From the NCBI RefSeq assembly GCF_017306585.1, contig NZ_JAFKIC010000112.1:18016-82015 (forward strand): DNA of 64,000 nucleotides, given 5' to 3'. The position numbers and the translations under genes are program-made. Shown here piece after piece: positions 1 through 64,000 of the stretch (positions are counted from its first letter, which is position 1; each line of letters opens with the position of its first letter). The stretch comes from Mesorhizobium sp. (GTDB lineage: Bacteria > Pseudomonadota > Alphaproteobacteria > Rhizobiales > Rhizobiaceae). The notes under the pieces are model-generated. The model did not search any database. It saw nothing but the letters and a program-made list of their open reading frames with translations, and was not told the DNA's origin.

Positions 1-339
1 CGCGAGAATGGCTGCCTGCAGGTGCTGAAGGGCACGCACAAGCTCGGCCGTCTCAACCACATCCGGGAGAACGACCAGACCAACGTCGAGCAGGAGCACC
101 TCGAAGCCGCGCTCAAGCGCTACGAGCACATCTATGTCGAGATGGAAGCCGGCGACGCGCTGATCTTCGACGGCAACCTCCTGCATCGTTCCGACGCCAA
201 CCGTTCCGACACCTATCGCTGGGGCTATATCTGCTCCTACAACGCGGTCGAAAACGCGCCGTTCAAGAAGGTTCGCGAATACGGAAATTTCGACGAGCTG
301 CGCAAGGTGCCGGCCGGCTCGTTCCGCAAGGCGTCCTGA
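1..339 (+). CDS. Phytanoyl-CoA dioxygenase family protein, C-terminal part
   Basis: Reading frame 1 is open from the first base to a TGA at 337-339, so only the last 112 residues are present. The segment GCLQVLKGTHKLGRLNH, followed by a GDALIFDGNLLHRSDAN stretch and an Arg a few residues on, matches the C-terminal half of the PhyH family of Fe(II)/2-oxoglutarate oxygenases: the distal iron-binding His is in LLHRSD and the Arg would bind 2-oxoglutarate. The substrate cannot be told. It lies on the same strand as, and 212 nt before, a sugar import operon and may be its first gene, acting on the imported compound or a relative of it (inference). Confidence 0.8.
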   Translation, partial: RENGCLQVLKGTHKLGRLNHIRENDQTNVEQEHLEAALKRYEHIYVEMEAGDALIFDGNLLHRSDANRSDTYRWGYICSYNAVENAPFKKVREYGNFDELRKVPAGSFRKAS

Positions 340-551
340 CGCCAAGACCGGCACGGGCGACGACGCCCATGCCCCGGCCACGGACTTCGGGAAAGATCGT
401 GGCCACACAGGGAGATAGACACCGATCCTGAATCAGTTCGGGAACGGTTTTGTGAGACATCGGCCCGCGCCTGAGCTCGGCCAGGCCGATGGAACGGAGG
501 AAGTGACCGCGCCGGTGAGGACCGGCCGGTCACGCTGAGGGAGGATACTGT

Positions 552-1574
552 ATGGCCCAGGCGGTCAGGACCGGCGCGCGCGCGCCAGCCACGGACCGAT
601 TCACGCTGGCACGGCTGTTGCGGGCGCGGGAAGCAGGCGTGTTCATCGCCCTTCTCGTCATGTGCCTGTTCCTGTCCTTCGCCACCGATGGATTCCTGAC
701 ATCGCTGAACCTGCTCAATGTCGGACGCCAGGTCTCCCTGCTCGGGATCATGGCTGTCGGCATGACGTTCGTGTTGATCGCCGGCGAAGTCGACCTGTCG
801 GTCGGCTCGACCTACGCATTCTCGGGCCTCGCCACCGGCATGCTGATCATCGCCGGCTGGGCGCTGCTGCCGGCCATCGGCGTCGGCCTGCTCACCGGCG
901 TCGCCATCGGCCTGGTCAACGGCGTGCTCTCCACCTATGGCCGCCTGCCTTCGCTCATCGCCACGCTCGGCATGCTGTCCATCGTGCGCGGCGCCGCACT
1001 CATCCTCACCAACGGCCAGCCCGTCACCGTCAATGCCCGCAACGGCGCCCTGCCCGACGTGCTGCAGAGCTTCGGCTTCATGGGCCAGGGCTATCTGTTC
1101 AGCATCATTCCGATGCAGCTCGTCTTCTTCGTCATCGTCGCCATCCTTGCCTGGCTGGTGCTGTCCTTCTCCAATTTCGGCTTCCGCGTCTATGCCGTCG
1201 GCGGCAGCGCCAAGGCCGCGCGCGTTTCCGGCATTTCCGTCAACCGGGTCAAGATCGCGGCTTTCGTGCTGATGGGCGTGCTCGCCGCTTTCGCAGGCAT
1301 TTTGGGCCTCGCCTTCCTGCCATCCAGCCACGCCGGCCGCACCGGGCTCGGGCTGGAACTCGACGTCATCGCCGCCACCATCGTCGGCGGCGCCTCGCTG
1401 TCAGGCGGCGAAGGCACCATCCTCGGCACCATCCTTGGCGTGCTCATCATCGGCGTCATGCGCAACGGCCTGGTGCTGATGGGCGTCTCGCCCTTCGTGC
1501 AGGAACTGATGATCGGCCTCGTCATCATCGTCGCCGTCGGCATCGACAAATGGAGCACGCGCCGCACCGCCTGA
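552..1574 (+). CDS. Sugar ABC transporter permease (RbsC-like)
   Basis: This 340-residue, very hydrophobic protein is of the BPD_transp_2 type used by ribose/galactose/xylose importers. Recognisable elements are VGMTFVLIAGEVDLSVGSTYAFSG and the C-terminal TIVGGASLSGGEGTI block that contacts the ATPase. A GGGAGGA ribosome binding site lies just before the ATG. The order permease, binding protein, ATPase, kinase, RbsD on one strand marks a CUT2-family operon. It would form the inner-membrane channel with the downstream binding protein and ATPase. The sugar is not determined by this sequence; the neighbouring RbsD suggests a ribose- or fucose-like aldose. Confidence 0.93.
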   Translation: MAQAVRTGARAPATDRFTLARLLRAREAGVFIALLVMCLFLSFATDGFLTSLNLLNVGRQVSLLGIMAVGMTFVLIAGEVDLSVGSTYAFSGLATGMLIIAGWALLPAIGVGLLTGVAIGLVNGVLSTYGRLPSLIATLGMLSIVRGAALILTNGQPVTVNARNGALPDVLQSFGFMGQGYLFSIIPMQLVFFVIVAILAWLVLSFSNFGFRVYAVGGSAKAARVSGISVNRVKIAAFVLMGVLAAFAGILGLAFLPSSHAGRTGLGLELDVIAATIVGGASLSGGEGTILGTILGVLIIGVMRNGLVLMGVSPFVQELMIGLVIIVAVGIDKWSTRRTA

Positions 1575-1631
1575 ACAAATAAACAACCAGCCTGATTCCA
1601 GACAACCAGAACCAAAAAGGGAGGACTATCC

Positions 1632-2603
1632 ATGAACATCAGACACGTCATTCTCGCGGCCGCGATCGGCCTGCTTCCGCTTTCCGCGCACGCCGAATCC
1701 AAGCTAGCCGATTTCCAGCTCGCGCCGCGCATCAAGGCCAAGATCGATGCCGGCCAGCCGCTCGACTTCTACGTCTCCTATCATGACGTCTCGAACGAAT
1801 TCGCGCCGTTCATGAAGGCCGGCGTCGAGCGCGCCGCCAAGGAAGACAAGGTCGGCGCCCAGTTCATCGGCCCGGTCGGCGCCGATGCCGACGGCCAGAT
1901 CTCGGAGATCGAGACGCTGATGGGCAAGATGGACGGCCTCGCCATCTCCTCGGTCTCGACCGACGCGCTGGCGCCCGTCATCGACCGCGTGATCGCCGCC
2001 GGCATCCCGGTCGTCACCTTCAACACCGACAATCCCGAAAGCAAGCGCCTCGCCTTCGCCGGCCAGGATCTCGTGCAGTCGGGCCGCGAGGCCGGCAAGC
2101 TGATGTCGAAGGTCCTGGGCGGCAAGGGCAAGGTGATGATCACCACCATCGACGCCGCCGCGCAGTGGTCGCTCGACCGCGAAAAGGGCGCGCGCGAGGC
2201 GCTGAAGGCCGAGCCCGGCATCGAGGTGGTCAACACGCTCAACACCGGCACCGACCCGCAAAAAATCTATTCGGCGATCGAGAACGCCATGCTGGCCAAC
2301 CCCTCGATCACGGGCGTGCTGTCGCTCGAATGCTGCTCGACGCCCGCCGCCGGCACCTGGGTGGAGCGCAACAAGGCATCAGACAAGGTCAAGGTCGTCG
2401 GCTTCGACCTGCTCGACCAGACGGTCCAGCTCGTGCAGGACGGCAATGTCGACGCCACCATCGACCAGGCGCCGGAAAAGCAGGGCTTTGCCGCCGTCGA
2501 CCTGCTGGTGAAGTTCCTGAAGGGCGAGCCGATCGACAATGTCGACACCGGCGTCGGCATCTACACCAAGGAAAACATCGCCGAAGTCGCCAAGAAGAAG
2601 TAA
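1632..2603 (+). CDS. Periplasmic sugar-binding protein (RbsB-like)
   Basis: The protein has 323 residues and starts with a Sec signal peptide (MNIRHVILAAAIGLLPLSAHA, cleavage after AHA). The rest follows the type 1 periplasmic binding fold of CUT2 systems, with DGLAISSVSTDALAPVID and IPVVTFNTDNPESKRLAFAG as the hinge and ligand pocket segments. It would deliver the sugar to the adjoining permease. An AAAGGGAGGACTATCC leader gives a strong ribosome binding site. Two adjacent cysteines in SLECCSTPAAG are unusual for this family. Ligand identity is open. Confidence 0.92.
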   Translation: MNIRHVILAAAIGLLPLSAHAESKLADFQLAPRIKAKIDAGQPLDFYVSYHDVSNEFAPFMKAGVERAAKEDKVGAQFIGPVGADADGQISEIETLMGKMDGLAISSVSTDALAPVIDRVIAAGIPVVTFNTDNPESKRLAFAGQDLVQSGREAGKLMSKVLGGKGKVMITTIDAAAQWSLDREKGAREALKAEPGIEVVNTLNTGTDPQKIYSAIENAMLANPSITGVLSLECCSTPAAGTWVERNKASDKVKVVGFDLLDQTVQLVQDGNVDATIDQAPEKQGFAAVDLLVKFLKGEPIDNVDTGVGIYTKENIAEVAKKK

Positions 2604-2685
2604 TCGACCACGAGGCACGGCCGCCGGTCCGCATGGGCCCGGCGGCCGCTTGCACGAAAGCAGCCAGCCCCACGCCAGCAGGTTC

Positions 2686-4203
<1,518 letters not shown>

Positions 4204-4215
4204 ACGAGGCGAGTG

Positions 4216-5174
4216 ATGAGTAAATCCGAGACCGCACCCAGAATAACCATCGTCGGCAGCTTCGCCGTCGGCCTGACCATCCGCGCGCCCAAACTGCCCT
4301 CTTCGGCGAGACGATGCTGGGCACCGATTTCGACATGGGCGCCGGCGGCAAGGGCTCGAACCAGGCCGTCGCCACCTCGCGTCTGGGCGCCCGCTCCTCG
4401 CTGGTCGCCCTCATCGGCAACGACAAGCTGGCCGGCATCGCCACCGACCTCTACGCTGCCGAAGGCGTCGATGCGAGCCTCGTCTCGACGCGCACCGAAC
4501 GCGCCACCGGCGTCGGCTTCATCATCCTCAACGACAAGGGCGAGAATTTCATCGTCCTCGACATGGGCGCCAACGAGCTGATGGACGCGGCGGTGGTCGA
4601 CACGGCCGAACAACGCATCGCCGGCAGCGACGTGGTGATGACCGTGCTCGAAGTGCCGATCCCGGCCGCCGCCCGGGCCATGGAACTCGGCCGCCGGCAC
4701 GGCGCCCGCACCATCCTCAACCCCGCGCCGGCGCGCCAGCTGCCCGACGCCATCTTCAGCAATGTCGATTACCTCACGCCCAATGAGAGCGAGCTGCGCA
4801 TCCTGCTCGGCCTGCCCGCCGACGATCCGCGCTCCTCGCGCGAACTGGCGGGCGAACTGCGCCGCCGGGGCGTGCGCAATGTGGTGGTGACGCTCGGCCG
4901 CAGCGGCGCGCTGATCCTCACCGACGAACTCGACATCATGGTGCCGGCCGTGCCGGTGGAGGTGGTGGACACGACCGGCGCCGGCGACGCCTTCAATTCC
5001 GGCTTCGCCGTGGCGCTGGCCGAAGGCCGCGACATTGTCGATGCCGTGCGCTTCGGCGTCGTCTGCGGCGCCATCGCCTGCACCAGGCTCGGCGTCATTC
5101 CCGGCCTGCCCGAACGGGCACAGGCCGACGCGCTGTTCGCGAAAGCCCTCGAGACAACTTGGTCCCAGACATAA
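4216..5174 (+). pseudogene. PfkB-family carbohydrate kinase (ribokinase-like), frameshifted near the N-terminus
   Basis: The frame starting at 4216 gives MSKSETAPRITIVGSFAVG and LTIRAPKLP, the normal start of a ribokinase. Continuity is then lost at about 4296-4300. One frame over, the family sequence resumes with LFGETMLGTDFDMGAGGKGSNQA and runs to a TAA at 5172-5174, including the catalytic segment DTTGAGDAFNSGFAVAL. A single missing base in the CTGCCCTC stretch explains it. The downstream part alone, from an ATG at 4314, would lack the first beta strand and part of the sugar site. Either it is a true frameshift or a sequencing error; the rest of the gene is undamaged, so the break is recent or artefactual. 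Confidence 0.8.
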
Positions 5175-5193
5175 CAACTTGGTCGCAGACATA
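5154..5193 (+). repeat. 20-bp tandem duplication across the kinase stop codon
   Basis: ACAACTTGGTCCCAGACATA at 5154-5173 is followed at once by the same 20 bases with a single C-to-G change at 5174-5193. The kinase frame ends inside the junction (TAA). The second copy forms the spacer before the rbsD ribosome binding site. It looks like a slipped-strand duplication. Confidence 0.85.
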
Positions 5194-5210
5194 GCAGGGA
5201 AGGAAGAAAG

Positions 5211-5672
5211 ATGAACCGTAACCGGCTGCTCAATGCAGAACTGTCGCACGCCATCGCTTCGATGGGCCATGGCGACCTGATGATCGTCTGCGACGCGGGC
5301 TTTCCGATCCCGTCCAGCGCCTGGCGCATCGACCTCGCCATCTCGCCCGACGTGCCGGACCTTGAAACGGTGCTGGCACCGATCGCGGAGAACCTGATCG
5401 CCGAGCGCGTCGGCTATGCCGACACGCTGCCCGTGCACAATGCGCCGCTGCTGGAGAAACTGAAGCGGCTCTTCCCCGACGCCGATTTCGAGACCGTCAC
5501 GCATGAGGCGATCCTCGGCGAGATGGCGAAGAAGGCCAAGGTCATCGTGCGCACCGGCGCCTTCGACCCCTGGGGCAACATCCTGCTCTATTCCGGCGTC
5601 GACGTGCCGGCATGGTTCTCCAAGCCCGGCGTCGTCGCGCCCGATTACTACGCCAAGAAGTTGAAGGGCTGA
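5211..5672 (+). CDS. rbsD: D-ribose pyranase (RbsD/FucU family)
   Basis: The protein has 153 residues. The N-terminus LLNAELSHAIASMGHGDLMIVCDAGFPIP is the RbsD/FucU signature, with the catalytic His in MGHGD and Asp in CDAG. The C-terminal VRTGAFDPWGNILLYSGV also fits the family. RbsD interconverts pyranose and furanose forms of ribose so that ribokinase can use the sugar; its place after a ribokinase-type gene fits. A GGGAAGGAAGAAAG leader precedes the ATG. FucU (fucose mutarotase) is a close relative, so the exact sugar remains uncertain. Confidence 0.88.
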   Translation: MNRNRLLNAELSHAIASMGHGDLMIVCDAGFPIPSSAWRIDLAISPDVPDLETVLAPIAENLIAERVGYADTLPVHNAPLLEKLKRLFPDADFETVTHEAILGEMAKKAKVIVRTGAFDPWGNILLYSGVDVPAWFSKPGVVAPDYYAKKLKG

Positions 5673-5673
5673 G

Positions 5674-6513
5674 ATGCCGCGCATCTTCGACTTCGGCGGC
5701 CGCGAGGTCGAGCGCACGGTAACGGTCGCCGGCCTGCGCGCGCTGAAAGGCAGCGGCCGGCACATGGCGCAGGTGACGGCCGAGACCGCGGACGAGGCAG
5801 CGGCGGCTGAAGCCGCCGGCATCGAGATGGTGGTCTGCCGCGCCGCCAACGTGGCTGCTGTGCGCCAGGGCTCACGCCGCGTCTTCGTCACCGCCGCGCT
5901 CGGCTTCGCCGACGCGGTGACGCCGGACGAGGTGCTGCGCACCGCCTTTTCAGCCATCACCACGGGCGCCGACGCCGTCATCACCGGGCGCGGCCATGAC
6001 ACGGTGCGCATGCTCGCCAACGAGCAGATCCCGGTGATGGGTCACCTCGGCTTCGTGCCGCGCAAATCCACCTGGGTCGGCGGCATCCGCGCCGTGGGCA
6101 AGACCGCCGACGAAGCGCTGGAGCTGTTCGACCGGTTTCGGCGGCTGGAGGATGCCGGCGCCTTCGCCGTCGAATGCGAGATCATCGCCGCCGAGGTGAT
6201 GGAAGAAATCAACCGCCGCACCGGACTGGTCACCGTCTCGCTCGGCTCCGGCCCGGCGGCGGACGTGATGTTCCTGTTCACCTCGGACATTTCGGGCGAA
6301 AGCGCGCGCCTGCCCCGCCACGCCCGCGCCTGGGGCGACCTCGCCAAACTCCACAAGGCAGTCCGCGACGCGCGTGTCGAGGCGCTGACGGGATTCCGCC
6401 AGGCGGTGGCTGGTGGGAGCTTTCCGACGGAGGCCGAGATGGCCGGCATCGCGCAAGCCGAACTAGAGGATTTTCGCGCGCGGCTTGCGGCGGATCTCAT
6501 ACGCAAATCCTAG
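5674..6513 (+). CDS. PanB-like (ketopantoate hydroxymethyltransferase fold) protein, probably not PanB
   Basis: The start codon follows the rbsD stop by one base, so the genes are probably translationally coupled. The 279 residues align by eye with 3-methyl-2-oxobutanoate hydroxymethyltransferase: IPVMGHLGFVPRKSTWVGGIRAVGKTADEA, LEDAGAFAVECEII and LGSGPAADVMFLF mirror the PanB segments GIPVMGHIGLTPQ, LEEAGAFALVLE and IGIGAG. The Mg-binding Asp of GDS reads CRAAN here, the second metal Asp is replaced in TAALGFA, and the KLEG Lys/Glu pair is missing (VITGRG). Only the late Glu in VECE persists. The reaction is therefore likely different, perhaps an aldolase or isomerase step on a sugar-derived acid (inference). 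Confidence 0.75.
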   Translation: MPRIFDFGGREVERTVTVAGLRALKGSGRHMAQVTAETADEAAAAEAAGIEMVVCRAANVAAVRQGSRRVFVTAALGFADAVTPDEVLRTAFSAITTGADAVITGRGHDTVRMLANEQIPVMGHLGFVPRKSTWVGGIRAVGKTADEALELFDRFRRLEDAGAFAVECEIIAAEVMEEINRRTGLVTVSLGSGPAADVMFLFTSDISGESARLPRHARAWGDLAKLHKAVRDARVEALTGFRQAVAGGSFPTEAEMAGIAQAELEDFRARLAADLIRKS

Positions 6514-6642
6514 AGATTGGCCGCAACCGGGAAACGGTGCCCGACAGCAAGCGCCTCATTCCTTCGCCCCCCTCTGTCCTGCCGACGCCTGACGATTGGC
6601 CCCATCCGCACAGCTCTCCTGCGGAGCCCGCCTGCGCTCCAT

Positions 6643-7551
6643 CTAGGACATCAGCGGCATCGGCACCTTCAGCCCTTCGATCAGCGCGTCGCGAAACAGC
6701 GCGATGGGGCGGCTCAGGCGTCCGGCGGGTGGGCGGTGCAGCAGCCATGAGCGCACTTGCGGCTTGAAGTCCGGGCAGTCGATGATCTCGACCGCATCCC
6801 GCCAGCGGCTGTCGGCGAAGGCGCCCGGCGTGACGATGCCGATGCCATGGCCGCGCGCCACCAGCGACATTCTGAGATCGACGCTGAGCGCCTCCACACC
6901 GACCTGGAACGGCAGCCTGGCCGCCTCCAGACTCTGCCTGATATAGGCGCGAAAACCGCAACCGTTTTCGTTCATCACCCAGGCGAAGCGGGACAGGTCG
7001 GCAAGGCTCGCCGGTTTCGGCACGCCAAGGCCTGGGGACGCCACCAGCAGCACCGGCTGCAGACCGAGATCGTCGCCAGCAAGCTCATCCGGCGGCGCGA
7101 GGCCTTCGGCGAGGCACACAGCCACCGCGTCGAGCTCGCTGCGCGCCACCTGTTCCACCAGCCTCGGCGACCAGCCCGAGGTGACGCGCAACGTCAGTTG
7201 CGGAAACGTTTCGCGCAGGCTGTCGAAAGGCAGTGCAAGTGCTGCATCCGAGAGGTAGGGCATGACGCCGAGTCGGAACTCGCCCCTGACCTCCCCTCGC
7301 GGCGAGACGCCGGCCTTCAGATCCTCCAGCGAGCGCAGCACGCGCCGGCCATGCTCATAGGCCTCACGCCCCGAAGCCGTCGGCTTCAGCGGCTTGGACT
7401 GGCGGTCCAGAAGCGCCGTCGCCAGCCCGTCCTCGAGATTCTGGATGCGGCGCGTGACACCTGGCTGGGTCAGGTTGAGCCTTGCCGAGGCGCCGACGAT
7501 CGAGCCGGTCTCGACCACGGCGATGAAGGCTTCGAGATCATGGATTTTCAT
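6643..7551 (-). CDS. LysR-family transcriptional regulator
   Basis: This 302-residue protein has an N-terminal LysR winged helix-turn-helix, with MKIHDLEAFIAVVETGSIVGASARLNLTQPGVTRRIQNLE at residues 1-40 and a C-terminal effector-binding domain. It is divergent from the MFS transporter gene, with 76 AT-rich bases between the starts, the classic layout for a LysR regulator controlling its neighbour and itself. The effector cannot be read from sequence. A cysteine in NENGCGFRAYIRQ lies in the effector-domain region. Confidence 0.93.
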   Translation of the reverse strand: MKIHDLEAFIAVVETGSIVGASARLNLTQPGVTRRIQNLEDGLATALLDRQSKPLKPTASGREAYEHGRRVLRSLEDLKAGVSPRGEVRGEFRLGVMPYLSDAALALPFDSLRETFPQLTLRVTSGWSPRLVEQVARSELDAVAVCLAEGLAPPDELAGDDLGLQPVLLVASPGLGVPKPASLADLSRFAWVMNENGCGFRAYIRQSLEAARLPFQVGVEALSVDLRMSLVARGHGIGIVTPGAFADSRWRDAVEIIDCPDFKPQVRSWLLHRPPAGRLSRPIALFRDALIEGLKVPMPLMS

Positions 7552-7627
7552 GCGTATCTCGCATAATCATTATTGAATAGATTTAATTGTAGCATGATAA
7601 AACTTCGGCATAAAGTCCTCACACGAT
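7552..7627. promoter_or_regulatory. Shared LysR/MFS promoter region
   Basis: This 76-bp divergent spacer is markedly AT-rich compared with its surroundings. It holds overlapping imperfect dyads around CATAATCATTATTGAATAG and AATTGTAGCATGATAAAAC of the T-N11-A type bound by LysR proteins. The exact operator is not resolved by eye. Confidence 0.5.
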
Positions 7628-8887
7628 ATGCAATTTATCGAGGACCTCATGCTCGACACCACGGACCGCCGGGCGGCCGAGACCGCGAAGACGGAGACCC
7701 TGCCGGCGGCCACCATCACCGGCCCGCAGGCGCTGCTGTTTGCCGCCTCGGTCGGCGTCATCGTCACCAACCTGTTCGCGCCGCAGACACTGGTCGGCCT
7801 GATCGGACCATCGCTCGGCGCCGGTGCGGCAAGCGTCGGCCTTGTCGCCATGGCAACCCTGCTCGGCTATGCCGCCGGCCTGTTCTTCCTGGTGCCGATG
7901 GCCGACCTTGCCGAAAACCGCGCCTTGATCCTGCGCATGCTGCTGACAGCGGCCCTCGCCGCCGCCGTCGCCGCCTTCGCACCCACCATCGCCGCGCTGC
8001 TGATCGTGCTCTTCATCCTTGGCGCCGCCTGTTCCGCGATCCAGATCCTGGTGCCGATCGCGGCCTCCATGGCGCCCCCCGGCGAGGCCGGCCGCGTCAT
8101 TGGCGATGTGATGAGCGGACTGATGGTCGGTATCCTGCTGGCGCGGCCGCTGGCCAGCTTCATCGCCGATGCCTGGGGCTGGCGGGCCTTCTACGGCCTC
8201 AGCGCGGCGGCGCTTGTCCTGCTCGTCTGCGTGCTGGCCGCCACGATGCCGCGCCGGCGCCCGCCGGTGCAATCGTCCTATGGCGCGCTGATCGCCTCGC
8301 TGTTCGACCTGCTTCGCCGCGAGCCGGTGCTGCGCGGCCGCGCATTGACCGCCGCCCTGGTGATGGCGGCCTTCAGTCTGTTCTGGACCGCGGTGGCGCT
8401 GCGCCTGGCGCAGCCGCCCTTCGGCCTTGGCCAGCGCGGCATCGCGCTGTTCGCGCTGGTCGGCGCCGGCGGCGCTGTCGTCACGCCGCTTTTTGGCCGT
8501 GCCGGCGACCATGGCTGGACCCGGCCGGCGACGATCTTCTGTCATCTGGTGCTGATGGCGGCGCTGGCCCTCGCCGCCTGGGCCGGCTCCTTTCAGTCCG
8601 GAGCGTCATGGCAACCGCTCGTGCTGATGGGCGCTGGCGCCGTGCTGCTCGACATCGGCGTCACCGGCGACCAGACGCTCGGCCGCCGCGCCATCAACCT
8701 GCTGCGGCCTGAAGCACGCGGCCGCCTCAATGGCCTGTTCGTCGGCATCTTCTTCATCGGCGGCGCCATCGGCTCGCTGCTGGCCGGCATCGCCTGGGCC
8801 TGGGGCGGCTGGCCTGACGTCTGCGCCATCGGTGCCGGCTTCGGCCTCGCCGCACTCCTCGTCGACTGGATCGGCGGGCCGGAATAA
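7628..8887 (+). CDS. Major facilitator superfamily transporter
   Basis: The protein has 419 residues and about 12 hydrophobic segments. The loop after the second segment, MADLAENRALILRM, is a degenerate form of the MFS motif A. The overall pattern is like YnfM/YgaY-type drug or metabolite efflux proteins. An alternative start seven codons downstream (MLDTTDR) is possible. The divergent LysR gene probably regulates it. The stop lies 7 nt from the end of the convergent DUF2235 gene. Substrate unknown. Confidence 0.9.
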   Translation: MQFIEDLMLDTTDRRAAETAKTETLPAATITGPQALLFAASVGVIVTNLFAPQTLVGLIGPSLGAGAASVGLVAMATLLGYAAGLFFLVPMADLAENRALILRMLLTAALAAAVAAFAPTIAALLIVLFILGAACSAIQILVPIAASMAPPGEAGRVIGDVMSGLMVGILLARPLASFIADAWGWRAFYGLSAAALVLLVCVLAATMPRRRPPVQSSYGALIASLFDLLRREPVLRGRALTAALVMAAFSLFWTAVALRLAQPPFGLGQRGIALFALVGAGGAVVTPLFGRAGDHGWTRPATIFCHLVLMAALALAAWAGSFQSGASWQPLVLMGAGAVLLDIGVTGDQTLGRRAINLLRPEARGRLNGLFVGIFFIGGAIGSLLAGIAWAWGGWPDVCAIGAGFGLAALLVDWIGGPE

Positions 8888-8894
8888 CGCCACC

Positions 8895-11480
8895 TCAGGG
8901 GAACACGTTCACCTTGCTGACGCTCACCTGGGCCGATCCCTGGTTGTTGTGGCGGTAGAAGAAGTCGTAGATGCCAGGCAACCCGACCACGGCATCGTTG
9001 ACATAGACATAGAGCTCGCCCGACGTCTTGGGCTTGATTTCGGCGGCGAGCTTCATGTTCGCGCATTGGCCGGGGATCACCGGCTCGACGGCATTGAGGA
9101 CATATTCGTCATTGCCGAACCGGCCGACGCGCGCGATCGGCTTGAAGTAAGGCTCCGCCCACCAGCGCTTCATCAGCGTCGCCAGATAATGGGCCACACT
9201 GCTCTCCTGGACGCCACGCGTATCCGCGCACAGGGCGCCGTCCTTCCAGGCGTCGGTGATCGAAATCTCGACCTTGTAGCGGACGCCCTGCTGCAGCCAG
9301 TTGCCGGTGTCGCCGCACATATCGGCGGTGTTGAGGACGTAGGGCGTTCCCGTCAGCCTTTCGGCACCGGTCGGATTTGTCGAGGCGGGTTCGGCACAGA
9401 AGGCCCCCATCGAATCCGCGACCTCGAACGTGGTCTTGTTGGCACCGAACAGCAGAAGAGCCGCCGACAGGGCCAGGAACACCGCCGGCAGCACATATTC
9501 CCGCAAATGTTCATAGACCGAGTTTGCGAAGCTGTTGGTCCGGATGGCGCGGGCAATGCGCAAGGATACGGGCGTTGGCGGCACGCCCGTGCGCGGCCCG
9601 CGCCGGCTGACCACCACAAAGGTGGCGAGGCAGCCGATGAAGCCTATGGCAAAGAGGCCGGCCGCATAGTTCTTGGCCAGCCCGAGCGCCAGGGCGCCGA
9701 AGCCGAGCACGACCGCCCCGATCAGCCAGGTGCGCCGATGCGCGTCGGACCGGTTGGATTGCAGCACCGCCGCCGTGCGGTCGATCGCGACGTTCCAGGC
9801 CGATCGCGCCCGGTCGTTGATGCGCGTGCGCAACAGCCCGTTGACCCACAGCAGAACGCCCAGGATGAGCCCCAGCCCCGCCGCCAGGATCGAATGCTTG
9901 GCCATGGCGTCCACCCACGGCGCGGCAATGCCCGGCAGGAACCCGCTGACCAGGCCGATCACCGGCCCGACAAGGCCAGCGGCGGACTGATCGAACCGGC
10001 CGGTGACGTCGAGCGTGACATAGCCGGCCAGCAGCGGAAACGCCAGCAGCAGCACGGCGATCGACAACAGGGCGTAATAAAGTCCCCTGCGCCACCACAC
10101 CGTGTCGCGCATCAGCCGCATGAGTTCCAGGCGGCCGGCGGCATGCTGCGTACGGCTGCCGGCGCCATCGTCCTGAAGCAGGGCCAGCGCTTCGCGGAAT
10201 TTCTTGTCCATGCCGGCCAGATTGCGTTTGCGCCCGGCCGGAAGCGGCAATTTGTCGGTGACGGCGGCCTTGCGCATCGTCATCCTGTCTTCGTCGGGCA
10301 GGCCCGTGAACGGCACCCGGGCGCCGAGCGGCGACAGCACCTCGATATGCTCCGGCAACGCGATCGGCGCGTAATCGTCGTTTCCCTTCGCCATGCGCAT
10401 GATGACGCTGGCATCGACCAGTGGCGTCACGCCCTTGCCCATCAACTGCTTGGCGTCACGCGGATGGTAGCGATAGAAGACGCCGAGACCGGAACGGGAA
10501 TCGTAGATGCGGCCGGCTTCGGATGCATAGTCCCAGTAGTCGGCGACCAGATCCTTCTTGAATTGCAGCCCCTGCTCGGCGGCCTCGCCGATCATCCAGC
10601 ACAGCGGAATATGAGCGAGCCTGTCGTCGGGATAGCCGCCGCCGACATTGGCATGGCAGCCGGCGAACCAGACTTGCAGCAGGCGCGGATCGGCCACGTC
10701 GGCCCTTTCCAGGATAGCCGCATCCAGGACCGGGGCAGGCTCATTCCACGGGATCGGGAAGAATGTGCGCCGCTCGTCGTCGATGCTGAAGGCCTGCCGG
10801 GCACAGTCTATTCCATCGAGAAGGTCCCGCTTCTCGAATGTCATCGGCCAGACCCATTTGTTCACCGCCTTGGTCAATTCGTCGACCGGCAGGCCGTAGG
10901 CGGCGACCGTATCCCACACACCGACGAAGGCGACGCGGATCTCCTTGGCCGAGCGAGGATCGGGCACACGCGGCTTCACCTGGCTGTAGGCACGGCTTCC
11001 GGTGATTTCATTCCACAAGTCGACCGCCCGGTCGCGCACGAAGCGGGCGAACACCACCCAGGGCAGTTTCGACCCGAAGGCCTTCGGCCGGTATGCCCGA
11101 TAGGCGGCAAGCGCGTTGCGGTCGAGTTCTTCTTCCGACTTGAAGTCGACCAGCCCTTCCCTGGCGATCATGCCGACCAGCACGCGGATGGTGAAGGCGC
11201 CGCGGCTGAAGCCGAAAGCGAATATCCGGTCACCTTCCTTGTAGTTGAGGCAAAGGAACTTGTAGAGCGCGAGCACCCGCCGCTTGACGCCGAAGCCGAG
11301 CGCCAGGCCGATGATCTCGAAGGGTTTGAACTGCGATGTGCCGACGCCGTCGCTGAACACGGCGATCTGGTCACCGCCGGTCAGGTCAAGCGCCTGGTAG
11401 AGCCGCCACACATTGGTCTTGAATGCCTTGGCGGCGCTGTTGCCGGTGCCGTCGGCGAAGACGACGATATTCCTGCCCAT
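8895..11480 (-). CDS. DUF2235 alpha/beta-hydrolase-like protein with membrane segments
   Basis: The 861-residue protein opens with MGRNIVVFADGTGNS and carries the nucleophile elbow GFSRGAF at 90-96 (Ser92), both marks of DUF2235, the domain found in Tle1-type T6SS phospholipases. After about residue 475 there are several hydrophobic segments (such as ALLSIAVLLLAFPLLAGYV, ILAAGLGLILGVLLWV and VLPAVFLALSAALLLFG), then about 180 polar residues with paired Cys that may face the periplasm. It is therefore an integral membrane member rather than a secreted effector, and no T6SS genes are nearby. A GGGGGAGGAT ribosome binding site precedes the ATG. Lipase activity is inferred from the family only. 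Confidence 0.85.
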   Translation of the reverse strand: MGRNIVVFADGTGNSAAKAFKTNVWRLYQALDLTGGDQIAVFSDGVGTSQFKPFEIIGLALGFGVKRRVLALYKFLCLNYKEGDRIFAFGFSRGAFTIRVLVGMIAREGLVDFKSEEELDRNALAAYRAYRPKAFGSKLPWVVFARFVRDRAVDLWNEITGSRAYSQVKPRVPDPRSAKEIRVAFVGVWDTVAAYGLPVDELTKAVNKWVWPMTFEKRDLLDGIDCARQAFSIDDERRTFFPIPWNEPAPVLDAAILERADVADPRLLQVWFAGCHANVGGGYPDDRLAHIPLCWMIGEAAEQGLQFKKDLVADYWDYASEAGRIYDSRSGLGVFYRYHPRDAKQLMGKGVTPLVDASVIMRMAKGNDDYAPIALPEHIEVLSPLGARVPFTGLPDEDRMTMRKAAVTDKLPLPAGRKRNLAGMDKKFREALALLQDDGAGSRTQHAAGRLELMRLMRDTVWWRRGLYYALLSIAVLLLAFPLLAGYVTLDVTGRFDQSAAGLVGPVIGLVSGFLPGIAAPWVDAMAKHSILAAGLGLILGVLLWVNGLLRTRINDRARSAWNVAIDRTAAVLQSNRSDAHRRTWLIGAVVLGFGALALGLAKNYAAGLFAIGFIGCLATFVVVSRRGPRTGVPPTPVSLRIARAIRTNSFANSVYEHLREYVLPAVFLALSAALLLFGANKTTFEVADSMGAFCAEPASTNPTGAERLTGTPYVLNTADMCGDTGNWLQQGVRYKVEISITDAWKDGALCADTRGVQESSVAHYLATLMKRWWAEPYFKPIARVGRFGNDEYVLNAVEPVIPGQCANMKLAAEIKPKTSGELYVYVNDAVVGLPGIYDFFYRHNNQGSAQVSVSKVNVFP

Positions 11481-11812
11481 ATCCTCCCCCTCTCAATGCT
11501 GCTCGTCGCGTGTCACTCCTGCCAGTTCATCATCCGCTCGCGCGACGGCCCGCCGCTTCTGCTTGCCGCATCTGGACCAGCAGCTTGCCTGCAATTTGTC
11601 CGATTTTCACACGAACCCCCAGTTCGTCGGCGTCACTATCCAACAACCGGAAAGGGCGCGCAAGTTGGCGGCGCAGTAAAATCGCGGCTTGACTTATGCC
11701 CGGGCAAATTCCCCGGGAATAAGATCCTGCGGGATGCTTTGCGCACTGCTTTCCGGCGCGGACGGGCGGCTGCATCCCGAAGCAACCAGCCCCGGCCGGA
11801 GGGATTGTGCCC
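11481..11812. other. Intergenic region between DUF2235 and autotransporter genes
   Basis: This is 332 bp without a supported gene. It should hold the DUF2235 promoter and the 3' end of the autotransporter transcript. A GC-rich imperfect dyad (GCCCGGGCAAATTCCCCGGG, about 11698-11717) could be part of a terminator, but there is no clear T-run. Confidence 0.4.
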
Positions 11813-14800
11813 TCAGAACCGCGTCGAGAAGCTTGCCTTGAAGGCATTTTCCATCGCGCCCGAGGCGAACTGGCCGTCATAGGTGAAGCCGAGCCGGCTT
11901 GCCCCGCCGATGGCGAGATCGACGCCGGCCTGCAGCGCCAGCGCATCCCTGGCGATCGGCACGCCTGTCACGGTGAAGTCGTTGCCGCCCGCGAACGACA
12001 GCTGCGCCGCCGGCAGGTCGGCGAAGGCATGCCGCCAACCGAGCGAGGCCCGCGCTTCCAGCGCCGAGCCGCCGAGCGTGAACGCCTGCGACACCCGGGC
12101 GCCCAATGTGGTGAAGGTGGCGTCGTTGCGGAAGCCGCCGGAAGACAGCGCCGCAGCGCCGCCATCCTCGCCGAAACCATCGGTCGAGAGATGGACATAG
12201 GCCAGCCCCGCGAACGGCTCGATCTTCATGGCGCCGACATCGAAGGCGCGCGACGCCTCGCCGAACACCTGCACGGTGCTCGCGCCATAGCTCGCCTTCA
12301 GCCGCTCGCTGAAGCCGGGAAAGGCCGGGTCGCGCGTGGTGTCGATGTCGTGATGGCTGTAGCCGGCGCCGAACTTCAGTTGCACCGTGTCGATCATGCC
12401 GCCGCCATAGGCTGCCAGATGCACGCTCGTCACCTTTGCCGAGGAGGCGCGGGCGTCGACATCGAGCGAAGTGACGCTGATGCCGCCGAGGAAGCCGAGC
12501 GTCCAGCCATCTGCTATGGTCGCGTCCGCGCCCGCGAAGAAGGCGCCGGTGCTGGCAACGACATCGGCGGCATTGCCGTCGCTGTCCAGCGAACGGACAA
12601 GGCCCGCGCCTTGCATCCAGAAGCCTCTCGCCCCGGGATAGGCGATCGCCGCGCCGGTGCGGCCCAGCGCTGCGTCGCGAAGCAGCCGGCTTTCATCGAC
12701 AAGCAGGCCGGCCGTCGCGGCATGCACCTCGCCCGAAAGCTGGTCGAAGGCGTAGCGCGCGCCGTCGGCCGAGAGCGGCGCGATGGCGTTGTAGACCGGA
12801 TTGCCGGCGCCGAGCCCCTCGATGCCGCCGGCCGCCGCCTTCTGGTTCGGCGTCTGCGCGACGGACGAGAAGTCGACGGCGTTGCGCGTTAGCGTCAGCA
12901 CGACATTGTTGCCATCGTCGCCGGTATAGCTGACATCGGGCGTCAGGAAGGCGTAGGTGTGGGTGATGCTGGCGAACTGGCCGGTCACGGCGCCGGCGCC
13001 CTGATTGTCGATGATGGTGTAGGTCTGGCTCGGCTGCCAGCCGGTTCCGGTCAGTTCATGCAGGGCGAGCGTGCCGCCACTGACATCGACCGTGCCGGTC
13101 ACCACCACCTTGTCGGCGCTGGTCGGATTGATCTCGACATCGAGCGTGCCGGCGAGCCTGTAATTGCCGTTGATGGTCTGCGTGCCGATCGAGGCGCCGG
13201 GGCCATGATGACCGCCGGCCTGGATCGTTACCGTGCCGCCGGCCAGCGTGCCGATCGTTCCGGTGCCGCCGAGCGTGGCGCCGCTCGCCACCACCACATC
13301 GGCCGAGCCCAGCGAGCCGTCTATCTGCAGCAAGCCCGCATTGACCGTGGTCGTGCCGAGATAGGTGTTGGCATCAGACAGGATAAGCTTGCCGGTGCCG
13401 TCCTTGGTGAAGCCGCCCTTGGCCAGCGCCCCGCCATCCGAGATGATCCCCGAAATCGTCTCGTCGAGATTGAGCGCGCCGGTCTTCAGCGTATGCGCGC
13501 CGAGCGCGATGTCGCCGGCGCCGGAGACGGAGCCCAGCGACACGCAATTGCACGCACCCGCCGCGTCGAAGGTCGAGATGTCGAGCTTGCCGCCGCTCTG
13601 GTTGATGACTTTGGCGGACGTCGAGGCATTGTCGCCCCGGAAAGCGGTGGTGCCGCCGCTCTCATTGGTGATGACCGCGCTGCCGGCGCTGCTGCCGGCC
13701 AGGAACACGGTCTTGCCATTGCCGTTGTTGGTGATGGCCGCCGTGCCCGCGCTCGACTGGTTGTCGAGCACGACCGAACCGTTCTGCGTCGAGATCGCCA
13801 GGCTGCCGGCGCTGACCGGGCCGGCGAAGCGCAGGCTGGGCTTCAGCGTTGCCGCCGGCGCGCCCGTCACCGAAACCCCTCCGGTGCCGAGCGCGCCGTT
13901 GGCCGCCGCAACGAGCTCGCCCTCCTTGATCGTCGTGCCGCCCTGGTAGGAATTGGCCGCGCCCAGTGTCAGCGTGCCGTCGCCGAGCTTGACGATGCTG
14001 CCGGTGCCGGAAATGCCGACATTGATGATGGCGTTGTTGACACTGGCGCCCGGATCGGCGGCGACGATGATTTCGGTGGCCGCCGAATTCGTCACCAGCG
14101 CGCCGCCCGCGCCCGCCGACAGCGTGTAGGTCCAGTTTGTCGGGTGCGACACGAAGCGCAGGCCCGTGAAGGTCTGCGAACCGACCACGCTGACCGTTCC
14201 GGGCGTGCCGGCGAACACCGCTTTCTGGCTCGCCCAGGCGGCGTTGATGTTGCCGGCGGCGTTCGTCCAGTTGGTGTTGGAGCTGTTCCACGTGCCGTTG
14301 CCGCCGCTCCCGTCGGCGACGCCGCTGGGGCTCATATTGGCGCCATCCCAGTACTGTTCTCCGGCACCCGTCGCCACCAGAAGGTTGACCACGCCGCTTC
14401 CCGCCTGGATCGACCAGTCGCCCGGGTTGAAGGTCGCCGGAACGCTGCCGATAACGAGGCCATTGTTGGTCAGGGTGCCACCATAGTTGGCGATGCGGTA
14501 GGTTCCGTAGGTGAAGCTGCCCGCATCGCTCACCGAGAGCTTGCCGTCCAGCGTCAGCGCGCCGGTGACGTCGAACAGCGGCGTGGTGTTGGCCGCGCCC
14601 AGCGAGACGTTGAGATTGGAGGTGTCGTTCAGCGTCAGCGAGCTCAGCGTCAGCGTTTGCCCGGCGACGCCTTGGAGTGTACCGCCATTGGCGATCGTGG
14701 TGGCGCCGACCAAACCGGTACCGCCGAGCGTTCCGCCCGAATTGACCTGGAAGGTGCTTGGCGTCATCGTGCCGTTGACGAGCAGCTTGCCGGCATTGAC

Positions 14801-17224
14801 GTTGGTGGTTCCGGAGAAGCCGCTGGTGATGCTGGTGAGGGTCAGCGTGCCCGAACCCTGCTTGGTGAAGGTGCCGGTGCCCTCCATTCGGCCCTGATAG
14901 GTCGTGTCGGCCGTCGCGCCCGCGGTCAGGGTGCCGGTCCGGATTTCGAGCCTGCCATAGCCTGAGAGGTCGCCGACGGTCTGGTTGAACCCATTGAGGT
15001 CAAGGATACCGCCACTGCCGATGATCGCGCCCGTCGTCACCAGACGGTCGTTGCCGCCCAGGATCAGGCTGCCGATGGTCAGCTTCGTGCCGCCCGTATA
15101 GGTCTGCACGCTGTTCAGCGTCAGCGCGCTGGCGCTGTTGCCGCCCGACTTGTCGAAACTGCCCTCTCCCGAGATGACGCCGGAATATGATGTCGTGCCG
15201 CTGGAATAGAACACCAGCCTGGTGTGGTTGATGTAGTCGCCGGTCAACGTTCCGTTGCCTTGGAAACTGCCCAGGGTGAGCTGCCCGCTATTGATTGTCG
15301 TGCCGCCGGTATAGGTGTTGGTGCCGGTCAATGTGATGTTGCTGGTGCTGTCGATGATCACTCGCCCGCTGCCGCCGATCGCGCCGGCATAGCCAAGGCC
15401 CATGTCCGCCGAACGGTTGAAGATCAGCGTGCCATTGTTGTTCACGACCCCATCGCGGATACTGCCTGTCGTGCCGCCATTGCCGAGTTGCAGGACAGCC
15501 CCGGGGCTGATGTTGGTGACTGCGGAATAAGCGTTTTCGCTGGTGAAGATGGTGGTGCCGGCAAGGATGTTGACACTGGCGGGACCCGCCAGGGCGCCGA
15601 AGCCGGCGATGTTCGGCGCGAAGACGTAGTTGCTGGAGGTGTGATTGAAATTGATCGCCTGCGGTCCCGTGGCGGTACCGGAGAATATCACCTGTGCCGC
15701 TTCGAGCGTTCCCGGAGCCGCTGCCGGACTGCCGGCGGCCGCGCCGATGTTGAGCGTGCCGGCAGAGCCCGCAATCGCGCCGATGCCGACGCCGCCGGTA
15801 CCGCCATTGACCCTGACGACGCCGCCGTCGGCGATCGTGAGCACACCATAGCCGGAAGAGCCGACAGTCAGGCCTTGTAGAGCGTTGGACGGTGAGCCGA
15901 GCGTGTTGCTGATCGTCCACAGCGAGCCCACCCCGGTCACCGTCACGGTATCGGCCGTCGCGGTGGTGGCGTCGCCGGCGCTGGAGATCGCCGTATAGCC
16001 GGTATTGAGCTTGCCGCCACCGGAGACGGTCACGGTGGCGGTCGAATTGGCGGCATTGCCGAGATAGAGCCGGTAGGGCGTGGTGAAGCTTGAGCCGGCG
16101 CCATCGATGGTGATCGCCGCCTTGGAACCGGCCGTGTTGGCGATACGGGCATCGCCGGAGAGATAGCTGCTGGCGGTGGAATCGATCAGCACCGTGCCGC
16201 CGGCAAGCACATTGAGTTCCGACGTCTGGCTGGTCGAGCCCATGGCCAGCGGCACGTTGTTGTAAACGCCGGTCAGCTTCCACTGCGAGCCGACGCCGGT
16301 GACGGTTACCTTGCCGTTGACGATGTTGCCGGGAGGCGTGCTCAGGATCGAATTGGCCGTGCTGGTCACTTGCCCGCCGCCCGAGATGAGCAGGGTGCCG
16401 GTGCCGACGCCGCCCACGGACAGGTTTTCGGTCATCCACTTGGCGTTGCCCGAAACCGTCGCCGTGCCGACACCCGAGGCGTTGCCGCCGACATAGCTGA
16501 GCTTGGTGGTGGCGGTGGCATTGTCTAGCAGCTGGAAATCGCCCTTGCCGGTAACGCCTATGATGAACTGGGCGATGCCGGCATTTGTCAGGGAGAAGTC
16601 GCTGCCGCTGCCGGTGACAATCAGCTGGCCGTCGGCGAGCGCCGAGCTCTCGCCGATCATGACATTGCCGCTGGACGACAGCTTGCCGCCTGCCTCGACC
16701 CGGACCCGGCCTACGGCGCCGGCATCGGCCGAGATCGACAGGGAGGAGTTCGTCCATTGCGAGCCGGCGCCGGTGATGGTGACCGTGCCCGAGGACGACG
16801 GATTGTTGGCCACGCGCGAACGGTTGGAGGTCACCTTGCCGCCGGCCGAAATGGTGAGCACGCCGGTGCCATAGTCGCCGACAGTGAGGTAGCTGGCGCT
16901 GACCCCCAGAGTACCGGCGCCGGTGACGACAAGCGCTCCGTTCGTGCCGGCCAGGCTGCCGATGGTGATGGTGTTGGCGAGCGCCCCGGCCGTGCTGATG
17001 GTGGCGGTGTTGACGCCGGCGGTGTTGATGGTGAGATCGTCGGCGGATGTCGGCACCGAGGACGGCGTCCAGTTGCTCGCGCTTAACCAGTTGTTCGAGG
17101 AACCGTTCCACGTCAGAGAGGCGCCCAGCGCCAGGGTTGAGCTGGAAACGAAGAGCGCCGCCAGGCCCGCGGTCAGCGCGTGCGATACGCGGCCCCTGGA
17201 GTGACGAGGCGTTCCATTGTCCAT
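11813..17224 (-). CDS. Large type Va autotransporter with beta-helical passenger
   Basis: The 1803-residue protein starts with a signal peptide (SHALTAGLAALFVSSSTLALGA). The long passenger is rich in Gly, Asn, Thr and Ser, with many repeats such as LTLTGTNTYTGGTTINSGQL and GSGTLTLTSI, the autotransporter-associated beta-strand (PATR) pattern that builds a right-handed beta-helix. The last 270 or so residues form the outer-membrane barrel, ending in the typical aromatic FSTRF. I chose the ATG at 17224 because it has a GGGGAA ribosome binding site and precedes the signal peptide directly; an upstream in-frame start would add 62 residues unlike a signal. A likely surface adhesin. A CNC cysteine pair (ACNCVSLGS) in the passenger is unusual. 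Confidence 0.93.
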   Translation of the reverse strand: MDNGTPRHSRGRVSHALTAGLAALFVSSSTLALGASLTWNGSSNNWLSASNWTPSSVPTSADDLTINTAGVNTATISTAGALANTITIGSLAGTNGALVVTGAGTLGVSASYLTVGDYGTGVLTISAGGKVTSNRSRVANNPSSSGTVTITGAGSQWTNSSLSISADAGAVGRVRVEAGGKLSSSGNVMIGESSALADGQLIVTGSGSDFSLTNAGIAQFIIGVTGKGDFQLLDNATATTKLSYVGGNASGVGTATVSGNAKWMTENLSVGGVGTGTLLISGGGQVTSTANSILSTPPGNIVNGKVTVTGVGSQWKLTGVYNNVPLAMGSTSQTSELNVLAGGTVLIDSTASSYLSGDARIANTAGSKAAITIDGAGSSFTTPYRLYLGNAANSTATVTVSGGGKLNTGYTAISSAGDATTATADTVTVTGVGSLWTISNTLGSPSNALQGLTVGSSGYGVLTIADGGVVRVNGGTGGVGIGAIAGSAGTLNIGAAAGSPAAAPGTLEAAQVIFSGTATGPQAINFNHTSSNYVFAPNIAGFGALAGPASVNILAGTTIFTSENAYSAVTNISPGAVLQLGNGGTTGSIRDGVVNNNGTLIFNRSADMGLGYAGAIGGSGRVIIDSTSNITLTGTNTYTGGTTINSGQLTLGSFQGNGTLTGDYINHTRLVFYSSGTTSYSGVISGEGSFDKSGGNSASALTLNSVQTYTGGTKLTIGSLILGGNDRLVTTGAIIGSGGILDLNGFNQTVGDLSGYGRLEIRTGTLTAGATADTTYQGRMEGTGTFTKQGSGTLTLTSITSGFSGTTNVNAGKLLVNGTMTPSTFQVNSGGTLGGTGLVGATTIANGGTLQGVAGQTLTLSSLTLNDTSNLNVSLGAANTTPLFDVTGALTLDGKLSVSDAGSFTYGTYRIANYGGTLTNNGLVIGSVPATFNPGDWSIQAGSGVVNLLVATGAGEQYWDGANMSPSGVADGSGGNGTWNSSNTNWTNAAGNINAAWASQKAVFAGTPGTVSVVGSQTFTGLRFVSHPTNWTYTLSAGAGGALVTNSAATEIIVAADPGASVNNAIINVGISGTGSIVKLGDGTLTLGAANSYQGGTTIKEGELVAAANGALGTGGVSVTGAPAATLKPSLRFAGPVSAGSLAISTQNGSVVLDNQSSAGTAAITNNGNGKTVFLAGSSAGSAVITNESGGTTAFRGDNASTSAKVINQSGGKLDISTFDAAGACNCVSLGSVSGAGDIALGAHTLKTGALNLDETISGIISDGGALAKGGFTKDGTGKLILSDANTYLGTTTVNAGLLQIDGSLGSADVVVASGATLGGTGTIGTLAGGTVTIQAGGHHGPGASIGTQTINGNYRLAGTLDVEINPTSADKVVVTGTVDVSGGTLALHELTGTGWQPSQTYTIIDNQGAGAVTGQFASITHTYAFLTPDVSYTGDDGNNVVLTLTRNAVDFSSVAQTPNQKAAAGGIEGLGAGNPVYNAIAPLSADGARYAFDQLSGEVHAATAGLLVDESRLLRDAALGRTGAAIAYPGARGFWMQGAGLVRSLDSDGNAADVVASTGAFFAGADATIADGWTLGFLGGISVTSLDVDARASSAKVTSVHLAAYGGGMIDTVQLKFGAGYSHHDIDTTRDPAFPGFSERLKASYGASTVQVFGEASRAFDVGAMKIEPFAGLAYVHLSTDGFGEDGGAAALSSGGFRNDATFTTLGARVSQAFTLGGSALEARASLGWRHAFADLPAAQLSFAGGNDFTVTGVPIARDALALQAGVDLAIGGASRLGFTYDGQFASGAMENAFKASFSTRF

Positions 17225-17533
17225 GCCGTTCCCCTGCCCTGCCGCGACATCCGCGCGGCCATCCGCTCGAACCGCAAGGATTTCCCCTGGGCGCGCCGGT
17301 CGGCGGCCCTTGCAAAAAGCTAGAGAGGCGCATGTCCGGTCGATACCGGCAGTTAGGGACAGATGCGGACAATTCGGGACATGGAGCGGCCCGAAGACAC
17401 CCTGAGCCACAATGCGGACCGCTCGATCCGTGCGACCGGCCTGCGGATTGGTTCGGACTGCGAATCAGCAGGCGCCGTGACGGTCGCGAAACAAGATCGC
17501 CTTCAGCGCGTTTTATCGGGTTGGGAGGACGCC
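17225..17533. other. Divergent intergenic region upstream of autotransporter and DUF2270 genes
   Basis: This is 309 bp with no supported gene; the open frames here have no family features or ribosome binding sites. It must contain both divergent promoters. A short direct repeat, GGGACAGATGCGGACA then GGGACATGGAGCGG, is seen at about 17354-17393. No clear operator. Confidence 0.4.
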
Positions 17534-18226
17534 ATGAACGATGCGCCGGCAACCCCCGTCGGCAGAGCGCTTTCGTCAAGCGAGCTGGTTACCGTCATGT
17601 CGCATTTCCATCGCGCCGAGATTGCCCGCATGGCCGGCTGGCGCGATCGCATCGACCGCACCAGCAACTGGGCCATCACCGTCGTCGCCGCCATGCTGTC
17701 GGTTTCGCTGTCGACGGCCAGCGCTCACCATGGCGTGCTCCTGTTCGCCATGCTGCTGGTCCTGCTGCTGCTGTGGATCGAGGCGCGGCGCTATCGTTTC
17801 TTCGATGTCTACCGCGCACGCGTGCGCCAGTTCGAGCGCCACTATTTCGCGCAGATTTTTTCCCCGCAGCCGGACTTCGCGTCGGACTGGCTGCTGGTCG
17901 TCGGCGAGAGCCTGCGCGCGCCAAAATTCCTGGTTTCGCAACGCGTCGCGCTGGCCCGCCGTTTGCGCCGCAACTACATCCACCTGATGCTGATCCTGCT
18001 GCTCGCCTGGATCCTGAAGCTGTCGACACCGAGCCTGCTTGATCAACATGCGCCGGTCGGATTCGTCGGTACGCTGCGCGAGGCCGTCGCCGCCGCCGCT
18101 TTGGGCCCGGTTCCCGGCGGGGCGATCGTCGCGCTGGTGACTGTTCTCTATGCCGGCCTGCTTGCCGCCGCCTTCCTGATGTCCGGTGACGATGGCGAAC
18201 TGTCCTTCGGCGACGTCCATGTCTGA
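17534..18226 (+). CDS. DUF2270 integral membrane protein
   Basis: The protein has 230 residues from the ATG at 17534, which is preceded by GGGAGGAC. It has four predicted membrane segments, two near the N-terminus (residues 42-85), then after a basic loop one at about 155 and one at the C-terminus. The sequence SHFHRAEIARMAGWRDRIDRTSNWAI and the basic EARRYRFFDVYRARVRQFER stretch are typical of the DUF2270 family. The function of this family is unknown. The next gene, an antiporter, follows after 107 bp and may be co-transcribed. Confidence 0.8.
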   Translation: MNDAPATPVGRALSSSELVTVMSHFHRAEIARMAGWRDRIDRTSNWAITVVAAMLSVSLSTASAHHGVLLFAMLLVLLLLWIEARRYRFFDVYRARVRQFERHYFAQIFSPQPDFASDWLLVVGESLRAPKFLVSQRVALARRLRRNYIHLMLILLLAWILKLSTPSLLDQHAPVGFVGTLREAVAAAALGPVPGGAIVALVTVLYAGLLAAAFLMSGDDGELSFGDVHV

Positions 18227-18333
18227 TGTCAGAGCGCGGCATCTGGCATCAACATCCGGCAACGGCAGCCTGCAACGCAAACGCCGGCCGCGCGTTGTGA
18301 TGGTCAGTCCGCCGCTGCACTTTGAGGGAACCC

Positions 18334-20667
18334 ATGAACCGGCAACGGGCAACGAGGTCATACAGCGTTGCGGCAATCCTGATTCTGTCTGTTTTCCTGC
18401 TCGCGCCGGCCGGCCTCGCCCTCGCCGCGCAACCGGCCGGCCATGCCTCGGGCATGGGCGGCTCGGCTGAAGGGCTGTTCGTCGCCGAGATCGTGCTTCT
18501 GCTCCTGGTCGGACGCGGCCTGGGCGAGGTTTTCCAGCGCTACGGCCAGCCGGCCATCATGGGCCAGCTCATCGGCGGCATCCTGCTCGGCCCCTCGCTG
18601 TTCGGCCTGATATGGCCTGAAGCCCAGCACCTGATCTTCTCCACCGACCCGGCGCAGAAGAGCATGATCGACGCCGTCTCGCAGCTCGGCATCCTGCTGC
18701 TTCTGCTGCTGACCGGCATGGAGACGGATCTGCGCCTCGTGCGCCGCGTCGGAGCCGCCTGCTTCTCGATCTCGATCACCGGTGTCGTGGTGCCCTTCGT
18801 CCTCGGCTTCGTGCTGGCGCAGGCCCTGCCCGCTTCGCTGCTGCCCGACCCGAGCCAGCGCATCGTCGCCGGGCTGTTCCTCGGCACGGCGCTGTCGATC
18901 TCCTCGGTCAAGATCGTCGCCATGGTGGTGCGCGAGATGAATTTCATGCGCCGCAACCTCGGCCAGATCATCATCTCGTCGGCCATCATCGAGGATACGA
19001 TCGGCTGGCTGATCATCGCCGTCACCTTCGGCATCGCCACCAATGGCAGCCTGCAGGTGCTGCCGCTCATCCTCACCGTGGCCGAGGTGGCGCTGTTCAT
19101 GGTGTTCTCCTTCACCATCGGCCGCCGCCTCGTCTTCACGCTGATCCGCTGGAGCAATGATTCCTTCCGCAGCGAATATGCCGTCATCACGGTCATCCTG
19201 ATCATCATGGGCGTGATGGCGCTGATCACCAACCTGATCGGCGTCCACACCGTGCTTGGCGCCTTCGTCGCCGGCATACTGGTCGGGGAATCGCCGATCC
19301 TGTCCGACCATATAGAGAGCCAGCTGCGCGGCATCATCACGGCGCTGTTCATGCCCGTGTTCTTCGGCATGGCGGGCCTCTCCGCCGATCTTACCGTGCT
19401 TGCCGACCCGAAGCTGGCGCTGCTGACGCTGGCGCTGGTGGCGATCGCCAGCGTGGGCAAGTTCGGCGGCGCGTTTCTCGGCGGCCGCTTCGCCGGCATG
19501 TCGCTGAAGGAGGCCACCGCCGTCGGCAGCGCCATGAACGCGCGCGGCTCGACCGAGGTCATCGTCGCCTCGATCGGCCTGTCGATGAACATCCTGTCGC
19601 ACAACCTGTTCACGATGATCGTCACCATGGCCGTCATCACCACGCTCGCCATGCCGCCCATGCTGCGCTGGGCGCTCGGTCGCCTGCCGGTCGACAATGC
19701 GGAGAAGCAGCGCGTCGACCGTGAAATTCTCGACGAGCGCGGCTTCGTTTCCAAGCTGGAACGCCTGCTGCTGGTCGTCGACGACAGCCCGGCCGGGAAG
19801 TTCACGGCCTATCTTGCCGGGCTGGTCGGCGGTGGCGGCGGCATGCCCACCACGCTGTTGCATCTCAGGGACGGCAAGCTTGCCGGGCCGGGCGGCGACA
19901 AAGGTCCGGAGCGAACGTCAAGGGAGGTCAGGAAGGGCGCCGCCAGAAGCGCCAGGGCCGTCAGCAAGGCCGAGGACACGCTGGTCGACAAGGTCCATCT
20001 CACCGCCCGCACCGAGCTTGTGGCGAGCGCCGAAACCATCGCCGCAGAGGCGCGCAAGGGTTATGGGCTTCTGCTGACCGGGCTGGAGAACGCACTGACC
20101 GACAAAGGCGCCTTCAGCCCCACCCTGAACGAGATCAGCAGCGGCTTCGATGGCCCGCTGTGCCTGGTGCTGAACGGCGCCAAATCGGCGGGAAAGATGC
20201 CGGTGCTGCGCGCCGGCGCCACCATCCTCATTCCGGTCAACGGCACCGAGGTCGCGCGCCGCGCCGCCGACTTCGCGCTGGCGCTGGCGCGGCCGCACCG
20301 GGCTCGCGTCAAGGTTCTCTATGTCTCGCAAGGCAGGCAAGGGAGCCGGCCTGGCTCGGTCTCGCATCGCCGCGAGGAGGCCGTGTTGAAGGACATAGCC
20401 GATATCGCCGACCGCTACGGCGTTTCCATCGAAACCGCGATCCGAACCCGCGCCACGCCGGACAGGGCGATCGCCAGGGAGGTGACGAAAGGTGCTGCAA
20501 TGGTGGTGATGGGCGTCACCCAGCGGCCGGGCGAAGAGCTGTTCTTCGGCGATACGGCGACAGCCGTGCTGGCGGTCGTCGCCTGCCCGGTCGTGCTGCT
20601 CGCCAGCGAGCGCGTCAGGCGCGCTGGAGCCGACACCGAAGAGACGGCAACAGAGATCGGTGCCTGA
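18334..20667 (+). CDS. CPA2-family cation:proton antiporter with C-terminal UspA-like region
   Basis: The protein has 777 residues. A signal-like hydrophobic N-terminus is followed by about 12 membrane segments at roughly 45-430, with GQLIGGILLGPSLFG, GTALSISSVKIVAMV and GAFVAGILVGESP, features of Kef/NhaP2-type exchangers. The soluble part from about 440 to 777 looks like two universal stress protein domains, the last with VTKGAAMVVMGVTQRPGEELFFGDTA, the UspA nucleotide-binding loop. It probably exchanges Na+ or K+ for H+, with ATP/AMP sensing by the tail. I prefer the ATG at 18334 (GAGGGAA just upstream) to a TTG four codons earlier. Confidence 0.9.
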   Translation: MNRQRATRSYSVAAILILSVFLLAPAGLALAAQPAGHASGMGGSAEGLFVAEIVLLLLVGRGLGEVFQRYGQPAIMGQLIGGILLGPSLFGLIWPEAQHLIFSTDPAQKSMIDAVSQLGILLLLLLTGMETDLRLVRRVGAACFSISITGVVVPFVLGFVLAQALPASLLPDPSQRIVAGLFLGTALSISSVKIVAMVVREMNFMRRNLGQIIISSAIIEDTIGWLIIAVTFGIATNGSLQVLPLILTVAEVALFMVFSFTIGRRLVFTLIRWSNDSFRSEYAVITVILIIMGVMALITNLIGVHTVLGAFVAGILVGESPILSDHIESQLRGIITALFMPVFFGMAGLSADLTVLADPKLALLTLALVAIASVGKFGGAFLGGRFAGMSLKEATAVGSAMNARGSTEVIVASIGLSMNILSHNLFTMIVTMAVITTLAMPPMLRWALGRLPVDNAEKQRVDREILDERGFVSKLERLLLVVDDSPAGKFTAYLAGLVGGGGGMPTTLLHLRDGKLAGPGGDKGPERTSREVRKGAARSARAVSKAEDTLVDKVHLTARTELVASAETIAAEARKGYGLLLTGLENALTDKGAFSPTLNEISSGFDGPLCLVLNGAKSAGKMPVLRAGATILIPVNGTEVARRAADFALALARPHRARVKVLYVSQGRQGSRPGSVSHRREEAVLKDIADIADRYGVSIETAIRTRATPDRAIAREVTKGAAMVVMGVTQRPGEELFFGDTATAVLAVVACPVVLLASERVRRAGADTEETATEIGA

Positions 20668-20680
20668 TCCAACGGGGGCC

Positions 20681-20785
20681 TAGAGCAATTCCAGGAAAAG
20701 TGTGAAACGGTTTTCCGTCCGGAATTGCGTAAAAACAAAGAGTTAGAGCGGTTCGGCGATTCCATCAAACGCTGAACCGCTCTAG
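20681..20785. repeat. Rhizobial intergenic palindromic repeat, possible bidirectional terminator
   Basis: The element has two dyads: GCAATTCC at about 20685 paired with GGAATTGC at 20721, and a perfect 10-bp dyad AGAGCGGTTC (20745-20754) with GAACCGCTCT (20774-20783). From memory, nearly the same sequence recurs between genes throughout Mesorhizobium/Sinorhizobium genomes. It lies between the antiporter gene and a convergent small gene whose stop codon is inside the second dyad. Confidence 0.75.
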
Positions 20786-20925
20786 ATGCCGAAGAACTGC
20801 CGCCCGATCATGTAGCCTAACGCCACCACGACGAGCGGGAAAAGCGCCGGCGCGACCTTGCTCAAAAAGGAGCTCTGCTGTTCTTTCGCCGGCGTATAGC
20901 GTGCATTGCCGAGATTTTTGGTCAT
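20782..20925 (-). CDS. 47-residue single-span membrane microprotein
   Basis: On the minus strand an ATG at 20925, preceded by AAGAGGTAGGA, opens a 47-residue frame that begins MTKNLGNARYTPAKEQQ, has a hydrophobic stretch VAPALFPLVVVALGYMIG at about 24-41 and ends RQFFGI. The strong ribosome binding site, sensible membrane segment and basic/aromatic flanks argue for a real small protein. Its function is unknown. The TAG stop lies in the palindromic repeat, which may also serve as its terminator. Confidence 0.6.
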   Translation of the reverse strand: MTKNLGNARYTPAKEQQSSFLSKVAPALFPLVVVALGYMIGRQFFGI

Positions 20926-21300
20926 TCCTACCTCTTGGCCGACCCCCGGGTCGACCATTTAATTAGTTATCGCTTATTAACAGCATGGCCGAATTAACGG
21001 TTCGCAAAGAAATTCGATCGAATAGGCGACCATCGCGGTACGTTGCGGTTAACCGGCTACCCGGAAAATCACCGCACCCAAGGAACCGAATGACCCGTCC
21101 CGGGGTTGTGGCGGTCGGGATACTATTCTTGTTCACCGAACCTGAGACAATACGGCCAGCTCGCGGGGTGCGAGGTCGTGCGGCCATAGGAAAGCAATAA
21201 GGCCGATCTCCTGACGTCGTGAGAACCGGCAGGCGAAAGCCGATCCAGAACGCGAACCAACGGCTCCTAGTTCAAGAGACGCCATCTTTCACGAGACGCC
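20926..21300. other. Long leader region upstream of the HWE kinase gene
   Basis: This is 375 bp without a supported gene. It is AT-rich near 20955-20985, where the promoter of the divergent microprotein gene probably lies. It contains a candidate EcfG-type promoter listed separately. No riboswitch or strong hairpin was recognised. Confidence 0.4.
21082..21107 (+). promoter_or_regulatory. Candidate EcfG (general stress sigma factor) promoter
   Basis: GGAAC at 21082-21086 is followed after 17 bases by GGTT at 21104-21107, close to the alphaproteobacterial EcfG consensus GGAAC-N16/17-CGTT with one mismatch. It points toward the HWE kinase gene about 190 bp downstream. HWE kinases often feed the general stress response, so the association makes sense, but one mismatch and the distance keep this tentative. 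Confidence 0.35.
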
Positions 21301-23193
21301 ATGCCGGAAACCAGCACCAAGACCTTGACCGATCGCGACCTCGCCTTCCTGTCGGGCGGTGGGGAGCTTGGCTGCCTGATCGCGGCCTTCGACTGGTCCG
21401 CCACGTCGATCGGGCCGATCAGCGGCTGGCCGCAGAGCCTGAAGACGGCGACCTCGCTGATCCTGCGCTCCAGGGTGCCGATCGTCATGCTGTGGGGCGA
21501 GGACGGCGTCATGATCTACAATGACGGTTATTCCGAATTCGCCGGCGGCCGCCATCCGAGATTGCTCGGCTCCAAGGTTCGCGAAGGCTGGCCGGAAGTG
21601 GCCGACTTCAACGACAACATCATGAAAGTCTGTCTGGGCAAGGGCGAAACGCTTGCCTATCGCGAGCAGGTGCTGACGCTCAACCGCACCGGCAAGCCCG
21701 AACAGGTCTGGCTCGATCTCGACTACTCGCCGGTGCTCGACGAAAGCGGTCAACCGGCCGGCGTCATCGCCATCGTCATCGAGACCACCGACAAGGTTGC
21801 CGCCGAGCGCTGGCGCGCCAGCGAACGCGACCGCCAGCGCCAGATGTTCGAACAGGCGCCCGGCTTCATGGCCATGCTGTCGGGGCCGAACCACGTGTTC
21901 GAACTGACCAATGCCGCCTACATGCAGTTGGTCGGGCACCGCGACGTGATCGGCCTGCCCGTACGCCAGGCCCTGCCCGAAATCGAAGGCCAGGGATATT
22001 TCGAACTGCTCGACCGCGTCTTCACATCGGGAGAGGCCTTTATCGGCCACGCGCTGAAGGCCGAATTGCAACGCACGCCGGGCGCCCCGGTCGAGGATCG
22101 CTTCATCGACCTCGCCTACCAGCCGGTGCGCAACCCCGGCGGCGAGGTGATCGGTATCTTTGTCCAGGGCGTCGACGTCACCGACCGTCTGGTCGCCGAA
22201 CAGGCGCTGCGCCAGAGCGAGCGCCGGCTGCAGCTGTCGCAGAATGCCGCCGGCATCGCGGCGCTGGAGCTCGACATCGCAAGCGGCATCGTCGTCGGCT
22301 CCGAGGGGTTCTGGGATCTGTGGGGCCTGTCGCCCCGCGACAGCGTGCACATCAGCGTTCTGGAAGACATCGTCGTGGCGGAAGACAAGGACGTGCGCTC
22401 CAACAGCGAGACGCGCAGGCAGGGCACCGCGGTACCCGCCGTCGAATACCGCATCCGCCGCGCCGACACCGGCGAGCTGCGCTGGCTGTCGCGACATATC
22501 GATTTCGTCTACGACGAGACCGGCAAGCCGGTCCAGATGTTCGGCGTCATGCAGGACGTCACCGACCGCCGCGAGGCGCAGGCGCGGCAGGAACTGCTGA
22601 CCCACGAACTCGAGCACCGCATAAAGAACATATTGGCGATGGTCTCCGCCATCGCCTCGCAGACCTTGCGCAACAGCACCGACATCGCCGCGGCGAGCGC
22701 CACCTTCACCGAACGCCTGCGGGCGCTCGCCAACGCGCACGACATCTTGAACAAGACGCGCTGGACCAGCGCCTCGATCCGCGAAGTGGTCGACAACACC
22801 ATCGCGACCTTTCCGGTCGAGCGCATAAAGGTCTCGGGACCGGCGCTGCCCATCAATCCCAAAATGGCGTTGACCCTGGCGCTTGCCGTCAACGAACTCG
22901 CAACGAACGCGTTGAAGTACGGCGCGCTGTCGACGCCGGATGGCAAGGTGACAATCGACTGGTCGCTGCGGCCTTCGGTCGAGCGGCCCGGCGAGGCGCG
23001 GCTCGTCTGGACCTGGCGCGAACGCGGCGGCCCGCCGGTGACGGCTCCCAGCCGGCGCGGCTTCGGCCGCTTCCTGATCGAGCGCGTGCTGGGCACGGAT
23101 TTCGGCGGGTCTGTCGAGATCGACTACAATCCCGACGGCGTCGAATGCGTGTTGAACGCACCGGCACCCCAGTTGCCGACAGCGTCTTACTGA
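21301..23193 (+). CDS. PAS-domain HWE-family sensor histidine kinase
   Basis: The 630-residue soluble protein has PAS/GAF-like sensor modules over about residues 30-420. The phospho-acceptor box LEHRIKNILAMVSAIASQTL has His439. It is followed by an N box (LAVNELATNALKYGAL) and the WTWRERGGPPV motif that defines the HWE family. No membrane segment is present, so it senses a cytoplasmic cue. The next gene, 16 nt on, is a single-domain response regulator and probable partner. HWE kinases in this order commonly act in light or general stress signalling (family knowledge). Confidence 0.92.
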   Translation: MPETSTKTLTDRDLAFLSGGGELGCLIAAFDWSATSIGPISGWPQSLKTATSLILRSRVPIVMLWGEDGVMIYNDGYSEFAGGRHPRLLGSKVREGWPEVADFNDNIMKVCLGKGETLAYREQVLTLNRTGKPEQVWLDLDYSPVLDESGQPAGVIAIVIETTDKVAAERWRASERDRQRQMFEQAPGFMAMLSGPNHVFELTNAAYMQLVGHRDVIGLPVRQALPEIEGQGYFELLDRVFTSGEAFIGHALKAELQRTPGAPVEDRFIDLAYQPVRNPGGEVIGIFVQGVDVTDRLVAEQALRQSERRLQLSQNAAGIAALELDIASGIVVGSEGFWDLWGLSPRDSVHISVLEDIVVAEDKDVRSNSETRRQGTAVPAVEYRIRRADTGELRWLSRHIDFVYDETGKPVQMFGVMQDVTDRREAQARQELLTHELEHRIKNILAMVSAIASQTLRNSTDIAAASATFTERLRALANAHDILNKTRWTSASIREVVDNTIATFPVERIKVSGPALPINPKMALTLALAVNELATNALKYGALSTPDGKVTIDWSLRPSVERPGEARLVWTWRERGGPPVTAPSRRGFGRFLIERVLGTDFGGSVEIDYNPDGVECVLNAPAPQLPTASY

Positions 23194-23209
23194 CTACATA
23201 GAGCGTGTC

Positions 23210-23578
23210 ATGAGTACTCAGCCTCCCGTCACAGTCCTCGTCGTCGAAGACGAGGCATTTCTGTTGTACGCAATCGCCGATGATCTGCGTGAGGCGGGGT
23301 TCGGCGTGCTGGAGGCCAGCAACGCCGACCAGGCTATCCACCTGCTGGAGACCCACAAGGACATCGCGATCCTGTTCACCGATATCGACATGCCCGGCTC
23401 CATGGACGGGCTGCGCCTGTCGGCGGCCGTGCGCGACCGCTGGCCGCCGGTCAAGATCATCATCACCTCGGGCAAGCAGCAGCCGGCCCGGGATGCGATG
23501 CCGAACGGCGGCGTCTTCCTGCCCAAGCCCTACGCCCCGGCAGCCGTGGCCGCCACCATTCACGGCCTGCTGGGCTGA
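23210..23578 (+). CDS. Single-domain response regulator
   Basis: The protein has 122 residues and consists of a receiver domain only. The acidic pocket is in VVEDEA, the phospho-acceptor is Asp58 in LFTDIDMPG, and the conserved Lys is in FLPKPY. With no output domain it probably acts as a phosphate shuttle or sink, or by protein contact, for the upstream HWE kinase. It ends 16 nt from the convergent permease gene. Confidence 0.92.
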   Translation: MSTQPPVTVLVVEDEAFLLYAIADDLREAGFGVLEASNADQAIHLLETHKDIAILFTDIDMPGSMDGLRLSAAVRDRWPPVKIIITSGKQQPARDAMPNGGVFLPKPYAPAAVAATIHGLLG

Positions 23579-23594
23579 ACTGCGGTCATCTGCG

Positions 23595-24476
23595 TCACTT
23601 GTCGCTGTTCTCGAAGGCGCCGATGCCTTGCGCGATCAGGTTGGTGGCCATGACCAGCGAAATGATCGCGGCCGAATTGAACACCACCACCCACCATTTG
23701 CCGCCGGTGAGAAAACCGTAGCCGTCGGCGATCGCCAGTCCCCAGTCGGCCGAGGGCGGCTGGATGCCAAGGCCGAGGAAGCTCAAGGTCGCGATCGAGA
23801 AGAAGGCGTAGCCGAGCCTTGTGATCAGCTCGATCAGGATCGTCTCGCGCACATTGGGCAGGATCTCCAGGAACATGATCGCCAGCCGTCCCTCGCCCGC
23901 CAGCCTTGCGGCGCTGACATAGTCGCGCTCGCGCTGCTCGCGCGCCGCCGTGCGCACGGTGCGCGCCACCAGCGGCGCGTAGGCGAGCGCGATCACCGCG
24001 ATGACGGTGAGGTTGGACGGGCCGACCGCCACCAGCGCCATCGTCACCAGCACGATGAAGGGCAGCGACATGACGGCGTCGAGTAGCCGCGCGCCGACCG
24101 CGTCGACCACGCCACCAAACGTGCCGAGCACAAGGCCGATGACGCTGCCGGCTGTGACGCCGGCCAGCGTCGCCAGCGGCGCCACCAGCAGGATGTCACG
24201 CGAGCCGACGACGATGCGCGAAAGCACGTCGCGGCCGAGCTGGTCGGTGCCGAACCAGTGCACCGCGTCGGGCGGCGTCATCATGGAGAGGAAGTCCTCC
24301 GCATAGGGGTCGAACGGCACGAATTGCGAGCCGAACACCGCGCAGGCGATCCAGAACAGCAGCACCGCCGAACCGATCACGGTCGATGGCGCGAGGTCAG
24401 GCAGGAAGCCGCGCAACCTGCCGGCCAGGGAGAGCCTGATGTCGCCGCGCATGGGAGATTGCGCCAGATCGGTCAT
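23595..24476 (-). CDS. Peptide/nickel-type ABC transporter permease (DppC-like)
   Basis: The protein has 293 residues and about six membrane segments. The N-terminal FDPYAEDFLSMMTPPDAVHWFGTDQLGRDVLSRIVVGSR is the DppC/OppC signature, and the EAA-type loop is EQRERDYVSAARLAGEGRL. The ATG overlaps the stop of the upstream dppB-like gene (ATGA), showing translational coupling. It pairs with that permease, the binding protein further upstream and the divergent fused ATPase. The substrate is probably a peptide or other medium-size solute linked to the flavin monooxygenase in the operon. Confidence 0.92.
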   Translation of the reverse strand: MTDLAQSPMRGDIRLSLAGRLRGFLPDLAPSTVIGSAVLLFWIACAVFGSQFVPFDPYAEDFLSMMTPPDAVHWFGTDQLGRDVLSRIVVGSRDILLVAPLATLAGVTAGSVIGLVLGTFGGVVDAVGARLLDAVMSLPFIVLVTMALVAVGPSNLTVIAVIALAYAPLVARTVRTAAREQRERDYVSAARLAGEGRLAIMFLEILPNVRETILIELITRLGYAFFSIATLSFLGLGIQPPSADWGLAIADGYGFLTGGKWWVVVFNSAAIISLVMATNLIAQGIGAFENSDK

Positions 24477-25447
24477 GGCGCGCTCCGCCGCCGCTGGCGC
24501 GGGTCGAGCAGCGCTTGCAGGAGGTCGCCGATCGCCGCGGTCGAGACGAAGATGGTGGCCATTACCAGCACGCCGGCCTCCAGCATCGGAAAGTCGCGCG
24601 CCTTGGCCGCACTCAGCACCAGATTGCCGAGGCCCTGTATGCCGAACAGCGCCTCGATGACCACCAGCCCGCCGAGCAGGAAGCCGCTTTGCGTGGCGAT
24701 GACGGCGACCGTCGGCACCAGCGCGTTGCGCAGCACATGCTTGAACAGCACCTGCGCCGGGCTCAGCCCCTTCAGGATCGCGGTGCGCGTATAATCGGCC
24801 GCGCGCGCTTCGATCACCCCGGCCCGCGTCATGCGAGCGACATAGCCGATGAGATTCAGCACCAGCGGCAGCGCCGGCAGGATGAGATAGTAGCTGGTCG
24901 TCCAGAACCCGGCCGCCTGCGGCGCCGCGCCCGTGATCGGAAACCAGGCCAGCCAGAGGCCGAACACCATCAGCAGCAAGAGGCCGGAGACGAAATCCGG
25001 CACGATCGAGAGCGAAACGCCGGTGAGCACGATCAGCCGGTCGAAGAGGCTGCCGGCGCGCAGGCCCGCGACGACGCCGGCGCCGATGCCGATCGGCACC
25101 AGGAACAACAGGACGACGCCAGCAAGGGCGGCGGAATTCCTGATGCTCTCCAGCACGAAAGGCGCCACCGGCGCACGCATCGACAGCGAGTCGCCGAAGT
25201 CGCCCGTGATCGCCTTGCCGAACCAGTGCCAGTACTGCACGAGAACAGGCTGGTCGGTGCCGAGCTTGCGGTTCAATTCGGCCACCGCCTGCGCGTCGGC
25301 GAACGGCCCGAGCATGACGCGGCCGACATCGCCGGGCAGTACCTGCCCGGCGAGAAAGACCAGCGCGCTGACCAGCCACAGCGTAAGCAGCAGCGAGCTC
25401 GCTCGAACCACCAGGGGCCGGACAATCGCTATCCCCGCGATGCTCAC
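24473..25447 (-). CDS. Peptide/nickel-type ABC transporter permease (DppB-like)
   Basis: This 324-residue protein has the usual DppB layout: one N-terminal membrane helix, a periplasmic loop (VLPGDVGRVMLGPFADAQAVAELNRKLGTDQPVLVQYWHW region) and five more helices, with the EAA loop EARAADYTRTAILKGLSP. It starts with GTG at 25447, overlapping the stop of the binding-protein gene by four bases (GTGA), and its own stop overlaps the dppC-like start in the same way. These overlaps show a tightly coupled transport operon. Confidence 0.92.
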   Translation of the reverse strand: MSIAGIAIVRPLVVRASSLLLTLWLVSALVFLAGQVLPGDVGRVMLGPFADAQAVAELNRKLGTDQPVLVQYWHWFGKAITGDFGDSLSMRAPVAPFVLESIRNSAALAGVVLLFLVPIGIGAGVVAGLRAGSLFDRLIVLTGVSLSIVPDFVSGLLLLMVFGLWLAWFPITGAAPQAAGFWTTSYYLILPALPLVLNLIGYVARMTRAGVIEARAADYTRTAILKGLSPAQVLFKHVLRNALVPTVAVIATQSGFLLGGLVVIEALFGIQGLGNLVLSAAKARDFPMLEAGVLVMATIFVSTAAIGDLLQALLDPRQRRRSAP

Positions 25448-27099
25448 ACGAACGACACCTTGTCGAGCAGCAAATGCGAGATCGCGGTGAAGCGCACGCC
25501 TTCGACCTTCGACGAAACGATGCGGCTGTACTGCGAGAAATAGCCGATGATCAGCGGCGTCTCGTCGAGCAGCAGCGTCTGGATCTTGCCGGCCGCCACA
25601 CGCTGTGCCTGCAGGTCTCGCGCCTTGCCGTAGTCGATCAGCAGCGCGTCATAGTCCGGATTGTTGAAATGCGCCGCGTTCCAGGCGCCCGAACTCTTCA
25701 GCGTCGCGTTGAGGAAGATGTCGGGCGTGCCCCGATGGCCGAAATCGGTGATGCCGAGGTTGGAATCGAGCCATGGCGAGGAGCCGAAGGTCGCCGAGCC
25801 GTAATAGGCATCCTGCGGCAATACGTTGAGCTTGATGTCGATGCCAGCCTTCTTGGCGAAGTTCTGGATCAGCACGGCATAATCGGGAATGTCGTAGGCC
25901 CGCTCGGTGGTCAGCGTCACCTGGAAACCGTTCGGCACGCCGGCCTCGCCGAGCAGCCGCTTGGCCTCCTCGATATCCTGTTTGCGCTGCGGCACCGACG
26001 GGTCGGCCGACGGAAAGATCGGCGCGAACGGCGTATCGTTGCCGACGATGGCGCGGCCCTTGAGCAGGCCTTTCACCACCGCCTCGCGGTCGATGGTCAG
26101 CGCCAGCGCGCGGCGGATGCGCTTGTCGGTGAACGGCGCCTGGTCGGTTCTCAGATGCACCTGGTCGTGCGAGCTCGCCTGCACGCTGAGCAGCTTGAAG
26201 TTGGGATTGCCCTCGATCGCCAGTTCCAGGCGCGTGGTGCTGGGGATGACGTCGAGCTGGCCCGCCTGCAGCGCCAGCACCTGCGCCTGCTCGTCGTCGA
26301 AGAACTTGATCTCGACGCGGTCGGGCAGCGCCTTGTCGCCCCAGTACTCCTCATTGCGCACGAAGCTCGCGCCCTGCTTGGGACGGAAGGATTCGAACTT
26401 GAACGGGCCGGTGCCGATGAAATTCTTTTCGAAATCGCCGGCATAGTCGGCCGGCAGGATGACGGCGTTGAACACGTCGGACGAGACATAGAACGGGAAA
26501 TTGCTGTTGGGCTGGTCGAGGTCGAAGGCGACCGTCTCGTCGTCAACCAGCTTGGCGCCGCCCTTCGATAGGATGCCCTTGTAGGCCGACAGCGCGCCGG
26601 AGCCGGTGCTCGGATCGACAAGCCGCTCGAAGGTCGCGACCACATCCTTGGCGGTGACCGCGCGGCCGTCGTGGAATTTCACGCCGGGCCTCAGCTTGAA
26701 GGTCCAGCGGCTGGCCGTCTCGTCAGCCTCCCACGATAAGGCAAGCTTCGGCTGCAGCCCATCCTTGGGATCGTCGAGGATGAGATATTCGCCGACCTGG
26801 CTGATCACGCCGATGCTGGCCGGATCGGTGACCGTCACCGGGTCGATCGCCTTGGTCGGCTGGCCGAGGCCGACGCGCACCGTGCCGCCGCCGGCACCGG
26901 CGGCGCGAGCAGTCCCCGGCGTGAACAGCCCTTGCGAGGCGGCAAAGCCGGTGAGGCCGAGGAGCGCGGCGTATTTCAGGAGATCGCGGCGCTTGAGGAA
27001 GCCCTGCGCATATTCATCGACGGCGACATTCCAGATGTCGCGGGACGGATTGCGGGGGGACTGGCCGCGCACGAGATCGATGTCGGAACGTTTCGTCAT
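25444..27099 (-). CDS. ABC transporter solute-binding protein, family 5, with Tat signal
   Basis: The 551-residue protein is of the SBP_bac_5 family (DppA/OppA). The N-terminal KRRDLLKYAALLGLTGFAA is a twin-arginine signal placed unusually far in, after about 35 residues. The conserved WTFKLRPGVKFHDG motif follows. Export in folded form by Tat is common for rhizobial members of this family. It would capture the substrate for the DppB/DppC pair. Downstream coupling to the permeases is through a GTGA overlap. Confidence 0.92.
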   Translation of the reverse strand: MTKRSDIDLVRGQSPRNPSRDIWNVAVDEYAQGFLKRRDLLKYAALLGLTGFAASQGLFTPGTARAAGAGGGTVRVGLGQPTKAIDPVTVTDPASIGVISQVGEYLILDDPKDGLQPKLALSWEADETASRWTFKLRPGVKFHDGRAVTAKDVVATFERLVDPSTGSGALSAYKGILSKGGAKLVDDETVAFDLDQPNSNFPFYVSSDVFNAVILPADYAGDFEKNFIGTGPFKFESFRPKQGASFVRNEEYWGDKALPDRVEIKFFDDEQAQVLALQAGQLDVIPSTTRLELAIEGNPNFKLLSVQASSHDQVHLRTDQAPFTDKRIRRALALTIDREAVVKGLLKGRAIVGNDTPFAPIFPSADPSVPQRKQDIEEAKRLLGEAGVPNGFQVTLTTERAYDIPDYAVLIQNFAKKAGIDIKLNVLPQDAYYGSATFGSSPWLDSNLGITDFGHRGTPDIFLNATLKSSGAWNAAHFNNPDYDALLIDYGKARDLQAQRVAAGKIQTLLLDETPLIIGYFSQYSRIVSSKVEGVRFTAISHLLLDKVSFV

Positions 27100-27147
27100 T
27101 GTCTGTCTCTCATGAAATGGGATTGGTGGAATGTGAGCGGGCCGCCG

Positions 27148-27921
27148 TCAGGCCGGTTGGCCGTCGAGGTGGATGCGGTCGACCGCTTGCGGATAGAAGG
27201 CGATCAGGCCCTTGATCTTGGCCACTTCGTCGATCGGCTCGCGGTAGCTCCAGGCGATATCGGGGCGGATCGAACCGTCCTTCAGGATGCCGGACCAGTA
27301 GGAGGCGATGCCCTTGTAGGGACATCGCGTCGTGGAAACCGAGGCCGCCAGCCGGTCGAACCGGATATCCTCGGCGGGCAGGTAGAAACGCGTCGGCAGA
27401 TGGGTTTCGAACAGCAGCACCGGGCGGTGGCTGTCGGCGATGATCTCGCCATCGAACCAGACCTGCACGTGGCTGGCGCTTTGCAGCACATCGATGCGCG
27501 CATAGGGATCGCGGGCGTGGACGAAGACCTCCTCTTCCTCTTCGAACCATTGGTCGACCGCCTTCCAGGTGAAGGCGATGCGGCCGGCGAGCGGCGCGAG
27601 GTTTTCATCCGGCGGCGCCGTGAACGACCAGGCCGCGTTGGCGGCGCGCCTGTCGCCGCTGTCGATATCCCAATAGGCGGTCTCGCCGCCCACCGGATGC
27701 GGCTCGCGATGCGCGGACGGCTTCAGTACCGATGGATCGACCGAGGACGGCGGGAAGAAATAGATCGGCAGGAAATGGTTGGAGCGCAGCACCAGCACAT
27801 TGCGGCTGTCGGCGATGGTGCGGCCGCCGGACTTGACGCGGATGCGCTTGGGACTGTGGAGCACGTTGACGAGGCGTGGAGCGGTGGCTTCGCGGGGCTG
27901 AAGGTTGGGCGCTGCGGTCAT
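27148..27921 (-). CDS. DUF427 protein with two tandem domains
   Basis: The protein has 257 residues, counted from the ATG at 27921 with a GAGGA ribosome binding site just upstream. Two copies of the DUF427 motif are visible: RIRVKSGGRTIADSRNVLVL in the N-terminal half and VQVWFDGEIIADSHRPVLLF in the C-terminal half, the second followed by the typical TTRCPYKGIASYWS. DUF427 proteins are small beta-rich proteins of unknown biochemistry. The gene is between the flavin monooxygenase (10-nt gap) and the binding protein and so belongs to the operon. Confidence 0.85.
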   Translation of the reverse strand: MTAAPNLQPREATAPRLVNVLHSPKRIRVKSGGRTIADSRNVLVLRSNHFLPIYFFPPSSVDPSVLKPSAHREPHPVGGETAYWDIDSGDRRAANAAWSFTAPPDENLAPLAGRIAFTWKAVDQWFEEEEEVFVHARDPYARIDVLQSASHVQVWFDGEIIADSHRPVLLFETHLPTRFYLPAEDIRFDRLAASVSTTRCPYKGIASYWSGILKDGSIRPDIAWSYREPIDEVAKIKGLIAFYPQAVDRIHLDGQPA

Positions 27922-27931
27922 GGTCGGGTCC

Positions 27932-29284
27932 TCAGGATACGGCGCGCTGATTGGCGCGTTGCTCGGCGAAACGGTTGGCGGGGCGGGCAAGGCCGAAGCG
28001 GTCGCGCAGTGTGCCCGGGGCGTATTCGGTCGGCACGACGCCGCGCCGCTGCAGTTCCGGCACCACCTGTTCGGCGAAATTCACCCAATCCTCGGGCAGC
28101 AGCGGGAACATCAGGTTGAAGCCGTCGCAGGCGCCGGAAACGAACCAGTCCTCGAGCTGGTCGGCGATCTGCCGGGGCGTGCCGGCGACCGTCGGCACCG
28201 AGCCGCTGTTGGCGAGCTTGCGGGCGATCTCGCGCAAGGTGAGGTTCTCCCGCGACCATTGCTTGACGCGATTGAGCGAGGTGCGCCCGCCATTGAACGT
28301 GCTCTCGTCCGGCAGCGGCGGCAGCGGCCCGTCGGGCGGATAGACGGAAAGGTCGATGCCGCTCCAGCTCGACAACAGGTCGATGCCGACCTGGTCGGGC
28401 AGCAGCGTCTGCAGATACTCCTGCCGTGCTCGGCCCTCGGCTTCCGAAGCCGCCACGATCGGCAGGATGCCGGGCAGGATCTTGAAGCTTTCCGGCCGCC
28501 TGCCGTGGCGCGCGAGCCGCTCGTTGATATCCTGCCGGTACTTGATGCCGTCTTCCCTGGTGCTGAAGATGGCGAAATGCACGTCGGCCTGCGCGGCGGC
28601 GAAATTCTTGCCGTCCTCGGACGATCCGGCCTGGACGATCAGCGGATGACCCTGCGGCGGCCGCGACACGTTGAGCGGCCCGCGCACCTTGAAATGTTTG
28701 CCCTTGTGGTCGATCGGATGGACCTTGTCGGGATCGGCGAAAAAGCCCGTTTCCTTGTCGATGAGGAGCGCCTCATCCTCCCAGCTGTCCCACAGCGCCT
28801 TGACGATATCGAGGAACTCGCCGGCCCGCTCATAGCGGAAGGCGTGCTCGATATTGCCGTCGCGGCCGAAATTGCGCGCCTCCTCGTCCATGGCGGAGGT
28901 GACGACGTTCCACGACGCCCTGCCCTTGCTGATATGGTCGAGCGAGGCGAACAGCCGCGCCACATTGTAGGGCTCGCTGTAGGAACTCGACGCCGTGGTG
29001 ATCAGGCCGATATGTTTGGTCACGCCCGCCAGCGCCGAAAGCAGCGTCAGCGGCTCGAGGCGCGCATTGGCGTAGTGGGCGACGCCGCTTTTCACCGAAT
29101 CCCAGATCGACACGTGGTCGGCGACGAAGATGGTGTCGATGCGCGCGCGCTCGGCCGCCTGCACCAGCTCGCGGTAATAGTCGAAATCGAGCACTTCGCG
29201 GCCCGGCGCACGAGGATGGCGCCAGGCCATGCGGTGGTCGCCCTGCGGATTGAAGAAGAACGCGCTCAGGATCAGGTGCGACAT
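27932..29284 (-). CDS. LLM-class flavin-dependent monooxygenase (NtaA/SnaA/DszA type)
   Basis: This 450-residue protein opens with MSHLILSAFFFNPQGDHRMAWRHP and has LITTASSSYSEPYNVARLFASLDHISKGRASWNVVTS, the hallmark of the NtaA/SnaA/DszA branch of the bacterial luciferase-like superfamily, which uses FMNH2 from a separate reductase. A GGGAGATCGAG site precedes the ATG. It is first in an operon with DUF427 and a peptide-type importer, so it probably oxidises the imported compound, such as a chelator, sulfonate or heterocycle (inference). No flavin reductase gene is adjacent. Confidence 0.9.
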   Translation of the reverse strand: MSHLILSAFFFNPQGDHRMAWRHPRAPGREVLDFDYYRELVQAAERARIDTIFVADHVSIWDSVKSGVAHYANARLEPLTLLSALAGVTKHIGLITTASSSYSEPYNVARLFASLDHISKGRASWNVVTSAMDEEARNFGRDGNIEHAFRYERAGEFLDIVKALWDSWEDEALLIDKETGFFADPDKVHPIDHKGKHFKVRGPLNVSRPPQGHPLIVQAGSSEDGKNFAAAQADVHFAIFSTREDGIKYRQDINERLARHGRRPESFKILPGILPIVAASEAEGRARQEYLQTLLPDQVGIDLLSSWSGIDLSVYPPDGPLPPLPDESTFNGGRTSLNRVKQWSRENLTLREIARKLANSGSVPTVAGTPRQIADQLEDWFVSGACDGFNLMFPLLPEDWVNFAEQVVPELQRRGVVPTEYAPGTLRDRFGLARPANRFAEQRANQRAVS

Positions 29285-29478
29285 CTCGATCTCCCTTTTT
29301 CGGTGCGGAAAACCGCCGGCGCGACGGCGTGTGGCCGGCGCCTGAAAATCTTCCTGTCCTTGAAAGTTAGATTGCGCTCAGACTTAATTCGAGTAATTTT
29401 ATAGAGATTGTTCTAATTGAAAGCGGAAGCGATTTCCCAAGATCGCGCCGCACGCAGAAAGTGGTTTCCGGTCCTTCC
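29285..29478. promoter_or_regulatory. Divergent promoter region of the monooxygenase/importer locus
   Basis: This 194-bp spacer includes a markedly AT-rich part at about 29364-29425 (around AATTCGAGTAATTTTATAG). It should carry the promoters of the leftward monooxygenase operon and the rightward fused ATPase gene. No regulator gene is adjacent and no clear operator is seen. Confidence 0.5.
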
Positions 29479-31308
29479 ATGTCCTCCTCTTCGCCCATCC
29501 CTTCCCCGGTCCTAAACGTCGAGAACCTCACGGTTTCCTACAGGGGCGCCGGGCGCATCCATCGCGCGGTCGATGACATTTCGCTCCGCATCGGCCAGGG
29601 CGAAGCCCTTGGACTGGTTGGTGAATCCGGTTCCGGCAAGAGCTCCGTGGCGCTGGCGGTGCTGCGCTATCTGCCCAGGCACGCCCGTGTCGAAGCCTCG
29701 CAGCTGGCCTTCGAGAACCGCGAGATCCGCGACCTCTCGGCCGACCAGTTGCGCCGGCTGCGCGGCGACCGCATCGCCGCCGTCTACCAGCATCCGGGCT
29801 CGGCGCTGAACCCGAGCATGACCATCGGCGGCCAGATCACCGAGACGCTGCTGCGCCATCGCCCCATGCATCATGACGAGGCGCGGGCGCGAGCCGCGCA
29901 ACTGCTCGGCCGCGTGCGCGTCGCCAATCCCGAGCGCGTGCTGCGGCTCTATCCGCACGAACTGTCGGGCGGCATGCAGCAGCGCGCCAACATCGCGATC
30001 GCCATCGCGCTCGACCCGGCGCTGCTGGTGATGGACGAGCCGACGACAGCGCTCGACGCCAGCGTCCAGTCCGAGATCATCGCCATCCTCGATGATCTCA
30101 GGCGCGAGCACCGCACCTCGATTCTTCTGATCAGCCACGACATCAACCTGATCCGCCGCTCCTGCGACCGCGTGTCGGTGATGCAGTCCGGCTCGATCGT
30201 AGAAACCGGCGTGGCTGCTGAAGTGTTCGACAACCCGCGCCACGGCTATACCAGGGCATTGGTTGCGGCGATCCCGACGCTTCACCGCACCAAGCGCGAC
30301 GGCCGACTGGCCGAGGATGCCAGCCCCGTCGATCTCGCCGCCGACGCGCCGGTCACGGCCGCAGGAGATAGCGCTTCCCCCGCGCGGCAGCGCGAGATTG
30401 CCGTCTCCTGCCGAGGCATAAGACAATCCTTCGGCGGCCAGCCGGTGCTGCACGGCATAGACCTCGACATCGCCGCCGGCGAAACCTTCGGGCTGATCGG
30501 CGAGTCCGGTTCCGGCAAGTCGACCCTGGCGCGCATCGTCACCGGCCTGCAGCCGCCGACGGCGGGCAGCGTCGACCTGTTCGGCAGGACGGTGGCGCCG
30601 CTGGTCGAACGGCGCCAGCCAGGCGAACGGCGCGACGTGCAGATGGTGTTCCAGTCGCCCGACCGCACCTTGAACCCGCGCCAGCGCATCGGCCGCATCC
30701 TTGGCAGGCCGCTGCGGCGGCTGGCCGGCCTGCCCCGCCGCGCCGTGCCGCAGCGCATCAGTGACCTCCTGGCCTCGGTGCGCCTCGCGCGCACCACAGC
30801 GCGGCAGAAGCCCGGCACGCTGTCGGGCGGCCAGCGCCAGCGCACGGCGGTCGCCCGCGCCTTCGCCGGCCTGCCGAGGCTGGTGGTGCTGGACGAACCG
30901 ACCTCTGCGCTCGACGTGTCGGTGCAGGCAACCGTGCTGAACCTGCTCAACGACCTGCAGAGAAGGCAGGACACCGCCTATCTCTTCATCAGCCATGACC
31001 TCAGGGTCGTGCGCTACATGGCCGACCGCATCGGCGTGCTCTATCGCGGCCGGCTGGTCGAGACCGGCTCATCGGACCAGATTTTCGCCGGCCCCAACCA
31101 CCCCTACACGCAAATGCTGCTGGAAGCGTCCTCGCATGACGGACCGGCCGCGACGGTCGCGGAGGCGTCGCCCGCCATCGAAGCCGGTGCATCCGGCTGC
31201 GCCTTCGCCGGTCGCTGTCCGCTGGCCGACGACGCCTGCCGCACGGCCGAGCCCGTGGCCCGCGAGGTGGCACTAGGGCATTTCATCGCCTGCTGGAAAC
31301 GCGCCTGA
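29479..31308 (+). CDS. Fused double ATPase of peptide-type ABC importer (DppD-DppF-like)
   Basis: The 609-residue protein has two complete nucleotide-binding domains. The first has Walker A GESGSGKSS and signature LSGGMQQRANIA; the second has GESGSGKST and LSGGQRQRTAVARA. The C-terminal tail has the DppD/OppF-type CAFAGRCPLADDAC cysteine cluster, an Fe-S-like motif. It corresponds to DppD and DppF joined in one chain, as in GsiA. It is divergent from the permease operon, and these two ATPases complete the transporter. I chose the ATG at 29479; a GTG six codons earlier is also in frame. Confidence 0.9.
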   Translation: MSSSSPIPSPVLNVENLTVSYRGAGRIHRAVDDISLRIGQGEALGLVGESGSGKSSVALAVLRYLPRHARVEASQLAFENREIRDLSADQLRRLRGDRIAAVYQHPGSALNPSMTIGGQITETLLRHRPMHHDEARARAAQLLGRVRVANPERVLRLYPHELSGGMQQRANIAIAIALDPALLVMDEPTTALDASVQSEIIAILDDLRREHRTSILLISHDINLIRRSCDRVSVMQSGSIVETGVAAEVFDNPRHGYTRALVAAIPTLHRTKRDGRLAEDASPVDLAADAPVTAAGDSASPARQREIAVSCRGIRQSFGGQPVLHGIDLDIAAGETFGLIGESGSGKSTLARIVTGLQPPTAGSVDLFGRTVAPLVERRQPGERRDVQMVFQSPDRTLNPRQRIGRILGRPLRRLAGLPRRAVPQRISDLLASVRLARTTARQKPGTLSGGQRQRTAVARAFAGLPRLVVLDEPTSALDVSVQATVLNLLNDLQRRQDTAYLFISHDLRVVRYMADRIGVLYRGRLVETGSSDQIFAGPNHPYTQMLLEASSHDGPAATVAEASPAIEAGASGCAFAGRCPLADDACRTAEPVAREVALGHFIACWKRA

Positions 31309-31333
31309 GCGATCCGTCTGCTGTGGTTTTTTT

Positions 31334-31490
31334 CGAAGAGGACCCCCACCCTTAATCCCTCCCCACAAGGGGGAGGGAGACTTGGTAGGCGCTGATCTCC
31401 GCAAGTTGCCTAGGCTCCATGCCAAACGGGTGGCATGCGGCAGCGTTCCCTCCCCCTTGTGGGGAGGGTTAGGGTGGGGGTCCTTCTTCG
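31334..31490. repeat. Long inverted repeat between convergent genes
   Basis: A left arm at 31334-31379 (CGAAGAGGACCCCCACCC start) pairs with a right arm at 31447-31490, the near-exact reverse complement, around a loop of about 67 bases. It is a GC-rich hairpin in the gap between the fused ATPase gene and the convergent LivF-like gene and could terminate both transcripts. Such elements recur in mesorhizobial genomes (recollection). Confidence 0.75.
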
Positions 31491-31517
31491 TAAAAACTCC
31501 TTTTGAGAGTATCTACG

Positions 31518-32210
31518 CTACCCGCCGAGATAGAGCCGGTGCAGTTCGTCCGGCGACTTCAAGAGCTTCAGGCAGTCGCCGTCATGGACGACGCGGCCGC
31601 GCCGCATGACATAGGCGCGGTTGCCGATCGACAGCGCCAGTGCCGCGAATTGCTCGACCAGCAGCACCGCCAGACCGTTGTCGGCGAGCTTGCGCACCGC
31701 GCTCATCAACCGCGTGACGATCACCGGGGCCAGCCCCGCCGACATCTCGTCGATCAGTAGCACCTTGGGCCGCGTCAGCAGGGCGCGCGCGATCACCAGC
31801 ATCTGCTGCTCACCGCCCGACAGCAGGCTCGCCTTCACATGGCGCCGCTGCACCAGTTCGGGAAACAGCGCATAGGCCTCGTCGAGATCGGACCCCGCAT
31901 GCAGGCTGACCCGAAGGTTCTCCTCGGTGGTGAGCTGACGGAACACGGTGCGCCCCTGCTCGACATGGGCAAGGCCTTCGCGCGACCGCACGCCCGGCCG
32001 GGCCTTCTGTATCTCGCGGCCGTCGATTTCGATGGTGCCGCCGGCGACCGGGATGATGCCCGACAGGCCTTCGAGCAGCGTCGTCTTGCCGGCGCCATTG
32101 GCGCCGAGCACGACGCTGATGGCGCCGCTTTCGACCGCTATGTCGAGCGACGACACCACAGGCAATTCCGAGCGGTTGATCGACAGGTTGGAAACGACGA
32201 GCCTGCTCAT
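31518..32210 (-). CDS. Branched-chain amino acid-type ABC ATPase (LivF-like)
   Basis: The protein has 230 residues and one nucleotide-binding domain: Walker A GANGAGKTT, signature LLSGGEQQMLVIARAL, and a Walker B ending in LIDEMSAGLAP, the pattern of LivF. Its ATG overlaps the stop of the LivM-LivG fusion gene by four bases. It is the last gene of an operon with fused LivM-LivG, LivH, a binding protein, CobW GTPase and amidohydrolase. Confidence 0.92.
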   Translation of the reverse strand: MSRLVVSNLSINRSELPVVSSLDIAVESGAISVVLGANGAGKTTLLEGLSGIIPVAGGTIEIDGREIQKARPGVRSREGLAHVEQGRTVFRQLTTEENLRVSLHAGSDLDEAYALFPELVQRRHVKASLLSGGEQQMLVIARALLTRPKVLLIDEMSAGLAPVIVTRLMSAVRKLADNGLAVLLVEQFAALALSIGNRAYVMRRGRVVHDGDCLKLLKSPDELHRLYLGG

Positions 32211-33925
32211 GCCGCCACGCTCTCTTCCTCGCTGCCGAGATAGGCCTTCTTCACCGCGCCCTGCTCCAGCACCCTGGCCGGCGGGCCGGACGCAATGACA
32301 CGGCCGAAATCGAGCACGGTCACCTCGGAGCAGACCGCCCGCACCAGGTCCATGTCATGCTCGACCAAAAGCACTGCCGAGCCGAACAGCCTTGGTATTT
32401 CGGCGATGCGTTGCCCCAGCCGCACGCTCTCCTCATGCGACTGGCCTGCCGCCGGCTCGTCGAGCAGCACCACGGCAGGCCGCGCGGCGACGACGCCGGC
32501 GACATCGAGCAGGCGCCTGGTGCCGGCATCGACCGAGACCACCAGCGTGTCGGGATCGGGACAGTCGAGCCAACCCAGGATCGCTCTGGTCTCTGCTGCC
32601 GACAGGCCCTTCGCGGCCAGCGCGAGATAGCCGCCGACGGTGAGTTCCGGTGCGATGCGGTTGGTCTGCCAGCTGCGGCGCACGCCGGCACGGGCGCGCA
32701 GATGCGCCGGCATGGCCTCAAGCGGCGTGCCGGCCAGTCTGATGCTGCCCTCATAGCTCGAAAGGAAGCCGGCGACGGCGTCGATGAAGGTCGACTTGCC
32801 CGCGCCGTTCGGCCCGATCAGCCCGGCCACCGTGCCGGCGGCAACGGTGAGGCTCACATTGTCGAGCGCCACGACGCTGCCATAGCGCACGGTGAGTTTG
32901 TCGATGGCCAGCGCCGGTCCGGCCGGACGCTCGATCGGCGCCGGCAGGTCGCTTGCCGGCGCCGAGGCGCCAGCCCTTGTCCGCGCCGGCAGCAGCTTGC
33001 GCAATTGCCGGCGGAAGGTTTCGCTCATCGTCTCGCCCGTCGACAACGCCTGCGTGGCGCCGATGGCGAACAGCACATTGCCGATATCCTGCGGCAAATC
33101 GAGCCGGCGCAGGATTTCCGGGAACATCACCACCAAGAGCCCGCCGATGATGGCGCCCTCGGCGAAATGCGCGCCGGTCATGACCGCCACCGCGTAAAGC
33201 GACAGCGACTGCATCATGCTGAAGTTCTCCGAGACCAGCGTGCCGAGATAGCCGGCGAGCAGCCCGCCGGAAATGCCGGCGACGAAGGCCGAGATGGCGA
33301 AGGCCGACAGCTTGGCGGTGGCGATGCTGACGCCATGCGCGGCCGCCGCGCGTTCGGAGTGCCGCACCGCCAGCCAGGAGGCACCGAGCCGCGAGCGGCT
33401 GAGGATTTCGAGTATCACCGCGATTGCCGCGTAGAAGAGGAGCACGAAGACGAAATAGCCCTCGTCGCTGTCGAACAGTTCCGGCCGCGGCACCTGCAGG
33501 AAATCGGTCTGGCCGGGATAGGTCATGGTCGCCAGGATCGTGTCGAAGGCCGTGGCGAAGGACAGTGTGACAATGGCAAGGTTGATGCCGCGCAGCCTGA
33601 GCGCAGGCAGGCCGATGGCGATGCCGAGTGGCACCGCCGCCAGCCCGCCGATGAGGATCCAGACCGGCAGTCCGCCCGGCGCTTCGGCAAGGTTGAGATA
33701 GCCGACGGTCCAGGCGCCGACGCCGGCGAATGACATCTGGCAGAGCGCGATCATGCCCGTGCGCCCGGCGACGAGGCCGAGGCTTTGCAGCGCCACGCCG
33801 GTGATCAGCACCGAGGTGGCCAGGAACACCCAGTAGGATGGCAGGAGCCCGAGCCAGGCGACGGCGCCGGCCACAAGCGCCACGGCGATGATGGTCAGCG
33901 AGGCCTTCAGATTAGCGCGCTTCAT
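32207..33925 (-). CDS. LivM permease fused to LivG ATPase
   Basis: The 572-residue protein joins a LivM-type permease (residues 1 to about 300; ten or so membrane segments, EAA-like loop SRLGASWLAVRHSERAAAAHGV) to a LivG-type ATPase (about 335-572; Walker A GPNGAGKST, Walker B VVLLDEPAAGQ). The usual LivG signature LSGGQ is replaced by a diverged VSVDAGTRRLLDVAGV. The ATG at 33925 overlaps the livH-like stop by 14 bases. Such fusions occur in proteobacterial Liv systems, but the lost signature motif suggests the partner LivF carries the active composite site. Confidence 0.9.
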   Translation of the reverse strand: MKRANLKASLTIIAVALVAGAVAWLGLLPSYWVFLATSVLITGVALQSLGLVAGRTGMIALCQMSFAGVGAWTVGYLNLAEAPGGLPVWILIGGLAAVPLGIAIGLPALRLRGINLAIVTLSFATAFDTILATMTYPGQTDFLQVPRPELFDSDEGYFVFVLLFYAAIAVILEILSRSRLGASWLAVRHSERAAAAHGVSIATAKLSAFAISAFVAGISGGLLAGYLGTLVSENFSMMQSLSLYAVAVMTGAHFAEGAIIGGLLVVMFPEILRRLDLPQDIGNVLFAIGATQALSTGETMSETFRRQLRKLLPARTRAGASAPASDLPAPIERPAGPALAIDKLTVRYGSVVALDNVSLTVAAGTVAGLIGPNGAGKSTFIDAVAGFLSSYEGSIRLAGTPLEAMPAHLRARAGVRRSWQTNRIAPELTVGGYLALAAKGLSAAETRAILGWLDCPDPDTLVVSVDAGTRRLLDVAGVVAARPAVVLLDEPAAGQSHEESVRLGQRIAEIPRLFGSAVLLVEHDMDLVRAVCSEVTVLDFGRVIASGPPARVLEQGAVKKAYLGSEEESVAA

Positions 33926-34781
33926 CCCAACGGGCCTCCCGCTGCGACCACAGGAGAACGGCAAGCACGACCAGGAACGGGATGGCGCTGCGGTACTGGC
34001 TGACGCTGTCGATGGAACTCGCCATGCCTTCGACAAGGCCAAGCACGATGCCGCCGGCAAGCGTGCGCCAGAAGGAGCGGAACAGGCCGACTAGGGCCGC
34101 CGCCAGCGCCGGCACGACAAGCAGGCTGAGCGTCATGAAATTGGGCGAGCGCTGCGGCGCGATGATCATCAGCGCGAAGGTCGTGAAGGCGCCGGTCATG
34201 CCCCAGACCAGCAGCGACAGAAGCTGCACCCTGATGCCGAGCAGTTCGGCCGCCATCGGCCGGTCGGCCAGCGCGCGCAGGTTGAGCCCGACCTTGGTTC
34301 TGTTGAGGAACAGGTCGGCCAGGATGGTGAACAGTGCCGCCAGCCCGATGGTCAGCACCGAGGCGATCGTCACCTCGACGCCGGCCATGCGGAAGGCGGA
34401 GCCAGGGAACAGTTCCGGCATGTTGTGCGGATGCTGGCCGCCGGTCAGCCGCAGCCCGATGGCGATGACGCCGACCAGAAGCGCCACGGTGACCGCCGCC
34501 TTGGTCGAGGCGCTGGCCTCGCCGAACCAGCGCGTCATGATATAGCCGATGGCAACGCCCACCAAAGTGCCGGCCGCGATGCCCGCCGCGACCGAGGGCC
34601 AGATCGGATATCCGGCCTCGTAAAGCGCGATCAGCACGAAGGTACCGGCCGTGCCGATCGCGGCCCCGGTGAAATTGACCACGGCGACCAGCCGGTAGGT
34701 GAAGACGGCGCAGACGCCGAGCAAGGCATAGGTGCCTCCGGCGGTCAGCCCCGCCACGGCTGAAGTAAGCAATGCGTTCAT
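33912..34781 (-). CDS. Branched-chain amino acid-type ABC permease (LivH-like)
   Basis: The protein has 289 residues and about eight membrane segments. The N-terminal VAGLTAGGTYALLGVCAVFTYRLVAVVNFTGAAIG is typical of LivH. I used the ATG at 34781 (GGAAACC upstream) rather than a GTG six codons earlier. It would pair with the LivM part of the next gene. The gap to the upstream binding-protein gene holds an inverted repeat that may tune expression. Confidence 0.9.
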   Translation of the reverse strand: MNALLTSAVAGLTAGGTYALLGVCAVFTYRLVAVVNFTGAAIGTAGTFVLIALYEAGYPIWPSVAAGIAAGTLVGVAIGYIMTRWFGEASASTKAAVTVALLVGVIAIGLRLTGGQHPHNMPELFPGSAFRMAGVEVTIASVLTIGLAALFTILADLFLNRTKVGLNLRALADRPMAAELLGIRVQLLSLLVWGMTGAFTTFALMIIAPQRSPNFMTLSLLVVPALAAALVGLFRSFWRTLAGGIVLGLVEGMASSIDSVSQYRSAIPFLVVLAVLLWSQREARWDEAR

Positions 34782-34834
34782 GTGGTTTCCAGTTGGCACA
34801 AATGGCAGTCTTCGAGCCGGCCGTTGCCGAGGCC

Positions 34835-34913
34835 GGCGCCGCCCCTCATTGTCCTGCCGGATATTTCTCTCCGTGAACGGGGAGAAAGCGGCCGAACGTG
34901 GAGGGGCGGCGCC
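34835..34913. repeat. Inverted repeat between binding-protein and permease genes
   Basis: A perfect 13-bp dyad, GGCGCCGCCCCTC (34835-34847) with GAGGGGCGGCGCC (34901-34913), encloses a second dyad TTTCTC...GAGAAA at 34864-34887. A related left arm recurs at 63952-63964. Its place just after a binding-protein gene and before the permeases resembles the REP elements that stabilise upstream mRNA in other transport operons. Confidence 0.8.
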
Positions 34914-34929
34914 GACGCCCGGGAGGACC

Positions 34930-36114
34930 TCACTTGGCCTGCGGCAGCACCACCCAGTCCGGCGTCTCGACCGTCCAGGCGCCCTTTTCCAGCTTCATCA
35001 CCTTGGTCGCCTGCATCGGCGAATGGGTCTTGGCCTTGCCGAAGACGTAAGCGCTGCCGGCGAGCGGATTGGTGATCGGCTGCATGTCATGCAGCGCCTT
35101 GGTCACGCTTTCGCGCGTCACCTCGCCATCGATCGAAGCCACCACTTTCAGGAACAGCTGGGCGGCGAGATAGCCGCCCTGCGAGAAGGCGGTCAGCGGC
35201 CGGCCGGCCTTCTGCATGTCGGCCACCCATTGCGCGTTGGCGGCCGAACTCTTCTCGGTGAAGGGCTCCCATTCGGTGCCGACATAGATCGGTTGCTTGG
35301 TGTCGGCCAGCGCCGAGGCGACCTGCTCGGTGTAGCCCGGCGCCAGGAACAGCCAGTTGATGCTCGTGATCTTCTGGGCATCGACCGTCTTGATCAACTG
35401 CACCACCTGCGGCTCGACCTGGTTGGTCAGCACCGCGTCGCAGCCGGCGTCGCGGGCCTTGATGACATAGGGCGTGAGGTCGCCCTGGAAGGGCAGCGTC
35501 AGGTCGATGAGGTGGATCTTCTTGCCAGAGATCTTCTCCCAGTTCTCGATCGCCTTCTTGTAGGCCTCCTGCGTGCCGCCGATGATGATGAAGAAGGCGC
35601 ACAGCTTCTCGCTCTTCAGCTGGTTGGTGGCGTAGTAGGCCATCGCCGTCGACAGCGTGTAGGGTCCGACATTGACCGGCGCCACATTGGGCGAGGAGAA
35701 GCAGGCGGCATCGACGCCGAGGCCCTGCACCGACAGGATTTTCTTGCGGCTGTAGGTGGCGGAATTGACCGCGCAGTCGAGCAGGCTGCCCGAGCCGACC
35801 AGCGCCACCGCCTCCTTGTTGTCGATCAGGTCGCGCGCGGCCTGTGCCGCGACCGCCGGGTCCGCCTTGTCGTCGGCGATCGTGTAGTCGATCTTGCAGC
35901 CATTGATGCCGCCGGCGGCGTTGACGGCGTCGAAGGCCGCCTTGGTCGCCTTCGGCACCTCGCTGAAATCGGCCGGACCGGTGATGGTCGAGACCGCGCC
36001 GACCTTGATGGTTCCGTCCTTGCAGGTCGGGCCGGCGGCGGACGCCGTGCCGGCCATCGCGGCAATACCGATGCCGGCCAAGGCCGCCGTAAGCAGGCTG
36101 GATTTCCATTGCAT
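34930..36114 (-). CDS. Periplasmic binding protein of a Liv-type importer
   Basis: The 394-residue protein has a Sec signal peptide (SLLTAALAGIGIAAMAGTASA) and the Peripla_BP_6 fold: IKVGAVSTITGPADFSEV near the start and NAAGGINGCKIDYTIADDKADPAVA, which carry the ligand-binding loop of LivJ/LivK relatives. A CAGGGGAGTGACTGAT leader supports the ATG at 36114; a GTG three codons earlier is less likely. The substrate need not be an amino acid. The amidohydrolase in the same operon suggests an amide or related nitrogen compound (inference). Confidence 0.92.
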   Translation of the reverse strand: MQWKSSLLTAALAGIGIAAMAGTASAAGPTCKDGTIKVGAVSTITGPADFSEVPKATKAAFDAVNAAGGINGCKIDYTIADDKADPAVAAQAARDLIDNKEAVALVGSGSLLDCAVNSATYSRKKILSVQGLGVDAACFSSPNVAPVNVGPYTLSTAMAYYATNQLKSEKLCAFFIIIGGTQEAYKKAIENWEKISGKKIHLIDLTLPFQGDLTPYVIKARDAGCDAVLTNQVEPQVVQLIKTVDAQKITSINWLFLAPGYTEQVASALADTKQPIYVGTEWEPFTEKSSAANAQWVADMQKAGRPLTAFSQGGYLAAQLFLKVVASIDGEVTRESVTKALHDMQPITNPLAGSAYVFGKAKTHSPMQATKVMKLEKGAWTVETPDWVVLPQAK

Positions 36115-36152
36115 ATCAGTCACTCCCCTGTTTTTCCTGATTCATTTTCTGA

Positions 36153-37283
36153 TCATGCCGCGGCGCGCGACGGCGTGCCGGTGCCCACGGCGACGGTGCT
36201 TGTGGCGTCGATGGCGGCGAATTTCTTCAGCGTGCGCGCGATCGTCTCCCTGTCGATATCGCGCACGATGAACACCAGCCGCGTGCGCCGATCGGCCGAC
36301 GGCCAGGCATCGAGCCGCACCGGCGGATGGAAGACGTGCTGCACGCCATGCAGCACCAGCGGCCGCTCCGGCTCGTCGGTGACATGCACCAGGCCTTTCA
36401 GCCGCAACAGGTCCTCGCCCTTCAGCGCCGCGACATAGTCGAGCCAGCGCGCGAAGGCGGACCATTCCACCGGCTTGTCGATGACGAAGCTGTAGGACTG
36501 GATGCCGTGATGGTGCTGGCCGTGATGCTCGCGGGGGCCATGGTGATGGCCGGCCCCAGGATGATGGTCAGAATGATCGTGCGCGCAATCCGGCCCGCAT
36601 TCGTGAGCCGAGATGTCGAGCCACGCCGCCATCTCCCGCGCATCGCCCGCCATGGCGGAATGCGTGACATCCATGATGTCGAAATCCGCCTCGCCATTCC
36701 TCGCCAGGCTTTGCCGCGCCGCCGGCGCCAGCGTCGCCAGCCGGTGCCGCAATTCGCTGAGGGCTTCGTCCGAAACCAGATCGGTCTTGGTCACCAGCAG
36801 CCGGTCGGCGACAGCCACCTGCTTGGCGGCTTCGGCATGGCGGTCGAGCGTGGCGGGACCATTGACCGCGTCGACCGTGGTCACGACCCCGGCGACAAGA
36901 TAGCGGCCGGCGAGATCAGGCTCGGCCATCAGCGTGTGCAGGATCGGCGCGGGATCGGCGAGCCCGGTCGTCTCGATGACGACATGGGTCAGCCCGGGCA
37001 GTTCGCCGGCGCGGCTGCGCAGGTCGAGCGCCTTCAGCGTCGCCACCAGGTCGCCGCGCACGGTGCAGCAGACGCAGCCATTGTCGAGCAGCGTGAACTG
37101 TTCCTCGCTGGCCTCGATCAACAGATGGTCGAGCCCGATGGCGCCGAACTCGTTGATGATGACGGCGGCCCCGGCGAGCGAAGGCCGCTTCAGCAGGCGG
37201 TTGAGCACCGTGGTCTTGCCCGAGCCAAGGAAGCCGGTGAGGATCGTGACCGGGATGGGGCTAAGAGGATCAGCTCCGCTCAT
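36153..37283 (-). CDS. CobW/COG0523-family GTPase metallochaperone
   Basis: The 376-residue protein has Walker A GFLGSGKT (17-24) and the family metal motif CVCC at 70-73 in LLDNGCVCCTVRGDL. A His-rich stretch near the middle (HDHSDHHPGAGHHHGPREHH) likely binds Zn or another metal, and a CobW_C domain follows. Its ATG overlaps the 3' end of the amidohydrolase gene by 14 bases, so the two are translated together. It probably inserts metal into the amidohydrolase. It is not part of a cobalamin cluster here. Confidence 0.9.
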   Translation of the reverse strand: MSGADPLSPIPVTILTGFLGSGKTTVLNRLLKRPSLAGAAVIINEFGAIGLDHLLIEASEEQFTLLDNGCVCCTVRGDLVATLKALDLRSRAGELPGLTHVVIETTGLADPAPILHTLMAEPDLAGRYLVAGVVTTVDAVNGPATLDRHAEAAKQVAVADRLLVTKTDLVSDEALSELRHRLATLAPAARQSLARNGEADFDIMDVTHSAMAGDAREMAAWLDISAHECGPDCAHDHSDHHPGAGHHHGPREHHGQHHHGIQSYSFVIDKPVEWSAFARWLDYVAALKGEDLLRLKGLVHVTDEPERPLVLHGVQHVFHPPVRLDAWPSADRRTRLVFIVRDIDRETIARTLKKFAAIDATSTVAVGTGTPSRAAA

Positions 37284-38934
37284 ACACCACCCTCCCCTCG
37301 AACCAGGTGGTCAGCACCTTGGTGTCCGCGATCTCGTCGGCGGGTGTTTCCAGCACGTTGCGGTCGAGTTTGATGAAGTCGGCCGACTTGCCGATCTCGA
37401 TCGAGCCGACCGTGTCGGCGAGCCCTATGGCGCGGGCCGAGTTGATGGTGAAGATTTCGAGCGCGGTGGCGACGTCGATCGCCTGCTCCGGCCAGAGTGC
37501 TACGCCGGCGAACTCGCCGCTCGGGTTGCGCCGCGTCACCAGCCCTTCGATGCCATTCCACGGATCGGGATTGGGCATGACGGGCCAGTCGGAACCGCCG
37601 GCAAGCAGCGCGCCGGCGGCAAGCAAATCCTTGTTCGGCCAGAAGCGCAGTGCACGCGCCTCGCCCATCGTCTGCTTGTGGCCTTCGAGAAAGCTGGTCG
37701 GATACCACAGGAAAGGCGACAGATCGGCGGCGACGCCAAGCTCGGCGAAGCGGGCGACGTCATCGGGCGCGATGTAGCTGGCATGGGCGATGTGGTGGAT
37801 CAGCTTCGTCGGCCCGTTGAAGGACCGCACGACATCGATGGCGTCGAGCGCCTGGCTGACGGCGGCGTCGCCCGCGCAGTGGATTTTCACCCCGAGCCCG
37901 AGCTTCTCGCATTTGCCCACCCAGCGGATCAGCTCCGGCACGGTGACGATGGTCGAGCCCCGAAAACAGCAGCCGAGGATCGCGTCGTCGACATAGGGCT
38001 CGTGGAAGGCGGCGGTGCGCGCGCCCGGCACGCCGTCGAGGAAGATCTTCACGAAATCCGGCCGCGCATGGGCGCCGCGATAGTTTTCGCGCAGCGCGAT
38101 CAGCTCGTCGCCGGCAATGCCGGACATGAAGGACGGCTCGACCGCGGGCATAGCCGACACCGACCAGGCGGTGAGTTCGCCGCGATCGTCGAGACCTTTC
38201 AGCGCCGCCAGGATCGGCTGCATGGCGGCGGCGTCGAGGAAGGCGGTAACGCCATAGGAATTGAGCGTGGCGATGGAACGCGCCATCGCCGCCCGGTCCA
38301 TCTCCTCGGTATAGTGGCCCGACCTGGCAATCGTGCTTTCGACGATGCCGGCGGCGGATTCGATCATCATGCCGGTCGGCGCACCGGTGGTGGGGTCGCG
38401 GCCGATCGAGCCCTTTTGCGGATCGGGCGTCGCGGCCGACACACCGGCAAGGCGCAAGGCTTCAGAATTGATCCACCTGTTGTGATAGGTGTCGTCGCGC
38501 AGCATGACCGGCCGGCCCTGGCTTGCCTTGTCGAGCGCCGCCAGCGCGTCCAGCTTGTTGAGCCTGGGCAGGAGATCGCTGCCCCACTGGCCGCCGATGA
38601 TCCATGCCCCCTGCGGCGCCCCGGCCGCCGCCTCGGCGACCCGCGCGATCAGCGTCTCTAAGCTCGAGGTCGGCGAAAAGCGCAGCTCGAACAGCTCCGC
38701 CTGCCCGCCCATCATCAGATGCGCGTGCACGTCGACGATGCCCGGCATAAGCATGGCGCCGCCGAGATCGACGGTTTTCGTGGCCGAGCCTGTCAGGCTG
38801 GAGACCGCATCCGCCTCGCCCACCGCCACGATGCGCCCGCCTTTGACGGCCACCGACGAGGCCCATGGCCGCTTGCGATCCACCGTGTAGATCAGGCCGT
38901 TGGTCAGAACCAGGTCGGCACTTCTGTCGGGCAT
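37270..38934 (-). CDS. Metal-dependent amidohydrolase (amidohydrolase 3, YtcJ-like)
   Basis: The 554-residue protein has the metal-binding HAH at 70-72 in LMPGIVDVHAHLMMGG and the typical YtcJ opening ADLVLTNGLIYTVDRKRPWASSVAVKGGRIVAVGE. The composite beta-sandwich is completed by the C-terminal IGKSADFIKLDRNVLE. It probably hydrolyses a cyclic or linear amide in the cytoplasm. It is the first gene of a transport operon and faces an IclR regulator, so it is likely the catabolic enzyme for the imported solute. The substrate is unknown. Confidence 0.88.
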   Translation of the reverse strand: MPDRSADLVLTNGLIYTVDRKRPWASSVAVKGGRIVAVGEADAVSSLTGSATKTVDLGGAMLMPGIVDVHAHLMMGGQAELFELRFSPTSSLETLIARVAEAAAGAPQGAWIIGGQWGSDLLPRLNKLDALAALDKASQGRPVMLRDDTYHNRWINSEALRLAGVSAATPDPQKGSIGRDPTTGAPTGMMIESAAGIVESTIARSGHYTEEMDRAAMARSIATLNSYGVTAFLDAAAMQPILAALKGLDDRGELTAWSVSAMPAVEPSFMSGIAGDELIALRENYRGAHARPDFVKIFLDGVPGARTAAFHEPYVDDAILGCCFRGSTIVTVPELIRWVGKCEKLGLGVKIHCAGDAAVSQALDAIDVVRSFNGPTKLIHHIAHASYIAPDDVARFAELGVAADLSPFLWYPTSFLEGHKQTMGEARALRFWPNKDLLAAGALLAGGSDWPVMPNPDPWNGIEGLVTRRNPSGEFAGVALWPEQAIDVATALEIFTINSARAIGLADTVGSIEIGKSADFIKLDRNVLETPADEIADTKVLTTWFEGRVVYERS

Positions 38935-39058
38935 TTTCTCGCTCTCCTCACCGCCGGTTGCGTGCCGAAGGGCAGCCCGGCCATTTCAGGCATTGCGTGC
39001 GGCGACCGCCCAGGCGCTGCCGCGAACCGTTATGCCCTTGTTTTTTACGTTCCCATCT

Positions 39059-39077
39059 CGGTTCATCATATGAACCG
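39059..39077. promoter_or_regulatory. Palindromic operator candidate for the IclR regulator
   Basis: CGGTTCATCATATGAACCG is a perfect inverted repeat with 8-bp arms around CAT, between the divergent amidohydrolase and IclR genes. IclR proteins commonly bind short palindromes of GTTC/GAAC type. It is 87 bp before the regulator start and 125 bp before the amidohydrolase start, so it could control both. Confidence 0.6.
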
Positions 39078-39163
39078 ATGTTTTGTATGTTATAGCCAGA
39101 CTGCAAGCCTCACGGCCCACTGTCAAGTTAATTCACACGCTAAGTATTTTTTGGGAGTCCGCG

Positions 39164-39940
39164 ATGACCACGGTCGGCAAGGCGATTTCGCTGCTGGAGC
39201 TTTTCACGCTGAAGGAGCCGGAAATCGGCCTCTCCGACATCGCCCGCAAGTCCGGCCTCGACAAGGCCACCGCCCCGCGCCTGCTGGTGGCGCTGTCCGA
39301 GCACCGGCTGATCGAGCAGGAGCCGCTGAGCCGCCGCTACCGGCTCGGCGCCGGCCTGTCGCGGCTTGCCCGCATGCGCGACGCGCATCTGCCCTTCGTG
39401 CGGCTGGCCGCGCCAATCGCGCGTGAGCTGGCGCAGGAGACCGGCGAGACCGTGCATCTGTCGGAGTTCAGCGCCGGCGCGCTGCTCACCGTTCATGTCG
39501 AGCTTTCAGCCCGGGCCAACCGCGTCAGCGTCGATGTCGGCCAGATCCTGCCGCTGCACGGCACGGCGTCTGGCATCGCCTTCCTCGCCTTCTCGCGCCC
39601 GGAAAGCGTGGAGGCGCATTTCGGCAAGCCGCTGACCGCCTTCACCGCCCACACCATGACCAGCCGCGAAACGGTGATGCAGGCCGTGCGGCTGGCGGCC
39701 TCGCGCGGCTATTCGCGCAGCGCACAGGGCTATGAGGAAGGCGTGCATTCGGTCGCCGCCGCCATTCTGGGCTCGGACGGTTTTCCCGTCGGCACACTGG
39801 CTGTCGCCTCGCCGCTGTCGCGCATCGACGACGAGACCGCCGCGCGCCAGGGACTGACCGCGCGCGAGGCCGGGCGCAGGATTTCAGCCGAACTGACCGG
39901 CGAACAATGGCACGCGTCGGTGCCGTTGCGGCCAAGATAA
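39164..39940 (+). CDS. IclR-family transcriptional regulator
   Basis: The 258-residue protein has an N-terminal winged helix (TVGKAISLLELFTLKEPEIGLSDIARKSGLDKATAPRLLVAL, about 3-45) and an IclR effector domain, with VHLSEFSAGALLTVHVE and GYEEGVHSVAAAILGSDGFPVGTLAVASP. I preferred the ATG at 39164, with GGGAG upstream, to an earlier in-frame ATG at 39083 that would add 27 unrelated residues. It is divergent from the amidohydrolase/Liv operon and is its probable regulator. Confidence 0.92.
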   Translation: MTTVGKAISLLELFTLKEPEIGLSDIARKSGLDKATAPRLLVALSEHRLIEQEPLSRRYRLGAGLSRLARMRDAHLPFVRLAAPIARELAQETGETVHLSEFSAGALLTVHVELSARANRVSVDVGQILPLHGTASGIAFLAFSRPESVEAHFGKPLTAFTAHTMTSRETVMQAVRLAASRGYSRSAQGYEEGVHSVAAAILGSDGFPVGTLAVASPLSRIDDETAARQGLTAREAGRRISAELTGEQWHASVPLRPR

Positions 39941-40064
39941 TTATCATGTTAACTTCTTGACCATTGCGTCGAGGTGCCACCGCGCGCCACAATGCCGGGA
40001 CTGGACGGACACGAGCCACAATTCCCGCTTCAAGACGGGAAGGCCGTTTGGAGGAGGAAACGAG

Positions 40065-41018
40065 ATGCACGCTGCCGCCCACCATGTCAGCATCGCCGAC
40101 GGCGAGGCCTTCCTGTCGACCTCGCGCCTCTTGTTCGGCCCGATCACCCAGCGCTTTTCGCGCGGCGCGGTGCCGTCCATCCCGCAACTGGTCTCGGTCA
40201 ATCTCGGCGCCTGCCGGCTCTCCGAGATCAAGGCCAATTCGCATCTGGTGGTCAACGACCGGCTGTTCTGGCGCAGCTTCGACCCCGACGCGATCAAGAT
40301 CCTGATGCAGCTTTCCGGCCGCAGCCGCTTCGAGCAGCAGCAGATCGCCGTCGACCTCGGCCCGCAATCGTCCGTTATCTACGACCCGGTGCGCAGCTAT
40401 TCCCTGCAGAACCTGAGCGATGTCGACCAGTTGATCCTGCAGGTGCCGCGCTCCACATTCGGCGACGACACGCTCGCCCGCCTGTCGGCGCCCTTGCCGC
40501 TTCCCGGCCATGACGACAGCCTGACCCACATCGTGTCGGGCCTGATGCAGATGGCGATCGGCGAGGCGCACCGGCTGGACGAGGCGAGCAGCCGGCGCGT
40601 CGGCGAAAGCCTGATCCAGCTGGTCAACGGCCTGATCCAAGCCAAGCCGATGGCGCCCGAATTCCGCCGCTCGCCGTTGGAGGCGCTGCGCGAGCGCATC
40701 GTCGCCTATATCGACGCCAACCTTGCCCGCAGCAGCCTGTCGGCCGAGGACATAGCCCGCCACATGGGCTGCTCGCGGCGCTACCTCCACCGCGCCTTCG
40801 AGGGTGAAGGCGCCACGCTGGAACGCTTCGTCTGGGACCGCCGCCTGGAGCGCAGCAAGGAGGAACTGCTATCCCCCGCCCGCGCCTCGGCCTCCATCTC
40901 CGAAATCGCCTTCGCCTGCGGCTTCAACTCCAGCGCCCATTTTTCCCGCGCCTTCAAGAGCAAGTACGATGTCGGGCCGAGGGAACTGCGCGAGCGGTTG
41001 CGGGCTGTGGTGCATTAG
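40065..41018 (+). CDS. AraC-family transcriptional regulator
   Basis: The protein has 317 residues. An N-terminal sensing domain is followed by a C-terminal double helix-turn-helix at about 215-312: SLSAEDIARHMGCSRRYLHRAFEGEG for the first and ISEIAFACGFNSSAHFSRAFKSKYDVGP for the second, the AraC signature. A GGAGGAGGAAACGAG leader fixes the ATG. The N-terminal FDPDAIKILMQLSGRSRFEQQ pattern resembles the AraC-binding-like domain of FeaR-type regulators. Its target is not clear from context. Confidence 0.92.
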   Translation: MHAAAHHVSIADGEAFLSTSRLLFGPITQRFSRGAVPSIPQLVSVNLGACRLSEIKANSHLVVNDRLFWRSFDPDAIKILMQLSGRSRFEQQQIAVDLGPQSSVIYDPVRSYSLQNLSDVDQLILQVPRSTFGDDTLARLSAPLPLPGHDDSLTHIVSGLMQMAIGEAHRLDEASSRRVGESLIQLVNGLIQAKPMAPEFRRSPLEALRERIVAYIDANLARSSLSAEDIARHMGCSRRYLHRAFEGEGATLERFVWDRRLERSKEELLSPARASASISEIAFACGFNSSAHFSRAFKSKYDVGPRELRERLRAVVH

Positions 41019-41053
41019 GCCCAAGCAAGAGCAGGGCCCCGCGCCGGATACCG

Positions 41054-41461
41054 TTACACCGGCAGCGTCGGCTCGGTGTTAACCTCCAGCGCTTCTTCGG
41101 CCTCATCATCGTCCGGGAGCGTGTCGCCGTGCACATCGAGCGGCCGGCCGATCCAGACAGGGTCGACCAGATGGTCGCGCCTGGGATTGCTGGTGTTGGG
41201 ATGGATGAGGATGCTGAGCCCTTTATGATTCAGCATCAGCCACGGGACGAACGAGCCGAAAATCTCTTTGGCGAAGGAGACCTGGTACATCGCCTGGTCA
41301 TGCGGGCCGACCTTGCGGTCGTGCCAGTTGCCGAGCCGCACGCGAAAACGCTCGCCGATGCGAAGCCGCAGCCACTCGGCATGCTGCCGCTCGGCCTGCC
41401 CGTCGAAATAGATATGGGCATGATAGCTGGCGATCTCGCCAAGCGGCCTGACGTCGTTCAT
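41054..41461 (-). CDS. DOPA 4,5-dioxygenase family protein
   Basis: The small 135-residue protein has [20 protein letters not shown] near the start and a second conserved part [23 protein letters not shown], matching the DOPA 4,5-dioxygenase family (extradiol-type, His-rich). A GGAAGG site precedes the ATG. Bacterial members are of uncertain substrate; aromatic ring cleavage is inferred from fungal and plant relatives. It ends 36 nt from the convergent AraC gene. Confidence 0.85.
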
Positions 41462-42066
41462 TGCGATGTTCCTTCCAAGGGTCCGTTCGACAGTTCTAGC
41501 CGAGATGCCCGCGCTTTGTCTTCAACCGGCGCGGCACCCTTGCGGGCGGGGGACAATCGCGTAGCTTAGCGCTGCCCCCGCTCCGTCTCGGCTTCGCCGA
41601 GCCACCTCTCCCCCATTTCATGGGGGCGAGGAAACGCCAATCATCGAGATCGCCACCTTGCCAAGCTTGGGTTCCTCGCCCCCGCAAAGCGGGGGAGAGG
41701 TGGCCGCGCAGCGGACGGAGCGGGGGCAGCGCTAACTCTGCGCGATTGCCCAACCCTGACAACGCAGCCAGCCAATTCCGCTGCCGCTCTCGGCAATGTG
41801 TATGGCCGACATCTCGGTCTTCCCCTATCAACGACGCAGCTTTTCCAAGGCCCCGGACAGCCCCGTCCGGGGAAGAAACGTATCCGACGCGTTAACTGGG
41901 AGGGGTTGGGGGGTAGACAGGCATTGCGGCCGCCATTGATCCGCGAGCAGCGGAGGCGATGGTCATTGGTGCCTGGGGACGCGAGCGCGAGGCGCGCAAG
42001 GCGAGCGGCGGCGTCCATCATCCACAATCCGGCAATCAACACCGACCACTGAGCGGGGCTGGTCAC
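41462..42066. other. 605-bp intergenic stretch with a long inverted repeat
   Basis: No gene is supported. The frames seen on either strand lack ribosome binding sites and family features and are largely made from the palindrome. The inverted repeat at 41567-41734 is listed separately. The part from about 41740 to 42066 shows nothing recognisable apart from the likely promoter of the next gene. Confidence 0.5.
41567..41734. repeat. Inverted repeat with perfect 21-bp arms
   Basis: The left arm at 41567-41587 (TAGCGCTGCCCCCGCTCCG and on) is the exact reverse complement of the right arm at 41714-41734. Inner segments (CACCTCTCCCCC and GGGGGAGAGGTG) also pair. It forms a large GC-rich hairpin with no coding capacity and no target-site duplication that I can identify. 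It is a repeat of the mesorhizobial intergenic type. Confidence 0.8.
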
Positions 42067-42558
42067 ATGTCGTTTGTTGTATTCGTTCTCATCTTCGCAT
42101 TCATCGCCTGGCAGAGGCTGGGCCGGAGCCGGCGCGCGCGAAAATTCGTCCAGCCGGAGGCAGCCCGCCCGCAACCGCCCACTCCGCAACCATCAGCCAC
42201 GCAACGCTCGGCCACTCAACCCTGGGCATTGTCAGGCGATGCCGGGGCCGAGGACATCGCCGCCGATGTCGCCGGGCTGGTCTCGACCTTCCTCGGCCAG
42301 AACAGCCGCGACCTGATCGAGCAGGCCGTCAGCCTCGCCGTCAACGAATCCAGAGAATCCAGGGCCGGCCGCAGGCTAGCCGTGGCGATGGAGCCGATCG
42401 AGAAGGCGATTATGGCGAAGAAGACGGCCGTGCCGCCGCGCGAAAAGCGGCGGGCGAAATATCTGCTCGACGGCGACGGCGGCTACCGGCAGCGCACCGA
42501 TCGCACCGCCCGGCTGCAGCAACAATTCGGCGGCAAGGGTCTCTGCTCGCCGCGCTAA
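42067..42558 (+). CDS. Hypothetical single-span membrane protein upstream of SPFH gene
   Basis: The 163-residue protein begins with a membrane helix (SFVVFVLIFAFIAWQRL), then a basic RSRRARKF stretch, a Pro/Gln/Ser/Thr-rich linker and a soluble C-terminal half with two likely helices (VSTFLGQNSRDLIEQAVSLAVNE) and many Arg and Lys residues. I do not recognise a family. It is 58 nt before the SPFH gene on the same strand and probably forms a membrane complex with it (inference). An upstream in-frame start would add 36 residues without a good ribosome binding site. Confidence 0.6.
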   Translation: MSFVVFVLIFAFIAWQRLGRSRRARKFVQPEAARPQPPTPQPSATQRSATQPWALSGDAGAEDIAADVAGLVSTFLGQNSRDLIEQAVSLAVNESRESRAGRRLAVAMEPIEKAIMAKKTAVPPREKRRAKYLLDGDGGYRQRTDRTARLQQQFGGKGLCSPR

Positions 42559-42616
42559 CGCATTTCCACATCAACAGGCACCGGGCGCGCGCCCATAGCA
42601 ACCGAGGAGTGAAAAC

Positions 42617-43450
42617 ATGGCAATCACCAGACAGGTCATCACGTCGCTGCAGCGCGACGGCACGGACGCGCTCGGCACCAGGACCGTGGCGATGAAGATC
42701 GTCGACGAGAGCATCGTCTCGGGCTCGCTGCTGACGGTGGAAAGCAACCATTTCTGCATCCTGAAGTCGCGCGGCGCCGTGCTCAACGTCTACGAGACCG
42801 GCCAGTACGCGCTGCAGACGCCGGACAAGCCGCTGGTCGGCTCGGTCGTGCAGGGCTTCTTCGGCGGCTCCTCGCCCTGGGTCTACGAGGTCATCTACAT
42901 CAACCGCTCGAAGCTGCTCGTACGCAACGAGGGCGTCGCCACATCGGCCGAAATGGCGGAGATGTCCTATGTCGTCGACTACTACATCCACATCGACAGC
43001 AAGGAAGAGGCGCTCGATCTCATCACCCACATGCCGTTCGCGGGCGCGGTGATCGACACCAAGGAGATCGCCGACTATGCCGGGCCGGCGATCGAGCAGG
43101 CGATCAACCAGATCATCCAGGTCACCAAGATGGAAAACGTCAACGAACGCATCAGCGACGTGCGCGAGGCGGTGAAGGCTCACCTCACCGATTTCCTCAA
43201 GGTTTACGGCATCATGCTGAACGACCTGAAAGTGCTGATCATGCCGCGCGACGAGCGCATGCGCGAACTGATCTCGCTTCAGGCGATCGGCCTTACCCCG
43301 ATCGAGGCGGTGCGCTATTACCTGGCGCTGCGCATGGCCGACAAGGGCCTGGTCTCCGCTCCCAACGCGGCGGCCGGCGTTCCCTTCTTCATCGGCGGCC
43401 AGCCGACCGGCTTCTATCCCTTGGGCGATGAAGTGGGCGCCACCAGATGA
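42617..43450 (+). CDS. SPFH/Band 7 domain protein
   Basis: The 277-residue protein has LLTVESNHFCILKSRGAVLNVYETGQYALQTPDKPL, the typical N-terminal beta part of SPFH proteins of the virion core/YdjI-like branch, followed by a helical part MENVNERISDVREAVKAHLTDFLKVYGI. There is no N-terminal membrane helix, so it may reach the membrane through its partner. A GAGGAGTGAAAAC leader precedes the ATG. It overlaps the next gene by ATGA. SPFH proteins organise membrane microdomains or ring assemblies (family knowledge). Confidence 0.85.
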   Translation: MAITRQVITSLQRDGTDALGTRTVAMKIVDESIVSGSLLTVESNHFCILKSRGAVLNVYETGQYALQTPDKPLVGSVVQGFFGGSSPWVYEVIYINRSKLLVRNEGVATSAEMAEMSYVVDYYIHIDSKEEALDLITHMPFAGAVIDTKEIADYAGPAIEQAINQIIQVTKMENVNERISDVREAVKAHLTDFLKVYGIMLNDLKVLIMPRDERMRELISLQAIGLTPIEAVRYYLALRMADKGLVSAPNAAAGVPFFIGGQPTGFYPLGDEVGATR

Positions 43451-43983
43451 GCCGCTTCTACGAGGCCGGGCCGCTCGCCAGGGTCGGGATCAACCTGTTC
43501 TACGGCTATGGCTATAATTTCTACCGCCAGGAGAACCAGCTGCGGGCCGACGACCAGCGCGTGCGCCAGATGGCGTGCTCGCTGCTCGGCCGGGCGCGGA
43601 CCGGCCTCGACGAGGCCGAGGCGAGCTACCGCCGCGAGAACATCGCCCCGCCCACCCGCGCCAACCCTTTCCCGGACGCCGCGATCGTCGCCAACGCCCA
43701 GGCGCTCGAACGCCTGGGCCGCGAGGTCGGCGCGCTGGAAGGCCAGATCCGCCACCAGCCGGTGCCGGAAAACGACCGCATGGCCCAGCGGTATCGGCAG
43801 GAAGCCGCCACCCTCGCCGCTTTGGCGGAGAAGGACGCGGTGCTGGTCGGCCAGGCGGAGCTTCTGCGCTCGATGCTGGAAGGCGTGGCGGCGGATACAA
43901 TCCTTGCGGGCAAACGCGAGATCGAAGAGGGAGTTGTGGCGATCACGGCGACGTTGCGGGAGCGGCAGACGTTCTTGCTGTGA
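43447..43983 (+). CDS. Hypothetical coiled-coil partner of the SPFH protein
   Basis: The ATG overlaps the stop of the SPFH gene (ATGA), so the two are translated together. The 178-residue product begins MSRFYEAGPLARVGINLFYGYGYNFYRQENQLRADDQRVR, then is mostly helical and charged (such as LERLGREVGALEGQIRH). I know no domain. Its last 41 codons have a decayed second copy at 45830-45954. Probable accessory factor of the SPFH assembly (inference). Confidence 0.7.
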   Translation: MSRFYEAGPLARVGINLFYGYGYNFYRQENQLRADDQRVRQMACSLLGRARTGLDEAEASYRRENIAPPTRANPFPDAAIVANAQALERLGREVGALEGQIRHQPVPENDRMAQRYRQEAATLAALAEKDAVLVGQAELLRSMLEGVAADTILAGKREIEEGVVAITATLRERQTFLL

Positions 43984-44043
43984 GGGACCGGCGAACGGAC
44001 CGCGGAAATTGCAGCTGCCGGATGATCAGCGCGCAATGCCCGT

Positions 44044-44526
44044 CTAGGAAATGGATAGAATCTCAAGCTCGCGCGGGCCCAGCTGGACAATGTCGCCAAC
44101 GCTTTTGCCGATGAGCACGATGGCAACCGGTGAGCCATGCGAGATGGAAGCCTGGGACGGATTGGCCTCATCCTCGCCGACGATGCGGAAGGTCTGGGTG
44201 CGGCCATCATCCCGCGCGAAGGTGACGGTGTGTCCGAAGGCGATCGCCTCATTGGACGCCGGCGCCGGCATGAGCTGCGCCGTACGGACGCGCTCGGCAT
44301 AATAGGTGACATCCCGAACCGGAACCGCCGACTGCCGTCGCCTCTCATTGACATCTTCCAGCACGCTGGCAGCGTCCAGAGCCTGCCGGGCGCGCGCCAG
44401 TTCATCCCTCAGCATCTCGAGACCCGTCTCGGTGACGAGGTTGATGCGATCGGAGATGGGGCGAGCCGGCAGGATGGTTTCCGATGCCGCCTCCGCACTT
44501 TCCTCCTTGGCAAAGGCTACGCTCAA
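44044..44526 (-). CDS. GreA/GreB-family transcription elongation factor-like protein
   Basis: The 160-residue protein has an N-terminal helical part (TETGLEMLRDELARARQALDAAS and ERRRQ) and a C-terminal FKBP-like domain ending SPVAIVLIGKSVGDIVQLGPRELEILSIS, typical of the GreA C-terminal/Rnk-like family that binds RNA polymerase. It appears to start with TTG at 44526, which overlaps the stop of a possible small upstream gene; a GGGAG stretch is at the right distance. It might modulate polymerase pausing. Confidence 0.85.
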   Translation of the reverse strand: MSVAFAKEESAEAASETILPARPISDRINLVTETGLEMLRDELARARQALDAASVLEDVNERRRQSAVPVRDVTYYAERVRTAQLMPAPASNEAIAFGHTVTFARDDGRTQTFRIVGEDEANPSQASISHGSPVAIVLIGKSVGDIVQLGPRELEILSIS

Positions 44527-44696
44527 TGGATGGAAACTCCCTGTCGAATGGTGTTGGTCAGGGGATAACCCATGGGCGACGATAAAGCTTCAACAAATTC
44601 GGCGGCTGGCTTCGGCGCCACAGGGGCCCACGGCGCCCGCTCCCTTGCCTTCCCCCAGGGAAACAGACGGTCCTCTTTCGGCAATGGCTGCGCCAT
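44523..44696 (-). CDS. Possible 57-residue hypothetical protein upstream of the GreA-like gene
   Basis: The frame opens at ATG 44696 (MAQPLPKEDRLFPWGKARER) and its TGA overlaps the TTG start of the GreA-like gene, an arrangement that suggests coupling. The composition is Pro- and Trp-rich and it does not lie opposite another gene. There is no strong ribosome binding site and I recognise no family, so it may be spurious. Confidence 0.4.
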   Translation of the reverse strand: MAQPLPKEDRLFPWGKARERAPWAPVAPKPAAEFVEALSSPMGYPLTNTIRQGVSIH

Positions 44697-44819
44697 CTCA
44701 GAAGAACTGATAACAAAGTCTGCCGCGATGTCCGGGGCGCGATCGACCTGACCTGAGATCAAGGTGCGGTTCGGCTCTCATGCGCGGCGGCCGTTTGACG
44801 ATCCACTGGAAATGACTTG

Positions 44820-45812
44820 ATGCACGATCGACCCCCTGTTGCTGAAAGATCGGTTTCTGAAACATTGGCCACCGAAACCCTGCCCTATCTGACATCGACG
44901 CTTCTCGACCGGCTGGAGATCTCCACGAAGGACATGGTCGACGAGATCGAGCGCCAGATATCGGGCCAGCGCCGGGGCGAAGTCTGGTGCGCGCCCAAGG
45001 CCGTGGTGCTGCCGGGCGACGACCGCTACATCATGGCGACGCTCGGCGTGTCTTCAGAGCCGCCGGTGCTCGCCACCAAGTCGCTGGTCGTCAACCCCGG
45101 CAATGCCCAGCGCGGCCTGCCGACGCTGAATTCGCTGATCACCCTGCTCGACGCCGAGACCGGCCTGCCGCTCGCCCTGGTCGACGGCAACTGGGTGACG
45201 GAGAAGCGCACGGCGGCCTTGAGCGCCGTCGCCGCCCGGCGCATGGCGCGGCCCGACGCCTCCTCCCTCGCCTTCATCGGCTGCGGGGTGCAAGCGCGTG
45301 GACATTTAGAGGCCTTCGCCGACCTCTTCCCCTTGCGCGAAATCCGCGCCTACGGCCGGGGCGCCGCCAACCGCGACGCCCTATGCGACATGGCGCGAGC
45401 GCGCGGCCTCGAAGCGATCCCCTGCGAGGAGCCGAGGCAAGCGCTCGAAGGCGCCGACATGGTGGTGACATCGGTGACCCTGGTGCCCAGACCCACCCCC
45501 TTCCTCGACGCCACCTGGCTGAAACCAGGCAGCTTCGCCGTGATGACCGACCAGGCCCTGCCCTGGCTGCCCGAAACCATGACCCGCTTCGACCGCATCA
45601 TCGTGGATGATCTGGAGCAGGAGAAAAACATGGCCAAGCCGATGATCGACCCCGCCATGGCCGCCGGCGATTTGACGGGGCTGGTATGCGGGGATTTTGC
45701 GGGAAGGCAAAGCGCGCAGGAGACGACGGCGTTCGTGTTCCGGGGGCTGGCTGTGGGGGACTTGGCGGTGGCGGGGTTGGTGTATGGGAGGACGAAGGGG
45801 GTTGGGGTGTAG
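44820..45812 (+). CDS. Ornithine cyclodeaminase/mu-crystallin family enzyme
   Basis: The 330-residue protein has the family NAD(P)-binding segment SSLAFIGCGVQARGHLEAFADLFPLREIRAYGR in the middle and VDGNWVTEKRTAALSAVAARRMARP just before it, which includes the substrate-binding Lys and Arg. It resembles ornithine cyclodeaminase, ketimine reductase and alanine dehydrogenase members; the exact reaction is open. I placed the start at ATG 44820 (GGAAATGACTTG upstream). A decayed gene fragment follows directly. Confidence 0.88.
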   Translation: MHDRPPVAERSVSETLATETLPYLTSTLLDRLEISTKDMVDEIERQISGQRRGEVWCAPKAVVLPGDDRYIMATLGVSSEPPVLATKSLVVNPGNAQRGLPTLNSLITLLDAETGLPLALVDGNWVTEKRTAALSAVAARRMARPDASSLAFIGCGVQARGHLEAFADLFPLREIRAYGRGAANRDALCDMARARGLEAIPCEEPRQALEGADMVVTSVTLVPRPTPFLDATWLKPGSFAVMTDQALPWLPETMTRFDRIIVDDLEQEKNMAKPMIDPAMAAGDLTGLVCGDFAGRQSAQETTAFVFRGLAVGDLAVAGLVYGRTKGVGV

Positions 45813-45829
45813 GCAAGGTCGGGAAGGGG

Positions 45830-45954
45830 GAACTGCTGCGCTCGATGCAGGAAGACGCCGTGATGCGATCCTGGCCGGCAAGCGCGAGATCGAGGCGGGG
45901 ATTGGCGCGATCACGGCGGCGACGTTGCGGGAGAGGCAGACGTTTTTTGTGTGA
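45830..45954 (+). pseudogene. Remnant of a second copy of the coiled-coil gene 3' end
   Basis: This 125-bp stretch aligns with the last 126 bp of the gene ending at 43983. Its end translates as DAILAGKREIEAGIGAIT and ATLRERQTFFV, against DTILAGKREIEEGVVAIT and ATLRERQTFLL in the intact gene. A deletion near 45851-45858 breaks the frame, and no start or ribosome binding site is present. It lies 17 bp after the ornithine cyclodeaminase stop. The differences show an old copy. Confidence 0.85.
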
Positions 45955-46058
45955 GGAATTGCGGCTATACGCCTTCAGTTCGCCGCTGGTATGCTCTTGC
46001 TGCGCTCTTCATCGTCGCGCCGTCGCTTGGCGTTCGTAAAGTGAACCCGCACTGGCTG

Positions 46059-46724
46059 TTAATCTAGCTTTAGCCGCTCCCATTCGGCGATTGTTGAAAT
46101 GTAATTTTCCCAAAACACCATCCCTTCATCTCCCTTCAATGGAGTTGTTTGCGGTGAGAAAAAATTTCGCCGAAGGATGTCGATGACGCGCATGTCATTT
46201 GGATCGTATTCGGTCAAGGCTTGCTGCATGGCCCACAATCCTAACCTACCACCTTCTTCGGGGAGTGCGGGGGCTTCGCTGAAATAGGGGTAGACGACAC
46301 GTGTATACTCACCTCTAACTCGAGCATGCAGGGCATCACGTATACGAACGACACCCCTTATAGCTCCAAATTCTAGATTTCCATGCACGCTCATTGGCAC
46401 TATTTGAACAGGTTCGTTTGACCAGCGTAGCTTGGCGCTAAGCAAGTCGATTACTCCGTCTTTCAGGAGTGGGTATAGTCGCGCAAAATTCCTGTTTGAT
46501 CGTATGCGGCCGTCCGTCATCTCGGAAAGGTCGCCGTCACCGGCAATATGCGTTTTTACATCGGACCAAAAAGGTAGATAGAAGTCGCCGCCGCGGCTTC
46601 TGCTGCCACCTTTTTCCTTTCTACGATCGAGCCGAATATCATCCCTTAAAATTGAACGTCGCAGCGGCTGCGGCGCATAAAATAATTGCAGGATTTTGCG
46701 CAGCGGGATGTCTAGAACTGACAT
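46059..46724 (-). CDS. Hypothetical protein, first gene of the low-GC island
   Basis: The 221-residue protein begins MSVLDIPLRKILQLFYAPQPLRRSILRDDIR, is rich in Arg and has no signal peptide, membrane helix or motif that I recognise. It ends with a Trp-containing segment (FWENYISTIAEWERLKLD). A GGGGG run lies just upstream of the ATG. Base composition and codon use are visibly more AT-rich than in the flanking genes. It is divergent from the kinase-PurZ-like gene (202-bp spacer), so the two may share regulation. Role unknown. Confidence 0.65.
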   Translation of the reverse strand: MSVLDIPLRKILQLFYAPQPLRRSILRDDIRLDRRKEKGGSRSRGGDFYLPFWSDVKTHIAGDGDLSEMTDGRIRSNRNFARLYPLLKDGVIDLLSAKLRWSNEPVQIVPMSVHGNLEFGAIRGVVRIRDALHARVRGEYTRVVYPYFSEAPALPEEGGRLGLWAMQQALTEYDPNDMRVIDILRRNFFSPQTTPLKGDEGMVFWENYISTIAEWERLKLD

Positions 46725-46926
46725 ACGTACCCCCCTTTTATAAGCCCGAAAATGGCTTTCCCGCCACTTTCATGTCTAGACAGTAAAACGTCAACATGAC
46801 ACGTTCTGAGTCAGCCGAGTCTTTTGCGAGCCTCAATTGATGACAAGTTACAATCGCGATATTTTTTTGCTATTTATTCCTATCTGAGGGACGATTTAGC
46901 TACGCGAATTTGGGGGGTTGATATTT
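46725..46926. promoter_or_regulatory. Divergent promoter region of the accessory island
   Basis: This AT-rich 202-bp spacer lies between two divergent genes. A sigma70-like pair pointing right is TTGATG at 46837-46842 and TATTTT at 46860-46865, 17 bases apart and about 61 bp before the ATG at 46927. Both boxes have four of six consensus bases, so it is only a candidate. Confidence 0.4.
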
Positions 46927-48525
46927 ATGCGTGTGCTATTGGCATTGTCCGGGCCGGTTGGCGTCGGGAAGTCAAGATTTTGCGAGATTATCACAGAACG
47001 CTTTGGGGCTGATTGCCTCTCGACACGCGATCTTCTAATCGCCACTGGGGCCAAGAGCGAGCGGGAGGACCTCCAAGCAGCCGGCGAACGCTTGGATTTG
47101 GAAACCGACGGCAAATGGGTGGCTGACGCACTGGCGACCCGCCTTTCGGATGACGGTCCCTGCGTCAGCATCATCGACGCGATTCGCATCAAGAAACAGA
47201 TCGACCATATCAGGCGGACTTTCGGTGATCGATTCCGTGTCTGGCACGTGTTCATAGATGCGTCCGACGCGGTTCTTGAGGAACGCTACGCTAAACGCCA
47301 AAAGAAGATTGCAGAATTTGCCACCTATGCAGAACTCAAAACGAGTTCGACAGAGGCGCGTATTCGTCTTCTTAAAGGGGTGGCGGATCGCGTAGTCGAC
47401 TCATCTCGTTGCGAAGCAGCCTCGGTCGTGGCGCAGGCGGTGGCGGGCCTAGGTCTCTACCCCCTTCAGCCTGAGCCGCTCGTGGACGTGGTGGTTGGTG
47501 GCCAATACGGCAGCGAAGGCAAAGGGCATGTGTGCGCATATCTCGCGCGTGGCTATGAACTGCTCATTCGAGTTGGTGGCCCCAACGCCGGTCACAAAGT
47601 TAAACATCCTGAGTACACATACGTTCAGCTGCCTTCTGGCAGCCAATCCAATCCGAACGCCGGCATACTGATAGGCGCGGGTGCCACGATTTCCCTGCCT
47701 GTAATTACCAAGGAAATCAAAGACCTCAAGCTTGACCCGAATCGACTATCAATCGACCAGCGGGCGGTAATTATTGAGCCGAGCGACGTCGAGTACGAAG
47801 AGCGATCGATGGACGCGATCGGCTCTACCAAAAAGGGAGTTGGCGTTGCCACGGCGCGTAAGATTCTCGGGCGCGACAAGGAAACGCATCTCGGTGCAAA
47901 GGTGCGTCTTGCACGCGACATTCCCGAGCTCAAACGTTTCGTCGTTGATGGTAGTGAGGTGCTGGAGCGCGCCTATGCGAAGGGGAAACGTATTTGCCTT
48001 GAGGGAACGCAGGGCACTGACCTTAGCCTGCATCATGCGAATTATCCTTACGTTACTTCGAGAGAGACGACGGCGTCGGGATGTTTGGCCGACGCCGGCA
48101 TTGCGCCGGGCCGGGTCCGCCGAGTTATCATGGTGACTAGAACCTATCCGATAAGGGTGGGCGGGACGTCTGGCGATATGGCTCGTCCAATCGAAGCGCA
48201 GGTAATTGCGGATCGCTCAGGCCTCCCGGTCGACAAAATTCAAAAAACTGAGGTCGGAACGGTGTCTGGCAAGAAGCGTAGAATCGCTGAGTTCGACTGG
48301 GAGCAGGTCCGCCGCTCAGCAGTCATAAACGGGGCGACGGACATTGCGCTGTCTTTTTCGGACTACATCAGCGATGTGAACCAGCGAGCTAGGAGCTACG
48401 AGCAGCTCACGGTTGAGACACGCGACTTCATCGAGCGCGTTGAGCGGGTGGCCAACGCGCCCGTCTCGCTGGTCTCGACTCGCTTCGAAGCTCGGGGAAT
48501 CATTGATCGGAGAAATTGGAAATGA
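46927..48525 (+). CDS. P-loop kinase-like domain fused to PurZ-like adenylosuccinate synthetase
   Basis: The protein has 532 residues. Residues 1-180 look like a nucleoside/nucleotide kinase with Walker A GPVGVGKS at 9-16. Residues 186-532 are an adenylosuccinate synthetase domain of the short archaeal/phage size: VVVGGQYGSEGKGH at 188-201, VGGPNAGH ending in His223 (E. coli His41), EGTQGTDLSLHHANYPYVTS at 359-378, TRTYPIRVGGTSGD and TVSGKKRRIAEFDW. Ser196 replaces the catalytic Asp13 of PurA, a change I recall for phage PurZ, which uses dGMP instead of IMP. The stop overlaps the next start (ATGA). The gene has lower GC than its flanks and is not a likely housekeeping purA. Exact substrate and the kinase target are inference. 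Confidence 0.85.
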   Translation: MRVLLALSGPVGVGKSRFCEIITERFGADCLSTRDLLIATGAKSEREDLQAAGERLDLETDGKWVADALATRLSDDGPCVSIIDAIRIKKQIDHIRRTFGDRFRVWHVFIDASDAVLEERYAKRQKKIAEFATYAELKTSSTEARIRLLKGVADRVVDSSRCEAASVVAQAVAGLGLYPLQPEPLVDVVVGGQYGSEGKGHVCAYLARGYELLIRVGGPNAGHKVKHPEYTYVQLPSGSQSNPNAGILIGAGATISLPVITKEIKDLKLDPNRLSIDQRAVIIEPSDVEYEERSMDAIGSTKKGVGVATARKILGRDKETHLGAKVRLARDIPELKRFVVDGSEVLERAYAKGKRICLEGTQGTDLSLHHANYPYVTSRETTASGCLADAGIAPGRVRRVIMVTRTYPIRVGGTSGDMARPIEAQVIADRSGLPVDKIQKTEVGTVSGKKRRIAEFDWEQVRRSAVINGATDIALSFSDYISDVNQRARSYEQLTVETRDFIERVERVANAPVSLVSTRFEARGIIDRRNWK

Positions 48526-49208
48526 CGGTTGACGAACTCGTCGCCCTCCACCCCCGTCTTTGGCACATGGCTGCAGACGAAAGTTGGCCCTCAATTCAAC
48601 AATATGGACTTCTTAGCACATCGTCGCTGCTTAATCTCTATGGCTATAATGGGCCGGCGCGCTCGGCGATTGAGAGTATCAAACGTCCAGAATCGGTAAA
48701 GATCGAAGCTCCCGGACTGCCAGGGGCTATCGTTCGTGATCAGAAGCCGATGTCAGACAAGGCACTCAATAAGTGCCTTCAAGACGGACTGACACCAACC
48801 GAGTGGTATCAATCATTGAATGAGAAGGTGTTTTTCTGGTTGACCCGCTCTCGCCTCCAGACATTGCTTGGGGCCTACGCGCATACACCGCAGATTGTGC
48901 TGACACTCGATACTGCCACACTAGTGGAGGCACACGCCGAGAATATTCTGCTCTGCCCGATCAATAGTGGATCCACGATCATGAATCCCGCTCCGCGAGG
49001 GGCGAACTCATTTCTACCAATCGAAGATTTCCCGTTCGAAGCCTGGAGACTGAAACGCGGCAACAGGCGCAAGGCTGTCGTCGAGCTCGTGGTGGCAGGA
49101 GGCGTCTCAGATGCTGCGGAGCATGTACTTGCAGTCCACCGGGTCGCGGACGGGGTAGTGGCCGAGTTGTGGCGTCGGCCAGGTGACGTTGGAGACGTAG
49201 GGCCTTAG
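48522..49208 (+). CDS. DUF7002-family protein, possibly ADP-ribosyltransferase-like
   Basis: The 228-residue protein is coupled to the PurZ-like gene by an ATGA overlap and has a CGGAGAAATTGG leader. The opening LHPRLWHMAADESWPSIQQY then GLLSTSSLLNLYG is typical of DUF7002. It resembles the N-terminal H...W(P)SI...GL(L)S pattern of DarT/DUF4433 and RNA 2'-phosphotransferase folds, which use NAD. That similarity is by eye and weak. A VFFWLTRSRLQTLLGAY segment and a NPAPRG turn follow. It could modify nucleic acid, nucleotide or protein. It ends 10 nt from the convergent gene. Confidence 0.7.
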   Translation: MTVDELVALHPRLWHMAADESWPSIQQYGLLSTSSLLNLYGYNGPARSAIESIKRPESVKIEAPGLPGAIVRDQKPMSDKALNKCLQDGLTPTEWYQSLNEKVFFWLTRSRLQTLLGAYAHTPQIVLTLDTATLVEAHAENILLCPINSGSTIMNPAPRGANSFLPIEDFPFEAWRLKRGNRRKAVVELVVAGGVSDAAEHVLAVHRVADGVVAELWRRPGDVGDVGP

Positions 49209-49218
49209 TCTAGGGTCG

Positions 49219-50730
49219 TCAACTCACTACGATACGCGCTGGGCGCCCAGCCTTGCGGACAACATCTGCGATGTGACTAGTGAGGCCAACATTGCCTACC
49301 AGCTTTAGTCCAGTCGTCTCAGGCAAAGTGCGAAGCCTGAGCCTTAGCTTTTCGAGACCGTCGGCAACATCAAAGCGAACCCAGTCGTCCGGCTCACCCG
49401 GCACCAGGATTTTCGGTGTGCTGTGAGTCGCTCCGAGATGCAGTTGAACGATCCAGACCTTCTCGCCGTCGTGGACCCACTCGAATCGTACAGGCCCAAG
49501 TGCAGAACTGAGTCGATGATGGGCGGCCCGAACATCGGCCATGATCGGCGCGGGTAGTAGTTCTGGAGGGCTCACGCCAAGCATGAGCAGATCGCCTTCG
49601 CCTTCCCGCCCCTCGATAACAAGAGTGGCGTCTCTCGCTACGATCGCCGCACCTGAAAATTTTGCAGGCACGGCAGCTTGGCACAGTACTGATGAAATAG
49701 CGCCGCCGCTGGGATCCTCTTGCGCGAGTAGTGAGAATGGATCAGTCCATCCTTTAACCGTTGTATAAAGCCCTGGCTCGGGTTCATGAGGGCAAGTGCG
49801 AGTCCATATTTCCTTGCTGTTGGTAGGTGAGCCAAATGTGAATGGCGAGACGCGTCTTGGTATAACGGTAGTTCTTGGCGTTGGGAGGCCAATAGTGTGC
49901 GACATCAACAAGCCAAATGCCTTGTCGCCGATATGACGGCTGAAATTGTTAGGCCAAGTCAGCCCGGGTCGGTGGTTTTCGAGGCCGATGGCTTCGTGCT
50001 CCCAGAGCAATGTATGCGTCTGACGCCACCCGCGAGGTTTAGGATGGACACTGAACTCAAGCCGGACGCCATCTGTAGAGCCAAGATCGGGCCTGAAGCC
50101 ATAGACAGTTTCAAGGATCGACATCCCCCAGGCGATTGGCAACGAGGCGACACCGTCCTTTTCGACGCAGCGCGGTGTGTCGTCAGGGGCGAACTCAATG
50201 ACGCCACCCTGAGCAACGCCAGAGACGCCTCCGTCGCGTACATCTACAGTTTCGTTGGCGATTACGAACAACCCGCTTTCCAGCAAGCGATGGAGCGCAC
50301 TAACCGCTTCTTCCAGATTCTTGATGCCGTAGACGAACTCGCGGCTACGCGGGTCGCTGGGGCTGAAACTGCGAAGGTTAATCGATCCGTCGGGGCTGAG
50401 GCGAAGTAAGGTCTCTAGCGCCATCCGCTCGGAAAGAAATGGGTCGTTAGGAGTGTGTCCTGCAACGCGGCTAAATTCTTGACGCCCTCGTCCATCCTCA
50501 GGAGAGAAGCTAACAAACTGAGCGACATTGCCAGTCTCTGCCAAGCGGTCTAGCGAACGATCCTTGCGAATTGGGCTATTGCTGCCGACAACGTCTAACG
50601 ACGATGTTGGCCTGCTAGCTACTGGGAGGCAAGATTGCATTTCATAAGCCTTAGGCTCGATTGTGATATTGTCAGTGTTAATCGATCGAGGATGCAACCT
50701 ACGCAACTCGCGCTGACCGGGTGCCGGCAC
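49219..50730 (-). CDS. ATP-grasp protein resembling the PEP synthase/PPDK N-terminal domain
   Basis: The product is up to 503 residues. The C-terminal part, FEWVHDGEKVWIVQLHLG after AAHHRLSSALGP, resembles the end of the PEP/pyruvate-binding ATP-grasp domain (IEWA-DGxxLWILQ). A Gly-rich loop VRDGGVSGVAQGG lies earlier. The swivelling His domain and PEP-binding barrel of true PEP synthase are absent. Start choice is uncertain: GTG at 50730 overlaps the HD gene by 32 bases, and ATG at 50640 is an alternative; neither has a strong ribosome binding site. It is downstream of the HD phosphohydrolase gene on the same strand. Function unknown; ATP-dependent phosphotransfer is inferred. Confidence 0.65.
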   Translation of the reverse strand: MPAPGQRELRRLHPRSINTDNITIEPKAYEMQSCLPVASRPTSSLDVVGSNSPIRKDRSLDRLAETGNVAQFVSFSPEDGRGRQEFSRVAGHTPNDPFLSERMALETLLRLSPDGSINLRSFSPSDPRSREFVYGIKNLEEAVSALHRLLESGLFVIANETVDVRDGGVSGVAQGGVIEFAPDDTPRCVEKDGVASLPIAWGMSILETVYGFRPDLGSTDGVRLEFSVHPKPRGWRQTHTLLWEHEAIGLENHRPGLTWPNNFSRHIGDKAFGLLMSHTIGLPTPRTTVIPRRVSPFTFGSPTNSKEIWTRTCPHEPEPGLYTTVKGWTDPFSLLAQEDPSGGAISSVLCQAAVPAKFSGAAIVARDATLVIEGREGEGDLLMLGVSPPELLPAPIMADVRAAHHRLSSALGPVRFEWVHDGEKVWIVQLHLGATHSTPKILVPGEPDDWVRFDVADGLEKLRLRLRTLPETTGLKLVGNVGLTSHIADVVRKAGRPARIVVS

Positions 50731-51280
50731 TATGTCCGGATCTGGGTCGCAACTCGTTAAAGCGCTTCAGGAATGCAGCGCGCGCCGTTCCAGGTGATAG
50801 ATGTCGCACCGTTACCGGGGCAGGAACGATCCCTTCTTCTGCCGCCCACAGCGACGTCTCCGGCGGCATGATCTGCGCTTGTTCTGCCGCCAGTACACTC
50901 AGGTCTGCTCGCTTGATCTCTTTTGGCAAGGGCGTTGGCACATCGAAACGCTGGAATATTGCAGCTTCCACCATAGCCTCGATCTGCTTAAAATCCGGCA
51001 GAAGTTGCTTGAGGGGCCTAGTCACATCGCCAATAAAAGCTTCGGCAGCATCGTGCATAAGCGCGCTATACTCATAGCCGTGAGCTACTTCGCTAACTAA
51101 CAAGCTATGCTCAGCAACTGAATAAAATGCTGAACACTGACCTGCGTAGCGGCAAATGTGCGACAGTCCATAAGCGATATCCTCAATGACAAATTCGCTA
51201 TTCGCCGGATCAAGAAAATCAAACCATGCACCACTGTGAAGCATCATCCTTGGGCCAACGGCGAAGTTTACAGCGATCAT
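50699..51280 (-). CDS. HD-domain phosphohydrolase (YfbR/DatZ-like)
   Basis: The 193-residue protein is counted from the ATG at 51280, preceded by a strong CCGGAGGTACTAGG site. Metal-site residues are visible: His58 in VAEHSLLV, His76-Asp77 in LMHDAAE with Glu80, and Asp126 in KRADLSVLAAE. Arg44 in HICRYAG matches the YfbR substrate residue. YfbR cleaves deoxynucleoside monophosphates; phage DatZ of the same superfamily removes dATP. Together with the PurZ-like gene it points to dNTP-pool remodelling (inference). It is the first gene of a two-gene leftward unit with the ATP-grasp gene. Confidence 0.82.
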   Translation of the reverse strand: MIAVNFAVGPRMMLHSGAWFDFLDPANSEFVIEDIAYGLSHICRYAGQCSAFYSVAEHSLLVSEVAHGYEYSALMHDAAEAFIGDVTRPLKQLLPDFKQIEAMVEAAIFQRFDVPTPLPKEIKRADLSVLAAEQAQIMPPETSLWAAEEGIVPAPVTVRHLSPGTARAAFLKRFNELRPRSGHSAGTRSARVA

Positions 51281-51472
51281 CCTAGTACCTCCGGATAGCT
51301 GCAGATATCCAAACATCGAACTACGGCCCTTGCGCAAGGCTTGAAATAGGTTCTCCACCCCTCGTGCACAAATTGCTAGTGCGACGGACCCCTTAAGAGG
51401 TGCTTCACCCACTTCTGGCCTGACCCTGAGCCTACGGCCGATATCTGAGCACAGATTATCGCGCCGCCCCCC

Positions 51473-51718
51473 TCATCCCCCCGCCAGCCTCGGCAGCAAA
51501 AACACCTCCGCCCCCTCCGGCAGCTTCTTCCCCCACGTATCCCGGTAAATCACCCCATCGATCGCCACGGCAATGCCGCGATCAATCCACGGCTCGAACC
51601 CGGGATACTGTTCAGCCAGTTTCCTGAACAGCTCCCTGATATCTTTCGCCTCGACCTCGACCTTGCTCTTGCCCCCGGCAAGCTGGCTGAGCGCGCCCCA
51701 GAGCGTGACCTCCACCAT
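51473..51718 (-). CDS. ThiS/MoaD-like sulfur carrier protein
   Basis: The 81-residue protein has the MoaD/ThiS beta-grasp fold pattern, with VTLWGALSQLAGGKSKVEVEAKD at the start and the essential C-terminal Gly-Gly (RLAGG) needed for thiocarboxylation. It lies 168 bp after the molybdenum hydroxylase large-subunit gene on the same strand. It may supply sulfur for molybdopterin or for the terminal sulfido ligand of that enzyme. An E1-like partner is not in the window. Confidence 0.8.
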   Translation of the reverse strand: MVEVTLWGALSQLAGGKSKVEVEAKDIRELFRKLAEQYPGFEPWIDRGIAVAIDGVIYRDTWGKKLPEGAEVFLLPRLAGG

Positions 51719-51729
51719 GGCGCTACGGT

Positions 51730-51862
51730 GCGCTGATATTCAGGTGAGGCCGGCCTGCAAATGGCAGGTTCCTGCGCTTCCGGTGCTCACGTACTTCAAG
51801 TACGCTCCGCTCCGGTTCTCGGAACCCGCCACTTTCGGCTCGCCCTGACCTGAATCTCAACA
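51730..51862. repeat. Imperfect inverted repeat after the molybdenum hydroxylase gene
   Basis: GATATTCAGGTGAGGCCG near 51733 is nearly the reverse complement of CGCCCTGACCTGAATCTC near 51841, with a GC-rich middle. It occupies the gap between the hydroxylase large-subunit gene and the ThiS/MoaD-like gene and could act as a terminator or an mRNA-stabilising hairpin. Confidence 0.5.
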
Positions 51863-51886
51863 CACCTTATCCCTGGCTTTCGTCCC

Positions 51887-54151
51887 CTACCCTTCCCGTT
51901 CCGCCTCGATCGCCGCCAGAATCCTCGGCGGCGACATCGGGATGTGCGTCATGCGCACGCCGGCGGCGTTCGACACCGCGTTGGCGATGGCCGCCAGCGG
52001 CGGGACGATCGAGGTTTCGCCGACGCCGCGCACGCCGTAGGGGTGGTTCGGGTTGGGGATTTCCAGGATCTGCGTGTCGATCATCGGCAGGTCGGAGCAG
52101 ACCGGGATGCGGTAGTCGAGGAAGCCGGCGTTCTGCAGGCGGCCGTCCTTGCCGTAAATATACTCCTCGTTGAGCGCCCAGCCTATGCCTTGCGCCGCGC
52201 CGCCCTGGTACTGGCCCTCGACATAGGTCGGGTGCACGGCCTTGCCGGCATCCTGCACCACCGTGTAGCGGATGACGCGCGTAGCGCCCGTCTCGGGGTC
52301 CACCTCGACGTCGCAGATATGGGTGGCGAAGGAGACGCCGGCGCCGTCGGCGACGAGCTCGCTGTGGCCGGCGATCGGGCCGCCGGTCTTGCCCGACTGC
52401 GCGGCGATCTCCTTCAGCGAGAGCTTGCCGAGATTGCCGTAATTGTCGCCCTTGGCCACCGCGTGGCCCTGCTCCCAGATCACGTCTTCCACCGGAATGT
52501 CCCACATCTGCGCGGCGCGGTCGCGCAGGATCTTTATCGCGTTGCGGGCGGCCGAGATGGTGGCCATGGAGGAGGAGAAGGTGCCCCGGCTGCCGTCGGT
52601 CATGTCGTTATAGCCGAGGGAAGCCGTGTCGGCGACGATGGCCTTCAGCTGGCTGTAGTCGATGCCAAGCTCTTCCGCCGCCACCAGCGACAGCGAGGCG
52701 CGCGAGCCGCCGACATCGACGGTGCCGACGGCGAGCGACACCGAGCCGTCCATGCCGATGTTTAGGTCGACGCAGGTCTGGCCGCCGAAATTGAACCAGA
52801 AGCCACAGGCCATGCCCCTGCCCTGGTTTTGCTTCAGCGGCGCCTTCATGTGCGGATGGTTCTTCACCGCCTCCAGCGTCGGGCCGATGCCGATCGGGCC
52901 GTAGACCGGGCCGTAGGAGGAGCGCGTGCCTTCCTGCGCGGCGTTTTTGATGCGGAAGTCGACCGGGTCGATGCCGATCTCCTTGGCGAGCTCGTCGACG
53001 GCGCTTTCCACCGCGAAGGCCGCCATCGGCGCGGACGGCGCGCGATAGGCGGCCGTCTTCGGCCGGTTGACCAGCACCTCGTAGCCCACGGTCCTGACAT
53101 TATCGAGCTTGTAGCAGGCAAACGCCGTCATAGCGCCGATCTCGGCCCAGCTGCCGGCATAGGGGCCGCTTGAGTAGCGCAGCGTCGCTTCGGCGGCCGT
53201 GATCGTGCCGTCCTTGCGCGCGCCGATCCGGACGTCGATCGAGGTGGCGCTGGTCGGGCCAGAGGCGCGGAACACCTCGTCGCGCGTCATCACCAGCTTC
53301 ACCGGCCGCCCGGCCTTGCGCGACAGGGCCAGCGCCACCGGCTCGGCCCAGACATGGGTCTTGCCGCCGAAGCCGCCGCCGATCTCCGAGGAGGTGACGC
53401 GCAGCTTCGAGGCTTCGAGCCCGAGCAGTTGCGCGCAATGCTGGCGGTAGACGAAATGGCCCTGCGTACACACCCACAGCTCCGCCGTGCCGTCGAGATT
53501 GACACTCGCCACGCAGGCATGCGGCTCGATATAGCCCTGATGCGTCTGCTCGGTCCTGAACGAGCGCTCGACGATGAAGTCGGCGGCGCCGAAGCCGGCA
53601 TGCACGTCGCCATGGCCGAACTGGCTGCGCTTGGTGACGTTGGAGGGTTTTGCCGGCTTCTCCTCCAGCCCCTCGGTGAAGATGGTGTCGTTGATCAGCG
53701 GCGCGTGGTGCCGCATCGCCTCGTCGACATCGGTGACATGCGGCAGCACCTCATAGTCGATCTCGATCAGCTTCAGCGCCTGCCTGGCGGTGCGCGCGTC
53801 GATCGCCGCGACCGCGGCCACCGCATGGCCGTCATAGAGCGCCTTGGCGCGCGCCATGCAGTTGTCGAGAATGTCGTACATGGCGGCGTCGCCATCGGTG
53901 AGGTCGGGCAGATCGGCCGCCGTGATCACCGCCTTCACGCCTTGCAGCTTCTCGGCTTTGGACGTGTCGATCTTGCGGATCTTCGCGTGGGCATGCGGGC
54001 TGCGCAGCACGCGGCCCACCAGCTGGCCGGCCATGTTGAAGTCGGCGCCATAGCGGGCGCGGCCGGTTACCTTGTCGATGCCGTCGGGCCGGATGGGGCG
54101 CGTGCCGACGGAGGCGAAGTTGCGGTTGGCGTAGCGCGGATCGAAATTCAT
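51887..54151 (-). CDS. Xanthine dehydrogenase-family molybdenum-binding subunit
   Basis: The 754-residue protein has GGGFGGKTHVWAEPVALALSRKAG and PVKLVMTRDEVFRASGP, the molybdopterin-binding region of this family, and the catalytic Glu in GVGETSIVPPLAAIANAV near the C-terminus. With the 2Fe-2S and FAD subunits upstream it forms the three-subunit LMS enzyme of the xanthine oxidase/CO dehydrogenase class. The substrate, a purine, N-heterocycle or aldehyde, is not fixed by sequence. I used the ATG at 54151 with GAAGGGAG upstream. Confidence 0.92.
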   Translation of the reverse strand: MNFDPRYANRNFASVGTRPIRPDGIDKVTGRARYGADFNMAGQLVGRVLRSPHAHAKIRKIDTSKAEKLQGVKAVITAADLPDLTDGDAAMYDILDNCMARAKALYDGHAVAAVAAIDARTARQALKLIEIDYEVLPHVTDVDEAMRHHAPLINDTIFTEGLEEKPAKPSNVTKRSQFGHGDVHAGFGAADFIVERSFRTEQTHQGYIEPHACVASVNLDGTAELWVCTQGHFVYRQHCAQLLGLEASKLRVTSSEIGGGFGGKTHVWAEPVALALSRKAGRPVKLVMTRDEVFRASGPTSATSIDVRIGARKDGTITAAEATLRYSSGPYAGSWAEIGAMTAFACYKLDNVRTVGYEVLVNRPKTAAYRAPSAPMAAFAVESAVDELAKEIGIDPVDFRIKNAAQEGTRSSYGPVYGPIGIGPTLEAVKNHPHMKAPLKQNQGRGMACGFWFNFGGQTCVDLNIGMDGSVSLAVGTVDVGGSRASLSLVAAEELGIDYSQLKAIVADTASLGYNDMTDGSRGTFSSSMATISAARNAIKILRDRAAQMWDIPVEDVIWEQGHAVAKGDNYGNLGKLSLKEIAAQSGKTGGPIAGHSELVADGAGVSFATHICDVEVDPETGATRVIRYTVVQDAGKAVHPTYVEGQYQGGAAQGIGWALNEEYIYGKDGRLQNAGFLDYRIPVCSDLPMIDTQILEIPNPNHPYGVRGVGETSIVPPLAAIANAVSNAAGVRMTHIPMSPPRILAAIEAEREG

Positions 54152-54167
54152 GGTCACGCTCCCTTCA

Positions 54168-54644
54168 TCACGCTTGTTTCATCACATGGGCGGCGTCCTG
54201 GACGGCGCGCACGATCTTGTCGTAGCCGGTGCAGCGGCACAGATTACCGGCCAGCCCAAAGCGGATTTCCTCCTCGCTCGGGTCAGGGTTCTTGGCCAGC
54301 AGGTCCTTGGCGGCGATCAGGAAGCCGGGCGTGCAGATGCCGCATTGGAGCGCGGCGTGCTCCAGGAACTTCTGCTGCAGCGGGTGCAGCGTCTCGCCAT
54401 GCGCCATGCCCTCGACGGTCTCGATGCGGCGGCCTTGCGCCTCCGCGCCCAATACCAGGCAGGAGCAGACCAGCCGGTCGTCGAGGATGATCGAGCAGGC
54501 GCCGCAGTCGCCCGTGCCGCAGCCTTCCTTGGCGCCGGTAAGCCCCAGACGGTCGCGCAGCACGTCGAGCAACGGCTCGTCGGGCTGGCAGAGATACTCG
54601 ACCGCGTCGCCGTTGATCGTGGTTGAAACCGCTATGCCAGCCAT
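54168..54644 (-). CDS. (2Fe-2S)-binding subunit of molybdenum hydroxylase
   Basis: The 158-residue protein has two iron-sulfur sites: plant-ferredoxin-like CGTGDCGACSIILDDRLVCSC and C-terminal CGICTPGF with NLCRCTGYDKIVRAV. This is the CoxS/XdhC-type small subunit. The ATG at 54644, after GGGAGGCAAATA, shares its A with the stop codon of the FAD-subunit gene (TAATG), so the two are tightly coupled. It carries electrons from the molybdenum site to FAD. Confidence 0.93.
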   Translation of the reverse strand: MAGIAVSTTINGDAVEYLCQPDEPLLDVLRDRLGLTGAKEGCGTGDCGACSIILDDRLVCSCLVLGAEAQGRRIETVEGMAHGETLHPLQQKFLEHAALQCGICTPGFLIAAKDLLAKNPDPSEEEIRFGLAGNLCRCTGYDKIVRAVQDAAHVMKQA

Positions 54645-55504
54645 TATTTGCCTCCCGCGCGTGCGTAGGCGGTCGTTGCGGCGCGTCCCGCCAGCACGCC
54701 CGCGACCTTGCGCCTGAATTCGATTGTGCCTCTCTTGTCGTCGATGGGCCGGCAGGCACCGGAGCACACCTTTGCCAGCCGTTCGAGCGCCGCATCGTCG
54801 AGCTTGCGGCCTATCAGCGCCTCGGCGGCCTCCTCCACCAGAAGCACGGTGGGGGCGGCCGCGCCCAGCGCCACGCGGGCGGCCTTGATCACGCCGGCCT
54901 CATCCAGCGTCAGGTTCACGCCCGCGCTCACCACGGCGATGTCCATTTCGGTGCGCGGAATGAACCGCAGATACGCGTCGCCCGAACGGGCCGCCCGCTT
55001 GGAAAGCAGGATCGCCTCGATGATCTCGCCCTTGGCGAGCGAGGTCTTGCCCGGCCCGGTCGGCACGGCTTCCACCGCGATGGTGCGGCTGCCCGAAGGC
55101 CCGGCCACCACGGCGCGCGCGCCCGCCGCCACCAGCGCCGGCACGCTGTCGGCCGCCGGCGAGGCGTTGCAGAGATTGCCTGTGATGGTGCAGCGCCCCT
55201 GCACCTGCTTGGAGCCGATCAGCTTCGCCGCTTCGACCACGCCAGGCCATGCCTTTTTCAGCACGGCGTTCTCGCCCAGCACCGCGCAGGGCACCGCCGC
55301 CCCGATGCTGAAGCCTTCGGCCGTTTCGCGGATATCGCTGAAGCCCGGAATTCCCTTGATGTCGACGATCAGCTCAGGCTCGACGAAACCGCCCTTCATC
55401 CTCACCAGCAGGTCGCTGCCCCCCGCCAGGATGGCCGCCGGGCCGGCCGACCCGGCCAATTGGCCCACGGCATCCTCGATTGAAAGCGGACGTATGTAAC
55501 GCAT
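54644..55504 (-). CDS. FAD-binding subunit of molybdenum hydroxylase
   Basis: The 286-residue protein has the CoxM/XdhB fold: PAAILAGGSDLLVRMKGG near residue 25 and ITGNLCNASPAADSVPALVA in the middle, which bind FAD. It is the first gene of the hydroxylase operon, with GGGGAGACG before the ATG. It passes electrons to the external acceptor. The enzyme differs from true xanthine dehydrogenase in having the FAD part on its own chain. Confidence 0.93.
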   Translation of the reverse strand: MRYIRPLSIEDAVGQLAGSAGPAAILAGGSDLLVRMKGGFVEPELIVDIKGIPGFSDIRETAEGFSIGAAVPCAVLGENAVLKKAWPGVVEAAKLIGSKQVQGRCTITGNLCNASPAADSVPALVAAGARAVVAGPSGSRTIAVEAVPTGPGKTSLAKGEIIEAILLSKRAARSGDAYLRFIPRTEMDIAVVSAGVNLTLDEAGVIKAARVALGAAAPTVLLVEEAAEALIGRKLDDAALERLAKVCSGACRPIDDKRGTIEFRRKVAGVLAGRAATTAYARAGGK

Positions 55505-55696
55505 CGTCTCCCCTTTAGGTCATCGCGATTTCGCCGACCGTTATAAACTGTCTCCTCATAATGACCATCCGCTTCCTGGCCCGACAAGATTGGGCCAGGT
55601 GCCACCGAGCGGCGTGCACCCGAGCGGCGTTGGCGCATTCATGCTTGACCGCGCCACGCCGTCCGGCAATCCTGTCCGCCAAAGGAGGAGGTTTCC

Positions 55697-56152
55697 ATGC
55701 GACGTTTCCTGCTTGTGTTTTGCGCCCTGCTGCTGGCCGCGCCGGCTGGTGCGGCGAGCCTCTATTACGGCGCCAGGGTCGGAATGAAGCTCACCATCGT
55801 CAAGAAAACGGGCATCGGCTCGGAACACGCCAGCATTTTGGCCAAACACGACCGGCACGATGCAACCATCTACTGCCGCGAGTACGGCCATGATTTCACG
55901 AAGAAATGCATCGACGACGAGATGAAGGCGCCGCTCAACTTCGAGATAACAGCCAATTGCAAGACCGGCGAATTCACCACCTTCTATGGCGCCAAGATGC
56001 TGTTTCAGGGCCGCAACAAGGGCACCGAGGTGACGGTGGATTACCTCATCAAGGCGGTGGCAGAGAACGTGCTGCTCGATGGCTCCGGCGCTTCGGGCTA
56101 CGACTATACGATCGACCAGTTCAAGGCGCTCTGCCCCAACCGCGTGAAGTAG
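55697..56152 (+). CDS. Small secreted hypothetical protein
   Basis: The 151-residue protein has a clear Sec signal (RRFLLVFCALLLAAPAGAAS) and a mature part of about 130 residues with four cysteines that could form two disulfides (IYCREYG, KKCIDDE, NCKTGEF and LCPNRVK). I recognise no domain. An AAAGGAGGAGGTTTCC ribosome binding site makes expression likely. Probably periplasmic. No functional clue from the neighbours. Confidence 0.75.
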   Translation: MRRFLLVFCALLLAAPAGAASLYYGARVGMKLTIVKKTGIGSEHASILAKHDRHDATIYCREYGHDFTKKCIDDEMKAPLNFEITANCKTGEFTTFYGAKMLFQGRNKGTEVTVDYLIKAVAENVLLDGSGASGYDYTIDQFKALCPNRVK

Positions 56153-56283
56153 ACCGGCAGCCGCCATTCCTGGCCCGCCAAAGCCCGGCGCTTGGCGTGT
56201 GGCGGCGGATGCCGTTTGCCGCTACTCCTCGGGGCATGCGCACGCGCAGGCGTGTCGTGAGGAGTAAGCGGAGGCGAACAAGC

Positions 56284-57432
56284 ATGACCCTGACCAACCG
56301 CGACATTGTCGAGCTCACCGAATGGCGGCGCCAGCTGCACCGCCAGCCGGAAATCTCCAACGAGGAGGAGAAGACGGCGCAAGCGGTCGTCGCCTTCCTA
56401 GCCGACACCGCGCCCGACAAGGTGCTGACCGGCCTGGGCGGCCATGGCGTCGCGGCGGTCTATGACAGCGGCAAGGCGGGACCGACCCTCCTGTTCCGCT
56501 CCGAACTCGACGCCCTGCCCATCGAGGAACTGTCCGGCGTGGCGCATTCCTCCGAAGTGCCGGGCAAGTCGCATATGTGCGGCCATGACGGGCACACCGC
56601 CATCATCGCCTCGCTCGGTCGCCAGTTCGGCCGCGAGCGCCCGGCCAGCGGCCGCGTCGTGCTGATGTTCCAGCCCGCCGAGGAAACCGGCAATGGCGCC
56701 GCCGGCGTGGTGGCCGATCCGCGCTATGGCGAGATCGCGCCCGATTTCGCCTTCTCGCTGCACAACCTGCCCGGCGTGCCGTTCGGCGAGGTGCGCGTGA
56801 AACCGGGCGTGGTCAACTGCGCCTCGCGCGGCATGCGCATCGTGCTGGAAGGCAAGACCGCGCATTCCTCCATGCCCGAAACCGGAATTTCGCCGATGAA
56901 GGCGATTTCCGAACTGATGCCGGCGCTGCCGGCACTCGGCCGCGCCACCTTCGCCGACGACGATTTCGCCATGGTCACCGTTACCCACGCCGCCATGGGC
57001 GAAGCCGTGTTCGGCATCGCGCCCGCCCACGCCGAGGTCTGGGCGACGCTGCGCACCCGCCGCGACGAGAACATGGCCGATCTCTGCGCCGCCGCCGAGG
57101 CGCTGGTCGGCGAGATCGCCGCCCGCCACCGCCTTTCCACCCGCTGGGACTATCACGAGATCTTCGTCGCCAGCGTCAACGCGCCGGATGCCGTCGAGCA
57201 TCTGCAACGCGCCCTCAACGAAGAAGGCGTCACCCATGGCGAGGAAGCCCTGCCGATGCGCGCCTCGGAAGATTTCGGCCTGTTCGGCCACAGCGCGAAA
57301 TCCGCCATGTTCTTCCTCGGCGCCGGCGAGAGCTATCCGGCGCTGCACAACCCGGATTATGATTTTCCCGATGACCTGATCCCGATCGGGTCGAGGATTT
57401 TCATGCGGACGGCGCGGAATCTGCTGGGGTGA
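56284..57432 (+). CDS. M20-family amidohydrolase (hippurate/IAA-amino acid hydrolase type)
   Basis: The 382-residue protein starts at ATG 56284 (AAGCGGAGGCGAACAAGC upstream). Metal-site motifs typical of M20D are present: HMCGHDGHTAIIAS, FQPAEETGNGAAG and, in the C-terminal part, MRASEDFGLFG. A dimerisation lid domain lies between. Enzymes of this type split N-acyl amino acids such as hippurate or N-acetylated compounds. It is cytoplasmic, with no signal peptide. The true substrate is unknown. Confidence 0.9.
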   Translation: MTLTNRDIVELTEWRRQLHRQPEISNEEEKTAQAVVAFLADTAPDKVLTGLGGHGVAAVYDSGKAGPTLLFRSELDALPIEELSGVAHSSEVPGKSHMCGHDGHTAIIASLGRQFGRERPASGRVVLMFQPAEETGNGAAGVVADPRYGEIAPDFAFSLHNLPGVPFGEVRVKPGVVNCASRGMRIVLEGKTAHSSMPETGISPMKAISELMPALPALGRATFADDDFAMVTVTHAAMGEAVFGIAPAHAEVWATLRTRRDENMADLCAAAEALVGEIAARHRLSTRWDYHEIFVASVNAPDAVEHLQRALNEEGVTHGEEALPMRASEDFGLFGHSAKSAMFFLGAGESYPALHNPDYDFPDDLIPIGSRIFMRTARNLLG

Positions 57433-57595
57433 ACGTCTAACTCGGTATTGCTCGACACCGGGGAACCAAAAAAGCGCACCCGGCGCGATACGGTATGCGC
57501 AATTGCTTGTCGCAACTTTCACCTTTTACATCAGCGTTCTTCGCCATCCACACCAACTTGAAGCACATCTGCGGATTTTCATTGACCGGCTATCT

Positions 57596-57616
57596 ATTGC
57601 GCAAGCATTGCGCAAT
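57596..57616. promoter_or_regulatory. Palindrome upstream of the patatin-like gene
   Basis: ATTGCGCAAGCATTGCGCAA followed by T is a 21-bp inverted repeat with perfect 9-bp arms, 35 bp before the ATG of the lipase gene. The position fits an operator or a repressor site overlapping the promoter. No regulator is identified. Confidence 0.5.
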
Positions 57617-57651
57617 AATCAGGCACCTCAACTATAGGCGTGGGGACGTTT

Positions 57652-60534
57652 ATGCCCGAGGCAGCCAGTTCAGCCGCGTCAGCCGAAGCTGATGACGGCA
57701 CCGTCGCATTCGATCGGGTGCGCGCAGACGAATACAGGGCGATCCATGCGCGGCGCGACGACAGGATCGCTGCCACCGCCGTTCCTGAAAATCTTTTCGG
57801 CGTCGCATTGTCGGGCGGCGGAATCCGCTCGGCATCGTTTTCGCTGGGCGCCTTGCAGGCCCTGCATCTCTACGACCTCATTCCGAAGATCGACTACCTG
57901 TCCACCGTCTCGGGCGGCGGCTACATCGGCACGAGCATGGTGGCGGCGCTGACCCGAAGCGCGGAAAGCCACCCCAGGACGAAGCCTGCCAAACTGGAAT
58001 TCCCCTTCGCCGATACCAAGAGCGGGAGCGATTCCAGCGAGGTCAAGCACCTGCGCGACAACAGCAAGTTCCTGGCGCCCAACGGGCTGAGCGACATCGG
58101 GCTTTCGCTGGCGATCCTGCTGCGCGGCCTGATGGTGAACTTCCTGCTGCTGCTTACGGTGATGTTGCCGCTGGCAACCCTGCTCATCCTGGCCAACCCG
58201 ACGACGGCGCATCTCGACCGCAGCCTGATTTCGGACCTGCCGCCTTTCCTCGCCTGCCCGAACCCCGCCGGTCCCTGGTGCTACCCCCTGGATCACAATG
58301 ACAGCTGGCTATGGTTGTATGACTACATCAAGAACCCATGGATCATGAGCAAGGTCTGTGGCGCGCTGGTCGGCCTCTGGCTCATCGGCTGGGCGCTGTC
58401 GCGATCCATCGTCGACTTCGCGGGCGGCGACAGGGCAAGGGACATATCCGAGCCTTCGTCCCGGGGCGCCAGGACGGGCAGATGGCTGCTGATCCTGTTC
58501 TGCAGCTCGGTGATCATCGAGTTGCAGCCCTATGTGATCAAGTTCGCCATCTGGCTGCAGACCTCGCCGGATGTCGGCTTCACGCTGAAAGCGCTGGCGG
58601 CGAGCGCGGCCGCGCTGATCACGTCGACGGCGGCGTTCCGCGGTGTTCTGGTCGGCTGGATCGAACGGGCGCTGAACACAGAGAAGACAGGCGCGTGGCT
58701 GCAGGGGCTGCTGGCCAAGGCCGCTTTCTATGCGGTGGGCCTGGCCCTGCCGCTGCTGCTCTACGGCCTGTTCATCATGCTGGTGGCCTGGGGAATAAAG
58801 ATTGAGCCGCCTTTGGGTTCGCAGCCATCGCTGCTTGCCGGACTGCTCACCCACCTCATGCAGACATTCCCTGTCCTGGCGAAGTTCATGGCTTCGTGGG
58901 GAATCTCCGTGGAACAGCCGAGCCGGATCATTGCCGCCTATGCGCTCGGGCCGCACTGGCTGACCGACACCAATTACTTCTGGCGGTTCGTACTTTGCAC
59001 GGCCGTGCTGATCGGCGCCTCGTGGATCATCACCTACAAATCACACAAAACCGACGATGATATGGACTGGAGGGAACGACGCGCTTTCCTTGTCGACCGG
59101 CTGCGTTCGCCCCCCATCAAGTCCAGCATCGCCTTCTACATCGTCGCCGCACTGGTTCTTGCCGTGCTGGCCGCGATGGCGGTTCGCCCGGCCGGCACGG
59201 ACGATCAGTGGTGGGTGCTGTGCAATTATCTTGGGCTGACATTGTCGGTCTGGCTGATCACGCTGTTCTTCACGGAGAACGCCAACGGCCTGCATCGTCT
59301 CTACCGTGACCGGCTTCAGTCGGCTTTCGAGCTGAACAACACCGACGAGAAGGCGATGAAACTGCACGAGATCAGCAAGAAGGCGCCTTATCTGTTGGTG
59401 AACGGGACCCTGAACGTTAAGCGTTCGGCGCAAGGGAACATCACCACCGAGTTCGACCCGGCCAAGCGCGGCAGAAACGCCGAGTTCTTCGTGTTCTCGA
59501 AAAACTATGTCGGCAGCGACGCGACAGGCTATGCGGAAGCGGAGCGGTTCGGGAATTGCGAGGACCAGTTGGACCTGGCGACAGCGGCGGCGATCTCCGG
59601 CGCCGCCGTCTCGTCCAGCATGGGTCGCATCAGGATAGGCCTTCTCGGTCCGACATTGGCGATACTGAATCTGCGGCTGGGCTTCTGGCTCGCCAATCCG
59701 CAGAAGCTGCTCTACTGGGAGCGCTACCGGCGTGACATCGACAGCTATCGCAGCTCGGCAAAAGACGAACCCGCGCCGAAGGAGACCAAACAGCGCCGCT
59801 GGGAAGAATATCTGCGTCTCTATCTGTTCCAGGAGGCCTTCGGCATATTGCGGTCGGACTCCTCGCGCATCTACATCACCGATGGCGGCCATCTCGACAA
59901 TCTCGGCCTCTATCAGCTGCTGAAGCGCAAATGCAAACTGATCGTCGTCGTCGATGGCGAGGCCGACCCCGGCATGAATTTCGGCGCCTTCTGCGATGTG
60001 CAGCGCTTTATCCGGATCGATGAAAACACCCGCATCGAACTGGACTGGCAGCCGATCCGCGATACCGTCATCCAGCGCCAGGCGGACAGGTCGAAACGGG
60101 AGCCGGCGGGAAGCCTCGCCCATCTCCATCATTTCGCGATCGGCCGCATAGCCTATGTGGGTCAGAAGGAAGAGGGGCTGCTGCTTTACATCAAGGCCGC
60201 GGTGACCGGCGACGAGCCCGACTATGTGCTCGACTATGAGCGCCGCAATCCGGTGTTCCCGCACGAATCGACGAGCCACCAGTTCTTTTCCGAGGAGCAG
60301 ATGGAGGCGTACCGGGCGCTCGGTTTCCACTCGGTGAAGCGCGCCCTCGACGGTCTCGACATCAAGGACAAGAGCCAGGCCTACAAAGCCCAGAAGGACC
60401 TCATCCGCAAGTTCCGGCGCGACCTGAAAGTTACGAAATACATTGATCCGCGCCCGAAGCCTGCCAGGAACAAGAGGTCAGCGGCCGGCAGGCGCAGGGC
60501 AAACACCCCGGCACCGATCCAGCACTACGAGTAG
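57652..60534 (+). CDS. Membrane-embedded patatin-like phospholipase
   Basis: The 960-residue protein has the patatin oxyanion-hole motif SGGGIRS at 54-60 and a nucleophile Ser87 in STVSGGGYIG. It has a large insert with many hydrophobic segments from about 150 to 560, then the C-terminal patatin half with catalytic Asp744 in ITDGGHLDNLGLYQLL. The catalytic domain is therefore split by a membrane domain. The ATG at 57652 follows GGGGACGTTT; a GTG four codons earlier is possible. Phospholipase activity is inferred from the dyad. The gene is convergent with and 36 bp from the Liv operon. Confidence 0.88.
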   Translation: MPEAASSAASAEADDGTVAFDRVRADEYRAIHARRDDRIAATAVPENLFGVALSGGGIRSASFSLGALQALHLYDLIPKIDYLSTVSGGGYIGTSMVAALTRSAESHPRTKPAKLEFPFADTKSGSDSSEVKHLRDNSKFLAPNGLSDIGLSLAILLRGLMVNFLLLLTVMLPLATLLILANPTTAHLDRSLISDLPPFLACPNPAGPWCYPLDHNDSWLWLYDYIKNPWIMSKVCGALVGLWLIGWALSRSIVDFAGGDRARDISEPSSRGARTGRWLLILFCSSVIIELQPYVIKFAIWLQTSPDVGFTLKALAASAAALITSTAAFRGVLVGWIERALNTEKTGAWLQGLLAKAAFYAVGLALPLLLYGLFIMLVAWGIKIEPPLGSQPSLLAGLLTHLMQTFPVLAKFMASWGISVEQPSRIIAAYALGPHWLTDTNYFWRFVLCTAVLIGASWIITYKSHKTDDDMDWRERRAFLVDRLRSPPIKSSIAFYIVAALVLAVLAAMAVRPAGTDDQWWVLCNYLGLTLSVWLITLFFTENANGLHRLYRDRLQSAFELNNTDEKAMKLHEISKKAPYLLVNGTLNVKRSAQGNITTEFDPAKRGRNAEFFVFSKNYVGSDATGYAEAERFGNCEDQLDLATAAAISGAAVSSSMGRIRIGLLGPTLAILNLRLGFWLANPQKLLYWERYRRDIDSYRSSAKDEPAPKETKQRRWEEYLRLYLFQEAFGILRSDSSRIYITDGGHLDNLGLYQLLKRKCKLIVVVDGEADPGMNFGAFCDVQRFIRIDENTRIELDWQPIRDTVIQRQADRSKREPAGSLAHLHHFAIGRIAYVGQKEEGLLLYIKAAVTGDEPDYVLDYERRNPVFPHESTSHQFFSEEQMEAYRALGFHSVKRALDGLDIKDKSQAYKAQKDLIRKFRRDLKVTKYIDPRPKPARNKRSAAGRRRANTPAPIQHYE

Positions 60535-60570
60535 GATGCCGAACCACCAGCCGGCTGCCGGCGCGCCGCC

Positions 60571-61557
60571 CTACGCCGCCCGCACCCTCCCCCCAAAACT
60601 CCGCATCAGCCCCTTCGGCAGGAAGAGCATGGCGAGGATGATCGTCAGCCCCGAAATCACCGGGTGGTAGTCCGGCACCACGATTTTCGCCAGGTCGAAC
60701 ACGGCGTACATGACCAGCGCGCCGAGTATGGGGCCGATGAGCGTGCCGGTGCCGCCGACCACGGTCATCATCAGCGGCAGAAGCATCCAATCGAGGTCGA
60801 AGACCGAGTCCGGGCCGACATGGAAGATGTAGTAGGTATAGAGGCTGCCGGCGACGCCGGCGATGAAGGCGCTACCGGCGAAGGCTGATACCTTGACCTT
60901 GAGCACGTCGATGCCGTTGGCCGACGCCGCCATCTCGTCGTCGCGCACGGCGATCAGCGCCAGGCCGTAGCGCGAGCGCATCAAGAGGCGGATCGCCACC
61001 GCGACGCCGGCCATCAGGCCGAGCCCGACAAGATAGTGCGGCAACAGCGTGTCGAACGTGCCGGCGGGCGCGACGACGCCGAAGGCGCCGCCGGTGAAGT
61101 CGCCGCCATTGATGAACATCACCTTGACGATCTCGCCGAAACCGAGCGTGCCGAGCGCGAAATAGTCGCCGCGCAGCTTGGACAGCAACGGCAGGCCGAT
61201 GATGACAGCGGCGACAGCCGCGACAAGCCCGCCCAGCGCCATCGTCACCGGGTCGAAATAATAGATGTCCGGGTGGCTGTCATAGAGCGAGCCCCAGAGA
61301 TAGTTGCCGGTCCACAGGATGGCGGTGGTGTAGGCGCCGAGCCCGAAGAAGGCGTGGTTGCCCAGGCTGATCTGGCCGCCGAAACCGGCGACGAGGTTCC
61401 AGCCCTGCGCCATGATGGCGTAGAGGAAGACGAAGAACAGGAACGAGAAGGCGTAGGAGTCCACCGCGCCCGGCAGCAGCGGCACCAGCGCCAGTGCGGC
61501 AACGATCGCGATCGCGATTGCTGTCCACGCCCGTTCCGGCAAGGCTTGCTTCAACAT
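60571..61557 (-). CDS. Branched-chain amino acid-type ABC permease (LivM-like)
   Basis: The 328-residue protein has about ten membrane segments and the LivM pattern VAGFGGQISLGNHAFFGLGAY with the EAA-like loop RSRYGLALIAVRDDEMAASANGIDV. It is the last gene of a four-gene leftward operon with livH, livF and livG. It starts 5 nt after the livH stop. The binding protein must lie beyond the window. Confidence 0.92.
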   Translation of the reverse strand: MLKQALPERAWTAIAIAIVAALALVPLLPGAVDSYAFSFLFFVFLYAIMAQGWNLVAGFGGQISLGNHAFFGLGAYTTAILWTGNYLWGSLYDSHPDIYYFDPVTMALGGLVAAVAAVIIGLPLLSKLRGDYFALGTLGFGEIVKVMFINGGDFTGGAFGVVAPAGTFDTLLPHYLVGLGLMAGVAVAIRLLMRSRYGLALIAVRDDEMAASANGIDVLKVKVSAFAGSAFIAGVAGSLYTYYIFHVGPDSVFDLDWMLLPLMMTVVGGTGTLIGPILGALVMYAVFDLAKIVVPDYHPVISGLTIILAMLFLPKGLMRSFGGRVRAA

Positions 61558-61562
61558 GGCGC

Positions 61563-62455
61563 TCAAGCCTTCTTGTAGGGCCGGCTGAACAGGCCTTCCG
61601 GCTTGAACATCAGCACCGCCAGGAACACGCCGTAGGCGATGGCGTTGGTCCAGCCGCCGGAGATGAAATACTGCACATAGGCCTCGATGAGGCCGAGGAT
61701 GATGCCGCCGGCCAGCGCGCCCGCCACATTGCCGATGCCGCCCAGCGCCAGCGCCACCAGCGCCTTCAAGCTGAAGATAAAGCCGGCGAACGGATTGAAC
61801 GGAAAAGTCGTCGCCACGGCGACGCCGGCCGCGCCGGCAAGCGAGATGCCGATGGCGAACGCTATGGCGTTGACGCGGTGCGGGCTGATGCCCATCAGCG
61901 TCGCCGCCTCCATGTCCTCGGAGGCCGCGCGCACCGCCTTGCCGACCAGCGTGGAGCGCAGGAACAGCACCACCAGCCCGGTGCCGGCGAGCGCGATGAG
62001 AAAGCCCATCGAGCGAGTGAAGGAGGTGCGCACGCCCAATATCTCGATGCCGCTCGCCGTGTAGGATGTGACCACCGCCGCGGTGTTGCCGCCCCACACC
62101 ACCGTCATCAGGTTCTGGATCAGGAACATGAGGCCGACGGCGATCAAGAGCGAGATGTTGCGATCCTCCTCGGCCGCGGCGCGGCGGAACAGTCCCTGAT
62201 AGACCAGCCAGCCGACGCCGAGCCCGACAGGCACGACGATCAGCAACGACAGGAACGGGTCGATGCCGAGCCCATAGAACAGGGCCCGCACGAAATAGGC
62301 CGCCAGGATGATCATCGCGCCCTGCGCCAGGAAGATCAGCCGCATGGTGCCGAAGATCAGGCTCAAGCCCACGGCCGCGACACCATACATGGCGCCGCCC
62401 AGCGCGCCGTTGAGCGACAGTTGCAGGAGGATGTCGGGAGGCGGGATGTTCAAAG

Positions 62456-62459
<4 letters not shown>
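61563..62459 (-). CDS. Branched-chain amino acid-type ABC permease (LivH-like)
   Basis: The 298-residue protein has LSLNGALGGAMYGVAAVGLSLIFGTMRLIFLAQGAMIIL at its start, the LivH signature, and about eight membrane segments. Its ATG overlaps the livF stop by four bases. Forms the channel with LivM. Confidence 0.92.
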
Positions 62460-63164
<705 letters not shown>

Positions 63165-63184
<20 letters not shown>

Positions 63185-63902
63185 GATAGGCCTCGATCAC
63201 TTTGCGGTTGGCGACGATTTCGCGGGGCGTGCCGTCGGCGATCTTCTCGCCATGGTCGAGCACGATCACCCGGCTGCACACTTTCATGATGGCGTCGACC
63301 TTGTGCTCGACCCACAGGATCGACACCCCCTTCTCCGCCCGCACACGGCGGATGACGTCGACCATGCGCTGGATCTCAGTCGGGTTCAGCCCGGCCATCG
63401 GCTCGTCGAGCAGAAGCAGCGCCGGGCTGGAGGCAACGGCCCGCGCGATCTCCAGCAGCCGCCGGTCCGACAGCGTCATATGCGCGGTGCGGACATCGCG
63501 CTTCGACGTCAGCCCGACCAGTTCCAGCGCTTCCTCGGCGGCCGATGTCGCATGCCTGACCCGCCCGCCGGAGCCATAGACGGCGCCGACCATGATGTTC
63601 TCGAACGCCGTCATGGTGAGGAACGTGCGAACCAGCTGGAAGGTGCGCGCTATGCCCAGCCTGCAGATGCGGTGCGGCGCCGTGCCGGTGATGTCGCGGC
63701 CGCGAAAGCGGATGCGCCCCTGGGTCGGCGTGTAGAGCGCGGTGATGACGTTGAACAGCGTCGACTTGCCGGCGCCGTTCGGACCGATCAGCCCGATCAG
63801 CTCGTTGGCGCCAATAGCGATGTCGATGTTATCGAGCACGACGAGCCCGCCGAACCGCTTCTGGACCGCCTCGAGGCGAAGCAGGGTTTCGTCAGGCTGC
63901 AT
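63165..63902 (-). CDS. Branched-chain amino acid-type ABC ATPase (LivG-like)
   Basis: The 245-residue protein has Walker A GPNGAGKST, a LivG-type signature TLSDRRLLEIARAV in which the usual LSGG is replaced by LSDR, and Walker B LLLLDEPMAGLNP. It is the first gene of the operon visible here and is read leftward from 63902. The LSDR variant is common in LivG relatives (recollection). Confidence 0.92.
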
Positions 63903-63951
63903 CGTGTCTTCTGTCTCCTGGTGGCTATCATAGCTGGAATTTGTCGGGGCT

Positions 63952-64000
63952 GGCGCCGCCCCTCACCTGCCTGCCGGCATCCTCTCCCCGTATAGGGACG
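63952..64000. repeat. Start of an inverted repeat cut by the window edge
   Basis: GGCGCCGCCCCTC at 63952-63964 repeats exactly the left arm of the element at 34835-34913, and the following CTGCCGG and CTCTCC segments are also shared. The right arm lies outside the window. It is upstream of livG, so a binding-protein gene may follow, as in the other Liv locus. Confidence 0.7.

Follow-up and report, generated by a model that had tools for sequence, protein, structure and literature searches.

A candidate anti-phage module joining a kinase-PurZ fusion to a putative DarT-like DUF7002 protein in a Mesorhizobium hotspot

The locus and its setting

The window analysed here, a 64,000-nucleotide stretch from the genome of a soil bacterium, Mesorhizobium sp., contains a chromosomal hotspot filled by a small island. 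The genes and borders of the region are the following.

44817-45812, plus strand: ornithine cyclodeaminase/mu-crystallin-type gene (PF02423, 1.7e-50), bounding the hotspot on the left
45817-45956, plus strand: decayed fragment at the left edge, sharing 78% identity with 43845-43985
46059-46724, minus strand: 221-aa orphan protein, independent cargo of the hotspot outside the conserved set
46927-48525, plus strand: NMP-kinase-PurZ fusion, 532 aa (Pfam, NCBIfam and PHROG matches, PurZ signature, tree, kinase motifs)
48516-49208, plus strand: 230-aa DUF7002 protein, probably a DarT-like ADP-ribosyltransferase (PF22531, 1.4e-69)
49219-50730, minus strand: PEP-synthase-like protein (PEPS), 503 aa (18/18 class A loci, motif alignment, weak hhalign match)
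50699-51280, minus strand: HD phosphohydrolase of the YfbR / dNMP 5'-phosphatase type, 193 aa (phrog_318, 5.6e-66; PF12917, 5.7e-6)
51473-51718, minus strand: MoaD-like gene (named by reading) belonging to the molybdenum hydroxylase operon, bounding the hotspot on the right

The lower GC and foreign codon use noticed in an initial annotation of this DNA are borne out by measurement. In particular, the G+C content of 46059-51280 is 54.6%, versus 65.9% in the rest of the window, and represents the minimum among 5.2-kb stretches when the window is sampled every 500 bases; likewise, GC3 is 0.48-0.61 in the island genes, whereas the two flanking genes measured have 0.85-0.91. All five open reading frames described initially are present and open, and the decayed gene fragment at the left of the island is real, a similar open frame ending at its counterpart, 43845-43985. 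The ornithine cyclodeaminase/mu-crystallin-type gene is syntenic in loci L101, L103 and L106 and, on the right side, homology begins at 51461-51475 in all 11 loci compared. The end point formerly given for the island, 51280, coincides with the likely start codon of the HD gene, an ATG behind GGAGGT. The hotspot carries different cargo in each of the five relatives examined, including restriction and ATPase genes.

The conserved set comprises four genes (46927-51280), coding for the NMP-kinase-PurZ fusion, the DUF7002 protein, PEPS and the YfbR-type HD enzyme. The five-gene island originally proposed holds for these four and has to be abandoned for the orphan, whose best Pfam match is sub-threshold (0.016) and for which a search of 13 kin loci gave no match. 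The orphan was found in 6/150 related genomes; just one of these six, the genome of the window, carries the fusion as well. In G023, one of the five fusion-free relatives, the orphan occupies this hotspot too, with other genes beside it.

The enzymes of the conserved set

The fusion gene starts at ATG 46927 and joins an adenylate-kinase-like domain (approximately residues 1-178; AAA_17, 8.6e-8) to a PurZ-type aminodeoxyadenylosuccinate synthetase domain (approximately residues 183-532; Adenylsucc_synt, 2e-53). Its kinase motifs show no variation in the 16 rows aligned. In a published analysis that sampled 298 prokaryotic sequences, the PurZ group comprises 147 phage rows and four archaeal ones and is defined by the change of the catalytic Asp13 of PurA to Ser (PMC12884076). 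This Ser is present in all 23 fused rows aligned from 29 loci, in 5/5 stand-alone bacterial rows and in 8/8 phage rows; the search pattern used to locate the fused domains itself contained the Ser, and the row of locus L053 was picked with it, but domains missed by the pattern would have been reported and none was. Moreover, in a 41-row tree with midpoint root the domain groups with phage PurZ/PurZ0 and is split from PurA, represented by five PurA-type rows, with 100/100 support; the joining to phage PurZ itself receives only 87/83. On the basis of sequence, the assignment of the PurA-like domain to the PurZ kind is supported. The "kinase-PurZ-like fusion" of the initial annotation agrees with this, the grouping being with phage PurZ and not with housekeeping PurA. 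As the NCBIfam PurZ model gives the window fusion 202.9 bits, below its cut-off of 300, the domain is filed as a sister subgroup and not as phage PurZ.

The best NCBIfam model is instead the archaeal-type PurA model PRK04293 (277 bits, below cut-off too), an adenylosuccinate synthetase, and the same name is given by annotators to plasmid copies of the fusion. This could suggest ordinary metabolism, in which genes for purine salvage, acquired by horizontal transfer, include a PurA paralogue making adenylosuccinate. Such a role appears very improbable to us, given the replacement of the catalytic Asp throughout the fused rows aligned, the presence of the genome's own PurA, a patchy distribution (5/385 alphaproteobacterial genomes) and the hotspot and defence-island setting. 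A housekeeping PurA identity was rejected for the window protein, on the Ser, the tree and the genome's own PurA. A deazapurine-type cluster on a R. leguminosarum plasmid (L045) was also discarded as kin, since its PurA-like protein keeps the Asp and groups with PurA.

The DUF7002 gene, whose initial identification is confirmed by its Pfam match, overlaps the fusion gene by 10 bases in the window. When its structural model (pLDDT 84.7) is searched with Foldseek, DarT1 (8baq) comes first (E 5e-5, prob 1.00) with modest TM-scores (0.42/0.46), followed by other ART and DarT folds; no sequence-profile match was found in the PDB, and the protein goes undetected by PADLOC, its DarT profiles included. 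H17, R74-D75, F106-F107, N150 and E190 are invariant in 13/13 rows of an alignment made without locus L016, which has a stop codon at the coordinates used. Compared by sequence order only, these residues follow H17, R52/D54, M71-F72, N104 and E152 of DarT1 (PMC11543638). Its predicted fold makes DUF7002 a probable ADP-ribosyltransferase of the DarT-like kind. The likely mechanism would then involve ADP-ribosylation in addition to nucleotide alteration, and not the latter alone; the earlier reading, having missed this, was incomplete. In locus L032, the fusion is adjoined by a 239-aa gene with a DarT-like appearance to the eye ("YHIT", "EILVP"), which no profile supports.

PEPS has an uncertain start because its first ~54 residues are not conserved. 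By eye, a GDK..GL...G...P block, an ATP-grasp-like end and a TSH motif stand in what we take to be the order expected of PEP synthase/PPDK, and the TSH-x-AD-x-x-RK motif, which resembles by eye a phospho-histidine domain, is invariant in all class A loci (18/18). PEPS has no match in Pfam and no profile match in the PDB; hhalign against the genome's own PPDK gives a weak probability of 1.1, yet the match falls on the TSH motif. The AlphaFold model is poor (pLDDT 52.7). The role of PEPS in the module would presumably be that of a phosphotransferase.

The HD gene overlaps that of PEPS, and the H..HDxxE..D motif of its product is intact and kept in 7/7 class A rows aligned. The closest family of the protein is that of the phage dNMP 5'-phosphatases (phrog_318), whereas the dATP triphosphohydrolases (phrog_7076) are distant, at only 7.1e-7. 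Of the former label "YfbR/DatZ-like", the first half stands, with PF12917, and the second falls; a true DatZ was rejected.

Distribution and gene neighbourhood

Twenty-nine fused loci were tabulated with HMMs built partly from the same loci; locus L053 was found twice, first via the DUF7002 search and later via the fusion search, and smaller loci at the same places as others (L002, L003, L017-L022, L033-L036, L129-L132) stand outside the 29. DUF7002 adjoins the fusion in 28/29, its profile beginning at most 16 bases from the fusion stop in all 28 loci with both. Class A, with the four genes of the window, accounts for 18 of the 29 and shows that the set co-occurs elsewhere, a point on which the initial annotation had made its reading depend. 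Nine others form class B, with an M78-peptidase/macrodomain protein instead; this macrodomain protein (match at 1e-10) is found in 9/9 class B versus 0/18 class A loci, and Pfam finds no Macro or NADAR domain in the five proteins of the window. Among class B partners, Peptidase_M78 is above the Pfam cut-off in 3/3 tested and Macro in 1/3, one protein matches a solved macrodomain (8.6e-20), and CapP and DarG profiles match in 2/2. A separate M78 gene lies near the class A set of locus L063.

The macrodomain is the antitoxin type of DarTG, and toxin-antitoxin genes are often directly adjacent. Both the class B partner and the position of the fusion, directly upstream of the ART gene at the short distance given above, would fit a toxin-antitoxin or sensing arrangement, in which the ART is the toxin, the kinase-PurZ partner senses surges of dGMP or other dNMPs from phage DNA breakdown and the altered nucleotide acts as a signal, or arises as a by-product, rather than being a weapon. 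We regard this as possible but doubtful. In fact, the catalytic motifs of the kinase, of PurZ and of the class A HD enzyme are kept in the aligned rows, beyond the needs of a binding role, and all five stand-alone PurZ loci, which are without DUF7002, still pair PurZ with a kinase, HD or DCD-like gene (5/5, the DCD-like HMM deriving from four of these loci). The pairing of PurZ with an HD phosphohydrolase, known from phages, is found here in class A and in 3/5 stand-alone loci; HD-like proteins aligned from two of the latter have HE in place of HD.

The four-gene set occurs on bacterial chromosomes and plasmids, often next to known anti-phage genes. Specifically, 4/6 annotated plasmid copies are surrounded by defence genes, namely GajA/GajB, GajA, SIR2/HerA and RdrA/RdrB; the control plasmids were judged from their annotation only. 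The initial question of a defence-island location can be answered positively, by the chromosomal hotspot and by several islands with Gabija, SIR2-HerA and RADAR-like neighbours; what this neighbourhood shows is an association with defence genes and not a function. A scan of viral contigs, confined to the close kin range, returned a single locus, L040, of class B and nearly identical to L012. By reading, the L040 set adjoins type I restriction genes.

Restriction genes also bear on a different explanation, namely that PurZ, kinase and HD enzyme put 2-aminoadenine into the plasmid's or island's own DNA, as in Z phages, for DNA modification or anti-restriction, with the ART as an add-on. The stand-alone PurZ of L027 adjoins an MmeI-type restriction enzyme, as does by likeness that of L028, and the PurZ-HD pairing resembles phage clusters, as in phage VP5, where purZ is followed by a gene with the annotation yfbR-like. 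This explanation seems unlikely to us, as MazZ, DpoZ/Z-type DNA polymerase and a close DatZ are all absent from the five proteins of the window island, and the ART accompanies the fusion almost everywhere. Furthermore, the phage datZ-mazZ-purZ cluster is toxic when expressed in E. coli (PMC8342488), a finding that we also count in favour of the anti-phage module proposed below.

Proposed mechanism and comparison with known systems

The defence context and the enzyme types are well supported, and the four-gene set looks like an undescribed anti-phage system. Our best explanation, to which we give an even chance, is a mobile anti-phage module that would alter a guanine deoxynucleotide and ADP-ribosylate nucleic acid bases. 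We infer its chemistry (substrates, trigger and order of steps) as follows. The core would be one protein pair, the fusion and the DarT-like ART. The PurZ domain would convert aspartate and dGMP into a 2-aminoadenine precursor, the fused kinase would phosphorylate this product, or what a lyase makes of it, to the diphosphate, and the HD enzyme would remove competing dNMPs. The ART, the presumed toxic protein, would transfer ADP-ribose from NAD+ onto purine bases, probably guanine and possibly 2-aminoadenine, and halt phage replication, thereby conferring resistance. In class B, the macrodomain would reverse the mark of the ART and expression would be governed by the IrrE/CapP-type peptidase; class A would have, in place of this partner, the PEP-synthase-like phosphotransferase together with the HD enzyme. 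The original idea of an altered purine serving defence or DNA modification survives in the PurZ kind, the HD pairing and the defence setting, and loses the DatZ-like HD enzyme and the orphan.

A more specific variant, improbable in our judgement, would use the Z-DNA trick as a weapon: during infection, the kinase-PurZ protein would divert dGMP into 2-aminopurine deoxynucleotides, and the DarT1-like ART would tag the 2-amino group common to guanine and 2-aminoadenine, so that altered or guanine-bearing phage DNA in replication could not be copied. If the anti-phage module were confirmed, ART-based immunity would gain a nucleotide-altering branch and DUF7002 a function, an exchange of PurZ between hosts and phages would be suggested, and a ready enzyme fusion for 2-aminoadenine nucleotide production would be at hand.

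Our literature search found no description of the four-gene set, and no defence system making a Z-type nucleotide is known to us. The closest known systems each share a part of it. DarTG and DarT-NADAR have in common with it an ART of DarT-like predicted fold, the macrodomain partner (class B only) and the setting among defence genes; however, DUF7002 escapes the PADLOC DarT profiles, and DarTG is without the kinase-PurZ, HD and PEPS proteins. As class A loci lack the macrodomain protein of class B, the system of the window is not filed as DarTG. The CapP/CapH- and IrrE/ImmA-type peptidase modules share the M78 domain of the class B partner (CapP profile match, 8.4e-15), which is here fused to a macrodomain, a fused protein absent from the class A of the window. 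PEP synthase, PPDK and rifampin phosphotransferase share, as judged by eye, the motif order of PEPS, whereas PEPS has no profile match, leaves no room after TSH for a PEP/pyruvate barrel and has an N-terminal part resembling nothing found. Finally, PurZ and PurZ0 of phages phiVC8, S-2L, SH-Ab 15497 and Wayne share the Ser for Asp13, the PIRV..xSG loop, a nearby HD phosphohydrolase and the same side of the split from PurA. Whereas phages are the known source of PurZ enzymes, the PurZ-type clade described here resides in bacteria, both on chromosomes and on plasmids and within defence islands, and is fused to an NMP kinase and linked to an ART that is likely a DNA-tagging toxin.

The island and its site

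The five open reading frames that the initial annotation placed at 46059-51280 are present as described, and their lower base composition is borne out (54.6% G+C, as against 65.9% around them); with the window sampled every 500 bases, no 5.2-kb stretch falls below this value. The likely starts of the fusion and HD genes are ATG 46927 and ATG 51280, respectively.

44817-45812, ornithine-cyclodeaminase-type gene
46059-46724, orphan gene
46927-51280, kinase-PurZ fusion, DUF7002, PEP-synthase-like (PEPS) and YfbR-type phosphohydrolase (HD) genes
51473-51718, MoaD-like gene

Pfam recognizes an AAA_17 kinase and an Adenylsucc_synt domain in the fusion and also names the DUF7002 and YfbR-like proteins; the orphan has a sub-threshold match only, and PEPS matches no Pfam or PDB profile. 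One full-length PurA is encoded elsewhere in the 7.09-Mb genome.

The ornithine-cyclodeaminase-type and MoaD-like genes delimit a hotspot whose cargo differs among relatives. Ten related sites were retrieved, with the cargo listed for five (loci from other DNA are denoted L). At L101, L103 and L106 other low-GC cargo lies between the two flanking genes. Next to the MoaD-like gene, 11 of 11 loci compared become homologous to the window from 51461-51475 onwards.

L101, AAA_17 kinase set
L102, 1224-aa P-loop-like protein (by reading); left flank gene absent from the DNA examined
L103, HsdM, HsdS-like gene (by reading) and AAA_21 protein
L104, DNA methylase and weak AAA protein; left flank gene absent from the DNA examined
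L106, 1555-aa protein with a weak AAA_16 match

At the matching right edge, L007 carries the window's four-gene set, with a fusion about 56% identical. A gene 3′ end of ~140 bp (window 45817-45956 and 43845-43985) recurs near the hotspot, several times in some relatives such as genome G039, and is perhaps a footprint of cargo exchange.

Recurrence of the gene set

With the fusion protein as query, 13 loci were found among the genome contigs searched. Of 150 related genomes, 10 have matches (six fused, four stand-alone PurZ), as do 5/385 alphaproteobacterial genomes, the window's own being counted in both. Eight plasmid records carry at least 80% of the protein and one viral-contig locus matches it; none of 218 matching phage records covers 80%.

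HMMs were used to tabulate the gene content of 29 fused loci, repeats excluded; among these, L012 and L040 are near-identical and the L135 PurZ domain is matched in part only. In 28 of the 29 the fusion has DUF7002 next to it, the DUF7002 profile starting within 16 bases of the fusion stop in all 28. Class A (18/29) holds PEPS and HD without the M78-macrodomain protein; class B (9/29) holds that protein, with neither PEPS nor HD in the DNA examined. Outside both classes are L016, whose sequence begins at the fusion and which the tree places among class B, and L032 (7872-10827), where the fusion is accompanied by a further kinase of 183 aa and by a 239-aa protein that fits no class; the latter begins like DarT ('YHIT') and matches no profile. 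The classes form separate clades in the 41-row tree (A, n=15, 99/98; B, n=7 including L016, 99/97). A separate M78 peptidase gene lies close to the class A set of L063.

Of the five genes first grouped in the island, four recur as a set. The orphan was rejected as a member, being missing from the 13 query-matched loci; it occurs in six of 150 relatives, only the window's own genome also having the fusion, and in genome G023 it occupies the same hotspot with other genes alongside. In L136 (2954-5273), at this hotspot, an orphan homologue is divergently oriented to two genes encoding 290 and 161 aa; the 161-aa protein appears membrane-like by eye, and the arrangement is possibly another small system.

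The suggestion of an anti-phage island gains from the neighbours. Annotated records exist for six of the eight full-length plasmid copies, and PADLOC, run on seven neighbours chosen from L041, L042, L043 and L048 (those of L047 and L049 left out), gave matches at four of the six: GajA/GajB (L042), GajA (L048), SIR2/HerA (L043) and, partially, RdrA/RdrB (L041). As a control, six 35-kb stretches of those plasmids (189 features, annotation only) contain one AbiEii, one NT-HEPN, three toxin-antitoxin genes and one AAA ATPase. Some copies, such as L047, have no obvious defence neighbour. Chromosomal copies have the following neighbours:

L012, L040, L134, type I restriction genes (by reading)
L014, type IIG-like enzyme
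L008, ThiF-family and weakly NACHT-like proteins
L031, conjugation-type genes (by likeness to L015 genes and reading)

On the S. meliloti BL225C plasmid (L063; sites 757-1908 and 5326-6816), the class A set has in its vicinity a protein in which Pfam finds a caspase domain and one resembling the L007 metallophosphoesterase (by reading).

In the open PMC library no paper on DUF7002 was found, nor any linking adenylosuccinate synthetase to a defence island; searches there for PurZ gave mostly phage papers, those for ADP-ribosyltransferases and conflict gave DarTG, NAD-ADPr and CmdTAC papers, and of the latter PMC9503650 lacks 'PurA', 'adenylosuccinate' and 'AdSS'. Since preprints and most subscription papers lie beyond this search, the gene set is undescribed as far as that library goes.

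Predicted purine-nucleotide chemistry

In 147 phage PurZ rows Ser stands in place of the PurA catalytic Asp13, and four archaeal rows have either Ser or Gly there (PMC12884076); in the S-2L enzyme this Ser is next to the dGMP 2-amino group, and the conserved Val is next to C2′ (PMC8342488). In a 41-row alignment (L063, L064, L133-L135 and L040 standing outside it), Ser occupies this position in 23/23 fused, 5/5 stand-alone bacterial and 8/8 phage rows, and Asp is kept in 5/5 PurA-type rows; the fused domains were located by a pattern containing the Ser, in a script set to report misses, of which there were none, but L053 was selected with that pattern. Bacterial and phage PurZ rows have PIRV[G/A]..xSG in common, as against TRVG..xG in PurA-type rows; GST or SST versus GTT is a weaker trait, L053 having ATT and the PurA-type row L045 GST.

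In the tree, PurA and the PurZ group lie on opposite sides of a 100/100 split, so that, with Ser for Asp13, the domain does not group with housekeeping PurA, part of the outcome that would have spoken against the initial annotation. Fused and stand-alone rows each form one clade (both 100/99); the junctions of fused rows with phage PurZ (87/83) and of stand-alone rows with PurZ0 (93/88) are not firm, and long branches drew a warning from the program. Counting against PurZ, NCBIfam scores the archaeal-type PurA model at 277 bits and PurZ at 203, both below cut-off. We file the domain as a sister within the PurZ group, its substrate being a prediction from sequence.

The kinase domain keeps the Walker A Gly and Lys, DxxRxxxQ and RxxxR in 16/16 rows, motifs that we take to resemble those of adenylate kinases; a PDB search gave a weak match to adenylate kinase 1 (best adenylate kinase chain 0.0027). 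In L029 and L030 this domain stands in a separate gene beside PurZ, fused in L029 to RNase_H_2 (Pfam), making a monophosphate kinase with PurZ a repeated theme.

L027 (6961-15877), L028, L044 (7296-10057), PurZ without kinase, with HD-like enzyme and DCD-like protein
L029 (6205-10053), L030 (5943-9941), PurZ, NMP-kinase-domain protein and DCD-like gene

A DCD-like gene is paired with stand-alone PurZ in 5/5 loci (a call resting on Pfam over cut-off in one of three tested and an HMM built from four of these loci), HD in 3/5 and a kinase in 2/5, a pattern in favour of dNTP chemistry as what the loci have in common. An MmeI restriction enzyme also lies beside PurZ in L027 (Pfam) and L028 (likeness), followed in L027 by a helicase and a T5orf172/MUG113-domain protein. 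On an R. leguminosarum plasmid, L045 (7989-14926) groups a PurA-like protein, PurB, FolE, QueC/QueE and IMP dehydrogenase, and looks like deazapurine nucleoside synthesis.

The class A HD enzyme, announced as YfbR/DatZ-like, is YfbR-like by Pfam, its nearest relatives being phage dNMP phosphatases; H..HDxxE..D is intact in 7/7 aligned rows, and E replaces the D of HD in stand-alone loci L027 and L044. PEPS gave a poor AlphaFold model. Its C-terminus aligns with the PPDK of its own genome on the TSH motif (hhalign probability 1.1 versus 0.1-0.2 for three shuffles), and TSH-x-AD and VR[FI]EWV.DG..W.VQLH are kept in 18/18; by motif only, it is likely a dikinase-type phosphotransferase.

DUF7002 and known ADP-ribosyltransferases

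DUF7002 is rare, being matched in 6 of 398 genomes sampled, five over cut-off: three adjoin the fusion and two are distant stand-alone paralogues; the sixth match is weak, and its gene also matches a DarT profile. Stand-alone paralogues at L050 (8258-8899) and L051 (8523-9164), from two genomes, have a partly common chromosomal setting without PurZ.

The class B partner scores over cut-off for M78 peptidase in 3/3 proteins tested and for Macro in one, with a weaker Macro match in one more; that of L010 matches a macrodomain of solved structure (8.6e-20) and IrrE (1.9e-4), and CapP and DarG profiles match 2/2. Accordingly, class B can be read as kinase-PurZ added to a DarTG-like pair.

The favoured reading is that kinase-PurZ would alter nucleotides and DUF7002 would ADP-ribosylate bases, the two activities together stopping phage replication. 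The main rival is a toxin-antitoxin reading, with the predicted ADP-ribosyltransferase as toxin and kinase-PurZ as partner or sensor. Toxicity in E. coli is described for phage Z genes (PMC8342488), and DarT1 is toxic as well (PMC11543638), so either half could arrest a cell.

Sequence profiles (PADLOC and a PDB profile search) do not recognize DUF7002. Its AlphaFold model is confident (pLDDT 84.7, pTM 0.84), and its best Foldseek match is the NAD+-containing structure of E. coli DarT1 (E 5e-5, probability 1.00, TM 0.42/0.46), followed by other ADP-ribosyltransferase toxins, DarTG structures and pierisin. In single-stranded DNA, DarT1 attaches ADP-ribose to guanine N2; its site includes H17, F18, R52, D54, N104 and E152 (PMC11543638). 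In DUF7002, H17, R74-D75, F106-F107, N150 and E190 are invariant (13/13 rows), matching the DarT1 residues in order, a likeness of order and not of superposition.
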